Shown one piece after another: positions 1 through 64,000 of a stretch of 64,000 bases of DNA. The stretch is taken from contig NZ_JQFJ01000002.1 in NCBI RefSeq assembly GCF_000763945.1, positions 930,001 to 994,000 of the forward strand. The letters run 5' to 3'. The position numbers and the translations under genes were made by a program. Below the pieces are notes generated by a model that saw nothing but the letters and a program-made list of their open reading frames with translations, was not told the origin of the DNA and made no database searches. The DNA comes from Sphingopyxis sp. MWB1. GTDB lineage: Bacteria > Pseudomonadota > Alphaproteobacteria > Sphingomonadales > Sphingomonadaceae. Position 1 is the first letter of the stretch; the number at the start of each line of letters is the position of its first letter.

Positions 1-1
1 C

Positions 2-550
2 TTTCGCGCGGCCGCCCCGCAAGTCGCGCGCATGGCCGCTTTTGGCAATTGCGACGCGGCCAGCGCGCTGTTGCTGCACCAGCCGCTGGCGCTGGACGCG
101 CTGATCCTTGCCAATCCCTGGACCTATGAGACGGCGGAGAGCGAAGCCGAAGGGGAAGAGGAAGCCCCTGACCTGCCCCCCGCTTCAGCCATTCGGGCGC
201 GCTATATGGCGCGGCTGAAAGATCCCAAAAGCCTGTTGCGGCTGCTGAAGGGCGAGGTTGATCTGGGCAAGCTGCTGCGCGGGCTTTCCGCGCTTGGCAA
301 AGGCAGCGCGGCAGCATCGCCCGACAGTCTGGCCGCACGGCTCGACGCCGCCATGGCCGCGCTCGCTTGCCCCGCCCATATCCTGCTGGCCACCGGCGAC
401 CGCACCGCGCAGGCCTTTGTGGATCGCTGCAACCCCGGCGCGCTGCCCGTCACGCGCGTCGACAGCAGCTCACACAGCTTTGCGGGCGAAGATGCCATAT
501 GGCTTGAACGCCAGATATTGGACCTGTTGGCCCGCCTCCCTTCCCGTTGA
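2..550 (+). CDS. Exosortase A system-associated hydrolase 1, 5'-truncated by window edge
   Basis: This is the C-terminal two thirds of an alpha/beta-hydrolase-like protein. The reading frame is open to the first base, and the part upstream of the ATG at 32 continues sensibly (FRAAAPQVARM), so the true start lies outside the window. The segment GNCDAASALLLH followed by LILANPW is characteristic of the hydrolases that accompany exosortase A (EPS/PEP-CTERM sorting) loci. A late His in SSSHSF fits a catalytic position. A role in processing a lipid or exopolysaccharide-linked substrate is inferred from the family; exosortase itself is not in view. An unrelated alpha/beta hydrolase is the alternative. 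Confidence 0.72.
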   Translation, partial: FRAAAPQVARMAAFGNCDAASALLLHQPLALDALILANPWTYETAESEAEGEEEAPDLPPASAIRARYMARLKDPKSLLRLLKGEVDLGKLLRGLSALGKGSAAASPDSLAARLDAAMAALACPAHILLATGDRTAQAFVDRCNPGALPVTRVDSSSHSFAGEDAIWLERQILDLLARLPSR

Positions 551-574
551 GGAAGGAAGGCAAGTGCATTTGTC

Positions 575-1540
575 TCAGGCGTCGGCCATCGCGTGAAATT
601 CGGCTTCGGCAAGGAAGCGTTCAGCATCGAGCGCCGCCATGCAGCCCATGCCCGCCGCGGTCACCGCCTGGCGATAGACTTTGTCAGTCACATCGCCTGC
701 CGCAAAAACGCCGGGAATCGCCGTCAGCGAGGTTCCGGGCGTGACCTCAAGATAGCCGCCGTCATCGAGCGGCAGCTTGCCCTTGAACAATTCGGTCGAG
801 GGGCTGTGGCCGATGGCGACGAAACCGCCGTCGGTCGCGATATGGCTCGCCTCACCCGTCACCGTATCGACCAGATCGACGCCGACGAGGCCCGCCGCGC
901 CTTCACCGCCGACGAAGCGTTCCACCTTCTTGTTCCACAAGATGCTGATCTTCGGATTGGCAAAAAGGCGGTCCTGCAGGATTTTTTCCGCGCGCAGGCT
1001 GTCGCGGCGGTGGATCAGCGTCACGTCATTGCTGTGATTGGTAAGGTAGAGCGCTTCCTCGACCGCCGTATTGCCGCCGCCGATTACGACGACTTTCTTG
1101 CCGCGATAGAAAAAACCGTCGCAGGTCGCGCAGGCCGAAACGCCCTTGCCGCCCAATTCCTGTTCACCGGGAACGCCAAGCCATTTCGCTTGCGCCCCGG
1201 TCGCGATCACCAGCGTTTCGGCGATATAGACATCGCCGCCGTCGCCCGTCAGCTTGAAGGGACGCTCTGACAGATCGACATCGACGATCGTGTCCCAGAT
1301 CATGCTGGTGCCGACATGCGTCGCCTGCGCCGTCATCTGCTCCATCAGCCAGGGGCCCTGAATGACTTCGGCAAAGCCGGGGTAGTTTTCGACATCGGTG
1401 GTGATGGTCAGCTGTCCGCCCGGCTGAAGCCCCTGCACGACGATCGGCTGCATCCCCGCCCGCGCGGCGTAAATGGCGGCGGACAGGCCCGCCGGACCCG
1501 AGCCGAGAATGAGCATTTTGGTGTGATGGGTAGTGGGCAT
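575..1540 (-). CDS. trxB: Thioredoxin-disulfide reductase
   Basis: A 321-residue cytosolic flavoenzyme that moves electrons from NADPH through FAD to thioredoxin. The FAD-binding GSGPAG motif lies at residues 13-18, the redox-active CATC at 137-140 and a second dinucleotide motif GGGNTA around 154-159; the C-terminal FAAGDV motif completes the fold. I chose the ATG at 1540 because AAGGAT sits a proper distance upstream and family members begin just before the GSGPAG loop. An in-frame extension to 1639 would add 33 unconserved residues. It is convergent with the hydrolase gene and follows rpoC on the same strand, separated by a strong terminator, so it is probably expressed independently. Confidence 0.96.
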   Translation of the reverse strand: MPTTHHTKMLILGSGPAGLSAAIYAARAGMQPIVVQGLQPGGQLTITTDVENYPGFAEVIQGPWLMEQMTAQATHVGTSMIWDTIVDVDLSERPFKLTGDGGDVYIAETLVIATGAQAKWLGVPGEQELGGKGVSACATCDGFFYRGKKVVVIGGGNTAVEEALYLTNHSNDVTLIHRRDSLRAEKILQDRLFANPKISILWNKKVERFVGGEGAAGLVGVDLVDTVTGEASHIATDGGFVAIGHSPSTELFKGKLPLDDGGYLEVTPGTSLTAIPGVFAAGDVTDKVYRQAVTAAGMGCMAALDAERFLAEAEFHAMADA

Positions 1541-1805
1541 GACGATCCTTCGCTGGGGCCGCGGCGGCCGGGGAGACAGAAGATGGGTGTTACCCAGTCC
1601 GCTAGCAAGGGACAGGCGATGCGCCAAGGGAGTTGGCACGAATGTGCATCTGGTGGAACCGGCATAGCGCGCCGCGCTGGACCCGATGTGCTGATTTGCG
1701 GGTTGGTTGGGAAGGGTTGGCGACCCGCATCAGGGCACGGGGGGCATGAGCGCAAATCGGGCGCGGTTAGCGAATGGCAGCCGGTTCGCTTCTCCACCCC
1801 CTACG

Positions 1806-1841
1806 AAGAAGCCCCGCCGGATCGCTCCGACGGGGCTTCTT
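1806..1841 (-). terminator. Intrinsic terminator downstream of rpoC
   Basis: An 11-bp perfect stem (1806-1816 with 1831-1841, AAGAAGCCCCG pairing with its complement) encloses a second short stem (CGGA/TCCG) and a 4-base loop. On the minus strand it lies about 30 nt after the rpoC stop and is followed by TTCTTCGTA, a U-rich though interrupted run. It would end the rpoBC transcript and shield trxB. Confidence 0.8.
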
Positions 1842-1869
1842 TGTTGCCTTTATGGCCGTGGACGGCGTC

Positions 1870-6105
<4,236 letters not shown>

Positions 6106-6121
6106 TTATCTGCTCCATCTT

Positions 6122-6145
6122 CCCCTCTCGCGCGGGCGAGAGGGG
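6122..6145 (-). other. rpoB-rpoC intercistronic hairpin
   Basis: A perfect 10-bp stem (6122-6131 with 6136-6145, CCCCTCTCGC and its complement) closes a GCGG/CCGC tetraloop and fills most of the 52-nt spacer between the rpoB stop and the rpoC start. On the transcribed strand it is followed by AAGATGGAGCAG rather than a U-run, so it is not a terminator. It may protect or mark a processing point in the rpoBC mRNA; that role is inference. Confidence 0.5.
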
Positions 6146-6157
6146 TGAGGAAAAATC

Positions 6158-10336
<4,179 letters not shown>

Positions 10337-10387
10337 AAGTGATTGTCTCGCCTGTCAAAAAATCAAATCGCCGGCGCGATCGACGCG

Positions 10388-10426
10388 AAAAAAGCCGCAG
10401 GCAACCGTCGCCGGTTTACCGCAGCT
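10388..10426 (-). terminator. rpoB: Terminator-like hairpin (candidate attenuator) in the rpoB leader
   Basis: On the minus strand a 14-position stem (10413-10426 with 10393-10406; ten Watson-Crick pairs, two G-U pairs, two mismatches in the middle) with a 6-base loop is followed immediately by six U residues (A-run at 10388-10393 on the plus strand). No minus-strand gene ends just upstream, so the likely context is the 5' leader of rpoB, where it could act as a partial terminator. The hairpin is seen directly; attenuation is inference from the known rplL-rpoB attenuator of enteric bacteria. Confidence 0.55.
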
Positions 10427-10840
10427 TTCCTACGCTTGTCGAAATCCCACCGCCCTATTCCTATGGCCTGCTGCGCAAAGACAGACCCTATCCCGGACGC
10501 TGAGGTGAGAGGCGCCTATACCGCCGGAAACAAGCGGTGTCAAACGGCGCGCGCCCTTCTTCCGCCTAATTTTCCCGCCTCCGCTTCTAATAGGGCGCAG
10601 AGAAAAACAGCCAACCGCACGGCCAGCTATGGTCGCGCGAGGAACAGGAATCCGTCCGCTCCCCCCTCATTTTCAACCAAATGGGCGTTTTTTGCGCTCA
10701 CATGACGTCATAAATGCACGGCGCGCCTCAACTCACCCCGCATAGAACACGGCTGGTCACCATTATCATGGCCATCGCCCGTTCAGACGCGTTCAGCCCC
10801 TACCCGTTTGAAAGAGATTCATTTTAGGAGACCAGTTTCG
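10427..10840. other. Divergent intergenic region between rpoB and the triple-repeat protein gene
   Basis: This region must hold promoters for rpoB (minus) and the secreted repeat-protein gene (plus). I see no open frame with family character and no convincing sigma-70 pair. A short palindrome TGACGTCA lies at about 10703-10710. A Shine-Dalgarno AGGAG at 10826-10830 serves the gene beginning at 10841. Confidence 0.5.
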
Positions 10841-11677
10841 ATGCGGAAATTCGCAGCCCTGATTACAACGCTTTCCCTCGGCACCGCTGCCCTCAGCGCA
10901 GCCCCCGCGCTGGCACAAGATGCGGCCGCAACTGCCGAAACCAAGCTGGCGGTCGGCACAAAGGTTTTTGATTCCGAAAAGGCTGAGCTTGGCACTATCT
11001 CTGCCGTTCAGGGTGCCAATGTTGTGGTCGACCTCGGCGCAGGCAAGCAGGTAACCGTTCCCGGCAATGCCTTCGGCATGCTGGAGCAAGGACCGACCAT
11101 TGGCGCCACCAAGGCGCAGGTTCTCGCAGCTGTCGACCAGGCCGCCGCCGCCAATGACGCCAAGCTGAACAGCGTGCTGGTGGTTGGGGCCGATGTCCTT
11201 AGCGCCCAGGGCGCCGCTGTGATCGGCCAGGTCAAGCTTGTCGAAGCCGATGGCGCGGTGCTCACCACGCCCCAAGGCGATATCAAGCTTCCCCGTAATG
11301 CGTTGTTCGTCAACGCGCAGGGCGCGCTCGCGACCAGCTTCACCGCTGATCAGTTCAACGAAGCCATGGCGCAGGCCAGTCAGGCTGCTGCCGCCGATGA
11401 TGCGGCCGTAGCCGCGGCGCTGACCGCCGGAGCGGAAATTCGGGACATCAACGGCACTGCCGTCCTCGGCACCGTCAAATCCTTTGACGCGGCCAATGTC
11501 GTTGTCGCCACCAGCGAAGGCGATGTTTCGCTGCCGCGCAGTGCTTTCGACATGAACGGCAATACACTGGCCGCAGCCTATACGGTTGAGCAGTTCGCCG
11601 AGGCCGTCACGCAGGCGACGGGCTCCACCCCGGATATCGCCGAAGTCGCCGTCGAAGGCGAAGTCGTCGCTGATTAA
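10841..11677 (+). CDS. Secreted protein with three tandem PRC-barrel-like repeats
   Basis: A 278-residue protein that begins with a clear Sec signal peptide (MRKFAALITT, hydrophobic core, cleavage after APALA near residue 25). The mature part is three similar units at about residues 37-101, 115-181 and 196-260. Each reads VG(A/T)xV/I...G..LG.V..., a VVV(D/T) strand, a GD(I/V).LP..A strand and a closing helix (TAEQF.EAM/V). The pattern resembles small beta-barrels of the PRC type. Function is unknown; the product is probably periplasmic. The start at 10841 has AGGAG upstream, and the in-frame ATG at 10808 would bury the signal peptide. A strong terminator follows. Confidence 0.85.
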   Translation: MRKFAALITTLSLGTAALSAAPALAQDAAATAETKLAVGTKVFDSEKAELGTISAVQGANVVVDLGAGKQVTVPGNAFGMLEQGPTIGATKAQVLAAVDQAAAANDAKLNSVLVVGADVLSAQGAAVIGQVKLVEADGAVLTTPQGDIKLPRNALFVNAQGALATSFTADQFNEAMAQASQAAAADDAAVAAALTAGAEIRDINGTAVLGTVKSFDAANVVVATSEGDVSLPRSAFDMNGNTLAAAYTVEQFAEAVTQATGSTPDIAEVAVEGEVVAD

Positions 11678-11716
11678 CACGGAATGACGGGTGGTGGGCC
11701 CTCCCGCCCTCTCTTT

Positions 11717-11753
11717 AAAAGAGCACGGAAGCATCTGTTTCCGTGCTCTTTTT
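11717..11753 (+). terminator. Strong bidirectional intrinsic terminator
   Basis: A 14-bp perfect stem (11717-11730 with 11739-11752) with the 8-base loop GCATCTGT ends in a run of five T on the plus strand and, read in reverse, in AAAA/TTTT on the minus strand. It sits about 40 nt after the stop of the repeat-protein gene and about 40 nt beyond the stop of the convergent GGDEF gene, so it can serve both. Confidence 0.9.
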
Positions 11754-11792
11754 GCGATCTCGTCCCGACTTAAGTAAAAAGGCCGGGCCTCG

Positions 11793-13574
11793 TCACGCCG
11801 CGAGGCCTGTACGGTTTCGACCGGCGCGTTTGGCGGAGTAAAGCGCTTTGTCGGCGCGGTGGAGCAGTTCTTCGACGCTGTCTTCCCCGGCGTAGACGGC
11901 CAGACCGACACTGACGGTCACAGCAGGAAGATCATCTGCGTCATCGTCATTCTTGATGGCGCGGCGGACGCGCTCCGCGGCCAGTTCGGCGGCCAAGGCG
12001 CTTGTGCCCTGAAAGACGCAAACATATTCTTCGCCGCCGAAACGGCCAACCATATCATCCTTGCGCAGGGCCGCGCGCGCGCGCTCCCCGACACGGCGGA
12101 TGACATCGTCACCGGTGGCGTGACCATATCGGTCATTCACCTGTTTGAAATGGTCGATGTCGAGAATCGCGACGGCAAGCGGGGCGCCATCTTCCTGTGC
12201 CGCGCGCAGCGCCTGATCGAGAAAGCCAAGCATATGACGACGGTTGGGCAATCCGGTTAGCATGTCGGTGTTGGCCGCCTGCTCTGCCGTGTGCCGCGCC
12301 TGTTCGAGCATCCGCGCATTTTCTACGGTCTGGGTCACATCCTGCGCCGTGCCGAAGACGCCGATGGCCCGGCCGTCGGCATCGCGCTCGATCGAACCAT
12401 GCGATTTGACATGACGCACGCTGCCGTCCGGACGACGAATCCGGCCCTGATATTCAAAGGGGCGCCCTTCTTTTGCTGCGCGCGCGAGGGTGCGTTGGAC
12501 GCGGATCGCATCTTCCGGAAAATAGCAGGCAAGGCTCGACTGGATCGTAACGGGCGTTCCCTGCTCTACTCCGTGAATGCGATAGGTCTGATCCGACCAT
12601 TGGATCGTGGAACGCAGCAAATCGACACGCCAATGGCCGACATGCGCCGCCGCCTGCGCCTCCACCAGCCAGCGATTGCTCTGCGCGAGGTGCTTGGCGA
12701 GACGTTGGCGCAGAACGAGCAGCGCCGCCAAAGGCAAGACCATGAAAAGCATGGCTACCAGGTAAAATTGCAGGAAGAAGACGCGGGCCGTCGGCGAAGC
12801 TTCGATTTCGGGAATGGGACCGAGCCCCTGAGCGGTGAGCATAGCCGCAATCAGCGCGACGACTAAAATACCCGATGCCGCGCCAAATGGTCCCAATCGA
12901 TAAGCAGCGAACACCACTGCCATATAGGGCAGGAAGCTGAGCGGAAAATGGTCCTGCGAGAAGCTGATGACGGCAGCAAGCGCCGTGAGGACAATGAGGC
13001 CTGCCGCTTCCAGTTTGGATCGAAAGTCGATCCGCGCCATCGCACGCGACTGTATCATGCGCGTCAATATAATGATGGGCGGGGTTATGATGAGAAGGCC
13101 CAAGGCGACGGTTGTGGTCCATGACAAGAAAAAGCCCAACCCCGCGCCGGTAAGAAGCGTCGCGAGGACACCGCTGAGGAAGCTGCCGCTGAGCGCAGCG
13201 AAACAGAAATTGCCGACTGCGCGCGGCGCCATGAAAGACAGCCCATCGGGTTCCCGCCGACGCAGCAACCAGAGGGCAAATGCGGCTTCACTCCCATTGG
13301 CGAAAGCATAGCTGCATGCGACAAGCGGCGGAGCGCCGCTCATCATGTTGACGGCAATGCCCGTCACCCCCATCGCCGCGAAAGAAGCGATATGATGGCG
13401 CGCAGGCATGAGCAAAAGCAGGGCGAGAAAATAGCCGCTCGATGGCCAGATAGTGGCGATATTCTCTGGCCCCTTGGTCGCGATCAGCGACAAATGAGCC
13501 AGCAGGGAATAGCCGGTGGCAGTCAGCAATGGCCAGGCGATGGCTCCGGCCCGAATCTTGAGCGACCCGATCAT
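11793..13574 (-). CDS. MASE1-PAS-GGDEF diguanylate cyclase
   Basis: A 593-residue membrane signalling enzyme predicted to make cyclic di-GMP. Residues 1 to about 290 form a MASE1-type sensor of about eight membrane helices with the hallmark ATIWPSSGYFLA early in the domain. A PAS domain follows (about 310-415, GHWRVDLLRSTIQWS then IRRPDGSVRHV), and then a GGDEF domain (about 430-593). The catalytic loop reads GGEEY, an accepted active variant, with metal-binding DIDHFKQVND upstream. The product-inhibition I-site RKDD stands exactly five residues before GGEEY, so feedback inhibition is expected. The input signal is unknown. It is convergent with the secreted repeat protein and ends close to a shared terminator. 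Confidence 0.93.
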   Translation of the reverse strand: MIGSLKIRAGAIAWPLLTATGYSLLAHLSLIATKGPENIATIWPSSGYFLALLLLMPARHHIASFAAMGVTGIAVNMMSGAPPLVACSYAFANGSEAAFALWLLRRREPDGLSFMAPRAVGNFCFAALSGSFLSGVLATLLTGAGLGFFLSWTTTVALGLLIITPPIIILTRMIQSRAMARIDFRSKLEAAGLIVLTALAAVISFSQDHFPLSFLPYMAVVFAAYRLGPFGAASGILVVALIAAMLTAQGLGPIPEIEASPTARVFFLQFYLVAMLFMVLPLAALLVLRQRLAKHLAQSNRWLVEAQAAAHVGHWRVDLLRSTIQWSDQTYRIHGVEQGTPVTIQSSLACYFPEDAIRVQRTLARAAKEGRPFEYQGRIRRPDGSVRHVKSHGSIERDADGRAIGVFGTAQDVTQTVENARMLEQARHTAEQAANTDMLTGLPNRRHMLGFLDQALRAAQEDGAPLAVAILDIDHFKQVNDRYGHATGDDVIRRVGERARAALRKDDMVGRFGGEEYVCVFQGTSALAAELAAERVRRAIKNDDDADDLPAVTVSVGLAVYAGEDSVEELLHRADKALYSAKRAGRNRTGLAA

Positions 13575-13628
13575 GGTGCCATTATGACGAAATCTGGCGA
13601 AGAAACTGCTAACAAACCCAAGAAGAAG

Positions 13629-14354
13629 CTAATTTAGCGGCGAAGGATGGAGCTGGTCGATCCCCCCGAAGGTCATGCCGACAACATCGGCGACCAGCGC
13701 CTCGTCCCAGCCAATCCGTTTGTCGAGGATCAACATGGCGAGGCCATGCACCAAGGACCAGGCGTGAAGTGCCGCCCGTTCCAGATCCTCCCCTTGCGGA
13801 AACACCTCTCCGACCCCCGCGCGCAACAGATTATAGGCCACCTCGCTGCCATCCTCCGCCCCTTCGGCACGTTCGGGCATCTGCCGTGTAAAGCTGAGGC
13901 GAAATAACGCCGGCTGATCATGCGCGAAGCGCACATAGGCAATGCCCGTGGCGCGGAAACCGGCGCGCCCGCCGCCGGCTTTCAGCCATGCCTGCGCCTG
14001 AAGCGCGCCCAGCCGCCGCAATCCTTCATCGGCGAGCGCGTCGAGCAAGGCTTCCTTGTCCGGAAAATGGCGATAGAGCGCCGTGGCGCTGACCCCGACA
14101 TCGCGCGCCAAAGCCCGCAGCCCCAAGTCGCGAGCGTCGCCCCCCGCCAGTCGCGCAAGCCCCGCCGCAATCACTGCGGCGCGCAAATCGCCATGATGAT
14201 AGCCGCCCTTGGTCGCCTGAGTGGGCGCTTTTCCAGACAGGGCGCTCCCGTCATCATCACGCCCGCCCTTATGGGATTCTGCCCTATCCGCCACGATATC
14301 CGTTTCGAACGGCGGAGAATTCTCGATGTTGACGTCGTTATCTTGATGATCCAT
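13629..14354 (-). CDS. TetR/AcrR-family transcriptional regulator
   Basis: A 241-residue one-component repressor. An acidic, probably disordered N-terminal 50 residues precede the GGYHHGDLR element and a helix-turn-helix (LGLRALARDVGVSATALYRHFPDKEALLDAL, given here in summary form: LARDVGVSATALYRHF is the core). The C-terminal ligand domain includes LFRLSFTRQMPE and HAWSLVHGLAMLI. The start is ATG 14354; longer in-frame versions would read into the divergent gene. It is transcribed away from the carotenoid oxygenase gene 52 nt apart, with a palindrome overlapping its own start codon, so it probably represses itself and that neighbour. The ligand cannot be read from sequence. Confidence 0.9.
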   Translation of the reverse strand: MDHQDNDVNIENSPPFETDIVADRAESHKGGRDDDGSALSGKAPTQATKGGYHHGDLRAAVIAAGLARLAGGDARDLGLRALARDVGVSATALYRHFPDKEALLDALADEGLRRLGALQAQAWLKAGGGRAGFRATGIAYVRFAHDQPALFRLSFTRQMPERAEGAEDGSEVAYNLLRAGVGEVFPQGEDLERAALHAWSLVHGLAMLILDKRIGWDEALVADVVGMTFGGIDQLHPSPLN

Positions 14355-14371
14355 GTTTTCACCGTAAACAT
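14353..14371. promoter_or_regulatory. Candidate TetR operator between tetR-type gene and carotenoid oxygenase
   Basis: A perfect 6-bp inverted repeat ATGTTT/AAACAT with a 7-bp spacer lies in the 52-bp divergent intergenic region and overlaps the regulator's start codon. Size and position suit a TetR-family dimer controlling both directions. No binding data support it. Confidence 0.5.
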
Positions 14372-14406
14372 AGCGAGTCGGTCGCGCAAGCAAAAGGAAT
14401 AGCCTG

Positions 14407-15849
14407 ATGGGGAGCAAAGTCGAAACGCTGATCCGCGGAGCGGTTACCAAAGGCATTGGTAAAGTCGCCAATTTCAACCGCCGCCGCCTTCCGCAGCCTG
14501 CCGACGCCCACCCTTTTCTGACCGGTCTTCATGCACCGATGACCGAGGAAGTGACGCTGGAGAATCTGCGCATCGAAGGCGAAATTCCGCCCGGCCTGTC
14601 GGGACGTTATCTGCGCAATGGACCGAACCCTGCGCTGCCTCCCGATCCGGCGAGCTATCACTGGTTTACCGGGGCCGGAATGGTGCATGGCCTGCGTATC
14701 GCAAGAGGCGGTGCGCAATGGTATCGCAATCGCTGGGTGCGGGGAAGCGAAGCCTGCGAAGCACTGAACGAACCCCTGCCCCCGGGCCCGCGATTGGAGC
14801 GGTTCGATGCGCCCAATACCAATGTCGTCGGATTGGCCGGGCGCACCTTTGCCATCGTCGAAGCAGGGGGAAAGCCCGTCGAGTTGTCAGACGAGCTCGA
14901 TACGCTGGCCCACAATCCTTTCGACGGCACGTTAAAGGGAAGCTACTCCGCTCATCCCCATTATGATCCCAAGACCGGAGAAACCCACGCGATCACCTAT
15001 AAAGGCGACCGCCCTGACCGGCTGTGGCACGTCGTGCTGGACGCGCGGGCGCAGGCGATCCGCGAGGAACCAATCCGCGTCAGCGACGGGCCTTCCGTGC
15101 ATGATTGCGCGATCACTGACAAATATGTGCTGATCTTTGATCTGCCGGTCACTTTCTCGATGAAGGCGCTGCTCGCGGGATATAGTTTTCCCTATGCTTG
15201 GAATGCGGCGCATCCCGCGCGTGTGGGGCTCTTGCCGCGAGAGGGGAGCGATGCGGATGTTATCTGGGTGCCGGTCGATCCCTGCTACGTCTTTCACACT
15301 GCCAATGCCTTTGACACCGACGGTGGCCAAGTGATTGTCGATGTGGTGGCGCATGACACGATGTTCGCGCGGTCGACCCGGGGGCCGGACAGCGAACGGT
15401 CTCGGCTCGAACGCTGGACGATTGATCCGGCGGCGGGATTCACCCGCCGCACGATATTACACGATCATCCGCAGGAATTTCCGCGCTATGATGAACGGCG
15501 CACGACCCAGCCCTACCGTTTTATCTACAGCGTTGCGCTGCCCGATTATGATACAGGAGAGATGGCCGTGGCCGATAGCCGATTGTTTCGCTACGACCTC
15601 GGCAAGGGAGAAACGCTAGCGCGTGACTTTGGCCCCGGACGCTATCCCGGTGAATTTGTCTTTGTCCCGCGCGGCAAGACCGGAGCAGAGGATGATGGCT
15701 GGCTGGTTGGGCTGGTGGCCGACATGACAGACGAGCATAGCGAGTTGGTCATCCTCAACGCCGATGATTTCACCGGATCAGCGCAAGCGGCAATCCATCT
15801 TCCACACCGTGTTCCACCGGGGTTTCATGGCAATTGGCTGTCTGACTGA
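14407..15849 (+). CDS. Carotenoid (or stilbene) cleavage oxygenase, RPE65 family
   Basis: A 480-residue non-heme iron dioxygenase of the seven-bladed propeller family. All four Fe-ligating histidines are visible: SAHPHYD (H183), VHDCAIT (H232), YVFHTANAFD (H297) and PPGFHGNW (H474). The early signature GRYLRNGPNP is also typical. The family oxidatively cleaves double bonds in carotenoids, apocarotenoids or lignin-type stilbenes; substrate cannot be assigned here, and lignostilbene dioxygenase is a real alternative given sphingomonad metabolism. AAGGA precedes the ATG. The last 80 bp overlap the 3' end of the convergent nucleotidyltransferase gene. Control by the divergent TetR protein is likely. 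Confidence 0.93.
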   Translation: MGSKVETLIRGAVTKGIGKVANFNRRRLPQPADAHPFLTGLHAPMTEEVTLENLRIEGEIPPGLSGRYLRNGPNPALPPDPASYHWFTGAGMVHGLRIARGGAQWYRNRWVRGSEACEALNEPLPPGPRLERFDAPNTNVVGLAGRTFAIVEAGGKPVELSDELDTLAHNPFDGTLKGSYSAHPHYDPKTGETHAITYKGDRPDRLWHVVLDARAQAIREEPIRVSDGPSVHDCAITDKYVLIFDLPVTFSMKALLAGYSFPYAWNAAHPARVGLLPREGSDADVIWVPVDPCYVFHTANAFDTDGGQVIVDVVAHDTMFARSTRGPDSERSRLERWTIDPAAGFTRRTILHDHPQEFPRYDERRTTQPYRFIYSVALPDYDTGEMAVADSRLFRYDLGKGETLARDFGPGRYPGEFVFVPRGKTGAEDDGWLVGLVADMTDEHSELVILNADDFTGSAQAAIHLPHRVPPGFHGNWLSD

Positions 15850-16633
15850 CCAGCGGCGATGCAGCCATGATCTGCTCCGTGACGCGCAGTGAGCGGTCGT
15901 GATCGACGTCGATCGCCGCGCGCCCGTCGCTGATGATCAGCGGCGCAACCTTCACCCCCAGCTTCTTCGATAGGCGCTGGAAAATATGGTGGATCGGGCC
16001 CATTCCAAAGCGGAAGCGCAGCAGGTTGATAAAGCCAAAGGCGCGTAGCACCCGCAGCGGCTTTTTGACGAACTGCCCGCCGCCGCGAAACGCCTCCGCC
16101 GCGCGCAGCGCACTTGCATTGCCGATCCAATAGGCGTTGCAGTTGGAGACAGCGACGTCCGAAAATTCATAGAAACGCCGCTGCCCAGCGGGATGGACGG
16201 CGAGCACATCCTCACGCCGGGCAAAGGCGACCCCTCCCCCCGCGCCCAGCCGCAGCGCTTCGTCGCCAATTTTGGCGATGCTGGCTGCGCTGAGCAGGCA
16301 ATTATCGGCGGTGGTGATCAACAGCGGAAAATCGGCATGCTCCGCCACCGCGAGGACCGAGTCCGCCAGATTGTCCGCTGCCTCGAGCAGGCTGAGCCGG
16401 GCCTCCAGCCGTTCAATCACCGGGTCAGCCATATGGCTCAGCAAATCCGGGGCATGCGAAGAGATAAAGATGCGCGCAGCGCCGCTTCGCTCCGCAGCTT
16501 CCAATATATGGGCGATCATCGGGCGCCCGGCGACGGGGACCAGGCATTTGTCGGCTACACCATGCGCGGCAGCGAGTGGATCAATCGCGCCTTCGCGGCG
16601 CCCCGCGAGGATGAGGATGGAGCCCAGGGTCAT
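15770..16633 (-). CDS. Nucleotidyltransferase-fold (MobA/NTP_transf_3-like) protein
   Basis: A 287-residue protein with a GT-A/nucleotidyltransferase N-terminus: LAGRREGAIDPLA, then DKCLVPVAGRPMIAHIL as the NTP-loop region and ITTADNCLL as the likely metal-binding DxD-type segment. Residues past about 170 (FINLLRFRFGMGPIHHIFQRLSKKLGVKV) look like a substrate or membrane-associating helix region. The predicted chemistry is transfer of a nucleotidyl group to a small phosphorylated molecule; the acceptor is unknown. It starts inside the stop codon of the ATP-grasp gene (ATGA overlap), so the two are translationally coupled. Its 3' end overlaps the carotenoid oxygenase gene head-on by 80 bp. Confidence 0.8.
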   Translation of the reverse strand: MTLGSILILAGRREGAIDPLAAAHGVADKCLVPVAGRPMIAHILEAAERSGAARIFISSHAPDLLSHMADPVIERLEARLSLLEAADNLADSVLAVAEHADFPLLITTADNCLLSAASIAKIGDEALRLGAGGGVAFARREDVLAVHPAGQRRFYEFSDVAVSNCNAYWIGNASALRAAEAFRGGGQFVKKPLRVLRAFGFINLLRFRFGMGPIHHIFQRLSKKLGVKVAPLIISDGRAAIDVDHDRSLRVTEQIMAASPLVSQTANCHETPVEHGVEDGLPLALIR

Positions 16634-17658
16634 GCCGCATCCCGCTGTGCCGCATTGCTACCTATCTGGCGCGACATGCTTTCGGCGACGATGGTTTCGA
16701 CAAGGTCGGTGTGGGAAAATCCCGCTGCGGCGGCGGAACGCGCAAACAGCTTCTGCGACCAGAGGTTGCAGTTGAGATTAACCTCGAGCAGGCGCACATC
16801 GCCCGTCGCGACATCGACGCGAAATTCGAAACGGCCATAGTCGAAGGGACGGAAAATCCCGACCATGCGCTGCGTATAATCTGCGATGCGCTGGCGAAGC
16901 GCGGCATCGTCAAGCGGCTTGATCGCATAGCCCACATGATGGGCAAGATCGCGCTTTTCCTGATAGGTGCGCAGCTCTGCCGGATCATCCTGTTCAAAAA
17001 CCATCATCGGCAACATCGCGGGTTCGCCATCCAAAGTGATCACTGGCACCTCGACATCGCTACCCTCGATAAAGGGCTCGACGATCGCATCATGGTCGAG
17101 CGCATGGATTTCAGCGACGGCGCGGGCGAGGTCCGCGCGGTCGTGGGCGTCTCGCACGCCCCAGGAGGCCGAACTGTTATTGGGTTTGATCACCCATCGC
17201 CGCGCAGGGGGGCATTGACCAACATCGGCGGGAGCACCGCGGCGGAAGAGCGACCAGGGGGCGGTGGGCACGCCGCGGGCGGCGGCTTCGAGCTTGGTGA
17301 GATGTTTGTCATCCGACAGGCCGCGAACAATGGGCGACGCCCCGATATAAGGCAGGCCAAGCCGGTTGCAGAGCAAAGGCACCAGCATTTCAGAGTTGAA
17401 GAAGCCGCCCCGATTGAGCAGCGGAAAGACAAAATCGGCCGCAGGCTGGTCGAACAGCGCCGCATAATCATCAGCGACGAGCAGCGGCATCCCGAGCGAC
17501 TCAAGCGCTTCGCGCATTTCGCAATGATAGACGGCATGATTACCATCCTCCGGGTGCAGGCCGCCGGTCCAGCGCGCATGCTTGGCGATGAAGAGAAGGC
17601 GCTGCGTATCGCGTAAATGCGCGGGCAGGCGCGTGGGCGCAAGATTGGTGGTTCGCAT
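16630..17658 (-). CDS. ATP-grasp ligase resembling D-alanine-D-alanine ligase
   Basis: A 342-residue ATP-grasp enzyme. The N-terminal preATP-grasp part contains FVFPLLNRGGFFNSEMLVPLLCNRLG (core: NRGGFFNSEM), then YIGASP and SDDKHLTKLEAAARGVPTAP, as in Ddl. The ATP-binding part has WVIKPNNSSASWGV, EPFIEGSDVEVPVI, and the metal site RFEFRVD...LLEVNLNCNLW. It is not the cell-wall Ddl, which is present in the dcw cluster at 47763. It probably joins a carboxylate to an amine or similar nucleophile using ATP. It is first in a two-gene unit with the nucleotidyltransferase; pathway and product are unknown. Confidence 0.83.
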   Translation of the reverse strand: MRTTNLAPTRLPAHLRDTQRLLFIAKHARWTGGLHPEDGNHAVYHCEMREALESLGMPLLVADDYAALFDQPAADFVFPLLNRGGFFNSEMLVPLLCNRLGLPYIGASPIVRGLSDDKHLTKLEAAARGVPTAPWSLFRRGAPADVGQCPPARRWVIKPNNSSASWGVRDAHDRADLARAVAEIHALDHDAIVEPFIEGSDVEVPVITLDGEPAMLPMMVFEQDDPAELRTYQEKRDLAHHVGYAIKPLDDAALRQRIADYTQRMVGIFRPFDYGRFEFRVDVATGDVRLLEVNLNCNLWSQKLFARSAAAAGFSHTDLVETIVAESMSRQIGSNAAQRDAA

Positions 17659-17772
17659 GACGCTGCTTTGAGCAGATCAAGGTTTCACGGCCATGTCGGG
17701 TTGATGACGCGGCTGCCATGGAAATGCAGCCATTCTGCAACAAGGCCAAAGGCCCGCCCTCCCCCGCGCACG

Positions 17773-17803
17773 AAAAAGGGCGGCGCCGTGCGGCACCGCC
17801 CTT
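17773..17803 (-). terminator. Terminator of rplJ-rplL
   Basis: An 8-bp stem AAGGGCGG/CCGCCCTT (17776-17783 with 17796-17803) with an inner GCCG/CGGC stem is followed on the minus strand by TTTTT (17773-17777). It lies about 45 nt after the rplL stop, so the rplJL transcript ends here and does not continue into rpoB. Confidence 0.9.
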
Positions 17804-17848
17804 CTGTTCGCAGGCACCCGGAAAATCACCGGGCCTGTTCAAACCGAA

Positions 17849-18223
<375 letters not shown>

Positions 18224-18277
18224 TTTCATTCTCCATCATGTCCGGGAAAGCCCGGAAAATTTCAGTTCAACAAAAGA

Positions 18278-18793
18278 TTATGCGGCTTCCTTGGCGCCAT
18301 AAGCACCAAATACCCGCGCCAGCTGACCCGCCGGAGCCGCAGCGATCTGCGCGACCTTGGTGGCCGGAGCCTGCACCAGACCAATGATCTTGGCGCGCAG
18401 CTCGTCGAGCGAGGGAAGCGAAGCCAGCGCCTTCACGCCGTCGACGTCGAGGACCACATCCCCCATGCCGCCGCCAACGATTTCAAGCTTGTCGTTGGTC
18501 TTGGCAAATTCCACCGCAATCTTTGCAGCCGCGACCGGGTCGGTCGAAGCGGCAATGGCGGTGGGGCCGGTCAGCAGGTCGCTGATCCCGCCATAGGGCG
18601 TGCCATCGAGCGCGATTTTGGCAAGGCGGTTCTTCGTGACCTTGAAGCTCGCACCCGCATCGCGCATCTGCTGGCGCAGCACCGTCGACTGGGCGACGGT
18701 AAGGCCAAGGTTGCGAACAATCACAACCGCAGCCGCTGATGACAGCGTAGCGTTCAGTTCGGATACGGCTTGGGCCTTTTCAGTACGATCCAT
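18278..18793 (-). CDS. rplJ: Ribosomal protein uL10
   Basis: A 171-residue stalk base protein that binds 23S rRNA and carries L7/L12 dimers on its C-terminal helix. The N-terminal part ([50 protein letters not shown] in outline) is standard. GGAGAACAGGC lies before the ATG at 18793. It is preceded by a leader of more than 250 nt, which in many bacteria folds as the L10-binding autoregulatory site. The E. coli arrangement rplK-rplA-rplJ-rplL is broken here: rplA lies 6.9 kb away. Confidence 0.98.
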
Positions 18794-19064
18794 GCCTGTT
18801 CTCCACTCTATGCCCGGTGCCGTACCCCCCGAAAGGAAGGCGCGTCGCCGGGCGGCTTACAGATGCAAGCGCGTTTCCGGCAGAGCCAGATCCGCATTTG
18901 CACGACGATGTCCGAAGGGGTCGGTCAAGCCGCGAACGCCGGTGAAGGCGGGCGACCGAAAAAGACTGTTCCCCGTCTAGGCTGGAAATTAAGAAGGGCA
19001 AATCCCCTTCACCAACTGTCTCGGACGGAGCTGTCGCGGCCGGGGCCGGACAACTTGGAGGCCG
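18794..19064 (-). promoter_or_regulatory. rplJ 5' leader, probable L10 autoregulatory region
   Basis: There is no coding gene here; the stretch is the presumed untranslated leader of rplJL. It contains several GC-rich stem possibilities and, on the minus strand near 18960-18982, a 4-bp AGAC/GTCT stem followed by TTTTT, which could be a weak attenuator. L10 binding is inferred from the known ribosomal-protein feedback at this locus; I could not fold the RNA. Confidence 0.4.
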
Positions 19065-19092
19065 CGAATAGCCGAAATTGCCGCCGAGTCAA
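19065..19092 (-). promoter_or_regulatory. Candidate sigma-70-like promoter for rplJL
   Basis: On the minus strand TTGACT (19087-19092) is separated by 16 bp from TATTCG (19065-19070). Position upstream of the rplJ leader is sensible, but the -10 match is weak. Confidence 0.33.
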
Positions 19093-19149
19093 GGCGAGAG
19101 GCGGGAGTTGGCGAAAGTGCCACGCAGCGTCACTTGCAAAAAGCGCGTC

Positions 19150-19172
19150 AAGATATATCTTAGTTATATCTT
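19150..19172. promoter_or_regulatory. Candidate PadR operator upstream of the YqjI-like gene
   Basis: A perfect 8-bp inverted repeat AAGATATA/TATATCTT with a 7-bp spacer (arms 19150-19157 and 19165-19172), strikingly AT-rich in a GC-rich genome. It ends 19 nt before the regulator's ATG, ideal for autorepression. The left half also contains the 10-bp palindrome AGATATATCT. Confidence 0.65.
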
Positions 19173-19191
19173 TAAGTGGTTGGGTGACGAT

Positions 19192-19863
19192 ATGCGACAG
19201 GACCAAAAAGGATATGGGTGCCACCGGCGCCCGGCAATCGACCGCTCCAGGCCCCGCGCCATGCGGCAGGCCATGCGCGGCGGGATGGAACGTTTTGCGG
19301 GTCGCGCGCGCCACCGGAAAATGCATCTCGGCGGGCATGATCTTGACCGCGACTTCGACGCAAGTTTTCACGATGCGGGCGACGGACATGGCCGGCGGAG
19401 GCGCAGACGCATGTTCGACGGCGGCGAATTGCGGTTGGTGCTGCTCAAACTGATCGCCGATGAACCCCGGCACGGCTATGACCTGATCCGCCGGATCGAG
19501 GAGCTGACCGGGGGCGCCTACACCCCCAGCCCCGGCATCATCTATCCCACGCTGACCTTGCTTGACGACATGGGTCAGATTGCCGCCGCCGACAGCGACG
19601 GCGCGAAAAGGCTGTTTTCCATTACCGATCCGGGCCGCGAAGAGCTGGTGGCGCATGCGGAACGGGTCGCGCGGCTGATGACGCGGCTGGCCGAAGTCGG
19701 CGCGACCCGTCAGCGCAGCGACTGCGCGCCCATACGCCGCGCCATGGGCAATTTGAAAGCGGTGCTGGTCAACCGGTTGCGCGATGGCAATCTGGACGAA
19801 GCGACCCGGCAGCTTATCGTCGCGTTGATCGACGAAACCGCGCAAAAGATTGAGCGGCTGTGA
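19192..19863 (+). CDS. PadR-family regulator, YqjI-like with His/Arg-rich N-terminus
   Basis: A 223-residue regulator. Residues 1 to about 73 are a low-complexity leader with six His and one Cys, rich in Arg and Gly, ending in GRRRRRRMFDGGELRLVLL. The winged-helix domain follows (DEPRHGYDLIRRIEELTGG then PSPGIIYPTLTLLDDMG), and a C-terminal dimerisation helix. The layout matches E. coli YqjI, a PadR protein whose metal-binding N-terminal extension senses nickel and controls a ferric reductase; metal sensing here is inference. ATG 19192 is chosen because a palindromic operator sits just upstream. The stop codon overlaps the DUF2218 start. Confidence 0.88.
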   Translation: MRQDQKGYGCHRRPAIDRSRPRAMRQAMRGGMERFAGRARHRKMHLGGHDLDRDFDASFHDAGDGHGRRRRRRMFDGGELRLVLLKLIADEPRHGYDLIRRIEELTGGAYTPSPGIIYPTLTLLDDMGQIAAADSDGAKRLFSITDPGREELVAHAERVARLMTRLAEVGATRQRSDCAPIRRAMGNLKAVLVNRLRDGNLDEATRQLIVALIDETAQKIERL

Positions 19864-20195
19864 TGACCGGAACCGCAAGCAGCACGGCGAAAGTGCCCAC
19901 CGCCCATGCGAGCAAGTATCTGCAACAGCTGTGCAAGCATTGGCAGCATAATCTGGCGGTCGAATATAGCGCCGACGAAGGGCGCGTGACCTTCCCCAAA
20001 AATGTGCGCGGCGCCGACTGGCCGGACGATGCCATCGTGCATTTTCGCGCCGAGGCCGAGGCCCTAAACGTCCGCATCGAGGCCAGTATTGATGCGCAGC
20101 GCGACGGGCTGAAAGAGGTGGTGGCGCGGCACTTGGACCGTTTTGCCTTTCGCGAGGCGCCGCTGGCCTTTGCCTGGGAAGATGCGGCGACCTAG
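19863..20195 (+). CDS. DUF2218 family protein
   Basis: A 110-residue small cytosolic protein with the family opening AHASKYLQQLCKHWQHNLAVEY and a central VTFPKNVRG strand. Its ATG overlaps the stop codon of the YqjI-like regulator (TGATG), so the pair is one operon under the same operator. DUF2218 genes often travel with siderophore-interacting ferric reductases; no such reductase is next door, which makes a link with iron or nickel handling plausible but indirect. Biochemical function is unknown. Confidence 0.85.
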   Translation: MTGTASSTAKVPTAHASKYLQQLCKHWQHNLAVEYSADEGRVTFPKNVRGADWPDDAIVHFRAEAEALNVRIEASIDAQRDGLKEVVARHLDRFAFREAPLAFAWEDAAT

Positions 20196-20298
20196 GCCTG
20201 CGGGGGGCGGCAACTCTTCCGTGCCTTGGGGCAGGCCCCTTCCCGGCTGCAGCTGGCTGCATGGCTTACAGGGGAGCCGCTTTGCGGTAAGACGCGAT

Positions 20299-20316
20299 CT
20301 TTGTGGCTTTGTGCGA
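20299..20316. repeat. Dispersed intergenic repeat copy (CTTTGTGGCTTTGTGCGA)
   Basis: This 18-bp word recurs nearly identically at 22368-22385 and, inverted, at 22081-22100. It lies in the 223-bp gap between DUF2218 and the permease gene, which otherwise holds a GC-rich inverted repeat near 20358-20400 and no gene. Confidence 0.6.
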
Positions 20317-20418
20317 GCAATCACCTGCGCGGGGGCTGCGAGCCGACGCACAGCCCGCGGGGTTGCGTCGCCCGGCGTTCGCCGAACGACGCAATGACGG
20401 TTGGGGTGAATTCCTTCC

Positions 20419-21822
20419 TTACACTTCGCCTGCCACCGCGCGTTTGCGGGCGTATAGGAAATAGATGGCGAGACCCGCGATGTTCCACATCAGGAACCAG
20501 AATTGCGTCTGGCTGGGCAAGCTGAAGAACAGATAGAGGCAGCCGAGGATCGCGATCCCGCCGACCAGATTGGGTAGCGGGGCGCGGAAGGTGCGCGGGG
20601 CATCGGGAGCGCGGCGGCGCATGATGAGCATGCACAGCGCCACGGCGGAGAAAGCCGCGAGCGTCCCGGCATTGGCGAGCGCCGCCAGTTCGCCCAGCGG
20701 AATGAAGCCCGCAAGCACTGCGACAATCGCCGCCGTGAACAGCGTGATGCGCACCGGCGTCCCACGCGACGAAAGCCGGGCGAGGCTTTCGGGCAACATA
20801 CCGTCGCGCGCCATCGTGTAGAAAATACGGCTTTGCCCATAAAAGAAGGCAAGGATCACCGTCGGCAGCGCGATAACCGCCGAAACGCCGAGATATTGCG
20901 CGACCAGCGGCTGGCCGAGTTCGCGCAGGATCAGCGCCAGCGGTTCCGGGCTGTTGGCAAAGCGAGTATAGGCAATGGCGCCGACCGCCGCGACCGCCAC
21001 GGCGATATAGATGGCGACACAGGCAACCATCGAGCCGATGATGCCGATTTTAAGGTCGCGGTCGGGATTTTTGGTTTCCTCTGCCGCCGTCGCAATGGCG
21101 TCGAAGCCGTAAAAGGCGAAGAAGATGATCGCAGCAGCCGCCATCACCCCGCGCTCGACCCCGTCGGGGCCCATATGCTTGGCAAAGCCATAGGGGCTGA
21201 AGGGTTCCATATTGGCGGCGTTAAAAGCAGGCAGCGCCACCGCGACAAAAACGATGAGCGCAAGAATCTTGACGATCACCAACACTGCGTTGACCGTCGC
21301 GCTTTCGCGTGTGCCATAAAGCAGCATGGCGGCAACGACGCCAATGATGCCGATAGCGGGCAGGTTGACGATCCCGCCCAGTTCCGGCCCCTGCATCAGC
21401 GCCATGGGCACGCCCGCCCATGCTTCCAGCAAGGGGGCGGCATAGCCGGACCAGCCGACCGCGACCGCGCTGACGACGAGCGAATATTCGAGGATGAGGC
21501 TCCACCCGACGACCCAGGCGATAATCTCCCCTATCACCACATAGCTGTAGGTATAGGCGCTGCCCGAAGCAGGGATCATCGTCGCCATTTCGGCATAAGC
21601 CAGCGCGGCGCAGGCGCAGATCAGCCCGGCAATCAGAAAGGAAAGAATGACCGCCGGTCCCGCCTTGTCCGCCCCGACGCCGATCAAGGTCAAAATGCCG
21701 GTGCCGACAATCGCCCCGACGCCCAGCGCGATCAGATGCGGCCAGCTCAAACTGCGGACGAGTCCCTGGCCTTCGCGACTTTCCGGAACAATCACCTTAC
21801 GGCGCATCAAACTGTCGGTCAT
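20419..21822 (-). CDS. APC-superfamily amino acid permease
   Basis: A 467-residue inner-membrane transporter with about twelve hydrophobic helices. The first helix carries the APC signature GVGAIVGTGILTL, and helix 2-3 reads IPASGSAYTYSYVVIGE, typical of cationic amino-acid transporter-like permeases; TAAEETKNPDRDLKIGI in the middle loop is another family hallmark. GGGGAG precedes ATG 21822; an ATG six codons upstream lacks a ribosome site. Substrate is unassigned. The gene stands alone, with repeat-filled gaps on both sides. Confidence 0.92.
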   Translation of the reverse strand: MTDSLMRRKVIVPESREGQGLVRSLSWPHLIALGVGAIVGTGILTLIGVGADKAGPAVILSFLIAGLICACAALAYAEMATMIPASGSAYTYSYVVIGEIIAWVVGWSLILEYSLVVSAVAVGWSGYAAPLLEAWAGVPMALMQGPELGGIVNLPAIGIIGVVAAMLLYGTRESATVNAVLVIVKILALIVFVAVALPAFNAANMEPFSPYGFAKHMGPDGVERGVMAAAAIIFFAFYGFDAIATAAEETKNPDRDLKIGIIGSMVACVAIYIAVAVAAVGAIAYTRFANSPEPLALILRELGQPLVAQYLGVSAVIALPTVILAFFYGQSRIFYTMARDGMLPESLARLSSRGTPVRITLFTAAIVAVLAGFIPLGELAALANAGTLAAFSAVALCMLIMRRRAPDAPRTFRAPLPNLVGGIAILGCLYLFFSLPSQTQFWFLMWNIAGLAIYFLYARKRAVAGEV

Positions 21823-22555
21823 TCCTCGCTCCCCTGACATTTGCGATGCTTGTGAAACGCAATTGTCGCAATGGCAACCGCCGACTGCATGCGTAGGCGA
21901 AAAAGCATAATGGGCCGGGAGACCTGCGTTTCCGCAGCGTCAAATTGGAGAAATGGGTGAGGTCAACTCTATTTCACGCGATTTTTCGTTGAAAATTGGA
22001 GGATTTATAGACGACGTTGCAGGCGGCGTTCGCGTCAGGACGTGATGGTGGATGGGGCTTTGGCGCTGCTTCTTTTTTGGTTCGCACAAAGCCACGAAGG
22101 CACAAAGAAGCGTTCATGGGCGACAGGATTCCTTCCTCTCCCATGTTATCGCGGGAGCCAGTCATCTTTGATTGAACACCCTATGTGCTCCCGCGAAGGC
22201 GGTAGGCTATTTCCCTTTGGGTGCCATTCCGACCCGGTCGGAGATGGGCCCCCGCGTTCGGGGGCACAGATTTTTTCCAGCGCACTTCCCTCAGAGCGAT
22301 CCCTCGAACGACATGGGGGGCCTGAGGCATCCGTTTCGCGGCTCTGACCTTCTTCGTGGCTTGGTGGCTTGGTGGCTTTGTGCGAAAATACTGCCGCCGC
22401 GCTGGCAGGAAAGCCCCGGGCTTTAACGCTGGGGCGTCCCCACGGGCGATACCAAGGAAGGCGGGTCCCAGGGTCCAGCCCGGGATGACGCTGGGGCGTG
22501 ACGATGACCCGTGACGAGGGGGAGTGAGGCTGGGCGCCGCCCCCCTTAGCGCGAT
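21823..22555. other. 733-bp non-coding region with repeat debris
   Basis: No open frame here has protein-like character. It contains an inverted pair of dispersed repeats (separate entry), a GC-rich hairpin-like word GCCCCCGCGTTCGGGGGC near 22248-22265, and an AT-richer part (about 21955-22020) upstream of the permease gene. The phhB and permease genes both read on the minus strand, so the permease promoter must lie within the first part. Confidence 0.6.
22081..22386. repeat. Inverted pair of CTTTGTG-type dispersed repeats
   Basis: The arm at 22081-22109 (TTCGCACAAAGCCACGAAGG...) is nearly the reverse complement of the arm at 22350-22386, which contains an extra tandem TTGGTGGC. The 240 bp between them carry no gene. 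This resembles a small non-autonomous palindromic element or two independent insertions. Confidence 0.55.
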
Positions 22556-22843
22556 TCAGAGGAGCGCTTCGATGGCTTCGGCCAGCTTGGCGTCGCGCTC
22601 GGAGAGACCGTTGGCGTCGTGGGTCGTCAGCAATATGTCGACGCGGTTATAAACGTTCGACCATTCGGGATGATGGTCCATTTTTTCAGCGATGATCGCG
22701 ACGCTGGCCATAAAGCCGAACGCCTGCGCGAAATCGGCGAAGGTGAAGCTGCGGGTGATGGTGTCGCGTCCAGGCTCGTGGGTCCATTGCGGAAAGCGGA
22801 CGAGGAGCGCGGCGCGCGCGGCGTCATCGAGTTTCTGGACCAT
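22556..22843 (-). CDS. phhB: Pterin-4a-carbinolamine dehydratase
   Basis: A 95-residue enzyme that dehydrates 4a-hydroxytetrahydrobiopterin during pterin recycling. The active-site signature [14 protein letters not shown] with [17 protein letters not shown] following is complete, and length matches the family. Start is ATG 22843. It is divergent from the zincin-like protease gene by 53 bp and is not next to phenylalanine hydroxylase in this window, so its partner pterin enzyme is elsewhere or it acts generally on pterins. Confidence 0.95.
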
Positions 22844-22896
22844 CTGTTGTTTCTCCCGCTGGTAATGACCGGAGCCTCGCCATAAGGAAGGGCGCG

Positions 22897-23346
22897 ATGA
22901 GCGACAAGCCCGGCCCTTTATCTTCGCCCTCGCCTGCGCGGTCCCTGCCCTCCGGATGGGCGGGCGGCGCGCCCGATGCCGATGCCTTTTACCAGATGGC
23001 CGAGGCTGCGCTGGCAGCGCTGCCCGCGCCTTTTCATCCGCATATCAAGGGGCTGTTGATCACAATTGAGGATGTGGCCGACGAAGCGACGCTGGACGCG
23101 CTGGAAATCGACCATCCCTATGAGCTGACCGGCCTGTATGAAGGGCGGCCGCTCACCGAGCGGAGCATTGATGTGAGCGGCGCCATGCCCGACCGGGTGA
23201 CGCTGTACCGCGTACCGATATTGGTCGAATGGATCGAGGGTGGCGAGCGGCTCGACTGGTTGATCCATCACGTGCTGATCCATGAAATCGGCCATCATTT
23301 CGGCTTTTCGGACGACGATATCCACGCGCTGGAGGATATGGCGTGA
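22897..23346 (+). CDS. Zincin-like metallopeptidase family protein
   Basis: A 149-residue cytosolic protein. The C-terminus has the zinc-protease motif HEIGHHFG followed by [10 protein letters not shown], and the middle contains [17 protein letters not shown] and VTLYRVPI, typical of the small possum-type/DUF metallopeptidases. Peptidase activity and substrate are not established for the family. Its stop codon overlaps the GTG start of ccmA, so the two are co-translated, an arrangement that may reflect only operon packing. Confidence 0.88.
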
Positions 23347-23936
23347 GCGGCGGCGACTGGCTACTGCGGCTGGAGCAGATTGCCTCTATTCGCGGCGAGC
23401 GGTTGTTGTTCGAAGGCGTGTCGCTGTCGCTGGCGCGCGGCGAGGCGCTATGGCTGCGCGGGCCCAATGGCGCGGGCAAGTCGAGCTTGATCCGCATTAT
23501 CGCGGGGCTGCTCCGCCCCGCCGCCGGGGAGGTCGAGCGGCGCGGGCGCATGGCGATGATCGACGAGGTGAACGCGCTTGACGGCGAGCGCCCCTTGCGC
23601 CGCGCGCTCGATTTCTGGGCGCGGATCGACGGCATCGACGGGCCGATGGTCGCGCGGGCGATGGGGGCAATGGGGCTGGAAGCGCTGGCCGACGTGCCGG
23701 TCGCGATGCTGTCGACCGGACAGCGCAAGCGCGCAGCGATGGCACGGGTGATCGCATCGAGCGCGCCGCTCTGGCTGCTCGACGAACCCGGCAATGGCAT
23801 GGACGAGCGCGCGCAGGCGCGGCTGGTGGCGGCGATTGCGGCGCACCGCGCGGGCGGCGGCGCGGTGGTGCTGGCGTCGCATTTTGCGCTGGGGCTGCCC
23901 GATGTGGCCGAACTGGATATGGGGGTTTTGGCGTGA
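23343..23936 (+). CDS. ccmA: Heme exporter ATP-binding protein CcmA
   Basis: A 197-residue ABC ATPase for cytochrome c maturation; with CcmB and CcmC it drives release of holo-CcmE in the periplasm. Walker A GPNGAGKSS, the signature LSTGQRKR and Walker B LWLLDEPGNGMD are all intact. The GTG start lies across the stop of the preceding metallopeptidase gene. Length is typical. The gene is followed by ccmB only after a 118-bp gap that contains a dispersed repeat. Confidence 0.93.
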   Translation: MSGGDWLLRLEQIASIRGERLLFEGVSLSLARGEALWLRGPNGAGKSSLIRIIAGLLRPAAGEVERRGRMAMIDEVNALDGERPLRRALDFWARIDGIDGPMVARAMGAMGLEALADVPVAMLSTGQRKRAAMARVIASSAPLWLLDEPGNGMDERAQARLVAAIAAHRAGGGAVVLASHFALGLPDVAELDMGVLA

Positions 23937-24015
23937 CCGAAGCCCCGCCCTTGCGAGGGACCACGCGCGACGCGGCGATCTCCCCCCAGCGGCAAAGCCC
24001 TCTCTCCTGCTGGGG

Positions 24016-24040
24016 ATTGCTTCGCTACGCTCGCAATGAC
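24016..24040. repeat. Short palindromic repeat between ccmA and ccmB
   Basis: ATTGCTTCGCTACGCTCGCAATGAC, read in part as ATTGC...GCAAT, forms a small hairpin and is of the kind of dispersed intergenic word common in proteobacterial genomes. It occupies the middle of the 118-bp ccmA-ccmB gap. No second copy is seen within this window. Confidence 0.5.
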
Positions 24041-24054
24041 CTAGAGAGGGAAGA

Positions 24055-24702
24055 GTGACCGCGCTTATCGCCCTGTTCTGGCGCGACCTGCTCCGCGCGT
24101 GGGGGAGCGGGGCGTTGTGGTTGCCGGTTCTTTTCTTTCTGCTTGTCGCTACCGCCTTTCCCTTTGCGGTGGGGCCTGATGCGCCGCTGCTTGCGCGGAC
24201 GGGGGGCGGGATGATGTGGGTGGCGGCGCTGCTTGCGGCCTTGCTGCCCATCGACCGGCTGGTGCGTCCCGACCGGGAGGCGGGGGTGCTCGACCAGCTG
24301 GCGCTGCGCGGTTTTGCCGACGAGACGGTGGCGGCGGTCAAGATCGCGGCGCACGCCGTGGGGTTCGGCCTGCCCCTGCTCGCCGCGCTGTTTCCCGCCG
24401 CCGCCCTGCTCGCGCAGGATGCGGCGCGGGTGGAAATACTGGCGACGGGGCTGATCATCGCCGTCCCCGCCTTTGCCTCGCTCGCGGTGCTGAGCGCAGC
24501 ACTGACCGCCAATATGAAGGGCGGAAGCGCGATTGGCGGGCTGCTCGTGCTGCCGCTGGCGGTGCCACTGTTGATATTCGGCGCAGGGATGCTCGATCCG
24601 TCCGGGCGCGGGGCGATGAAGCTGCTCGCCGCAGCGAGCCTGCTGCTGACGGTGGTGGGGCCTTTTGCGGCGGGCGCGGCGCTCAGGGGGCTGCGCGAAT
24701 GA
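24055..24702 (+). CDS. ccmB: Heme exporter membrane protein CcmB
   Basis: A 215-residue inner-membrane permease with six hydrophobic segments; the opening LIALFWRDLLRAWGSG and the loop LLPIDRLVRPDREAGVLDQLALRG are typical of CcmB. The GTG start at 24055 has AGAGGGAAGA upstream. It completes the CcmAB ABC transporter used in cytochrome c biogenesis. No ccmC, ccmD or ccmE follows, so the remaining System I genes must lie elsewhere in the genome. Confidence 0.92.
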   Translation: MTALIALFWRDLLRAWGSGALWLPVLFFLLVATAFPFAVGPDAPLLARTGGGMMWVAALLAALLPIDRLVRPDREAGVLDQLALRGFADETVAAVKIAAHAVGFGLPLLAALFPAAALLAQDAARVEILATGLIIAVPAFASLAVLSAALTANMKGGSAIGGLLVLPLAVPLLIFGAGMLDPSGRGAMKLLAAASLLLTVVGPFAAGAALRGLRE

Positions 24703-24754
24703 GGGATATAGGTTGGGTGCGTGATGCCGGTCTGGCGGGCTTGAGGCGCGGGGG

Positions 24755-24781
24755 TGTCTCGACTTCGCTCGACACGAACGG
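24755..24781. repeat. TCTCGACTTCGCTCGACA dispersed repeat, copy 1
   Basis: A 27-bp unit identical to the one at 49675-49701. It contains the self-complementary core TCGAC...GTCGA-like TCGACTTCGCTCGA and sits just after ccmB. The remainder of the 300-bp gap to the cold-shock gene (24782-25002) holds a pyrimidine-rich stretch at about 24922-24948 and no gene; it is the likely long 5' leader of that gene. Confidence 0.75.
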
Positions 24782-25002
24782 GGTTTCGCCCGACACGAAC
24801 GGTGAATCGTAGAGGCGCTGGTCTTTGTTTGCTTACCAAAGGTTGTAATGCGCTTCTGCCGTTGCCATCTCTAGCTTAGCTACCAGTCGCAATCGACGGT
24901 CCCGAGGGCCAGTTTCGACCCTCCCTTCTTTCTTTTTCGTCTCTTAGCCCGCGCATAAGCGGTCGATGATGATTGCCTGCGCCGCAAAGAAGGAATGTTA
25001 TC

Positions 25003-25239
25003 ATGACATATTTCGGCAAGATACATAGCTATGACAGTGGCAAGGGCGCGGGAACCATCACCCCTGAAAAGGGCGGTGAAAATCTGGCGTTCGTCAAAGC
25101 CGACCTGCACCAGGAAGCGGCCGAACCCAAGGCTGGTCAGCGCTTTGGTTACGAAACGCGCCAGGCCGGGGACGGCAAGGCCCAGGCAATAAATCTCCAG
25201 CAGGAACAGGGCCAGTCGGCTGAAAAACAGCAAAGCTGA
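25003..25239 (+). CDS. Divergent cold-shock-domain protein
   Basis: A 78-residue protein with a cold-shock-like opening (MTYFGKIHSYDSGKGAGTIT) and the spaced pattern GGENLAFVKADL, QRFGYE. The canonical RNA-binding RNP1 (KGFGFI) is replaced by KGAGTI, so aromatic nucleic-acid contacts are partly lost. The tail QQEQGQSAEKQQS is Gln-rich. AAGAAGGA lies 8 nt upstream of the ATG. A role as an RNA chaperone is inferred from the fold alone. Confidence 0.75.
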   Translation: MTYFGKIHSYDSGKGAGTITPEKGGENLAFVKADLHQEAAEPKAGQRFGYETRQAGDGKAQAINLQQEQGQSAEKQQS

Positions 25240-25320
25240 CCATAGTTTGGCCGGGAGCGCGCCGACCCCGACGCTCCCGGCCGATCACCTGGCTTCGCTC
25301 ATTACCCGAGGATCAAGGCG

Positions 25321-25623
25321 ATGGATCTCAATGAACTCCTGTCCGCCCATCAGCTCGCGCTGATGAGAGCGAGCGCATCCGGTGGCGGCGCGGCCCGTGA
25401 AGGCCATTTCGCCCAGGTCGCATTTTATGCCAAGAGCATCCGGAAATTGAGAGCTTCCTATCTGAAGCCGCGCCCTCCAGCATCGTCCGCATTGCCCCCG
25501 ACGATCATCTACGGAACATATGTCCGGGCTTCATCGCCAAATCTCGACACTGCCACATTGGAATGTTGGGAAAGCGAAGGTGGAGCCCTTCATTCCCCGG
25601 ACTCGAAGCCCCTCCTCCGATAG
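25321..25623 (+). CDS. Small conserved hypothetical protein (MDLNELL family)
   Basis: A 100-residue protein. The first 50 residues (MDLNELLSAHQLALMRASA, then HFAQVAFYAKSIRKLRA) form two amphipathic helices and resemble small sphingomonad proteins I recognise only as hypothetical. The remainder is Pro/Ser-rich and looks less ordered. GAGGA lies 8 nt before the ATG. It follows the cold-shock-like gene by 81 bp on the same strand, so co-transcription is possible. No function can be assigned. Confidence 0.65.
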   Translation: MDLNELLSAHQLALMRASASGGGAAREGHFAQVAFYAKSIRKLRASYLKPRPPASSALPPTIIYGTYVRASSPNLDTATLECWESEGGALHSPDSKPLLR

Positions 25624-25683
25624 CCCGCTGACCTCACGAAAATGCGGGGGCGCGTGCGCGCCCCCCGATCCAGGCTCGGCATA

Positions 25684-25713
25684 AGAAAAGGGCCGGAGGT
25701 TTCCCTCCGGCCC
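25684..25713 (-). terminator. Terminator of rplK-rplA
   Basis: A 10-bp perfect stem GGGCCGGAGG/CCTCCGGCCC (25690-25699 with 25704-25713) with a 4-base loop is followed on the minus strand by CTTTTCTTAT. It is about 25 nt after the rplA stop and ends the upstream ribosomal-protein block. Confidence 0.9.
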
Positions 25714-25738
25714 CTTGTCTTTATCCTGCGCGGGTCGA

Positions 25739-26434
25739 TCAGGCGCCGATTTCGGCGATGTCGACCTTGACGCCCGGGCCCATCGACGAGGACAGGGCGA
25801 TCTTGCGGACATATTTGCCCTTTGCGCCAGCGGGCTTCGCCTTGACGATGGCGTCGACGAAAGCGTCGAAATTCTGGCGCAGCTTTTCTTCGCCAAACGA
25901 CAGCTTGCCGAGGCCGGCGTGGATGATGCCTGCCTTTTCAACGCGGAATTCGATCTGGCCGCCCTTGGCTGCCTTGACCGCTTCGGTGACATTGGGGGTC
26001 ACGGTGCCGAGCTTCGGGTTCGGCATCAGGCCCTTGGGACCCAGCACCTTGCCGAGACGGCCGACGATGCCCATCATGTCCGGCGTCGCGATGACGCGGC
26101 CATAGTCGAGGTTACCCGCCTGCATATCTTCCATCAGGTCTTCGGCCCCGACCTTGTCGGCGCCAGCCTTCAGCGCTTCCTCGGCCTTGTCACCGCGCGC
26201 GAAAACGGCAACCTTGACGTCCTTGCCCGTGCCGGCCGGCAGGGTGACGACGCCGCGGACCATCTGGTCGGCGTGGCGGGGGTCAACGCCCAGGTTCATC
26301 GCGATTTCGAGCGTTTCGTCGAACTTTGCCGAAGCGAGGTCGCGAACGGTCTTCAGCGCTTCATCGACGCTGTGGAGCTTCATCGCGTCAACCTTGCCTT
26401 CAAGGGCCTTTTGCTTCTTGGTCAGCTTTGCCAT
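25739..26434 (-). CDS. rplA: Ribosomal protein uL1
   Basis: A 231-residue large-subunit protein of the L1 stalk, also a translational repressor of its own operon in many bacteria. The signatures [25 protein letters not shown] (core: [18 protein letters not shown]), [14 protein letters not shown] and [16 protein letters not shown] are present. It begins 4 nt after rplK. Confidence 0.98.
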
Positions 26435-26438
26435 CGGT

Positions 26439-26870
26439 TCAGCCCTCCGTCACTTCGAGGCCCATCGAGCGGGCGCTGCCTTCGATGATCTTCGTCGCCT
26501 GCTCGATATCGTTGGCGTTGAGATCCTTCATCTTGAGCTCGGCGATTTCGGCAAGCTGCGAACGCTTGATCGTGCCCGCGCTGATCTTGCCCGGCTCTTT
26601 CGAACCCGACTTCAGCTTGGCCGCCTTTTTGATGAAATAGGTCGCCGGCGCGCTCTTGGTGACAAAGGAAAAGCTCTTGTCGGCATAAACGGTGATGATC
26701 GTCGGCGTGGGCGTGCCCTTTTCAATGCCGTCGGTCGCCGCGTTGAACGCCTTGCAGAATTCCATGATGTTGACGCCGCGCTGACCCAGTGCCGGGCCGA
26801 GCGGCGGCGAGGGGTTTGCGGTCCCCGCCGGAACTTGCAGCTTGATGTAGCCGCTAATCTTCTTGGCCAT
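26439..26870 (-). CDS. rplK: Ribosomal protein uL11
   Basis: A 143-residue protein of the GTPase-associated centre. The signatures [23 protein letters not shown] (core: [19 protein letters not shown]) and [15 protein letters not shown] are intact. It is immediately followed by rplA. Upstream, 200 bp separate it from tesB rather than nusG, so it may have its own promoter in that gap. Confidence 0.98.
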
Positions 26871-27070
26871 GATGGCCTCCTTTCTTTCTGTTGCCGCGGA
26901 CGGGTCCGGGGCTCAAAATAAGCGGTCCAGCAGAGGGCATCACCCCTCCTCCCGCACGGAATCGCACCCTTTTGCGATGCGAAGCGGCGCGGTTAGACGG
27001 AAAGGCGCAGAAATGCAAGGGCTGTACGGGCGGAAAGCTGCGTTGCTTCGGGACCCGGACGGATCATCAT

Positions 27071-28003
27071 TCAGCCCTGCGGGCGGTAGCGGACGAGGCC
27101 TTCCTGCGCGGCATTGGCGATAAGGCGCCCGTCGCGGCTGTAGATGGAGCCGCGGCACAGGCCCCGGTCGCCGCCGGTCCACGGGCTGTCCATCACAAAG
27201 ACGAACCATTCATCGACGCGCACATCCCCGTGAAACCACATGGCATGATCAAGGCTGGTCGATACCATGCCCGGCGTCCAGAAATTCACGCCATGCGGCA
27301 GCATCGCCGAGGACAAAAGCCCCATGTCGGAGGCGAAGGCGAGAAAGCCCTGATGCACCATCGGATCATCGCCAATCGGCGCGGCGACACGAAACCATTG
27401 ATAATGGCGCGAATCCCCCGAATCGGCGGGCGGGCGGTGGCTTCGCACCTCAAAGGGGCGCTGGCGCGCGATATGCGCAAGATGCCGGTCGGAGATATTG
27501 GGATCGGCGGCGATGATGTCGGTGAAATCGCCGCATTCCTCGGGCGGCAAGAGATCGGGCATCGGCGCCTGATGCGACAGGCCTTCGGCCGGGATCTGGA
27601 AAGAGGCGGTCAGGTTGAAAATGACCTTGCCATCCTGGCGCACGACAACGCGGCGGTTCGAAAAGCTGCGCCCGTCGAAATCGCGGTGGATGCGGAAATG
27701 GAGCGGCTTGGTCTCGTCGCCGCCGCGCAGAAAATAGGCGTGGAGCGAATGGACCTTTTTCTGTTCATCGACGGTGCGCGCCGCCGCCATCATCGCCTGG
27801 GCGATGACCTGTCCGCCGAAAATCCGATCACGCGCGGTGGTTGGGAGCGCGGGGAAGGTAAATTCATCCTCCACCCCCGGCACGGGATCGAGATCGAACA
27901 GCCGCGCGACCGCCGCAACCACTTTTTCCGGCGTCACGCGCGCGTTGATTTCGCGTGCACGGGCAATGCGGGCTTCAATGTCGGCGGGAGAGAGGGAGTT
28001 CAT
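27071..28003 (-). CDS. tesB: Acyl-CoA thioesterase II
   Basis: A 310-residue double-hotdog thioesterase that hydrolyses medium- to long-chain acyl-CoA. Visible features are the N-terminal hotdog with RIFGGQVIAQAMMAA and HSLHAYFLRGGD, and the C-terminal hotdog with LDHAMWFH, EWFVFVMDSPWTGGDRGL and AAQEGLVR, covering the Asp/Thr/Gln active-site network of the family. It lies between nusG and rplK, a position normally empty, with about 100 bp of repeat sequence on its nusG side. Function is unrelated to transcription or translation. Confidence 0.95.
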   Translation of the reverse strand: MNSLSPADIEARIARAREINARVTPEKVVAAVARLFDLDPVPGVEDEFTFPALPTTARDRIFGGQVIAQAMMAAARTVDEQKKVHSLHAYFLRGGDETKPLHFRIHRDFDGRSFSNRRVVVRQDGKVIFNLTASFQIPAEGLSHQAPMPDLLPPEECGDFTDIIAADPNISDRHLAHIARQRPFEVRSHRPPADSGDSRHYQWFRVAAPIGDDPMVHQGFLAFASDMGLLSSAMLPHGVNFWTPGMVSTSLDHAMWFHGDVRVDEWFVFVMDSPWTGGDRGLCRGSIYSRDGRLIANAAQEGLVRYRPQG

Positions 28004-28077
28004 TCGATGCTATATCCTTGCCCGTCGCCCCCCAAATCCGGGGGCAGCAGTCGGTTGGGGCGCAAGGCTGCCAACGG

Positions 28078-28100
28078 CCCCCGCCTTCGCGGGGGCGACG
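28078..28100. repeat. CCCCCGCCTTCGCGGGGGCGACG palindromic repeat, copy 1
   Basis: The stem CCCCCGC/GCGGGGG with a short TTC-containing loop abuts the nusG stop codon, and a near-identical copy lies at 34903-34926. It could double as a nusG 3' stabiliser, but no U-run follows on the minus strand. Confidence 0.7.
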
Positions 28101-28101
28101 C

Positions 28102-28638
28102 TTATTTGACGCGCTCGACCTGTTCGAAATCAAGCTCGACCGGCGTGGCCCGGCCAAAGATCGACACGCTGACCTTGACGCGCGCCTTGTCGAAATCCAG
28201 TTCCTCGACAACGCCGTTGAAGCTGGCGAAGGGCCCTTCGAGCACCTTGACCTGATCGCCGATTTCATAATCGACGCGAATTTCGGTCTTGGGACGCGCG
28301 GCGGCTTCTTCCTTGCTGTTGAGGATGCGCGCAGCTTCGGCTTCGCTGATCGCCTGCGGCTTGCCCGACGAACCCAGGAAGCCCGTGACCTTGGGCGTAT
28401 TCTTGACGAGGTGATAAACATCGTCGGTCATCGTCAGCTTGGCGAGGACATAGCCGGGGAAAAATTTGCGTTCGGCCTGAACCTTCTTGCCGCGCTTGAC
28501 CTCGGTGACCGTTTCGACCGGCACTTCGACCGCCTCGACCAGTTCCGTCAACCCCATGCGCTCTGCCTCGGCAAGCACCGAATCGCGAACCTTATTCTCG
28601 AAACCCGAATAGGCGTGAATAATGTACCAGCGCGCCAT
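28102..28638 (-). CDS. nusG: Transcription termination/antitermination factor NusG
   Basis: A 178-residue RNA-polymerase-binding elongation factor. The N-terminal NGN domain has WYIIHAYSGFENKV and RKFFPGYVLAKL; the C-terminal KOW domain has GDQVKVLEGPFASFNGVVEE. It follows secE closely (38 nt), as is usual, but is separated from rplK by the thioesterase gene. Confidence 0.98.
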   Translation of the reverse strand: MARWYIIHAYSGFENKVRDSVLAEAERMGLTELVEAVEVPVETVTEVKRGKKVQAERKFFPGYVLAKLTMTDDVYHLVKNTPKVTGFLGSSGKPQAISEAEAARILNSKEEAAARPKTEIRVDYEIGDQVKVLEGPFASFNGVVEELDFDKARVKVSVSIFGRATPVELDFEQVERVK

Positions 28639-28676
28639 ATGTCCCGTCCTGTCTCTTGATTACAAGCGCGGCTTGA

Positions 28677-28874
28677 TCAGCGCGCGAGCGACGTCAGCCA
28701 GCTGACGATCGCGTTGAAAACCGTGTCGATGCCCAGAAAGAACAGGGCGAGCAGCGTCGTCATGATCAGGACCATGATCGTCGTCTGCACCGTTTCGCGG
28801 CCCGTGGGCCACACGATCTTGCCGGCTTCCGTCTTCACCTGGTTGACGAATTCGCCGATGCTGGGCTTTGCCAT
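28677..28874 (-). CDS. secE: Preprotein translocase subunit SecE
   Basis: A short, single-spanning 65-residue SecE. The conserved cytoplasmic amphipathic part FVNQVKTEAGKIVWPTGRET precedes one transmembrane helix. It is a component of the SecYEG channel. The upstream 226 bp to the sugE stop hold no gene; TTGACG at about 28935-28940 on the minus strand is a possible -35 element with only a weak -10 partner. secE and nusG form one unit. Confidence 0.96.
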   Translation of the reverse strand: MAKPSIGEFVNQVKTEAGKIVWPTGRETVQTTIMVLIMTTLLALFFLGIDTVFNAIVSWLTSLAR

Positions 28875-29100
28875 TTCGATCGTCCTGTCTTTTAAGCGTC
28901 CAATGTCCAGTCAGATGGGTCGCCTTCCCCGGCGCGTCAAGCGTGCTTTGGGCAAGTGTCCGCCCACCCTCCCCGACCATGTCGGCGAAAGGCGGAAAGG
29001 AACGGCGCATCTGTCCGAATGGGCGGCCTTTAAACCCGCCATCCGCCAATGGCAAGCGCTTGCAACATGAGGGCGGCGCGGAAGAGCGGCAAAGAGCCGG

Positions 29101-29421
29101 TCAGGCGGGCGAGGAGAGTTTCATCAGCACCAGCCCGGACATGATCAGCAGCGCCGCGGTAATCCGCATCGCGCTGGCCTGCTCACCCAGCACCATGATG
29201 CCGACCAGAAAGGCGCCGACCGCGCCGATGCCGGTCCAGATGGTATAGGCGGTGCCCAGCGGCAGGCTGCGCATGGCCAGCGCGAGCAGGCCAAAGCTGC
29301 CGATCATCGCGATCAGGGTCACGGCGGACGGAAGGGGCCGGGTAAAGCCGTCCGACAGCTTCATCGCATAGGCCCAGACAATTTCGAGCAAACCGGCAAG
29401 GCCGAGGTAAATCCAGGCCAT
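29101..29421 (-). CDS. sugE: Small multidrug resistance protein of the SugE/Gdx guanidinium exporter type
   Basis: A 106-residue four-helix membrane protein. The start MAWIYLGLAGLLEIVWA holds the coupling Glu at residue 13 and the W-A pair typical of Gdx/SugE; the WTGIGAVGAF segment distinguishes Gdx from the EmrE branch (which has WxGxG differently arranged). The predicted activity is proton-driven export of guanidinium. GAAGGAG precedes ATG 29421; GTG-initiated extension to 29466 would run through a leader hairpin. It is inserted between tRNA-Trp and secE. A candidate guanidine-sensing leader precedes it (next entry). Confidence 0.9.
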   Translation of the reverse strand: MAWIYLGLAGLLEIVWAYAMKLSDGFTRPLPSAVTLIAMIGSFGLLALAMRSLPLGTAYTIWTGIGAVGAFLVGIMVLGEQASAMRITAALLIMSGLVLMKLSSPA

Positions 29422-29504
29422 GGGCGCCTCCTTCAACAGGGCGCCGGGCCGTCCCGGACCTGACACCCGCCGCGGACGGGCGCGACGGGCGGGGACGTGG
29501 CCCC
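29422..29504 (-). promoter_or_regulatory. Candidate guanidine-II-like (mini-ykkC) leader upstream of sugE
   Basis: Read on the minus strand, two hairpins precede sugE. The distal one (29491-29504) is GGGG/CCCC closing the loop CCACGT. The proximal one (29444-29457) is a 5-bp stem CCGGG/CCCGG closing ACGG, exactly the ACGR loop of guanidine-II RNAs. Between the latter and ATG, GGCGCC (29440-29445) can pair with GGCGCC (29423-29428), holding the Shine-Dalgarno in its loop; that pairing shares two bases with the ACGG hairpin, so the two are exclusive. The distal loop deviates from ACGR, so this is a candidate only. Confidence 0.42.
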
Positions 29505-29520
29505 TTGTTCATCGACGGCC

Positions 29521-29596
29521 TGGCAGGGGCAGCAGGATTCGAACCCGCGACCCTCGGTTTTGGAGACCGATGCTCTACCAGCTGAGCTATACCCCT
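29521..29596 (-). tRNA. trnW: tRNA-Trp (anticodon CCA)
   Basis: A complete cloverleaf on the minus strand: acceptor AGGGGTA/TGCCCCT, D arm GCTCAGCTGGTAGAGC, anticodon stem TCGGT/ACCGA around CTCCAAA (anticodon CCA), T arm with GGGTTCGAATCC, discriminator G and an encoded CCA (29521-29523). Its position near secE-nusG is usual in alphaproteobacteria; here sugE intervenes. Confidence 0.97.
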
Positions 29597-29677
29597 AGGC
29601 CGGATTGCGCCCCTAGCCCGATTGCAAGAGCGGGGCAAGAGGGATGACGACGGGTTGCGCGGTGCAACGGGCCTGTT

Positions 29678-30685
29678 ATGCGCCAAGCCATGCCTTCGCA
29701 GCCGCCCTCCCCCGCACCCGCACCGCCTGCCACTGCGGCTGCCCCTGCGCTGTCTGGCGCCGCCCCAGCCTCTGCGCCGCAAAATTATCTGGGCGGCATT
29801 GCGCTGCGCCTGCTGGCGATGATCGCGCTGGCGCTGATGTTCGTGCTGGTGAAATATATTGATGCGGCGGGCATCCACATATTGGAAAGCCTGTTCTGGC
29901 GGCAGGCGCTGGTCCTGCCTTTCCTGCTGCTGTGGATTTTCGCATCGGGCGCGGGGCTCGCTTCGCTGCGCACCCGGCGGATCGGCGCGCACGCCCGGCG
30001 GGCGATGATGGGGCTGTTCGGCATGGCCTGTAATTTCGGCGGGATGATCTTCTTGCCGATGGCTGAGGCGACAACGATCAGCCTGTCGGTGCCGATCTTC
30101 GCAGTGATTTTCGCCGCCCTGCTGCTCGGCGAACCGACGGGGTGGCAGCGGTGGAGCGCGGTGATCATCGGCTTTGTCGGCGTGCTGATCGTGCTCGCGC
30201 CCGGCGCGGGCGTTGCGGGCGGCTTTTCCGGCGAGCATGGGATGGGGGTCGCCATAGCGCTCGGCGGCGCGCTGATGACCGCGCTGATCACCATTGCCGT
30301 GCGTGACCTCGGGCGGACCGAAAATTCGACGACCATCGTTTTCTGGTTCAGCCTGATTTCACTGGTGCCGCTGGGCATCGCCCTGCCCTTTGTCTTTACG
30401 CCGCACAGCTTTGGCGAGTGGATGCTGCTGATCGGGCTCGGCCTGTCGGGGGCGGTGGTGCAGATGGCGCTAACCGGGGCGCTGCGCCTCGCCCCCGTCG
30501 CGGTGGTGATCCCGATCGACTATAGTTCTTTGCTCTGGTCCATAGCCGCGGGCTGGTGGTTTTTCGGCACCCTGCCCAGCGAAACGACGTGGATCGGCGC
30601 GCCGCTGATCGTCGCCAGCGGGCTGTTCATCGCCTGGCGCGAACATCGCCTGCATCTGGAACGCGGCAAGGAGGTCGCCGCCTGA
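29678..30685 (+). CDS. EamA/DMT-family transporter
   Basis: A 335-residue inner-membrane protein with ten hydrophobic helices in two EamA repeats (about 40-170 and 190-320). A 35-residue Pro/Ala-rich N-terminal tail precedes the first helix. GEPTGWQRWSAVIIGFVGVLIVLAPG closes repeat 1 and PIDYSSLLWSIAAGWWFFGTLP lies in repeat 2. The family exports or imports metabolites such as amino acids or nucleotide sugars; substrate is unknown. The start codon is uncertain (29678 or the Met four codons later). It is divergent from the tRNA. Confidence 0.88.
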   Translation: MRQAMPSQPPSPAPAPPATAAAPALSGAAPASAPQNYLGGIALRLLAMIALALMFVLVKYIDAAGIHILESLFWRQALVLPFLLLWIFASGAGLASLRTRRIGAHARRAMMGLFGMACNFGGMIFLPMAEATTISLSVPIFAVIFAALLLGEPTGWQRWSAVIIGFVGVLIVLAPGAGVAGGFSGEHGMGVAIALGGALMTALITIAVRDLGRTENSTTIVFWFSLISLVPLGIALPFVFTPHSFGEWMLLIGLGLSGAVVQMALTGALRLAPVAVVIPIDYSSLLWSIAAGWWFFGTLPSETTWIGAPLIVASGLFIAWREHRLHLERGKEVAA

Positions 30686-30722
30686 TCGGCGCGCGCCGAG
30701 AGTGACCGGAACACCCCGCGGG

Positions 30723-32798
30723 TCAGGCGACCTTGCGGTCCCCCGCAAGCGGCGGCGCGGCGCTGGAACGGGGGCGATTGGCAAGCGGCGATTCGCCCGA
30801 GACCGGACCAAGCGCGGGATAGCCGAGCAAATAGCCCTGCGCCTCGTCGCACCCTTCGCGTAGCAGCACCTCAAGCTGGCTGTCGGTTTCAATCCCTTCG
30901 GCCAGCACGGGGATCGACAGGCTTTTGCCGAGCGCGAGCACGGCGCGGACGATCGCGGTCGCTTCCTGCGAGGATTCCAGCTCGGTCGCGAAAATGCGGT
31001 CGATCTTGATCTTGTCGAAGGGAAAGGCGCGCAAGGTTTCGAGCGAGGAATAGCCGGTGCCAAAATCGTCGAGCGCGACCCCCACGCCCAGCGCCTTGAT
31101 CTGGCGCAGCACATGCAGCGCGCGGTCGCGGTCGGCCATGATCGCGGTTTCGGTGAGTTCAATTTCCAGCCGGCGCGGCGGCAGGCCGGTGTCGAGCATC
31201 ACCTGGTGGAAAAGCTGTGGCAGGCCCGCGTGCGCCAGCTGGACCGGCGAGACGTTGATCGCGACCTTTGCGTCATGGCTCCAGCTTGCCGCATCGGCGC
31301 AAGCGCGGCGCAGCACCCATTCGCCGAGCGCGAGGATCAAGCCATTTTCTTCGGCAATGGCGATGAAGCTTTCGGGCGGAACCGGGCCGCGTTCGGGATG
31401 GGTCCAGCGCAGCAGCGCTTCATAGCCGGTGACATCACCGGTCGTGACCGACGCCTGTACCTGATAATGAACCTCCAGCTCGTCATTGTCGATCGCGCGG
31501 CGCAGGTCATTGGCCAGTTCGCGGCGTTCGCGCACCGCCTCGTCATGGACGGCATCATAGAAACAGGGGCCAAGCGAGCGCATATTCTTGGCCCGATACA
31601 TGGCAAGATCGGCGTTGTTGGTCAGCCCCTCTGCCGTGGTTGCATCGCCGGGATAGCAGGCAACGCCGATGCTGGCGCCCAGATGCGCGTCGAAATCGCC
31701 CAGCCGCAGCGGGGCCTTCATCACCTCGTCGAGCTTGTCGATCCGTTCGCGCAGCTCTGCACCATCGTGCCAATCGATCAGCGCGACAAATTCATCGCCG
31801 CCAAGCCGCGCGACAAACACCCGCTCGCCCAATTCATGCTGCATCCGGCGCGACAGGGCGATGAGCACTTCATCGCCCGCCTTGTGCCCGTGAATATCGT
31901 TGATTTCCTTGAACCGGTCGAGGTCGATGGCGACCACGGCCAGCTTGCGGTCCTGCGCCTCTGCCAGCCGCAGGCGGCGTGCGAGTTCGACCTGAAAGCT
32001 GCTGCGGTTGGGAAGGCCGGTCAGCGCGTCGTTCATCGCCATATAGTGGAGCCGCTCCATCGCGTCGCTGCGCGTCTGGCGGTCGATCAGCGCCGCCGAG
32101 ACCCCGGCGGCGATCACAACAAGGCCGACGAGGCCTGTTGCCAGACCCAGCGCGCGGAAACCGGCGCTGCCCAGCGGAGCTTCGCTGAGCGCCAGCGGCG
32201 TGATGCGCAGGGCGGTCATCGCAACGAAATGCAGCGAAGCGATGGCAATGACCAGCAGCGCCGCGCCGATCCAGCGGCGATGGCGGATGCGCCCCTCTGC
32301 CCCCAGCGCCGCGAGCGCCGCGCCCGAAAAGGCGGCGGAACAGATGAGCGAGGCGAAGACATAACCCCAGCGCCATTCGATGATACCATCGACCCGGTAA
32401 GCCGCCATGCCCGTATAATGCATCGCCGAAATCGCCGCGCCGACGATCAGACCGCCGCCCAGGCGCCAGCCCCAATGATCGCGCATCGCCGCCACCGAAA
32501 AGCCGAGGCCCGTCCCCGCCATGGCCACGAGCAGCGAGGCGATGGTGAGCACCGGATCGAGCGTGACCGGCGCCTGCGCTTCATAGGCGAGCATGGCGAC
32601 AAAATGGGTGCACCATATGGTCGCCCCGGCAGCAACCGCGGTCAGAAAAGTCCAGCCCGCGCGCTGTGCGCCGCTGGTCTGGCGCGCGCGTTCGAACATC
32701 TGGACAATGGCAAAAGCGCCGAAAGCACAAACCAGAACGGCCAGAAGAACCAGCCACGGGTCATGCTCGACCGCAATACACAAGGCGACGTTAATCAT
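30723..32798 (-). CDS. MHYT-GGDEF-EAL c-di-GMP signalling protein
   Basis: A 691-residue membrane protein. The N-terminus (about 1-250) is an MHYT sensor with three repeats: THFVAMLAY, MHYTGMAAY and LHFVAMTAL; MHYT domains are thought to bind copper and sense O2, CO or NO. A GGDEF domain with intact GGDEF follows (about 265-425), lacking the RxxD I-site (GERV at that place). The EAL domain (about 435-680) keeps the catalytic set: EALLRW, NVSPVQL, ELTET, DDFGTGYSS, KIKIDRIF, EGIET, QGYLLGYP. It may therefore make and degrade c-di-GMP, with phosphodiesterase activity the more likely output. Confidence 0.94.
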   Translation of the reverse strand: MINVALCIAVEHDPWLVLLAVLVCAFGAFAIVQMFERARQTSGAQRAGWTFLTAVAAGATIWCTHFVAMLAYEAQAPVTLDPVLTIASLLVAMAGTGLGFSVAAMRDHWGWRLGGGLIVGAAISAMHYTGMAAYRVDGIIEWRWGYVFASLICSAAFSGAALAALGAEGRIRHRRWIGAALLVIAIASLHFVAMTALRITPLALSEAPLGSAGFRALGLATGLVGLVVIAAGVSAALIDRQTRSDAMERLHYMAMNDALTGLPNRSSFQVELARRLRLAEAQDRKLAVVAIDLDRFKEINDIHGHKAGDEVLIALSRRMQHELGERVFVARLGGDEFVALIDWHDGAELRERIDKLDEVMKAPLRLGDFDAHLGASIGVACYPGDATTAEGLTNNADLAMYRAKNMRSLGPCFYDAVHDEAVRERRELANDLRRAIDNDELEVHYQVQASVTTGDVTGYEALLRWTHPERGPVPPESFIAIAEENGLILALGEWVLRRACADAASWSHDAKVAINVSPVQLAHAGLPQLFHQVMLDTGLPPRRLEIELTETAIMADRDRALHVLRQIKALGVGVALDDFGTGYSSLETLRAFPFDKIKIDRIFATELESSQEATAIVRAVLALGKSLSIPVLAEGIETDSQLEVLLREGCDEAQGYLLGYPALGPVSGESPLANRPRSSAAPPLAGDRKVA

Positions 32799-32892
32799 TA
32801 AAAATACCTAAATCTGTCCTGCCAAGCGAGGGGCAGGACCCCACTCGGCCGCGTTAGGTAAGGGGGTTTAAAAGCCGGTTAACAACAAACCC

Positions 32893-32917
32893 GCCCCAAG
32901 GCAGGTCAGCCTGGGGC
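32893..32917 (-). terminator. Terminator-like hairpin downstream of the DUF938 remnant
   Basis: On the minus strand GCCCCAGGC pairs with GCCTTGGGGC (32893-32917, one bulged base) and is followed by GGGTTTGTTG. It lies about 33 nt after the stop codon of the decayed DUF938 remnant and is probably that gene's old terminator. A second smaller hairpin CCTGCC/GGCAGG occurs at about 32819-32837. Confidence 0.6.
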
Positions 32918-32949
32918 CTCGTTTTCAGAAGGTATTTTTTTACAACCTC

Positions 32950-33138
32950 TTAGCTGCGGCGGAACAGCAGCATGAGATTATTTGCAGGCATGGCGCGGCG
33001 TGCGACAAAGGCCAGCCCGGCATCGGCGGCGGCCTGTTTCACAAGGTCGAGCTGGCGCAGGCCTCACGTCGCATTGTGCGCGCGCAAACCCGCGTCGAAT
33101 AGTTGGTTGCGTTCCGCCGTCGGCACATCCGCTTCCAC
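32950..33138 (-). pseudogene. 3' remnant of a second DUF938 methyltransferase gene
   Basis: Translated on the minus strand, 33138-32950 reads VEADVPTAERNQLFDAGLRA, HNAT, stop, then [20 protein letters not shown] and [17 protein letters not shown], stop. This aligns with the C-terminus of the intact DUF938 gene (APSNLAFDRSLKERNPAWGLRKLADVD... then YAMPANNLTVAYRRK in short). The conserved Trp of NPAWGL is a TGA stop, and everything N-terminal to VEAD is missing, replaced abruptly at 33139 by the directly repeated unit. It is therefore a truncated, dead paralogue or an older copy. Confidence 0.85.
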
Positions 33139-33373
33139 ATGGCTTCATGATGTCCGCTCCACGGCTTGGCACGAAAAGGCGTGACCGTCCGATTTGAGGT
33201 GGGAAGCCAACGTTCGCTCATCTTCTTTCGTCATCCCGGACTTGATCCGGGATCCAAAGCAGCGCCGTCGTCATGGACCCCGGATCAAGTCCGGGGTGAC
33301 GATGATGCATAGGTCCGCAATCGGTCGTTAGCGAAAACGCAGCTTTTGGGGTCGAGTGATAGCAAGCTGCCGC
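33139..33373. repeat. 235-bp direct repeat, copy A
   Basis: This copy matches 33458-33692 in register over about 235 bp with roughly a dozen substitutions and no indels. Each copy carries two palindromic REP words facing each other: CCCGGACTTGATCCGGG and CCCCGGATCAAGTCCGGGG. The 84 bp between the copies (33374-33457) are unique and hold no gene. The left border coincides with the truncation point of the DUF938 remnant. Confidence 0.92.
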
Positions 33374-33457
33374 CTCCAGGCGGGCGGCGCATCCCAGCGA
33401 CAGGGTAAAATTAGGAATAAGTGCGCACTTACGACTTTCTCCGAATATCCCGCCGGA

Positions 33458-33692
33458 ATGGCTTCATGGTGTCCGCTCTACGGCTTCGCACGAAAAAGCG
33501 TGGCCGTCCGATTTGAGGTGGGAAGCCAACCTTCGCTCATCTTCTTTCGTAATCCCGGACTTGATCCGGGATCCACAGCAGCGCCGTCGTCATGGACCCC
33601 GGATCAAGTCCGGGGTGACGATGATGCATAGGTCCGCAATCGGTCGTTAGCGAAAAGGCAGCTTTTGGGGTCGAGTGATCGCAAGCTAACGC
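33458..33692. repeat. 235-bp direct repeat, copy B
   Basis: The second copy, offset 319 bp from copy A, ends about 19 bp before the stop codon of the intact DUF938 gene. Both copies thus lie at the 3' side of DUF938 sequences, as expected if a segment containing a DUF938 3' end and the repeat unit had been duplicated and then eroded. Confidence 0.92.
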
Positions 33693-33710
33693 TTCTAAGT
33701 GAGCCGCGCA

Positions 33711-34364
33711 TCACGCGCCTGATTTGGATTTTCTCCGGTAGGCGACAGTGAGGTTGTTTGCGGGCATCGCGTAGCGGTGGGTGCGTTCAAATCCGAACTT
33801 CTGCGCTACGCGGTCAACGTCAGCCAGTTTCCGGAGACCCCAAGCCGGGTTTCGCTCTTTCAGGGAGCGGTCAAAGGCCAAGTTCGATGGTGCCGTTTCG
33901 ACGGCTTCCTCCAGATATGGCCCGTACAGAATGACCGGCGCATCTTGGGCGAGATGTTTTGCGCTTCCCCTGAACAGCCCAACCGTCGCTTCCCATGGGC
34001 TGATATGCACCATGTTGATGCACAGGATCGCGTCGGCCTGTGCGACCGGCCAGTCGGGGGCGGCGGCGTCCAGCGCGAGCGGGGGGCGGATGTTGGCGAG
34101 GGCGCTTTCCGCGCTCCATGCGGCGATGGAGGTCAGCGCGGCGGGGTCGGGGTCGCTCGGTTGCCAGTCGAGCGCCGGGAAGGCGCGCGCGAAATGGACG
34201 ATATGTTCGCCCGATCCGCTGGCGATTTCGAGCACCAATCCCGTAGGCGGCAGCCAGTCGGCAAGGACAGCGGCGATGGCGTCGCGGTTGCGGAGCGTTG
34301 CGGGGGCGTGACGCTTGGCCCCGGCGCCGCCATCTTCGGGCATCCAGGGGCGCGGATCGCTCAT
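33711..34364 (-). CDS. DUF938 family class-I SAM-dependent methyltransferase
   Basis: A 217-residue Rossmann-fold protein. The SAM-binding motif I reads LVLEIASGSGEHIVHFA at about residues 42-58, followed by the acidic ADAILCINMVHISPW motif and YGPYLEEAVETAPSN. DUF938 proteins are annotated as methyltransferases but their substrate is unknown. ATG 34364 overlaps the stop of the ABA4-like gene (ATGA), so the two are an operon. A decayed second copy of its 3' end lies 570 bp downstream. Confidence 0.88.
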   Translation of the reverse strand: MSDPRPWMPEDGGAGAKRHAPATLRNRDAIAAVLADWLPPTGLVLEIASGSGEHIVHFARAFPALDWQPSDPDPAALTSIAAWSAESALANIRPPLALDAAAPDWPVAQADAILCINMVHISPWEATVGLFRGSAKHLAQDAPVILYGPYLEEAVETAPSNLAFDRSLKERNPAWGLRKLADVDRVAQKFGFERTHRYAMPANNLTVAYRRKSKSGA

Positions 34365-34828
34365 GCCGCCTTTCCGGCTGCCTTGGTCTTTGCCTGTGCC
34401 CGCGCGCGGCGGTCGCGTATCACCAGCCAGCCGAGCAGGCCGACCGGGCCGAGGAAGAAGGTGAAGAGCAGGAAGGGAAGCTGCGCTGCCCGGCTGAACC
34501 CCTTTTGATCGGCATCGCGCGCGATCCACATGCCGACGAACAGGTCAAAGGCCAGATAATGGGTCCAGCCGATCACCGCCCCGCCCTTGCTGTCGAAGAG
34601 CGTCATCACCCCCGCCAGCGTGGAAAAATCGCCGCCGGTCGGGCCGACGGGATCGACCCCGCCCGCCAATATCGCGACGAGCGCGACGGTATAGACAAGG
34701 CAGAGCAGCGCGACGCCGAGATAAAGGATGAGCGCAAGGATGCGCGGGTCGCGCGGCAGAAAAGCCAGCGCCAGCCAGCCGATGATCGCCCAGCCATTGG
34801 CCAGATTGAACAAGGTTTCCCAGGCCAT
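34361..34828 (-). CDS. ABA4-like (DUF4281) membrane protein
   Basis: A 155-residue integral membrane protein with four hydrophobic helices: near residues 1-20 (MAWETLFNLANGWAIIGWLAL), 30-60, 85-105 (IGWTHYLAFDLFVGMWIARD) and 115-140 (FFLGPVGLLGWLVI). The HYLAFDLFVGMWIARD segment is diagnostic of ABA4-type proteins, named after the plant neoxanthin-synthesis protein. Bacterial members have no proven function. It is translationally coupled to the downstream DUF938 methyltransferase, suggesting a shared but unknown membrane or pigment-related task. Confidence 0.85.
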   Translation of the reverse strand: MAWETLFNLANGWAIIGWLALAFLPRDPRILALILYLGVALLCLVYTVALVAILAGGVDPVGPTGGDFSTLAGVMTLFDSKGGAVIGWTHYLAFDLFVGMWIARDADQKGFSRAAQLPFLLFTFFLGPVGLLGWLVIRDRRARAQAKTKAAGKAA

Positions 34829-34902
34829 TCGCTCTCTCCCCTCTTATCCCTTTCGCCCGCGCTGGCGGGACGCGCCATCGCATTGGCTCATGGCCTCCAG
34901 CG

Positions 34903-34926
34903 CCCCCCGCCTTCGCGGGGGCGACG
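34903..34926. repeat. CCCCCGCCTTCGCGGGGGCGACG palindromic repeat, copy 2
   Basis: Nearly identical to 28078-28100 and in the same orientation; it sits between the gcvPB stop codon and the ABA4-like gene. Two copies near 3' ends of minus-strand genes suggest a REP-like dispersed element. Confidence 0.7.
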
Positions 34927-34940
34927 CCGGGGTCAGGCGA

Positions 34941-36500
34941 TCAGGCCCCTTCGCCCTCGCTCCACGCAAGAACGGGTTTGCGCGCCGCGCCGGTTTCGTC
35001 AAGCCGCGCGCGCGGGGCGAAATGCGGCGCCGATTTGAGCGCGGGATCGCCATTTTTGGCGCGCAGGGCAAGGCTGCGCAGCGCGCCGATAAACTGGTCG
35101 AGCACCGCCTTGCTCTCGGTCTCGGTTGGCTCGACGAGCATCGCGCCATGAACGACGAGCGGGAAATAGACCGTCATCGGATGATAGCCTTCGTCGATCA
35201 GCCCCTTGGCAATGTCGAGCGTCGAAAAGCCTTCGGCGAGCCCCTTGTCGCTGAATAGTGCCTCGTGCATGCACGGGCCCGATGCGGCGAAGGGCGCGTC
35301 GAGCACATCTTCGAGGCTGCGGAGCATATAATTGGCGTTGAGCACCGCATCTTCGGCGACCTGCTTGAGCCCGTCGGCGCCGTGGCTGAGAATATAGGTC
35401 AGCGCGCGGGTGAACATGCCCATCTGGCCATGGAACGCGGTCATGCGGCCGAAGGTGTCGGGATGCTCTTCGCCCGCACTTTCTTCCTCGACCAGCTTGA
35501 AGCTGCCATCGGCATAGCGCGCCGAATAGGGGATCGGGCCATAGGGCGCGAGCGCTTCGGACAGCACCACCGGCCCCGAACCCGGCCCGCCACCGCCATG
35601 CGGGGTGGAAAAGGTCTTGTGCAAATTGATGTGCATCGCGTCGATGCCAAGGTCGCCGGGGCGCACCTTGCCAACGATGGCGTTGAAGTTGGCGCCGTCG
35701 CAATAGACATAGCCGCCCGCCGCGTGGACCGCGTCCGAAATCGCCTTCATATCGCGTTCGAACAGGCCGCAGGTGTTGGGATTGGTGATCATCACCCCCG
35801 CGACATCGGGGCCAAGCCGCGCTTTCAGCGCTTCCAGATCGACGCGGCCTTCCTTGGTCGCGGGAATATCCTCGACCGCGAAGCCCGCAAAGGCTGCGGT
35901 GGCGGGGTTGGTGCCATGCGCGCTTTCGGGGACGAGCAGCACGCGCCGGTCTTCGCCGCGCGCTTCCAGCGCCGCCTTGATGCAGAGCACCCCGCACAGC
36001 TCGCCATGCGCGCCCGCCTTGGGCGACATGGCGACGCCATACATGCCGGTGAGGCTGATCAGCCATTCGGCGAGTTCATTGATGACGGCGAGCGCGCCCT
36101 GCACCGTTTCCTGCGGCTGCAAGGGGTGGACGTCGGCGAAACCGGGCATCCGCGCGACCTTTTCATTGAGGCGCGGGTTGTGCTTCATCGTGCAGCTTCC
36201 CAGCGGGAAGAGGCCGAGGTCGATCGCGTAATTCTGGCGCGAGAGGCGCGTATAATGGCGCACCGTTTCGGATTCGCTGAGCCCCGGCAGGCCGATGGGG
36301 TCGCGGCGCATCAGCGAACCGAGATCGGCGGCTTCGGGATTTTCGTCGAAATCGACGCCGGTGGTCTGGTTGGAGCCGATTTCAAAGATCAACGGCTCGT
36401 CGAGCATCAGCGCGCGATTGCCGGTGAAGGTCACATTATCGTCGGCGCCGCCCGCAGCATTCATTTCGGGCCGCCAGCCGGTGGGGTTGAGCGCGCTCAT
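34941..36500 (-). CDS. gcvPB: Glycine dehydrogenase (decarboxylating) subunit 2
   Basis: A 519-residue PLP-carrying half of the split P-protein. The PLP lysine lies in [35 protein letters not shown] and [12 protein letters not shown] are family marks. With GcvPA it decarboxylates glycine and passes the aminomethyl group to lipoyl-GcvH. Its ATG overlaps the gcvPA stop (ATGA). It is the last gene of the glycine cleavage operon. The N-terminus [15 protein letters not shown] is typical. Confidence 0.97.
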
Positions 36501-37855
36501 GCCAGCACCTCCTTCAGCGCCGCGGCAAAGGCGGCGATATCTTCCTCGGTCACCGTTTCGGTGACGGCGACGACCAGCCCGTTCGCAAGGCCCGCATTAT
36601 CGGGATAGAGGCGGCCCAGCGACACGCCGCCAAGCACGCCCTTTTCAGCGAGCGCATGGACGACGGGCCGCGCCTCGGCCGGGAGGAGCAGCGTGAATTC
36701 GTTGAAATAGCTGTCGTTCATCACCGACACGCCGGGAACCTTGGCGAGTTCGGTGGCGGCGGCCTTGGCCCGGCTGTGGTTGATCGCGGCAAGCTGGCGG
36801 AGGCCAGCCTCGCCCAGCAAGGTCATGTGGATGCTGAAGGCCAGCGCGCAAAGCCCTGCATTGGTGCAGATATTGCTCGTCGCCTTCTCCCGCCGGATAT
36901 GCTGCTCGCGCGTCGAGAGGGTGAGGACATAGCCGCGCTTGCCCTTGGCATCGACGGTTTCGCCACACAGACGCCCCGGCATCTGGCGGACATATTTGGA
37001 CTTGCAGGCGAACAGGCCGACATAAGGCCCGCCAAATTGCAGGCCGACGCCCAGCGCCTGCCCCTCACCCACCACGATATCGGCGCCCATTTCGCCCGGC
37101 GACTTGATGAGGCCGAGGGCAACGGGTTCGGTGACGACCGCGATCAGCAGCGCACCCGCCGCCTGACAAGCCTCTGCCAGCGCGGCCATATCGTCGATGC
37201 GGCCCAGGATATCGGGATATTGGACGACGACGCAGCTTGTCTCCTTGGTCACCGCCGCCGCGAGCGCCGCCCAGTCGGTGCCGGGTTCCAGCGCCGGATC
37301 GCTTTCGATCAACGTGTCGCGCGTATATTTGGCCATGGTGCGCGCGACGCTGCGATAATGGGGGTGGAGCCCGTTCGAGATCAGCGCGGTCGTCCGCTTG
37401 GTAACGCGGCGCGCCATGACAATGGCTTCCCAGCAGGCGGTCGAGCCATCATACATGGACGCATTGGCGACATCGGTGCCGAACAGCCGCGCGACCTGCG
37501 TTTGAAATTCAAACAGCATTTGCAGCGTGCCCTGCGCGATTTCGGGCTGATAGGGCGTATAGGCGGTCAGAAACTCGCCACGCTGGATCAGATGATCGAC
37601 GCTGGCCGGGACATGGTGACGATAGGCGCCCGCCCCCAGGAAGAAAGGCCCGTCCCCCGCCGCGCGATTCTGCCGCGCCAGCGCCGCCATATGGCGCTCG
37701 ACTGCAAGCTCGCTGGCCTGCAGCGGCAGCCCCGCGATCGGGCCGGTAAGCCGCGCTTCGGCCGGGACATCGACGAAAAGATCGTCGATGGTAGAAGCGC
37801 CGACCGCCGCGAGCATCGCGGCCCGGTCATCGGCGGTGAGGGGAAGATAACGCAT
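36497..37855 (-). CDS. gcvPA: Glycine dehydrogenase (decarboxylating) subunit 1
   Basis: A 452-residue partner of Gcv[21 protein letters not shown] at the start and [33 protein letters not shown] in the first third are diagnostic. AGGAG lies before ATG 37855; a 15-codon in-frame extension to 37900 lacks conserved residues. A 224-bp gap with one REP palindrome separates it from gcvH, unlike the tight packing of the other genes. Confidence 0.97.
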
Positions 37856-37996
37856 TTTCGTCTCCTGAACCCTGCCCCTTGGGGCCGGGCGATTGCGCAA
37901 CTTTAATCGGCGCGGCTAAGCCTCGTCATGCTGAACTTGTTTCAGCACCCATGGCCTTGCCTTGAAACCAGCGCTCGGTGACGAGCGAGGGCGGAC

Positions 37997-38028
37997 CATG
38001 GACCCCGGATCAAATCCGGGGTGACGAT
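37997..38028. repeat. REP palindrome CCCCGGATCAAATCCGGGG
   Basis: A single copy of the palindromic word found twice in each 235-bp repeat at 33.1-33.7 kb, here between gcvH and gcvPA. The preceding CGTCATGCTGAACTTGTTTC (about 37926-37945) is another word of the dispersed intergenic type. Confidence 0.7.
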
Positions 38029-38079
38029 AGAAGTGGCAGAAGGGTCAGAGCCCGCCCTGCCCCTTTCGCCACATCAAAA

Positions 38080-38451
38080 TTACAGCGCGTCGCAGTAGGC
38101 CTTGTAACCCTTGCTATCCATCAGCCCGTCGAGCTGAGCTTTGTCGCTGAGCGTCATGCGAAAGAACCAGCCTTCGCCTTCGGGATCGCTGTTGGCGAGC
38201 GCGGGGTCTTCTTCCAAGGCGCTGTTGCCTTCGGTCACCGTGCCATCGACGGGCGCATAAATATCGCTGGCCGCCTTCACCGATTCCACCACCGCGGCGT
38301 CGCCGCCCTTGGTCAGTTCAACGCCGGTGTCGGGCACTTCGACGAACACAATATCGCCAAGCTGGCCCTGGGCAAAATCGGTGATACCGACGGTGGCGAT
38401 TTCGCCATCGACCTCAACCCATTCATGTTCTTCGGTATAGAAACGCGGCAT
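38080..38451 (-). CDS. gcvH: Glycine cleavage system H protein
   Basis: A 123-residue lipoyl carrier protein. The lipoylated lysine is K59 in [14 protein letters not shown]. The fold is complete from [11 protein letters not shown] to the C-terminal [12 protein letters not shown] 38451 lies 3 nt after the gcvT stop; a GTG one codon upstream is an alternative. It shuttles the aminomethyl group from P protein to GcvT. Confidence 0.97.
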
Positions 38452-38454
38452 CAC

Positions 38455-39594
38455 TCAGGCTCCTGTTTTACGGACATATTTATGGGGAACAAAGGGGGTG
38501 GACGCGACGGTCACGGCGACGCGCTTGCCGCGTACCTCTGCCGCAAGCGCGGTGCCGACTTCCGAAAGACCAGTCGGGACATAGCCCATGGCGATGGGCG
38601 CGCCGACGCTGGGAGCAAAGCCGCCCGAGGTAATGACGCCGACCTCTTCCTCACCATCAAAGATTTTCGCGCCTTCGCGCACCGGCATTTTCCCGTCAAC
38701 GCTGAGGCCGACACGCTTGCGCGGGGCGCCATCGGCCAAGTGACCGAGAATGCGCGCGGCGCCCGGAAAACCGCCTTCCTCGCGGCGGCGCTTGGAAATG
38801 GCAAAGCCCAGATCGCCTTCGACCGGGTCAATCGCGGGATCAAGGTCATGGCCATAAAGCGGCAGCCCCGCTTCAAGCCGGAGACTATCGCGTGCGCCAA
38901 GGCCGATGGGCTTGACCGCTTCCATCGCACACAGCGCATCGGCAAAGGCGGGGAGCGCGGCATGGGGCAATGAGATTTCGAAACCATCCTCGCCCGTATA
39001 GCCCGAGCGGCTGAGGCCAATTTCATGCCCCTGCCAGGTCGCGCGGACGAATTGCATGAAAACGAGATCGGCGGCCGCTGGCACCAGCGTGGTTAGCGCC
39101 TCGGCAGCCTTTGGTCCCTGCAGCGCAAGCAAGCCCTGCTCGTCGAGATGGTTGAGGGTGATCTGATCGGGCAGATGTTCGCGCAAATGGGCGATATCGT
39201 CCCATTTCACCGCGCCATTGACGACGATGCCGAAACGGTCGCCCTCGTTGGTGATCATCAGATCGTCGAGGATTCCGCCATCTTCGGCCAGCAGGAGCGA
39301 ATAGCGCATCCGGCCCGGCTTCAGCCCGGCGATATCGCCGGGGACCAGCGCCTCCAGCGCCTCGACCACGCCGTCGCCCGACAGATTGAGCTGGCCCATA
39401 TGGCTGACATCGAACAGGCCCGCATTTTCGCGCGTCCACAAATGTTCGGCCATAATGCCTTCATATTGGATCGGCATCCAATAGCCCGCAAATTCGACCA
39501 TGCGCGCACCCTTTGCGCGGTGCCAGGCGTCGAGCGGCAGGGTCGCGGTCTCGATCGCGACGGCGCCTTCGTCCATATCTTCGGTGTCGCTCAT
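38455..39594 (-). CDS. gcvT: Glycine cleavage system T protein (aminomethyltransferase)
   Basis: A 379-residue tetrahydrofolate-dependent enzyme. Visible signatures are GAVAIETATLPLDAWHRAKGARMVEFAGYWMPIQY in outline (core: ARMVEFAGYWMPIQY), FDVSHMGQL, SRSGYTGEDGFE and the C-terminal barrel VGVITSGGFAPSVG. ATG 39594 follows GGAGACTGAAA; the longer frame to 39666 runs into the riboswitch. It is the first gene of the operon and directly follows the tandem glycine riboswitch. Confidence 0.97.
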   Translation of the reverse strand: MSDTEDMDEGAVAIETATLPLDAWHRAKGARMVEFAGYWMPIQYEGIMAEHLWTRENAGLFDVSHMGQLNLSGDGVVEALEALVPGDIAGLKPGRMRYSLLLAEDGGILDDLMITNEGDRFGIVVNGAVKWDDIAHLREHLPDQITLNHLDEQGLLALQGPKAAEALTTLVPAAADLVFMQFVRATWQGHEIGLSRSGYTGEDGFEISLPHAALPAFADALCAMEAVKPIGLGARDSLRLEAGLPLYGHDLDPAIDPVEGDLGFAISKRRREEGGFPGAARILGHLADGAPRKRVGLSVDGKMPVREGAKIFDGEEEVGVITSGGFAPSVGAPIAMGYVPTGLSEVGTALAAEVRGKRVAVTVASTPFVPHKYVRKTGA

Positions 39595-39657
39595 TTTCAG
39601 TCTCCCGCGGTTGACATGGCGAGGCGCGGCCCGGTGCTGCCCTTTTTGCCATGCCCC

Positions 39658-39892
39658 CTCTGTCACGGGAACCTGAGAGTTTCCCCCTGCCTGTCCTGGG
39701 GTGCGGGACGGCGGGGTTACCCCTTCGGTGGCCTCCCCCCTCCCGGCTTGCGGGTCAGCGAGGCGCTTTCCAGAGTGTCCATTCCAGCCTGCGCGGTCCT
39801 TTGACCTGAGAGTTTCCGGGGCGGTTGCTCCTTCGGTGGCGGATCGCCCTTTCGGGCGTCCGCGCTCTCCCGCGCGGCCGGTCGAATCCCGT
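39658..39892 (-). promoter_or_regulatory. Tandem glycine riboswitch upstream of gcvT
   Basis: On the minus strand two glycine aptamers follow each other. Each has the conserved GGAAACTCTCAGG (complement CCTGAGAGTTTCC at 39672-39684 and 39805-39817) and the CCACCGAAGG element (complement CCTTCGGTGG at 39722-39731 and 39830-39839). The 5' arm GGAGAGCGCG near 39861-39871 begins the first aptamer. Glycine binding is expected to raise gcv expression; no clear terminator follows, so translational control of gcvT is the likely mode. There is no coding gene in this stretch. Confidence 0.95.
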
Positions 39893-39940
39893 TAAGAGGC
39901 CCGACAGACATGGGTGCCTTGGCGCTGGGCCTTCGCAGAG

Positions 39941-40609
39941 TCAATCGGCGAGCGCGCGCATGGCGTCATTTTCGTGGACATGGACGCCCGGCGCGGTGCA
40001 GCGCGAAAGCGCGGCAATCGCGCGGGCCACCCGCTCGGCGGGGATCGAGCGATAACGGCGCAGCCTTCCGCGAAGCAGCGCATCCGTGAGCGGCGCGGCG
40101 TGCATCGCCAGCCCCTCCCCCCAACGGCGGGGACCGCCGCGCGCGCCGGTGAGAAGGCCGGGGCGCAATATATCGAGCCGGTCGAAACCGATGGCCCCCA
40201 GTGCCGCCTCCACCTCTCCCTTGGTTCGCAGGTAGAAGTTGCGGCTGCGCGCCGAAGCGCCGACCGAGCTGACGGCAATCATATGCCGCGCGCCCGCAGC
40301 ATAAGCGGCGCGGGCCGAGGCGAGCAGCAGGTCATGGTCGACCGCGCGAAACGCCGCGCGCGATCCGGCCTGGCGCAGCGTGGTCCCAAGGCAGGAGATC
40401 AGCGTGTCGGGCGCAAGTTCGGCGATGATGCGCGGCCAGTCGGCGGATGGAGCGACATGAGGGCGATCGGCCCCGCCCGGCCCCGCAAGCGGGCGGCGCG
40501 CGAGAATGTCCAAGGGACGATCCACCGCCGCAATCACCGCACGGCCCACCAGTCCGGTCGCCCCGATCAAAAGGATGGAGTGCGGCCTTGTGCCGCCGTC
40601 GTCCTGCAT
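39941..40609 (-). CDS. NAD(P)-binding Rossmann-fold (atypical SDR) protein
   Basis: A 222-residue protein with the nucleotide-binding motif ILLIGATGLVGRAVI near the N-terminus, SCLGTTLRQAGS in place of a catalytic segment, a mid-domain VSSVGASARSRNFYLRTKGEVEAAL (the YxxxK-like pair is YLRTK) and DILRPGLLTG typical of NmrA/YwnB-like short-chain reductases. Substrate is unknown. The Met at 40609 follows a purine-rich stretch; longer versions overlap dgt. It is downstream of dgt on the same strand. Confidence 0.83.
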   Translation of the reverse strand: MQDDGGTRPHSILLIGATGLVGRAVIAAVDRPLDILARRPLAGPGGADRPHVAPSADWPRIIAELAPDTLISCLGTTLRQAGSRAAFRAVDHDLLLASARAAYAAGARHMIAVSSVGASARSRNFYLRTKGEVEAALGAIGFDRLDILRPGLLTGARGGPRRWGEGLAMHAAPLTDALLRGRLRRYRSIPAERVARAIAALSRCTAPGVHVHENDAMRALAD

Positions 40610-40637
40610 TTCCCCCTCCCCCCGTTGGCGCCGCGGC

Positions 40638-41810
40638 TCAGGCGTGGCGGAGCGCTTCGGGCACCGCATCGCGGCCGAAAATATCGGCAAAACGGTCGAT
40701 GGCGAAACGGTCGGTCATGCCCGCGATATAATCGCCAATATGGCGCACCATCGCCTGCTCTCCCTCGGGAAGCCGCGCGCCCCAATCGGCGCCCATCAGT
40801 GCGGGGTCGCCGCGATAGGCGTCGAACAGCCGGGCAATCACCAGATTGGCTCCGTCCGCCGCCGCAAGCTGTGACGGGTGATGATAAAGATTGGCATACA
40901 TGAAGCGTTTAAGGTCGCGTTCCTTGCGCGCCAGCTCGGCAGAAAAACCGCCCAGCGTGCGCCCCGCCGCGCGCACCTCGGCGACGCTGGCGACGCCGGC
41001 ATCGGCGACATTGGCGCGGGTGGCGGCGATCACATCATTGACCATCACCCCAATCTGGTCGCGCACCAGTTCGCGCAGCAGACGGTCGCGCGGCGCGCCG
41101 GGGAAGCGGGCCTCCACCGCGCGATAATTATCAGCGACGAACGGCTGTTCCATCAACTGGTCGAGGCAGAGCAGCCCCGCGCGCAGCCCGTCGTCAATAT
41201 CATGATTGTCATAGGCGATATCGTCGGCGACGGCAGCCACCTGCGCCTCCAGGCTGGCGTGGCTCGCAAGGTCGAGCGGAAATTCGGTGTCAATATCGGC
41301 GAGCGCCCAGCCGGGATGGCGCACCGGGCCATTATGCTTGGCGAGCCCCTCCAGCGTTTCCCACGTCAGGTTGAGTCCATCGAACAGCGGATAAGGACAT
41401 TCGATCCGCGCGAGCGTCCGCAGCGTATGGCCATTATGGTCAAAGCCGCCATGCGCCTGCATCGCGGCTTTCAGTGCGGCCTCGCCTGCATGGCCAAAAG
41501 GGGGATGGCCAATGTCATGGGCGAGGCACAGCGCCTCGGTCAGATCCTCGTTCAGTCCCAGCGCGCGGGCAATGCCGCGCCCGATCTGCGCGACCTCGAT
41601 ACTGTGGGTCAGGCGGACGCGATAATGATCGCCGTCGGGGGCGACGAACACCTGTGTCTTGTGGCGCAGGCGGCGAAAGGAAATGGAATGGATGATCCGG
41701 TCACGGTCGCGCTGGAACACGTCGCGCGGGCCGCGCACAACCCGGCCCAACTCGCCATGAAGGCGCCCCCGGCTTTCCTCCGCTTGGCTGGCACAGGCGG
41801 CGATGCTCAC
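40638..41810 (-). CDS. dgt: Deoxyguanosinetriphosphate triphosphohydrolase-like protein
   Basis: A 390-residue HD-domain enzyme that cleaves dNTPs to deoxynucleosides and triphosphate. The HD metal site is visible as HSIEVAQIGR (first His), AHDIGHPPFGHAGE (His-Asp) and the later Asp in VADDIAYDNHDIDDG. The N-terminal FQRDRDRIIHSISFRRLRHKTQVF is the classic dGTPase substrate-binding segment. Its start overlaps the SPOR-protein stop (ATGA), tying it to the cell-division genes upstream. Confidence 0.94.
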   Translation of the reverse strand: MSIAACASQAEESRGRLHGELGRVVRGPRDVFQRDRDRIIHSISFRRLRHKTQVFVAPDGDHYRVRLTHSIEVAQIGRGIARALGLNEDLTEALCLAHDIGHPPFGHAGEAALKAAMQAHGGFDHNGHTLRTLARIECPYPLFDGLNLTWETLEGLAKHNGPVRHPGWALADIDTEFPLDLASHASLEAQVAAVADDIAYDNHDIDDGLRAGLLCLDQLMEQPFVADNYRAVEARFPGAPRDRLLRELVRDQIGVMVNDVIAATRANVADAGVASVAEVRAAGRTLGGFSAELARKERDLKRFMYANLYHHPSQLAAADGANLVIARLFDAYRGDPALMGADWGARLPEGEQAMVRHIGDYIAGMTDRFAIDRFADIFGRDAVPEALRHA

Positions 41811-43813
41811 TTGATCGGCTCGACCACTTCGCCCGCGTCACTGTTGAACAGGAACCCGTCGCCTTCGGCCTTTTTATAATCGTCGAGCCAATCCTGCGCG
41901 CTCTTGCGATCCTTGAACGGACCGACGAGCAGGCGGCGGGTGCGTCCCCATTCGGCGGTCGCGCCCGAATGACCCTTGAACAGCGCCGCATTGCGCTTGG
42001 CAAAGCGATTATAGTCAAAGGCGAGCGCCTTTAAATTGGCGCCGGTCGCGATCTGCACCCATTGGCGCGCGGGATGATCCTTCTTGCGCTCGGCCTCGGC
42101 CTTTTCCTTTGCTTCGGCTTCGGCCTTGGCGCGCGCCTCGGCTTCGGCCTTTGCCTTGGCGGCGGCGGCCTCTTTTTCACGGCGCGCAGCCTCGGCCGCT
42201 TCGGCGCGGCGCTTTTCGGCCTGCAGCCGCGCGAGCACATCGGCGCTCAGCGCCTCTTCGGGCCGCTGCATCTCCTCCGGCGGAATTTCGATCGAGCCGA
42301 TGATGTCGCCCAGCGATGCCAAGGGCGCGAGCGGCGCGGCGGCATTGGGCGCAGCCGGATTCGCAGGCATTGCCGCGCTGGTCGCCGTCTCGCCCGATGA
42401 TGGCGGCGCTTCGCCGATGCTGCGAATCGAAAAGCCGGGGCCAACCGGGTCCGATGGCGTCGCGGGTGCGGGCGTAACGGGGGTCGGCGAAACCGGAGTG
42501 GGCGTTGTAATCGCCCCGGCCGGTGGCAGCGCTGCGGGTGTCGCCCTCGGTTCGGCTGCGGGCGCCGACGGCGCGGCGGGCGTTGGCGACATGCTTTGCG
42601 GTGCGGCGGCGGGCGCGGATGGCGCGCTCGGTGCCGGGCTCGGAATGACGGGCTGCTCCGGGGTTTGAACCGGCGCTTGCGCGGGAGCTTGGGCCATCGG
42701 CTGCGGGACCGGCGCGGGCGCGGGCTGCGCTTGCACCGGTGGCGGCACGGCGGGGCGCGTGGCCGGCTGGAGGGCTGGCTGCAAAGCGGGAAGCGGAGCG
42801 GATGTTTGCGGCGGCGTCGGAGTGGCCGACCGGGCGGATGTCGATCCACCAGCCCGTGTGGACGGCGGCGTCGGCGTCGCTGCCGCCACGCGGCGCGTGC
42901 TTTCAGCGGAGCGGCGCGATTTGCGGTCGCGGCTGCGCTCTGCGGCCTTGTCCGTTCCGCTTGTCGCCGCCGCCATTTGCACCGGCGCGCGTTTTGGTCC
43001 CAGCGGCCCGCTGGGGAAGCGCCCGAAATGTGCTGCTGCCGCCATCTGCACCGGGGTCAGCCGGTCCATCTGCATCAAAAAGGGCAGGATACTCTGCGCC
43101 AGGTTCGCGGGCATTGTCCGCTCGACAATCTCCCGCGCTTCCTTGTCGTAGCCATTCATCGCAAGCACCATCGCGCGGGTGCGCCAGGCGCCGCGATCCT
43201 GACGCCGCAATTGCGGTGTCAGCAATTCGACCGCGCGGGTCGGGTCGCCGCTGATCCCCAGCGACAGCGCATAGCGGCGCGCCAGATCGTCACTCGGCGC
43301 CAGCGTCATCGCAAGCTGATAATCGCGTTGCGCCGCCTGCTGCTGGCCCAGAAGATCATGCGCCAGGCCGCGATCGGCCAGAAAGCTGCGTTCGGGCGCG
43401 CCCAGAAGCTGTGCTTCGCCGAAATAGTCGAGCGCGCGCGTCGGGTTCTCAAGATGCACCATCACGCTGCCCAGCGCGGCCTTGACCCGGCTGTCGCGCG
43501 GCGCAAGCTGTTCGGCGCGCAGCAGAAAGGCGAGCGCGGCGCGATGATCCTCCAGATCCATCGAGGCGCGCCCGGCGTCGAACTGCGCCAGCGGGTCATT
43601 GGCATTGGCAGCGATGCGCGCGAGCGCCGAGGACAGAAGCGTCCGCGCCGCCGCGCGCTTGTCCATCGCCGCCTGGGTGGCGGCATCGGGACCATCCGGC
43701 TGCATCGCCGCCGCGGGCGCGCCCAGTCCGGCCGAGGCAAGGCTGGCCGCGCCGACAAACGCCAACAGCCGCCCGCGTCCGGCCCGGTTCACCCTCTGCC
43801 GATCATGTCGCAT
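41807..43813 (-). CDS. Signal-peptide TPR/SPOR-domain protein
   Basis: A 668-residue exported protein. Order of features: basic N-terminus with a Sec signal (RLLAFVGAASLASAGLGAPAAA), TPR-like helices (about 50-225; AQFDAGRASMDLEDHRAALAFLL, ALDYFGEAQLLG), a long Pro/Ala/Thr-rich linker (about 270-500), a Lys/Glu/Ala helix (about 540-590) and a C-terminal SPOR domain (WVQIATGANLKALAFDYNRFAKRN... to RRLLVGPFKDRKSAQDWL). SPOR domains bind denuded septal glycan, so a septal role is likely, and the gene lies directly after ftsZ. The start may instead be GTG 43825. Confidence 0.87.
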   Translation of the reverse strand: MRHDRQRVNRAGRGRLLAFVGAASLASAGLGAPAAAMQPDGPDAATQAAMDKRAAARTLLSSALARIAANANDPLAQFDAGRASMDLEDHRAALAFLLRAEQLAPRDSRVKAALGSVMVHLENPTRALDYFGEAQLLGAPERSFLADRGLAHDLLGQQQAAQRDYQLAMTLAPSDDLARRYALSLGISGDPTRAVELLTPQLRRQDRGAWRTRAMVLAMNGYDKEAREIVERTMPANLAQSILPFLMQMDRLTPVQMAAAAHFGRFPSGPLGPKRAPVQMAAATSGTDKAAERSRDRKSRRSAESTRRVAAATPTPPSTRAGGSTSARSATPTPPQTSAPLPALQPALQPATRPAVPPPVQAQPAPAPVPQPMAQAPAQAPVQTPEQPVIPSPAPSAPSAPAAAPQSMSPTPAAPSAPAAEPRATPAALPPAGAITTPTPVSPTPVTPAPATPSDPVGPGFSIRSIGEAPPSSGETATSAAMPANPAAPNAAAPLAPLASLGDIIGSIEIPPEEMQRPEEALSADVLARLQAEKRRAEAAEAARREKEAAAAKAKAEAEARAKAEAEAKEKAEAERKKDHPARQWVQIATGANLKALAFDYNRFAKRNAALFKGHSGATAEWGRTRRLLVGPFKDRKSAQDWLDDYKKAEGDGFLFNSDAGEVVEPIK

Positions 43814-43872
43814 GGAATCTCTCACCCGATTCCGGACCGCGCCGCCCCGAAGCGCGGTCGTCCATGCCCTGC

Positions 43873-45414
43873 TTACTGGTTATTCTGCTTGTTCAAAAAG
43901 CGCGGAATATCCACGCTGTCCGACTTGGCAGGCGCTTCGGCCTCGCTCGGCGCCCCACCGCGCGAAAGGCGCGACATGCGCTCGAACAAGGTGCCGCCGC
44001 CGCCCGCCGCGCGCGAGGGCGCTGCGCCAGACGGTGCAGGCGCTGCGCCGGGCGCCCCGCCGGGTGCGGGCGCGGGACGATAATCGCCGGGCGCGGACTT
44101 GGCGGGATCGCCCAGGACCAGTTCGTCGGCGGTATCGTCATAAGTGGCTGCGACCTGCGACAATTCCATCGGCTCTTCCGATGCGGCCGGAGCCGGGGTC
44201 GGCGCCGGTGCGGGCGCGGGAGTAGCCGCATCCTTCGCGCCGCCACCAAGCGAAAAGCCGGGTGCGGGATCGGCGGCGGGCGCCTCTTCCTTGACCGGAA
44301 CGTCCTCGACGCCCGGATCGACCAGATCCTCGACCACCGGAGCGGGAGCGGCGGGCGCGATGGGCGCCGCCGTCCGCTTGGGCTGGAAGGCAAAGCTGCG
44401 TCCGGTCGGCGCCGGAGCGGCAGCCGCCCCGGCGGCATCGGCTTCGGCACCGCCCTCAATCCCCGTCGCGACGACCGAGACGCGGATCTTGCCTTCGAGC
44501 GATTCGTTAAAGGCGCTGCCCCAGATGATGTTCGCATCGGGATCGACCAGCTCGCGAATATGGTTCGCGGCCTCGTCCACTTCCATCAGGCGCATGTCTT
44601 CGCCGCCGACGATCGAGACGATCACGCCCTTGGCGCCCGCCATCGACACGCCGTCGAGCAGCGGATTGGCGATGGCCTTTTGCGCCGCTTCCAGCGCGCG
44701 GCCGTCGCCTTCGGCCTCGCCGGTGCCCATCATCGCCTTGCCCATTTCGCGCATCACGCTGCGGACGTCGGCAAAGTCGAGGTTGATGAGGCCGGGCATG
44801 ACCATCAGGTCGGTGATACCGCGCACACCCTGTTGCAGCACTTCATCCGCCATGGTGAAGGCTTCTTTGAAGGTCGTGTTCGGATTGGCGACCAGAAACA
44901 GATTCTGGTTGGGAATGACGATCAGCGTATCGACATGATCCTGCAGTTCCGAAATGCCCGATTCCGCCGAACGCATCCGCCGCGCGCCTTCGAAAGTGAA
45001 GGGCTTGGTGACGACGCCGACGGTCAGGATACCGCGGTCGCGTGCCGCCTTGGCGATGACGGGGGCCGCGCCGGTGCCGGTGCCGCCGCCCATGCCGGCC
45101 GCGACGAAGCACATATGCGCGCCTTCCAGCGCTTCTTCGACCTGCGCGATGCTTTCCTCTGCCGCCGCGCGCCCGACTTCGGGCCGCGAGCCTGCGCCCA
45201 GCCCCTGGGTGATCTGCGTCCCAAGCTGGATGCGCCGTTCGGCGGGCGAGGCGTTCAGCGCCTGCGCGTCGGTATTGGCGACGATGAAATCGACGCCCTC
45301 GACCTTGGCGCTGATCATATTGGCGATGGCATTGCCCCCGGCGCCACCGACGCCGATCACCGCGATGCGCGGCTTCAGTTCGTCGACCTGCGGCGGGCCA
45401 ATATTGATGCTCAT
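43873..45414 (-). CDS. ftsZ: Cell division protein FtsZ
   Basis: A 513-residue tubulin-like GTPase that forms the Z-ring. [13 protein letters not shown] and the tubulin signature [13 protein letters not shown] bind GTP; the T7 loop is NLDFADV. After residue about 320 a long Ala/Pro-rich linker leads to the conserved C-terminal peptide DIPRFLNKQ that contacts FtsA and other partners. It is the last gene of the dcw series, 153 bp after ftsA; that gap holds no gene and could carry an extra promoter. Confidence 0.99.
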
Positions 45415-45567
45415 CTAACAATCTCCCTGCGGCGGCCAACTCTTGCCGCGTAGCTGTCCATTCGATCCGGACGGGCAGCGGTTCGCCGCCCCGGACTCCC
45501 GTTACCGCATTGCACTATTGTGACCGCGGAATCACCCAAAAAATTAACCTTTTCGCCGCCCATCGGA

Positions 45568-46824
45568 CTAGAAACTGCTTTTTAACGCCATCATCAGCCG
45601 GTGGATGATCCCCCCCTCCCTGGGCCGGTAGACATCCTGCGACATGACCGACAGGTCGCGCAGGTCCACCGGGTCGGAGGCAGCATAGAGAACCAGACCC
45701 GCCAATGTTGCGAAAGCGGGGCCACTATGCGCGTCGGGCAGGCCGTGCAAGCCCCGCGGTCGCCCGATGCGCGCGGCGCGGCCCAGTGCGCTTTGCGTAT
45801 AATCGGCAATGCCCTTCAAATCGGCGCCGCCGCCGACCAGCACCACCTGCCGCCCGATCGGGCCGACAAAGTGCAAATCCTTCAAAGTGCGGCCAATTTC
45901 CCCCATCATCGCGTCAAGCCGCTGGCGGATCACCGACACAAGCTGCGCGCGGGTGATGCGCGGCGAGTCGCTGCCCGGCGGGGCGTTGGGGTCGAGTTCG
46001 ATGATATCGCTATTGTCGCGCGGGCTGGCCGAGGCCGACCCGTAAAAGCTTTGCAGGCGCTGCGCCTGGCTGCGGCGAATGCCAAAGGCCGAAGCGATAT
46101 CGTCGGTAATGTCGCTGGCGCCAAAGGGCAGCGAGGCCATTTCAACGAGCATCCCCCCGGCATAGAGCGACACGGTGGTCACCGCCGCGCCCATTTCGAC
46201 GAGCGCGACGCCGAGATCGCGTTCCTCGTCGGACAAACAGGCCAGCCCAGCCGCAATCGGCGCGGCGACGACAGCGTTAACGTCCAGATGCGCCTGCCGC
46301 ACCGCGGCCTCCAGATTGCGCACCGGCGCGCCGTCGGCCATGATGATGTGGATATCGACCCCCAGCCGATCGGCATGGAGGCCGATGGGGTTCTTCACCC
46401 CGGTCAGCCCGTCGAGCGTATAGAGCGCGGGCTGGGCATGGAGGATCATCCGTCCTTCGGGATCAATCCCCGCGCGTCCGGCGGCGAGCAGGTCATCGAC
46501 ATCCTCCTGCTCGATGCGGTGGCCGCCCAGCTCGCTTTCGATGGGTGCGACATCGCTCAGCAGGCAGCCTGCCGAAAAGCTGACCCACACATCGTCGATA
46601 TTCAGCCCGGCGATGCGTTCGGCCTGCTCAATCGCCTCGCGCACCACATGTTCGGTCTGCTCCATATCGGCGACATAGCCGCGCTGGACGCCGCGGCTTT
46701 CGCGCTGCCCGGTGCCGAGCACATGCAGCGCGCCATCGGCGGTCTGCCCCGCGATCAGCGCGCAGACCTTCCACGACCCGACATCGAGCGCGGTGATGAT
46801 CTTTTCAATGCGCGGCGGGGCCAT
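45568..46824 (-). CDS. ftsA: Cell division protein FtsA
   Basis: A 418-residue actin-like ATPase that anchors FtsZ to the membrane. The phosphate-1 motif ITALDVGSWKVCALIA, GAAVTTVSLYAGG, LVGGGADLKGI, and a C-terminal amphipathic helix (GGIIHRLMMALKSSF) are visible. ftsQ ends 3 nt before it begins. Confidence 0.97.
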   Translation of the reverse strand: MAPPRIEKIITALDVGSWKVCALIAGQTADGALHVLGTGQRESRGVQRGYVADMEQTEHVVREAIEQAERIAGLNIDDVWVSFSAGCLLSDVAPIESELGGHRIEQEDVDDLLAAGRAGIDPEGRMILHAQPALYTLDGLTGVKNPIGLHADRLGVDIHIIMADGAPVRNLEAAVRQAHLDVNAVVAAPIAAGLACLSDEERDLGVALVEMGAAVTTVSLYAGGMLVEMASLPFGASDITDDIASAFGIRRSQAQRLQSFYGSASASPRDNSDIIELDPNAPPGSDSPRITRAQLVSVIRQRLDAMMGEIGRTLKDLHFVGPIGRQVVLVGGGADLKGIADYTQSALGRAARIGRPRGLHGLPDAHSGPAFATLAGLVLYAASDPVDLRDLSVMSQDVYRPREGGIIHRLMMALKSSF

Positions 46825-46827
46825 GGC

Positions 46828-47766
46828 CTATCCCTTTTCCACGGCGATGCTGCTGACCGCATCAACGGCGGCGCGCGCATCCTCCAGCTTGGCGGGCGCG
46901 ACCTGCCCCTCATGCGGCAGGCGCAGGACAAAGCGCGCGGGGTCGCGCATGTCGAAACGCAAAATGCCGCGTCCGAGCAGACGGTTCGCCCCATCGAGAT
47001 GCGCGAATTTGGCGAGCGCCGCCTTCGCCTCTGCATCGCCTTCGGGAAGCGAGAGGGTTTCGCCGCTGCGAAAGCGCAGGTCCCAGCGGCGATTGCCGAC
47101 CCAAGTCGCACCCGCGAGCAATTCCTTGAGCGAGCTGGCTTCCGCCATCAGCGCTTCCAGATCCTGTGCGCGCCGATTGGCGCGCGGACCGATCACCAGC
47201 GGCAGGTCGGGCATGGTGGCAATGGTGACGGGTTCCAGCACCACGCCTTCGGCATCGATCAGCGACAGGCGCCCCGCATGTTGCCAGATGGCAGCGGGCT
47301 TGCGCTCGACAATATCGACGACCAGCGTGTCGGGCAGGCGCCGCGACACGCGCGCATCCTTGATCCAGCCATATTGCATCAGATCGGCGCGCAGATCGTC
47401 GAGGTCGACCGCCGCCATCGAGCGTTCCTTCTGCGCGAGCGCAATATCATAGACTTTCAGCCGGTCGATCCGGTCGGCGCCGACCACTTCGACCTTTTCG
47501 ACCTGAAAGCCCGCGCGCGCGACCGTTTGCGCCCATTCCTCATGCACCTTGGCCGTCACGCCCGTGGCGTGCGCGACCAGGCCCACGGCGGCGAACAGGC
47601 CGATACCGATGGTCCAGTTCGCAAGCTTTTGCAGCCGCTGGTGGCTGATCGGGAGCGCGTTCAGGATCGCATTGACGCGCGAGGTTTTCACCTTTTTGCG
47701 ACGACGCGGCGCACGCGCCGGGCGGCGCGGCGGCGCCTTCGCGCGCTTGATGCGCGTGCGGCTCAT
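46828..47766 (-). CDS. ftsQ: Cell division protein FtsQ
   Basis: A 312-residue bitopic divisome protein. A strongly basic cytoplasmic tail (KRAKAPPRRPARAPRRRKK) precedes one transmembrane helix (about 45-70, IGIGLFAAVGLVAHATGV) and a POTRA domain (VEKVEVVGADRIDRLKVYDI), then the beta domain. The ATG overlaps the ddl stop. It links FtsB/L to FtsA and the Z-ring. Confidence 0.95.
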   Translation of the reverse strand: MSRTRIKRAKAPPRRPARAPRRRKKVKTSRVNAILNALPISHQRLQKLANWTIGIGLFAAVGLVAHATGVTAKVHEEWAQTVARAGFQVEKVEVVGADRIDRLKVYDIALAQKERSMAAVDLDDLRADLMQYGWIKDARVSRRLPDTLVVDIVERKPAAIWQHAGRLSLIDAEGVVLEPVTIATMPDLPLVIGPRANRRAQDLEALMAEASSLKELLAGATWVGNRRWDLRFRSGETLSLPEGDAEAKAALAKFAHLDGANRLLGRGILRFDMRDPARFVLRLPHEGQVAPAKLEDARAAVDAVSSIAVEKG

Positions 47767-48686
47767 AATGCGGCCTCCACGATGCGCTCGACCAGTTCGG
47801 CATAGTCGATGCCGACCGCGCGCGCCTGTTCGGGTACCAGGCTGAGCGGGGTCATGCCGGGCTGGGTGTTGACCTCCAGCAAGAAGAGGCCGTCCATCCC
47901 CAGCTCCTCATCCCACCGGAAATCGGAACGCGAGGCGCCCTTGCACCCCAGAATCCGGTGCGATTGCAGCGCCAGGTCCATCATTCGCTGCGCCACATCG
48001 GCGGGGACGTCGGCGGGACAGACATGTTCGGTCAGCCCGTCGGTATATTTGGCATCATAATCGTAAAAGCCCGATTTGACGCGCAGCTCCGTCACGGCCA
48101 GCGGCGTGTCGCCCAGCACGGCAACGGTCAGCTCGCGTCCCTTGATAAAGGGTTCGGCGAGAAGCTGGTCAAATTCCTGCCACGGCCCCACGGCATCGCG
48201 CGAAATGGGCTGGCCGTAATTGCTGTCCTCGCGGACGATGGCGACGCCGACCGACGATCCTTCGTTGACGGGTTTCAGCACATAGGGGCGCGGCAGCGGA
48301 TCGCGTGAATAAAGGCTTTCGCAATCGACCATCACCCCCGTCGGCATGGGGATATCATGCGGCACCAGCGCCTGTTTCGTCAATTGCTTGTCGATGGCGA
48401 TGACCGAAGTGACAAGGCCGCTGTGCGTATATTTCAGGCCCATCAGGTCGAGCATCCCCTGCACCGTCCCATCCTCGCCCGGAACGCCGTGCAGCGCGTT
48501 GAAAACGACATCGGGCTTTGCCTCGGCAAGCCGCAGCGCGACGTCGCGGTCCATGTCGATCCGCGTCACCTTGTGCCCGCGCTCCTCCAGCGCATCCGCG
48601 ATACCCGTGCCGCTCGACAGCGACACCTCGCGTTCGGCCGACCAGCCGCCCATCAGGACGGCGACATGCCATGGACCCCGGCTCAT
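47763..48686 (-). CDS. ddl: D-alanine-D-alanine ligase
   Basis: A 307-residue ATP-grasp enzyme that makes the D-Ala-D-Ala dipeptide for MurF. VLMGGWSAEREVSLSSG opens the protein, HGVPGEDGTVQGMLD, VLKPVNEGSSVGV and LLEVNTQPGMTPLSL mark substrate, ATP and metal sites. ATG 48686 overlaps the murB stop; the upstream in-frame extension is murB antisense-free noise. This is the housekeeping Ddl, distinct from the ATP-grasp protein at 16630. Confidence 0.97.
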   Translation of the reverse strand: MSRGPWHVAVLMGGWSAEREVSLSSGTGIADALEERGHKVTRIDMDRDVALRLAEAKPDVVFNALHGVPGEDGTVQGMLDLMGLKYTHSGLVTSVIAIDKQLTKQALVPHDIPMPTGVMVDCESLYSRDPLPRPYVLKPVNEGSSVGVAIVREDSNYGQPISRDAVGPWQEFDQLLAEPFIKGRELTVAVLGDTPLAVTELRVKSGFYDYDAKYTDGLTEHVCPADVPADVAQRMMDLALQSHRILGCKGASRSDFRWDEELGMDGLFLLEVNTQPGMTPLSLVPEQARAVGIDYAELVERIVEAAL

Positions 48687-49603
48687 TGGCTTTCCTCCCC
48701 TCGCGCGCCCGGGGCCTGCCCCACGCGCTGAATTTCCCATTGCAGTTCGACCCCGCATTTTTCGCGAACGCGGCGCCGCACTTCCTCGCCCAGCGCTTCG
48801 ATATCGGCGCTGGTGGCATTGCCCATATTGATCAGGAAGTTGGTGTGCTTTTCGCTGACCTGCGCCCCGCCGATCACCAGACCCCGGCAGCCGGCCTGAT
48901 CGACCAATTGCCATGCCTTGTGCCCGTCGGGATTTTTGAAGGTCGATCCGCCGGTCTTGGAGCGTAACGGCTGCGAGGCTTCGCGGCTGGCGGCGATGCG
49001 GTCCATTTCGGCCTGGATCGCCTGCGGCTCGCCCGGACGCCCGCGGAACAGCGCCGACACCACCACCGCCCCTTCGGGCAATTCACTGTGGCGATAGCTG
49101 TAAGCAAGGTCGGTCAGCGTCAGCGTGCGCCGCTCGCCGAAGCGCAAAATCACATCGGCTTCGACCAATACATCCTTGACTTCGCTGCCATAAGCGCCGC
49201 CATTCATCCGGACAAAACCGCCAACGGTGCCGGGGATCGAGCGCAGAAATTCCAGCCCCGCTATACCCGCATCGCGCGCGGTCGAGGAAACGAGAATCCC
49301 CGACGCGCCGCCGCCGCAGCGCAGGCTGGTCGCATCGACCGCCTCCACCTTGGCAAAAGCTTTGCCGAGCCGGATCACCACGCCCGGAAAGCCGCCGTCA
49401 CGCACGATCATGTTGGAACCAAGCCCCAGCGCCATCACCGGAATCGCGGGGTCAAGCGCGCGCAGAAAATCGGCCAGATCATCGGCGTCCTGCGGTGCGA
49501 ACAGCCAGTCGGCGGCGCCCCCCGACTTGAACCAGACCAGCGGCGCGAGCGGGGCATCGGGAGTGAGCTTTCCGCGAACGGCGGGAAGGGTGTGGGTGGT
49601 CAA
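48683..49603 (-). CDS. murB: UDP-N-acetylenolpyruvoylglucosamine reductase
   Basis: A 306-residue FAD enzyme of UDP-MurNAc synthesis. The FAD-binding WFKSGGAADWL, LGLGSNMIVRDGGFPGVVI and the catalytic-Ser segment KTGGSTFKNPDGHKAW are present. NLLINMGNAT-like FLINMGNATSADI near the C-terminus is conserved. A 124-bp gap with an inverted REP pair separates it from murC, the largest break within the dcw run apart from ftsA-ftsZ. Confidence 0.97.
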   Translation of the reverse strand: MTTHTLPAVRGKLTPDAPLAPLVWFKSGGAADWLFAPQDADDLADFLRALDPAIPVMALGLGSNMIVRDGGFPGVVIRLGKAFAKVEAVDATSLRCGGGASGILVSSTARDAGIAGLEFLRSIPGTVGGFVRMNGGAYGSEVKDVLVEADVILRFGERRTLTLTDLAYSYRHSELPEGAVVVSALFRGRPGEPQAIQAEMDRIAASREASQPLRSKTGGSTFKNPDGHKAWQLVDQAGCRGLVIGGAQVSEKHTNFLINMGNATSADIEALGEEVRRRVREKCGVELQWEIQRVGQAPGARGEESQ

Positions 49604-49618
49604 ACCGCCCTCCCCTCA

Positions 49619-49701
49619 CCGTTCGCATCGAGCGAAGTCGAGATGCCCATCAGGCAAGGCGCGCAGTCGAGCCGTGTCTCGACTTCGCTCGACACGAACG
49701 G
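49619..49701. repeat. Inverted pair of TCGACTTCGCTCGA repeats in the murC-murB gap
   Basis: Arms 49619-49645 and 49675-49701 are inverted relative to each other with 23 of 27 positions complementary. The right arm is identical to 24755-24781. A transcript could form a long hairpin inside the dcw mRNA; no U-run follows. Confidence 0.8.
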
Positions 49702-49727
49702 AGTAAAAAGCAGGTGAAACAAGCCGC

Positions 49728-51161
49728 TCATCGCGCCGCCTCCACCGCTTCGGCCAATCCGGCGGCGATTTTGGTAATATCGCCCGCGCCAAGGCAGATG
49801 ATCTTGTCGCCCGCGCCGATCAGCCCGGTGCCGATCGCTTCGGCCAGCGTCGGGGCCAGCGCATCGGCATGGGCAACGGCGGCGGCGTGGCGGTGGCCGC
49901 GCTCGCGCAGCCCCTGCACCAGCGCGTCGGACGAGGCGCCTTCGATCGGTTCCTCCCCGGCGGCATAGACAGGCAGCGCGAGCACCATGTCGGCATCGTT
50001 AAACGCCTGCTGAAAATCATCCATATGATCGCGCAGCCGGGTAAAGCGGTGCGGCTGGACCACGGCCACGACACGCCCCGTCCCCACGCCTTCGCGCGCG
50101 GCGGACAGCACGGCGCGAATTTCGACCGGATGATGGGCATAATCGTCGATGACCGCGATATGCCCCTCACCCACCGCAATTTCGCCAACCTTGGTGAAGC
50201 GGCGCTTCACTCCCGCAAAGCCGTTGAACCCCGAAACAATCTTGTCGTCCGAAACCCCCATGTGCAGCGCGACCGCAATGGCGGCGAGCGCATTTTGCAC
50301 ATTGTGGCGCCCCGACATGGGCAGATGAATGCCCTCGATCGTCCGGCTTTCGCCGTCGCGGTTCCGCACAACCACATCAAAGCGATTGCCGTCGGGTCCC
50401 GGCTCGATATTGGTGCCGCGCACATCGGCCTGCGCCGAAAAGCCATAGGTGATGATGCGCCGGTCGCGGATGCGCGGAATGATTGCCTGCACCTCGGGAT
50501 GGTCGAGGCAGAGCATTGCCGCGCCATAAAAGGGCACATTTTCGATAAATTCGACAAAGGCGTTCTTGATCGCGTCAAAACTGCCATAATGGTCGAGATG
50601 TTCGGGGTCGATATTGGTGACGACCGCGATCGTGCCGTCAAGGCGCAGGAAGCTGCCGTCGCTTTCGTCAGCCTCCACCACCATCCAGTCCGACGCACCC
50701 AGCCGTGCGTTCGATCCATAATTGTTGATGATGCCGCCATTGATCACTGTCGGATCAATGCCGCCCGCATCGAGCAGCGCGGCGACGAGGCTGGTCGTCG
50801 TCGTCTTGCCATGAGTGCCGGCAATGGCGACGGTCGATTTCAGCCGCATCAGTTCGGCGAGCATTTCGGCGCGGCGCACCAGCGGGATGCGGCGCGCGAG
50901 CGCAGCCTCGACTTCGGGGTTGCCGCGCTGCACCGCGGTCGAGGTGACGACCACCGCCACCCCTTCGACATTTTCGGGCGCATGGCCGATGGCGACCTTG
51001 ATCCCGCGCGCGCGCAGCCCTTCGACGACATAGCTGTCGGCAATGTCGCTGCCCTGCACCTGATAGCCGAGGTTGTGCATCACTTCGGCAATGCCCGACA
51101 TGCCGATGCCGCCAATGCCGATGAAATGGATGATGCCGATATCGGTCCCGACGCCGCGCAT
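49728..51161 (-). CDS. murC: UDP-N-acetylmuramate-L-alanine ligase
   Basis: A 477-residue Mur ligase adding L-Ala to UDP-MurNAc. Domains in order: Rossmann N-domain ([18 protein letters not shown]), ATP-binding centre ([27 protein letters not shown]), C-terminal domain ([12 protein letters not shown]). Its ATG overlaps the murG stop (TAATG). Confidence 0.98.
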
Positions 51162-52345
51162 TATTTCGCCTCCCGCCGGGCTGCCGCCACGCCGGACGCC
51201 GATTTTCGCTGTCCGCCCTGGGCACCCACGCGGATGACATCCATCAACGGCGGCGGCGCAAAGGATTCGACCAGATCGGCAAGGACGCGCGTCGCATCGG
51301 GAAGGCCGCAGCTTGCCGCCTTTTCCGCTGCATCCTCAATAGCGCCGGGTTCGAGCGCGAAACGCTGGATCTGTTTGGCGACCGCCGCGGGGGTGAATTG
51401 CGGCTGGGGAATGGACTGCGCCCCGCCCGCCTCGACCAGATCGACGACATTATAGGTCTGATGATCGTCCATGGCATGGGGATAAGGCACGAACAGCGCC
51501 GGACGGCCCGCGCAGGCAAGCTCGGCGACGGTCGACGCCCCCGCGCGCCCGATGAACAGATGCGCCCAGCGCAACCGCTCGGGCAGGTCGGCGATATAGG
51601 GGGCGCATTCAGCGGCAACGCCCAGCTCCGCATATTTGGCGCGCACAGCGGCAAGATCATCCTCGCGGCACTGCTGCACCACCTGAAGCCGGTCGAGCAG
51701 CGCGCGCGGCAGCATGGCGATGGCGGCGGGCACCACTTCGCTGAGGATCGTCGCGCCCAGGCTGCCGCCGACGACGAGCAGGCGGAACACCCCATCTTCG
51801 GGCAAGGGCGGAAAGCCATCCTCACGGATCGCAATCACCTCCTCGCGTACCGGGTTGCCGGTGAGGTGGCGCTTCATCGCCAGCTTTTCGGGAAAGCGGT
51901 GGATATTGCGATAGGCAACCGCAATGGCATCGACGCGCCCGGCCATCAGCCGGTTGGTGCGCCCCAGCACGGCATTTTGTTCGTGAATGACGCTCGGCCG
52001 CTTCGCTGCGCGCGCGGCGAGCAGGCTGGGGAGCGAGGGATAGCCGCCGAAACCGACAACGACCGCCGGGTCGAATTCGCGGATCAGGTCAATGCCCATG
52101 CGCCGCCCCTTGCGGATGGCGAGCGCCGCCTTGACCCAGCCGACGGGGCCGCCATGGACGCGGCCGGCGGGCAGGATGTGCGTTTCCAGTTCGGCCGGGG
52201 CGCCGGGAATACGCAGCCCGCGATCGTCGCTGACCAGCGCAACGCGGTGGCCGCGCGCGATCAGTTCGCCCGCCAGCGCATAAGCGGGAAGCATATGGCC
52301 GCCCGTGCCTCCGGCGGCGAGAAGAAAGTGGCGCGTTGCTGTCAT
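51161..52345 (-). CDS. murG: UDP-GlcNAc:lipid I N-acetylglucosaminyltransferase
   Basis: A 394-residue GT-B enzyme that makes lipid II at the cytoplasmic membrane face. [14 protein letters not shown] (diphosphate loop), [28 protein letters not shown] and [31 protein letters not shown] (core: [11 protein letters not shown]) are all present. A 7-nt gap follows ftsW. The 20 or so C-terminal residues are basic and not conserved. Confidence 0.98.
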
Positions 52346-52352
52346 CGGGCAA

Positions 52353-53591
52353 TCATTTCTGGTTCCAGTTGCGGGTCATCGACACCCGCGCCGCATAGGG
52401 GTTCCGGCGGGTCAGCGACAAGAGCAAACCCATTCCGATCGACAAGGCAAGGAAGGAGGAGCCGCCATAGCTGATGAAAGGCAAGGTCATCCCCTTCGAC
52501 GGGAAAAGCTGGGTGTTCACCGCCATGTTGATCGTTGCCTGGCCGCCGAATTGCGCGATCAGCCCCGCGACCGCAAGGATCAGGAAGCTGTCCTCCTCGT
52601 CAAGCAAGCGCACCAGCACGCGAACGATGATCGCGAGATACAGCGCCAATATGGCAACGCAGGCGATAATCCCGAACTCCTCGCCGATAACCGAGAAGAT
52701 ATAATCGGTATGTGCTTCGGGAAGCTGGAACTTCGCCAGCCCCGCGCCGGGGCCGGTGCCGATCAGCCCCCCGGCGGTCAGCGTCGTATGCGCCTTGTCG
52801 ACCTGGAAACTGTCGCCCTTGTCGAACAGCCAGATGTTGATGCGCTGCTGCGCCACCGGATAGAAGAAATAGGCGAGCACCAGCCCGGCAAAGCCCATCC
52901 CCGCGAGCGCGCCCAATATCCGCATCGACAGCCCGGCGACGAGGACGAGGACGAACCAGGTCGCGGCAAAGATGATCGTCTGGCCAAGGTCTGGCTGGCC
53001 CATCAGCAAGAGGGCGATCACGCCGGTCAGCCCCAGACTGAGCGGAACAACCGGCAGGCTGGGGTCATGAAGACGCAAAGACAGCACCCAGGCGAGCGAT
53101 ACGGCGAACAGGGGCTTCAGAAACTCCGACGGCTGGAGCCGGAAAAAGCCGCTGCCCAGCCAGCGCTGCGCGCCATTCACTGACGCCCCGGCCAAAGGCA
53201 CCAGGATAAGGAGGAACAGGAAGAAAAGCGTCCCATAGACGGCAAAGCGCCGCGCCTGCGCCTTGGGAAGCATTGATATGGCGAGCATGACGGGCACGCC
53301 GACGATCACCCACATTAACTGGCGATAGAAATAATAAAGCGGGTCGATGCTGGCCGTCGCGGTTGACAATTTCTGCGCGGCGACGGGAGAGGCGGCGGCG
53401 ACGGCCACCAGCCCGACCGCGACCAAGATCGACACGAGCAGCAACAGCACACGGTCGATTTCCCAGAACCAGAGGCCAAGCGGCGTGCGGTCGGCGCGGC
53501 TGAGGCGCGGCCCCCGCCGCCGCGTCGTGCGCGGCGCCGCAATGATCGGCCGATCAAGGGTGGCATCAAGATTGTCCGGCCCGCCGCTCAT
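52353..53591 (-). CDS. ftsW: SEDS peptidoglycan glycosyltransferase FtsW
   Basis: A 412-residue ten-helix membrane enzyme of septal glycan polymerisation. The SEDS hallmarks NGAQRWLGSGFFRLQPSEFLK, the TLTAGGLIGTGPGAGLAKFQLPEAHTDYIFSVIGEE loop (core: PEAHTDYIFSVIGEE) and the C-terminal PFISYGGSS are visible. A 35-residue Arg-rich tail precedes helix 1. It overlaps murD by ATGA and should work with FtsI of the same cluster. Confidence 0.97.
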   Translation of the reverse strand: MSGGPDNLDATLDRPIIAAPRTTRRRGPRLSRADRTPLGLWFWEIDRVLLLLVSILVAVGLVAVAAASPVAAQKLSTATASIDPLYYFYRQLMWVIVGVPVMLAISMLPKAQARRFAVYGTLFFLFLLILVPLAGASVNGAQRWLGSGFFRLQPSEFLKPLFAVSLAWVLSLRLHDPSLPVVPLSLGLTGVIALLLMGQPDLGQTIIFAATWFVLVLVAGLSMRILGALAGMGFAGLVLAYFFYPVAQQRINIWLFDKGDSFQVDKAHTTLTAGGLIGTGPGAGLAKFQLPEAHTDYIFSVIGEEFGIIACVAILALYLAIIVRVLVRLLDEEDSFLILAVAGLIAQFGGQATINMAVNTQLFPSKGMTLPFISYGGSSFLALSIGMGLLLSLTRRNPYAARVSMTRNWNQK

Positions 53592-54904
53592 GCCCCGCGC
53601 CCCTGCACCAGTTCGCGAAAGGCATTGCCGCGCGCTTCATAGTCGGAAAATTGGTCGAAAGAGGCGCAGGCGGGCGAGAGAAGGATGATATCGCCGGGTG
53701 CGGCGCGGGCCGCCGCCTGCTCGACCGCGCGCGCGAGCGTGGCCGAGCGCTCAACGGGTACCGCGTCGCCGATTTCATCCGCGAAACTCTCCATCGCTTC
53801 GCCGATCAGATAGGCGCATTTGACATGCCCGAACCAGGGACGGCAGGCGGCGAGCCCATCGCCCTTGGCCTGTCCGCCCGCAATCCAGTGCAGGCGCGGC
53901 GCAGGCGCGGGCGGGAAAGCCGCCAGAGCGGGCGCCGCCGACGCCGCATTGGTCGCCTTGCTGTCATTATAGCAGCGGACGTCCCCGATATCGCCGACCC
54001 ATTCCATGCGGTGGGAAAGCGCGCGAAAGCTGGCAAGGCCGCGTTCGATTTCCGCATCATCCAGCCCCAGCACCCGGCATACGGCAATGGCGCAAACGGC
54101 ATTTTGCGCATTATGCGGCCCCTGCAGCGCGGGCCAGCGCGCCTGATCGGCGGGGTCGATATCCTTGGCGGATACGCGGTGGAGCCGGTGGTTGACATGG
54201 CTCGCCACCATTTTCGAAGGATCATCGTCAACCGCAATCACCGCGACCTGATCGCGATGCTGCAGGCTGAACAGCCGCGCCTTGGACGCGACATAGCCTT
54301 CAAAGCCGTCATAGCGGTCGAGATGGTCGGGGGTAATATTGGTGAGCACCGCAATGTCGCAGGCGAGGCTGTACGCGAGGTCGATCTGATAGCTCGACAA
54401 TTCGAGCACATAGACGCCCGGCCCCTTTTCATTAGGCATCAACGGATCGCGCGCAAGGATCGGCAGGCCGATATTGCCGCCCATCAGCGCGGCACGGCCC
54501 GCCTGATCCAGCATATGGTGGATCAGCGCGGTGACGGTCGATTTGCCATTGGTGCCAGTGATGCCGACGATGCGATGCGGCGGCAGGTCGCCCCGCGCTT
54601 CGGCGAACAATTCGATATCGCCGATCACCGGCACCTTATTGTCCCGCGCATGGGCCGCAATGGGATGGCGATTGAGCGGCACGCCGGGCGAAACCACGAC
54701 GCCCGCAAAGCCGATCAGGTCGATGTCCAGCGGATTGCCGATATCGGCGCCCAGTGCCATGGCGGCGTCGCGCGCCTCCTCCCGGTCATCCCAGGCGGTA
54801 ACGCCCGCGCCGCTGGCCACCAGCGCTTCGACGGTCCCAAGACCCGAGCGCGCCAGTCCCAGCACCGCATAGCGGCGACCGGCAAAGGCGCGGCTGGTGA
54901 TCAC
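53588..54904 (-). CDS. murD: UDP-N-acetylmuramoylalanine-D-glutamate ligase
   Basis: A 438-residue Mur ligase adding D-Glu. The N-domain ([17 protein letters not shown]), ATP site ([21 protein letters not shown]) and [15 protein letters not shown] segment ([13 protein letters not shown]) are clear; [14 protein letters not shown] is the catalytic His region. ATGA overlaps join it to mraY upstream and ftsW downstream. Confidence 0.98.
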
Positions 54905-55974
54905 CGCAGCTTGAGCGTCGCGAGGCCCGCGAGCGCCAGTACGAGCGAAATGATCCAGAAGCGCACGACCACGGTCGATTCCGGCCAGCCCAATTGTTCG
55001 AAATGATGGTGGATCGGCGCCATGCGAAAGACGCGCTTGCCCGTTCGCTTGAACCAGAACACCTGGATGATCACCGACAAGGCCTCGACCACGAACAGGC
55101 CGCCGACGAGGACGAGCACCAGTTCATGCTGCGCGGTGACAGCCATGGTCGCCAGCGCGCCGCCGAGCGCCAGACTGCCCGTATCGCCCATGAAAACCGA
55201 CGCGGGGGGCGCATTGAACCAGAGGAAAGCGAGGCAGGCGCCGATGATCGCGGCAGCGAAAATTGCCAGCTCTCCCGCCCCCGGCACATGCGGAATGCCG
55301 AGATATTCGGCGAATTTGGCGTTGCCCGACAGGTAGACGATGACGAGGAAGGTCAGCGCCGCGATCATCACGGGGAAAGTCGCGAGACCATCAAGCCCGT
55401 CGGTCAGATTGACCGCATTGCCAAATCCGACGATCAGCACCATCGCAAAGACATAGTATAGCGGCCCCAACGGAATGACGACGTCATTGAAAAAGGGCAG
55501 ATAGAGATCGGTCCCGGTGCGCGACACGATCAGCAGCACCGCCACCCCGGCAATACCGAATTCAATCAGCAATCGCAGCCGCCCCGAAATGCCGCGATGG
55601 CTCGCCTTGGTCACCTTGTCGAAATCGTCGAGAAAGCCGACGAGCGCGAAACCGGCGGTCACGAACAGACAGGCCCAGACGAAGCGGTTGGAGAGGTCCA
55701 TCCACAACAGGGCAGAGATCATTAGCGAGATGAGGATCATCAGCCCGCCCATGGTGGGTGTGCCCTTTTTCGCCAAATGGCTTTGCGGGCCGTCATCGCG
55801 GATCGGCTGTCCCTTGCCCTGGCGCATACGCAGCATCAGGATGAAGCGGGGACCGATCCACAGTCCAAGGATCATCGCGGTCGCGACCGCAGCGCCGGAC
55901 CGGAAACTGAGATAGCGGATCAGGTTAAGGCCCCCCGGAAAACCCAGCCATTCCGCCAGCCAATATAACATCAA
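54901..55974 (-). CDS. mraY: Phospho-N-acetylmuramoyl-pentapeptide transferase
   Basis: A 357-residue ten-helix membrane enzyme forming lipid I. Signatures: [13 protein letters not shown], the catalytic DDFDK in [24 protein letters not shown] and the nucleophile-containing [12 protein letters not shown], then the metal-binding [13 protein letters not shown]. The start [10 protein letters not shown] is standard for the family. Confidence 0.98.
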
Positions 55975-57347
55975 ATATCCCCGTTGATCAGTGCGGTCAC
56001 CAAATGCGACAGGCCGACGCTGTTCGATCCCTTGATCAAAATGGCATCGCCCGGACGGATCAAACCGCCCAATTGCGCCTTTGCATCGCCATGCGCGGGC
56101 ACATGCGCGAAATCCACCTGCCCCTCAAGCGCTTTGGCGAGCGGCGCCATTTCCTCGCCCACCAGCAAGGCGAATTGCACGCCCGCCGCGATGAGCGGAG
56201 CGGCAAGCGCGGCATGATAGCGGTCACTTTCCCCGCCAAGTTCGCGCATGCTGCCCAAAATGGCGACCTTGCGGTCGGCGGATTCGTCCTTGAGCTGCCC
56301 CAGCGTCGCCGCCATCGAAGCGGGATTGGCGTTATAGCTTTCGTCGATGACCAATATCTTGCCATCGCCGAAATCAACCCGGTGCCGCGCGCCGCGCCCC
56401 GCCAACCCGCCCATTTCGGCAAAGGCAAGCCCCGCGGCGGGAAGGTCCGCGCCCACCGCCTTGACCGCCGCGAGCACCGCAAGCGAATTGGCAACCCAAT
56501 GTGCGCCCGCCTGCGCGAGCGTATAGCAAAGCAGCGCGTCCTGAACCTGTGCGGTAACGAGCGATCCGCCCTGCCCGTCGGGGAGCCAGTCGACCGCGCG
56601 CACGTCAGCGCCCTCGCCCAGCCCAAAGCTGACGATGTGGGCCGCGTGCCGTTCGGCCTTGGCGCGCAGCCGGGCATAATGCGGGCTGTCAAAGGGGACG
56701 ATGGCGGTGCCGCCGGGCTCCAGCCCCTCAAAAATCTCGCCCTTGGCATCGGCAATCGCCTCTTCGCTGCCGAAAAATTCGATATGTGCGGGCGCGATGG
56801 TCGTGACGATGGCGACATGGGGGCGGACGAGGCGGGTGAGCGCCGCCAGTTCGCCCGCATGGTTGATCCCCATTTCGAACACGCCATAATCGGCGGTGGC
56901 GGCCATACGCGCGAGGCTGAGCGGCACGCCGACATGATTATTATAGCTTTTGACCGAGCGATGCGCCTTGCCGGGACGGAAACGGTCGAGCGCGGCGTAC
57001 AGCGCCTCCTTGGTCCCCGTCTTGCCCGCCGATCCGGTGACGCCGATAATCTTTGCGTGGCTGCGCGCGCGCGAAGCGGCGCCCAGCGCATCGAGCGCGG
57101 CGGCGCTGTCGGCGACGCGGACATGCGGGTGATCAATGGCGGTTTCGCACAGGATCCCCGCCGCGCCCGCCGCAATCGCCTTGTCGATGAATTTATGTCC
57201 GTCGGTCGCCTCGCCCTTCATCGCGATGAACAATTCGCCCGGCGTCACTTCGCGCGAATCGAAGGCGACCCCGCCGACGCTAAAATCGGCGCTGGCCTCG
57301 CCCTGACAGGCGGCGGCGATGGCGGAGGCGGTCCAGAGCGGGCTCAT
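55971..57347 (-). CDS. murF: UDP-MurNAc-tripeptide D-alanyl-D-alanine ligase
   Basis: A 458-residue Mur ligase attaching D-Ala-D-Ala. [25 protein letters not shown] is the N-domain (core: [14 protein letters not shown]); the ATP loop reads [15 protein letters not shown], with [12 protein letters not shown] after it; [10 protein letters not shown] lies in the C-domain. The ATP loop has SAGKTGT where many MurF have NGKTT, an allowed variation. Confidence 0.97.
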
Positions 57348-58783
57348 GCCGCCTCCTCGCGCGCAACGGCGACATCGTCAAAGGGAATGACGCGCATGGC
57401 ATCGCCCGCGCCGACAATCTGGCCCTGTTCATGGCCTTTTCCGGCGATGCAGATGATGTCCTCGCCCCCGGCCTCGGCGATGGCGGCGGCAATGGCGGCG
57501 CGGCGGTCGCCGATCACCTGCGCCCCGGGCACCGCCGCGGCAATGGCGGCGCGGATCGCGGCGGGGTCCTCGCCGCGCGGATTATCGTCGGTGATGATCG
57601 CAACATCGGCCTTGGCAGCGGCGACCCGGCCCATTTCGGGCCGCTTTGCGGAATCGCGGTCGCCGCCCGCCCCAAAGACGAGGATCAGCCGCCCGCTGCA
57701 ATGCGGCCGCAGCGCATCAAGCGCCGCCTCCAGCCCGTCGGGCGTATGCGCATAATCGACATAGATCGGCGCCCCCGCCCGGCTGATCGCCGCGCGTTCG
57801 AGTCGCCCGCGCACCGGCTGAAGCCGCGCGAGATTGGAAAGCGTCAGCGCCTCATCCCCCCCGGTTGCGATCACCAGTCCGGCGGCGACCAGGGCGTTGG
57901 CCGCCTGATAGGCCCCGATCAGCGGCAATTCGACGCGCCGCTCGCCCTCCCGGCCCGCAATCACCAGCGACTGGCCCAATTGCGTCGGCGTGCGCGACAA
58001 CAGGCGCAGATCATCGCCGCTCGTCCCAACGGTGAAAAGCGTGGCGCCGCGCGCCTCTGCCGCCGCCTCGACCTGCGGCGCGGCAGGATCGTCGCGCCAG
58101 ATCACCGCATGACCCGCCGGATCAACCACGTCGGTAAAAAGCCGCAGCTTGGCGGCGAGATACGCCTCCATCGTGCCATGATAGTCGAGGTGATCATGGC
58201 TCAAATTGGTGAAAGCCGCCGCGCGCACCGGCAATCCTTCGGTGCGATATTGGTCAAGTCCGTGACTCGACGCCTCAAAGGCCGCATGGGTCACGCCTTC
58301 GGCTGCCAGCCCCGCCATATTGGCGAGGAAGGTGACGATGTCGGGGGTGGTCAATCCGGTGGAGGCACTTTCGGTCGAGGTCGTAATCCCCAGCGTCCCG
58401 ATCGAGGCAGCATGAAAACCCGCCATGCGCCACAGCTGGCGCGCCATTTCGACCGTCGAGGTTTTGCCATTGGTTCCGGTGACCGCCACGCAGGTGCCGG
58501 GAAAACGGTCAAAGAAGCGCGCCGCGATCCGGGCAAAGGCGCGGCGCGGATTGGCGTCGGCGATATGCACCGCGCCCTCGACCTTCGCCTCGGGCCGGGC
58601 GACGACGGCAATGGCCCCTGCCTTCACCGCATCGGCGATGAAATCCTCGCCATTGACCCGCGCGCCGACGAACGCGCCAAAAATGGTGCCGGGCGCAACC
58701 TTGCGATGGTCGATGGCGAGGCCGGTGACGGACGCGTCGCCCCCCGCCAACATCGCATCATCGAGCAAGGCCGATAGCTGCAT
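57344..58783 (-). CDS. murE: UDP-MurNAc-L-Ala-D-Glu:meso-diaminopimelate ligase
   Basis: A 479-residue Mur ligase. DHRKVAPGTIFGAFVGARVNG (core: GTIFGAFVG), the ATP loop VTGTNGKTSTVEMARQ, FTNLSHDHLDYHGTMEAY and the DAP-selecting motif DNPR (ITDDNPRGEDPA) are present, so meso-DAP rather than lysine is the third residue, as in Gram-negatives. I use ATG 58783, which overlaps the ftsI stop as TAATG; the 46-codon in-frame extension lies inside ftsI. Confidence 0.98.
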   Translation of the reverse strand: MQLSALLDDAMLAGGDASVTGLAIDHRKVAPGTIFGAFVGARVNGEDFIADAVKAGAIAVVARPEAKVEGAVHIADANPRRAFARIAARFFDRFPGTCVAVTGTNGKTSTVEMARQLWRMAGFHAASIGTLGITTSTESASTGLTTPDIVTFLANMAGLAAEGVTHAAFEASSHGLDQYRTEGLPVRAAAFTNLSHDHLDYHGTMEAYLAAKLRLFTDVVDPAGHAVIWRDDPAAPQVEAAAEARGATLFTVGTSGDDLRLLSRTPTQLGQSLVIAGREGERRVELPLIGAYQAANALVAAGLVIATGGDEALTLSNLARLQPVRGRLERAAISRAGAPIYVDYAHTPDGLEAALDALRPHCSGRLILVFGAGGDRDSAKRPEMGRVAAAKADVAIITDDNPRGEDPAAIRAAIAAAVPGAQVIGDRRAAIAAAIAEAGGEDIICIAGKGHEQGQIVGAGDAMRVIPFDDVAVAREEAA

Positions 58784-60480
58784 TATTCGCCGCTCCCGCT
58801 GCTTTTCCAAAGAAGAGGGGTGAGTTCGGACACGTCGACGTCGCGGCTTTCGTCGGGAAAGACGCCCAGCATCGGCCCGGCGCGCATCACCACCTTTTGC
58901 ACCACGGGCGCTGCCGTCCACCCGGCGGTGCGCTGGCCCGAGCTATAGGCATTGCCCTTGGGTTCGTCGATCATCGCGATCACCACATAGCGCGGATTAT
59001 CCATGGGGAAAGCCGCCGAAAAGGTCGAGACGAGCGAACTGCGCCGATAGCCGCCCGCGCCGGGTTTTTCCGCGCTGCCCGTCTTGCCGCCGACACGAAA
59101 GCCCGGCGCATCGGCCTTGCGTCCCGTGCCGTCCGAAACGATCAGGCGCAAAAGCTGGCGCATCCGCGCGCTGGTCGCCGCCTTGAACACACGCCGCCCC
59201 TTGGGCGGGGCGCCATCGGTCAATTTGGTGAGGCGCGCAGGCCGGTAAATGCCGCCATTGACCAGCGCGGCATAAGCGCTCGCCAGATGCAGCGGCGTCA
59301 CGGCAATGCCATGGCCATAGGCCGTCGTCATCGTCGTCAGTCGCCCCCAATGGCGCGGCCAGAGCGGATAGGCGCGTTCCTTGATGTCGATCCCCGGTCG
59401 CTTGTCGAAATCCAGATCGCGGAACAATTTCTCCATCCGTTCGCGCCCCAGATCATCGGCGATACGCGCGGTGGTGATGTTCGAACTGTGGATCAGCGTT
59501 TCAGGCACGTTGAGCCAGCGGCGCGCCGGATGGCTGTCGCGAATGCGAAAGCCCGCAATCGCCAGCGGCTCGGTCGCGTCATAGCGGCGCGCCATGCTGG
59601 TGACCGTCCCCGCATCGATGGCGGCCGCAATCGACAAGGGCTTGAAGGTCGAGCCCAGCTCGTAAAGATTATAAGTCACCGCATTGCGGCGCGTCATCGG
59701 ATCGCTGCCCGCAAGCTTGTTGGGATTATAGGTCGGCAGCGAGGTCATCGCGAGCACTTCGCCGGTATGAACGTCAAGGATGACGCCTGCGCCGCCAATG
59801 GCTTCCAGATTATTGACGGCATGGCTTAGCTCGCTTTCGAGCACCCCCTGAACGCGCGCGTCGATGGAGAGCGCCAGCGGATCGGCGCGCAGCTTGGGAT
59901 CGAGCAATCGCTCGTCATAAGCACCTTCGACCCCGGTAACGCCATGCCCTTCGGCATTGGTGAAGCCGAGCACATGGGCGGCCAGCGTCAGTTGCGGATA
60001 GAGCCGCTCCTTCTCGCGCGGGAAGTCGAACCCGATTTCGCCAATGGCATTGACTGCCGCCACCTGATCGGGAAGCGCGCGGCGGCGCAGATAGGTGGGC
60101 CGTGTTCCCGTGAGCCGCTTCAGAAATTCCTCGCGCGGGGTGTCGGGGAAAATCTTGACCAGCTCATCGGCCAGATAGCCCGGCTTGTTGAGCAGTTTCG
60201 ACGGCACGACGCGGATCGAATAACCGTCGATGGTGCGCGCCAGCGGCACGCCATTGCGATCGACAATGTCGGCGCGCGCGGGGACAAAGGCCGCAGCATT
60301 GCCCCCCTGCCCCGTCGATGTATCGAACAGGCCGAAATAGACGAGCCGCACCGAGATTAGGAAAAAGGCCGCCATGAACAGCAACATCAGGATCATCAAC
60401 CGCTGCTGCGCGGTCAGCAGGATTTGCTGCCGCACCCCTGCGGTTCGGATCCGGGCCGGGCGGACGACCAGCGTGTTCAT
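58783..60480 (-). CDS. ftsI: Septal peptidoglycan transpeptidase FtsI (PBP3)
   Basis: A 565-residue monofunctional class B penicillin-binding protein. A cytoplasmic tail and one membrane helix (about 27-50) are followed by the dimerisation domain (FVPARADIVDRNGVPLARTI) and the transpeptidase domain with SxxK in ELGSTFKPLSIAA, SxN in HSSNITTARI and KTG in VGGKTGSAEKP. It ends in a short tail. ATGA overlap with ftsL. Confidence 0.98.
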   Translation of the reverse strand: MNTLVVRPARIRTAGVRQQILLTAQQRLMILMLLFMAAFFLISVRLVYFGLFDTSTGQGGNAAAFVPARADIVDRNGVPLARTIDGYSIRVVPSKLLNKPGYLADELVKIFPDTPREEFLKRLTGTRPTYLRRRALPDQVAAVNAIGEIGFDFPREKERLYPQLTLAAHVLGFTNAEGHGVTGVEGAYDERLLDPKLRADPLALSIDARVQGVLESELSHAVNNLEAIGGAGVILDVHTGEVLAMTSLPTYNPNKLAGSDPMTRRNAVTYNLYELGSTFKPLSIAAAIDAGTVTSMARRYDATEPLAIAGFRIRDSHPARRWLNVPETLIHSSNITTARIADDLGRERMEKLFRDLDFDKRPGIDIKERAYPLWPRHWGRLTTMTTAYGHGIAVTPLHLASAYAALVNGGIYRPARLTKLTDGAPPKGRRVFKAATSARMRQLLRLIVSDGTGRKADAPGFRVGGKTGSAEKPGAGGYRRSSLVSTFSAAFPMDNPRYVVIAMIDEPKGNAYSSGQRTAGWTAAPVVQKVVMRAGPMLGVFPDESRDVDVSELTPLLWKSSGSGE

Positions 60481-61094
60481 TGCGCGGCGCTTCCCCCCGC
60501 AGCCTCGCGCGCCGCAGCGCGCTTGAGTTCGGCGAGCGTCGAATCCGCCAAAAGCTGGTCTTCAATCATCTTGAGCTGTTCGCGGCGCCGCGTCTGCACC
60601 ATGCGCGGCGGCGTGTCGGTGCGGATTTCCGCTGGCGCCTGAGCGAGCACAATCGGCTTCTTGTCCGCGACCGGAGCCTTGGCCGGAGCCTTTTCGGGCT
60701 TGGGCGCGGCGCTTTCACGCGGCGCCTCGCTGCTGGCGACGGGAGTGACCATCGCCATCAGGACGGGCGCAACATCGCCCGCGCCGCGCGCCCGCGGCAA
60801 ACGGTCGAGCGAGGCAAGCTGGCGCTCGTTCGAGAGATATTGCGCCGCCGAAGGCGCCGAATAGCCAAAGGTTTCAGCATTCCACTGTTCAAGTTGCCGC
60901 ATCGACGCGCGCACCGCCAATTCGGATTCGAGATAGCGGATATTGTCGCGCGTGCGATCGATCTCGCGCTCGATCTGCGTGAGTTCGCTGCGTGTCGCCG
61001 CCACTTTGAGCGAGACGGGATAAAGCGCCATGGCAAAAAGCAGCACGAGCAGAACCAGGCCGATTCCTTGCAGCTTGCGGGCCGCCATCAACAT
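60477..61094 (-). CDS. ftsL: FtsL-like divisome protein with long C-terminal extension
   Basis: A 205-residue bitopic protein in the ftsL position. One membrane helix (about 10-30, [21 protein letters not shown]) and a coiled coil ([27 protein letters not shown] in short: [19 protein letters not shown]) match FtsL. Residues after about 110 are an Ala/Pro/Lys-rich linker and a terminal helix ([19 protein letters not shown]); E. coli FtsL has only 121 residues. GGAGG lies 7 nt before ATG 61094. Identification rests on topology and position, as FtsL is poorly conserved. Confidence 0.87.
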
Positions 61095-62083
61095 GACATT
61101 GCCTCCTTTGTGATTGTATCGCCTGCCCGGGCGGGCGCATCGGTGCGAACCGCGCTCCGCAAGGTCGCCGACCGCGCGCGCGGATTGCGCGCTTCTTCGG
61201 CCTTGCCGGGGCGCACCTTGCGGGCTGGCGGATGAAAAGTGGGTACGACCGCGCCGCCGGCAGCGGGCGCCGGCAGGTGCCGCGAACCGCGCGCGTTGCC
61301 GCCGCTGCGTTCGCGGAGGAAATTCTTGACGATCCGGTCCTCGGTGCTGTGAAAGCTGACCACCGCAAGGCGGCCGCCGGGACGCAGCAGCCGCTCGGCG
61401 GCATTCAGTCCTGCAACCAGCTCATCCAGCTCGCCATTCACATGGATGCGGATCGCCTGAAAGCTTTTCGTCGCCGGGTCCTTCGGCGCGCCGGGGGGGT
61501 GGCGCAGCGCCTTGCGAATGACGGCGGCAAGCTCGGCGGTCCGCGAAAGCGGGCGCGCGGCGACAATGGCGCGCGCGACGCGGCGCGACTGACGCTCATC
61601 GCCATAATGATACAGCACATCGGCAATTTCGCCCTCGTCGGCGCGGTTGAGCCAGTCGGCGGCGCTTTCGCCCTCCTGCGCCATCCGCATGTCGAGCGGG
61701 CCATCTTTCTGAAAGGAAAAGCCGCGCTCGTCGCGGTCGAGCTGCATTGAGGAGACGCCGATATCAAAGGTGATGCCGTCGATGGCGGTGATGCCGCGTT
61801 CGGCCAGCAACCGGTCGAGCTCGCCAAAACGGCCATGGATCAGCGTCAGCCGTCCGCTCACCTCCGCCACCAGCGCCTGCCCTTCGGCAATGGCGTCAGG
61901 GTCGCGGTCACAGGCGATCACCTCGGCTCCGGCGCCGAGCATGGCGCGCGTATAGCCGCCCGCGCCGAAGGTCGCATCGACATGCCGTTCCCCGGGGGTG
62001 ATGGCGAGCGCGGCGATGACTTCTTCACGGAGGACCGGATCATGGCGGGGATCCCGGGGGAGACCTGGGGGAAGATCGGTCAT
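61088..62083 (-). CDS. rsmH: 16S rRNA m4C1402 methyltransferase RsmH
   Basis: A 331-residue SAM enzyme (formerly MraW) acting on the ribosomal P site. [28 protein letters not shown] (SAM motif I), [26 protein letters not shown] and the C-terminal [13 protein letters not shown] are the family blocks. It starts inside the mraZ stop (ATGA) and ends overlapping the ftsL start. Confidence 0.98.
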
Positions 62084-62580
62084 TTCCGCCCCTTCCCCTT
62101 CGTCTCTTGCCAGACGGCGGCAAGGCGCTTCAGCACCGGGTCCGCCTCAGCACATTCGGCCAAGGTGGGGAGCCACCAGATTTCAAAGCGGCGGCCCGAT
62201 CCGACAAAGGCGGTCGCGCCCGCATCGCCCACCCGGTCGCGGTGGATGAAGCTGGGCAGGAAGCGCCCGCTGTCGTCGAGGGCGTAGGCCTCGGTATAGC
62301 TGAAGCGTTTCTTGAACTCGGCATCTTCGTCGAAATCGCGGTCGCGCATCCGCGCGGTTTCGCGGTCGCGTTCGATTTCGCCGGTCAGCCGGTCATATTG
62401 ATCCTGCCCATAGGCGACGAGACAGGGCAGTTTTTCGTGAAAACCGACCCAAAGCACGCGCTGGCCATCCGCATTGAGGGGCACATTGTTGCGGAATTGT
62501 GAGGGCACGGCGATGCGCCCCTTGCCATCGATCGCGGCGAAGTTGGTGCCCGCAAACTGTCCGGGCGTCACAATCGCCAT
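62080..62580 (-). CDS. mraZ: Transcriptional regulator MraZ
   Basis: A 166-residue protein of two swapped AbrB-like repeats ([17 protein letters not shown] and [15 protein letters not shown]). MraZ binds DNA upstream of its own gene and tunes dcw transcription. Its start, ATG 62580, faces a 290-bp upstream region with periodic G/C blocks that may be its operator. It is the first gene of the dcw operon. Confidence 0.97.
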
Positions 62581-62704
62581 CGCTCTGCCCCCCTGTTTAC
62601 GCGCCGATGGGCAAAACTTTCCTGACCCCGAAACCGCAGGATTTCAGGCCGAGTGACTCAGGCGGAGATTGCCCCTCTCCAACACCTGCCTACCAAGACT
62701 CTAT

Positions 62705-62740
62705 CGGGGTGAAAAGGGGAAATTTAGGGACAGATGGGGT
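62705..62740. promoter_or_regulatory. Candidate MraZ-box array upstream of mraZ
   Basis: Four G blocks (CGGGGT, AGGGGA, AGGGA, TGGGGT) begin at 62706, 62716, 62727 and 62736, a period near 10 bp similar to the spaced TGGG repeats bound by MraZ in E. coli. Here they read on the plus strand, i.e. antisense to mraZ, and lie about 125 bp upstream, so this is a weak candidate. Confidence 0.3.
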
Positions 62741-62870
62741 CAAAAGGCCAAATTTGCAGCAAAAACGCCATGAATCATCCGCGAAGCGGGGTCAAGACAG
62801 GGGAGATCGCGCCCGCCCCCTCGGGTGAACGCTTCAATGATCAGCAGATGAAGGGTGGCGGACCGGCAGG

Positions 62871-64000
62871 TCAGGAGGAACGAGCGCTGATCCACAAGGG
62901 GGTCAGCGGTGCGCGCGCCGCCGCCTCGCCCCATAAAAGGGCCGCGAGCCATTCCATCGTGTCAGCGCGGCGCAAATGGGCGGCCCCCGGCACCAGCGGC
63001 TGCCACAGCGGCGCAAAGAGCAGGTCGGCATCGCCCACCAGCCAGGCCTCGCCCCGGCCAATCGAACAATGAAGAATGCGCCGCTCGGCATAGCTGCGGC
63101 AGGCGGAGGGGAAATTTGTGAAGCCCCCCGCGCTGAACAGGCGCAGCCGCCGTTCGTTTGCATCCGCCTTCCTTTCCCCCTCCCCTTGCGGGGCCGCTCC
63201 CAGCTCGATCTGCCAATGGTCGAGCAAGGGCGTCAGAAGGCTGGTCACGGGCGGATTGCGTGGATTGCCGAGCGGATGCCGCGGAGGCCAGCTTGACAGA
63301 GCATCGGCAAGGATGACCGCGCGGCCCCCGCCGCGGACAAAGGCATCGACCGCGACCAGTTCATCAGGGGCAAGCGCACGCGGATGCGCCAACAACAGCG
63401 ATCCGGGGGGCGAAAGATTGGCAAGATTGTCCACAAGCCGCACCGGCCCCCATTTTTCGAGCCGCGCAAGCGCGGGCGCGTCGGCGGCTCCGGTCCGCAG
63501 CATATCCGCCAGATCGCCGTCGCCGCCTGCCCAGCGGAGCGGCAAAGCTGTCGCCATCGTCATGGGAGGCGCGGTGGTCGACGGAGGTAATGGCGCATAA
63601 AGCAGCGCAAGCAACGCCTGCCCCGCGATCAGCCAGACCAGGCTCAGCAAGGCGCCCCCCGCCCAGCGCCACCTACTATGGCCTTTCTGCGCCAGCCAAT
63701 CAGCCAGAAGAGCCGCGAAGACCGCTCCGACAGCGACCAGACCCAGCTGGAGGCCTGGCTGAAGCCAGTCAGTCCGTCCCGCCAGAGTGAAAGCAAGCAG
63801 TGCCTGGCCAGCAAGCAGGACGGCGATGGCCAGCAAAAGCATCCGCCAGCGCCGCCTCCGCCCACTCTTCCTCTCCCGGCAGGCCAGAAGGAACAGGGGC
63901 ACAAACAGCCAAGGGAAAACCAACGCCGGGTCAATGCGGCCCAGCAGGGCTTGCCCGCCCAGCGCCCAGCCAAGCAGCAGGGCCAGCAACGCCGTTGCCG
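62871..64000 (-). CDS. Membrane protein with GldG/DUF4350-like soluble domain, 5'-truncated
   Basis: The frame is open to the window edge; the first available start, TTG 63989, gives 372 residues, and the preceding codons (ATA...) continue the hydrophobic run, so the true start is probably outside. Four or more hydrophobic helices (about 1-130) precede a soluble domain with LLLAHPRALAPDELVAVDAFVRGGGRAVILADAL (core: DAFVRGGGRAVILAD), a pattern seen in uncharacterised ABC-transport auxiliary proteins of the GldG/DUF4350 kind. A helix at the C-terminus (EWLAALLWGEAAARA) closes it. Function is unknown. It is upstream of mraZ on the same strand, separated by 290 bp. Confidence 0.7.
   Translation of the reverse strand, partial: ATALLALLLGWALGGQALLGRIDPALVFPWLFVPLFLLACRERKSGRRRRWRMLLLAIAVLLAGQALLAFTLAGRTDWLQPGLQLGLVAVGAVFAALLADWLAQKGHSRWRWAGGALLSLVWLIAGQALLALLYAPLPPSTTAPPMTMATALPLRWAGGDGDLADMLRTGAADAPALARLEKWGPVRLVDNLANLSPPGSLLLAHPRALAPDELVAVDAFVRGGGRAVILADALSSWPPRHPLGNPRNPPVTSLLTPLLDHWQIELGAAPQGEGERKADANERRLRLFSAGGFTNFPSACRSYAERRILHCSIGRGEAWLVGDADLLFAPLWQPLVPGAAHLRRADTMEWLAALLWGEAAARAPLTPLWISARSS

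Follow-up and report, generated by a model that had tools for sequence, protein, structure and literature searches.

A widespread alphaproteobacterial sugE leader that looks like a guanidine-II relative with one rebuilt loop

The leader of a sugE gene in Sphingopyxis sp. MWB1 looks like a member of a widespread, unannotated type of RNA that is akin to the guanidine-II riboswitch but has one of its two ligand-binding loops rebuilt. The gene lies on the minus strand of a 64,000-nucleotide stretch of the genome (here the window; contig NZ_JQFJ01000002.1, positions 930,001 to 994,000), and all coordinates below are those of the window. Comparison of related leaders indicates that this is a real, widespread structured leader and that it is related to guanidine-II. 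It is probably a cis-acting translational ON riboswitch for guanidinium, derived from guanidine-II, and is classed here as a variant that would work as guanidine-II does, with guanidinium as its presumed ligand. No description of the variant was found in the open-licence PMC literature.

The minus-strand order of the locus is tRNA-Trp, a gap of 16 nt, hairpin P1, a middle hairpin, hairpin P2, a stem that would cage the Shine-Dalgarno (SD) sequence, and sugE. The tRNA (29521-29596, anticodon CCA) was identified by Rfam (RF00005, 69.9 bits at 29524-29596) and by ARAGORN on the extracted window locus (L006). P1 (29491-29504) reads GGGG-CCACGU-CCCC, its hexaloop (29500-29495) replacing the ACGR tetraloop of guanidine-II. 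The middle hairpin (29466-29489), delimited by alignment and minimum-energy folding, varies in sequence and length across relatives. P2 (29444-29457) reads CCGGG-ACGG-CCCGG and carries a canonical ACGR loop (29452-29449), as seen in the sequence, the Rfam match and the alignment. The predicted cage pairs a 5' arm GGCGCC (29440-29445), whose two leading bases are common to P2, with a 3' arm GGCGCC (29423-29428), and the SD sequence itself is AAGGAGG (29427-29433). The sugE gene (29101-29421, start codon at 29421) encodes a 106-aa SMR exporter (PF00893, 98.5 bits). P1, P2 and both cage arms lie exactly where a sequence-only reading of the window had placed them; the tRNA, the middle hairpin and the capacity of P1 and P2 to pair with each other are additions to that reading. 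The combined P1-loop and P2 pattern occurs once in the window, compared with 0 of 100 shuffles; P2 alone, allowing at most one mismatch, was found once where 0.14 occurrences are expected, so that P2 by itself is weak evidence. Among the 27 motif-bearing leaders described below, 14, the window's included, have a tRNA-Trp less than 100 nt before sugE (ARAGORN). Given a gap of only 16 nt between tRNA-Trp and P1, tRNA and riboswitch probably share one transcript in the window, and tRNA processing would then make the 5' end of the riboswitch. A promoter scan of 29100-29900, a scan that is uninformative for this organism, found none. Elsewhere in the window, the minus strand holds a tandem glycine riboswitch (39650-39882; 58.2 and 48.9 bits).

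The encoded protein appears to fit the Gdx (guanidinium exporter) branch of the SMR family. It scores 118.6 bits against the NCBIfam SugE model, below that model's cut-off of 126, and is nearer to SugE/Gdx-type chains than to EmrE: its best solved relatives are 8vxu (104 bits) and 6wk5 (101 bits; presumably Gdx-Clo), compared with 58 bits for EmrE. Alignments to the solved chains show that Glu13, Trp16, Ser42, Tyr59 and Trp62, which we take to be the residue list used for the Gdx branch, are all kept.

Conservation of the leader was examined in 60 genomes searched with the window protein, of which 34 matched; 30 loci, including that of the window, were compared. The whole layout is present in 27 of these 30 sugE leaders, namely the window and 26 same-genus relatives, which form the aligned set. 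The three others are a leader without the motif (L033); a leader from another family of the same order with a degenerate motif (L034; P2 loop ACAG, P1 shortened), possibly a decaying copy; and a locus without the motif in which the protein match begins only at residue 25, leaving the true leader position unsure (L035). Within the order, a model built on the 27 leaders (R1) has matches in 39 of 396 genomes, including that of the window, and in 13 of 84 genera. Scanning named genomes for the motif pattern gave at least 119 stretches. The matches listed comprise 80 loci with 82 pattern matches, 76 of them directly before a SugE ORF. Of the remaining six, two precede nuoA, and single matches precede a SugE start on a truncated stretch, a gene for a CBU_0592-family membrane protein and a UAAP1-like gene; the last is a chance match. 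Among the matches listed, an Oscillospiraceae record was rejected as a chance match, and the other records either carry alphaproteobacterial names or come from metagenomes and are named no more precisely than Proteobacteria or Pseudomonadota (L085, L101 and L144). The listed genera, which we take to belong to Alphaproteobacteria, include Sphingopyxis, Sphingomonas, Sphingobium, Novosphingobium, Caulobacter, Brevundimonas, Asticcacaulis, Phenylobacterium, Henriciella, Methylobacterium, Pleomorphomonas, Paracoccus, Siccirubricoccus and Belnapia. In the genomes sampled, the CCACGY loop was not seen outside Alphaproteobacteria, with those three listed records named to phylum only.

Several loci carry the RNA in other arrangements. 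In eight, a second copy lies just 3' of sugE and before nuoA (L075, at 1502-1594, L007, L009, L012, L013, L019, L028 and L187). All but L187 come from same-genus genomes; each of these seven carries another nuoA elsewhere, and four other same-genus genomes that were searched have one nuoA. In a Rhodovastum metagenome-assembled genome (L135, from 5274 onward), the variant RNA precedes two DUF1989 genes, one UAAP1-like (198.7 bits, NCBI cut-off 206) and one UAAP2-like and cut by the end of the stretch (277.6 bits, cut-off 284.7), presumably encoding carboxyguanidine deaminase subunits. Finally, locus L121 holds two sugE genes whose leaders have the P1 loops CCACGT and CTACGAT.

P1 covaries. The 168 distinct leaders include 156 with a CCACGT loop, and the pair flanking this loop is G..C in 132 and A..T in 24, with nothing else; for the loci drawn from the scan of named genomes, the pattern fixed the base 3' of the loop to C or T and left the 5' base free. 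When all 168 were re-anchored by a rule that itself demands a purine and a pyrimidine around the P1 loop, 142 had a G-C and 26 an A-U closing pair. The third P1 pair of the G-C class is A-U in 120 leaders, G-C in 10, G-U in 7, C-G in 3 and C/C in 2. In the A-U class, a one-base bulge is followed by a further four pairs that are intact in 25 or 26 of 26 leaders apiece and show exchanges of their own. In a covariation test on 50 diverse, hand-picked leaders, 21 cells showed change on both sides compared with 6.2 in shuffles; 0 of 500 shuffles reached as many, and slid controls gave 1 to 4. Two of five measures of pair count were not above shuffles in these 50 variants: the observed number of pairs with both-side change was reached in 90 of 500 shuffles and the observed number of pair types in 235 of 500. 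A slide by -1 gave a similar covariation score (0.157 against 0.152). The loop letters were examined separately in 196 genomes, with only GAGG/CCTC P1 stems accepted and any letter allowed at three positions of the P1 loop and at one of the P2 loop. This search returned 11 matches in 10 genomes, compared with 1 match for the reversed pattern; ten of the 11 read CCACGT with ACGG, and the remaining one falls within a long open frame.

P2, by comparison, is nearly invariant. Its ACGG loop, the conservation of which the sequence-only reading had singled out as a check, is identical in all 27 aligned leaders, and it recurs in all 10 non-coding matches of the free-base search even though one of its bases was left free. 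P2 is exact in 166 of the 168 leaders, partly through the design of the search; the exceptions are L056 (ACGC loop) and L064 (closing G replaced by T). As the stem never varies among the 50 aligned variants, P2 has no covariation support within this set; A-U replaces G-C as its third pair in the related loci L230 and L248/L249. Covariance support had been sought for the stems in general, and it was thus obtained for P1 and not for P2. P2 and the cage overlap by two bases (29445-29444), which end the one and begin the other, so that the full stems are mutually exclusive, just as had been proposed from these two shared bases. To assess the cage across leaders, the 157 of 168 with a recognised start codon were folded, taking the minimum fold of the remainder of the leader. 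In 142 of the 157 leaders, the cage fold pairs both G's of the P2 3' end; it pairs one G in 9 and none in 6, which argues that the overlap of P2 and cage is a conserved design and bears out the caging stem. Relative to shuffled 5' halves, the cage fold has a median z of -2.8, and z is below -2 in 114 of the 157. The SD itself has four or more of its six bases paired in this fold in 106 of the 157 leaders and not in all of them, so the tightness of the SD cover varies between leaders.

The match to the guanidine-II family itself is partial. At gathering thresholds, no Rfam family covers the window leader; a permissive search with RF01068 (guanidine-II) matches 29479-29444 at 15.8 bits (E 0.44), below the cut-off of 32. 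A guanidine-II model search, which had been suggested from the sequence, thus finds the P2 half, which alone fits well, and leaves the leader as a whole below threshold. Among 20 relatives' loci, RF01068 matches the leader at E ≤ 10 in 6, at 20.2 to 26.5 bits, all below 32. Relatives with canonical loops can also miss the 32-bit cut-off, as do L230, L242, L244 and L245 at 30.0-31.5 bits; L229 and L243 score 39.1 bits, which puts the five ACGR loci L229 and L242-L245 between 30.8 and 39.1 bits, and a search at E up to 1 leaves L231, L248 and L249 without an RF01068 match. At E ≤ 0.001, no RF01068 match was found in 62 of 63 genomes carrying the variant. The one match, in G028 (32.1 bits), falls within low-complexity sequence that offers no suitable gene start and was taken as chance, though this is not proven. 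The best other weak match in the window's own genome (L001, 18.7 bits) lies inside an open frame resembling a thiolase gene and was likewise taken as chance.

Intermediates connect the variant to canonical guanidine-II. Model R2 matched 8 of 385 genomes of the class, comprising four variants, two with canonical loops (L229 and L230), one with a CAACGA loop (L231) and one chance match. Across the phylum, it matched 20 of 398 genomes, comprising twelve variants, four with ACGR loops (L242-L245), two with AACGA (L248 and L249) and two chance matches. Six candidates (L130, L232, L246, L247, L263 and L268) were set aside by eye as chance matches that lack P1/P2, lack a fitting gene start or are coding. 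The P1 loop is ACGA in L229, L242, L244 and L245, ACGG in L243, AACGA in L248 and L249 and CAACGA in L231, and the stem core GAGG/CCUC is common to the ACGA, ACGG, AACGA, CAACGA and CCACGY loops. L229 and L242 carry an ACGA loop on the P1 stem most frequent among the variants (CGAGG/CCUC), and their P2 is identical to that of the variants. This series of loops on one stem core suggests that the P1 loop was rebuilt on a standing guanidine-II frame with ACG kept, which agrees with the earlier suggestion that the first loop had drifted to CCACGT. From this likeness, with P2 identical or differing by the exchange of one pair, we infer common descent with canonical guanidine-II.

In its general plan, the variant (signature CCACGY...CCGGGACGGCCCGG) resembles guanidine-II: two short GC hairpins, the ACG trimer in both loops of the aligned leaders, a P2 with an ACGR loop closed by G-C, the presumed logic of SD release, the downstream gene families, and a P1 stem core and P2 in common with L229 and L242-L245. 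It differs in that P1 lacks the ACGR tetraloop and has instead a CCACGY hexaloop, with two C's before ACG and a pyrimidine for R, and in that the window's 15.8 bits fall short of the Rfam gathering score. Canonical guanidine-II is also present in the class, where RF01068 matched 27 of 289 genomes, 23 of them above the cut-off, at 30 loci; all 30 have ACGR in both loops, as the model favours. The genes downstream of these loci encode 16 SugE, ten UAAP-like, two PACE-like, one CBU_0592-family (L202) and one other protein (L203), the 14 non-SugE assignments resting on NCBIfam for L202, L204 and L214 and on inspection by eye for the rest. Genes for SugE, UAAP and CBU_0592 proteins thus stand behind both variant and canonical RNAs, and the variant, too, lies upstream of guanidine export or degradation genes. 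A consensus hairpin beside a consensus-breaking one is also described for guanidine-II variants of vertebrate sequences, whose authors say that the variant hairpins might together form a single pocket (PMC12335538, 2025). Those are vertebrate sequences, whereas the RNA described here is one specific variant found across many bacterial genera and before guanidine-related genes. The proposal of a variant guanidine-II-like leader before SugE therefore appears sound, with the ACGG loop and the cage pairing conserved in related leaders and P1 covarying.

According to Huang et al. (2017; PMC5486947), guanidinium in guanidine-II sits on the Hoogsteen edge of the loop G and the phosphates of A and C, stacked on the loop-closing G; direct contacts to the ligand are made within one loop, the partner loop orients the G through pairing, and the purines after ACG stack on one another. 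P2 keeps all of these pocket elements (G-ACGG-C). P1 keeps ACG and has a C in place of the stacking G and a pyrimidine in place of the purine. With neither G floor nor purine in the P1 loop, one ligand site would be expected rather than two, and the simplest reading is one predicted pocket on P2 with P1 as its kissing partner. In the proposed mechanism, P2 would be open when ligand is absent (in the window, mostly through a P1:P2 duplex) and the GG of its 3' end zipped into the SD cage, so that SugE would be poorly translated. Guanidinium would bind the P2 ACGG loop once the C-G of that loop pairs with the C-G of the CCACGY loop of P1. The kiss would stabilise P2, the two G's would leave the cage, and the freed SD would turn the exporter on. 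The ligand, the kissing, the direction of switching and the number of sites are thus predictions, set beside an observed anatomy, conservation, P1 covariation, cage, canonical-loop relatives and gene families. A fuller proposal, which we advance tentatively and which could well prove wrong, is that of a natural single-pocket, non-cooperative guanidine switch with a whole P2 site, the CCACGY loop of P1 as a dedicated kissing partner and a duplex OFF state in many leaders, replacing canonical guanidine-II in several alphaproteobacterial orders.

The duplex raises the alternative that no ligand is involved, with cage and duplex acting as a fixed or temperature-sensitive brake on sugE translation. 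The predicted minimum fold of the window is indeed the P1:P2 duplex plus the cage (-53.0 kcal/mol, duplex probability 0.98), in which 29503-29499 and 29496-29492 pair with 29455-29446 on the minus strand (10 bp with an AC bulge, the whole spanning 29446-29503). RNAalifold on the 27 close leaders also favours this long-range helix, and the duplex probability exceeds 0.5 in 85 of 157 leaders. The state with P1 and P2 hairpins lies above the minimum by a median of 4.9 kcal/mol, and by 11.5 in the window, in nearest-neighbour energies that exclude kissing and ligand. Conversely, in the A-U class the duplex exceeds 0.5 in 0 of 25 leaders and is broken without compensation; across the 50 diverse leaders, the helix shows no both-side change, and pair 9-62 is broken in 11. 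The long-range helix was accordingly rejected as a conserved structure and is regarded as no more than a possible OFF state, one that may be frequent and outside the conserved core. An attenuator would, moreover, have no need of invariant loop letters, and we regard such a brake as highly improbable.

It is unlikely, too, that the same RNA responds to another ligand, the rebuilt P1 loop having shifted specificity towards, for example, a substituted guanidine or another cation exported by SugE. Such a shift would suit the suggestion that riboswitch-associated SugE proteins may differ in substrate (PMC7736828), and the guanidine-II pocket being open on one side (PMC5486947). Loop types also cluster on the SugE tree (11 label changes compared with 23.3 when shuffled), a poorly resolved tree whose columns are too few to show how many times the loop changed. 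However, the canonical-loop loci L242-L245 precede SugE proteins that are 67-73% identical to that of the window and are placed among the variant-associated SugE on the tree, one variant precedes UAAP1/UAAP2-like genes, and the pocket nucleotides of P2 are all retained. A different identity is suggested by the six sugE-leader motifs of Lenkeit et al. (2020; PMC7736828), of which GGAM-2 to -6 are reported to show no guanidine binding in initial tests. GGAM-5, with 328 examples in Alpha- and Betaproteobacteria and sugE as its commonest gene, might be identical to the window RNA. On this view, the leader would be GGAM-5, or a comparable motif of sugE leaders without affinity for guanidine, and its structure would be protein-bound or regulatory in some other way. 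Compared by description only, the two share the association with sugE and the occurrence in Alphaproteobacteria, but GGAM-5 extends to Betaproteobacteria and precedes varied genes without a precise function, which speaks against identity. The four non-alphaproteobacterial matches of the phylum-wide R2 search have ACGR or AACGA loops, and in the class of G1084 only 2 of 175 genomes match, one canonical and one by chance. The authors of PMC7736828 describe the core of the guanidine-II pocket as two ACG trimers paired with each other, a feature that, in our view, they would probably have recognised. We therefore think it quite improbable that the leader is such a motif, and a guanidinium riboswitch derived from guanidine-II remains the preferred reading.

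The P1/P2 heterodimer that the guanidine-II switching model needs was still a matter of question in 2020. A conserved lineage with one apparently intact pocket would be a natural experiment on this heterodimer and on the need for both pockets, and it lets researchers ask whether one intact pocket suffices to sense guanidine. The variant would also add SugE, UAAP1/2-like proteins, a CBU_0592 membrane protein and, in Sphingopyxis, an extra nuoA to the guanidine network, from genomes in which the Rfam guanidine-II model finds nothing convincing.
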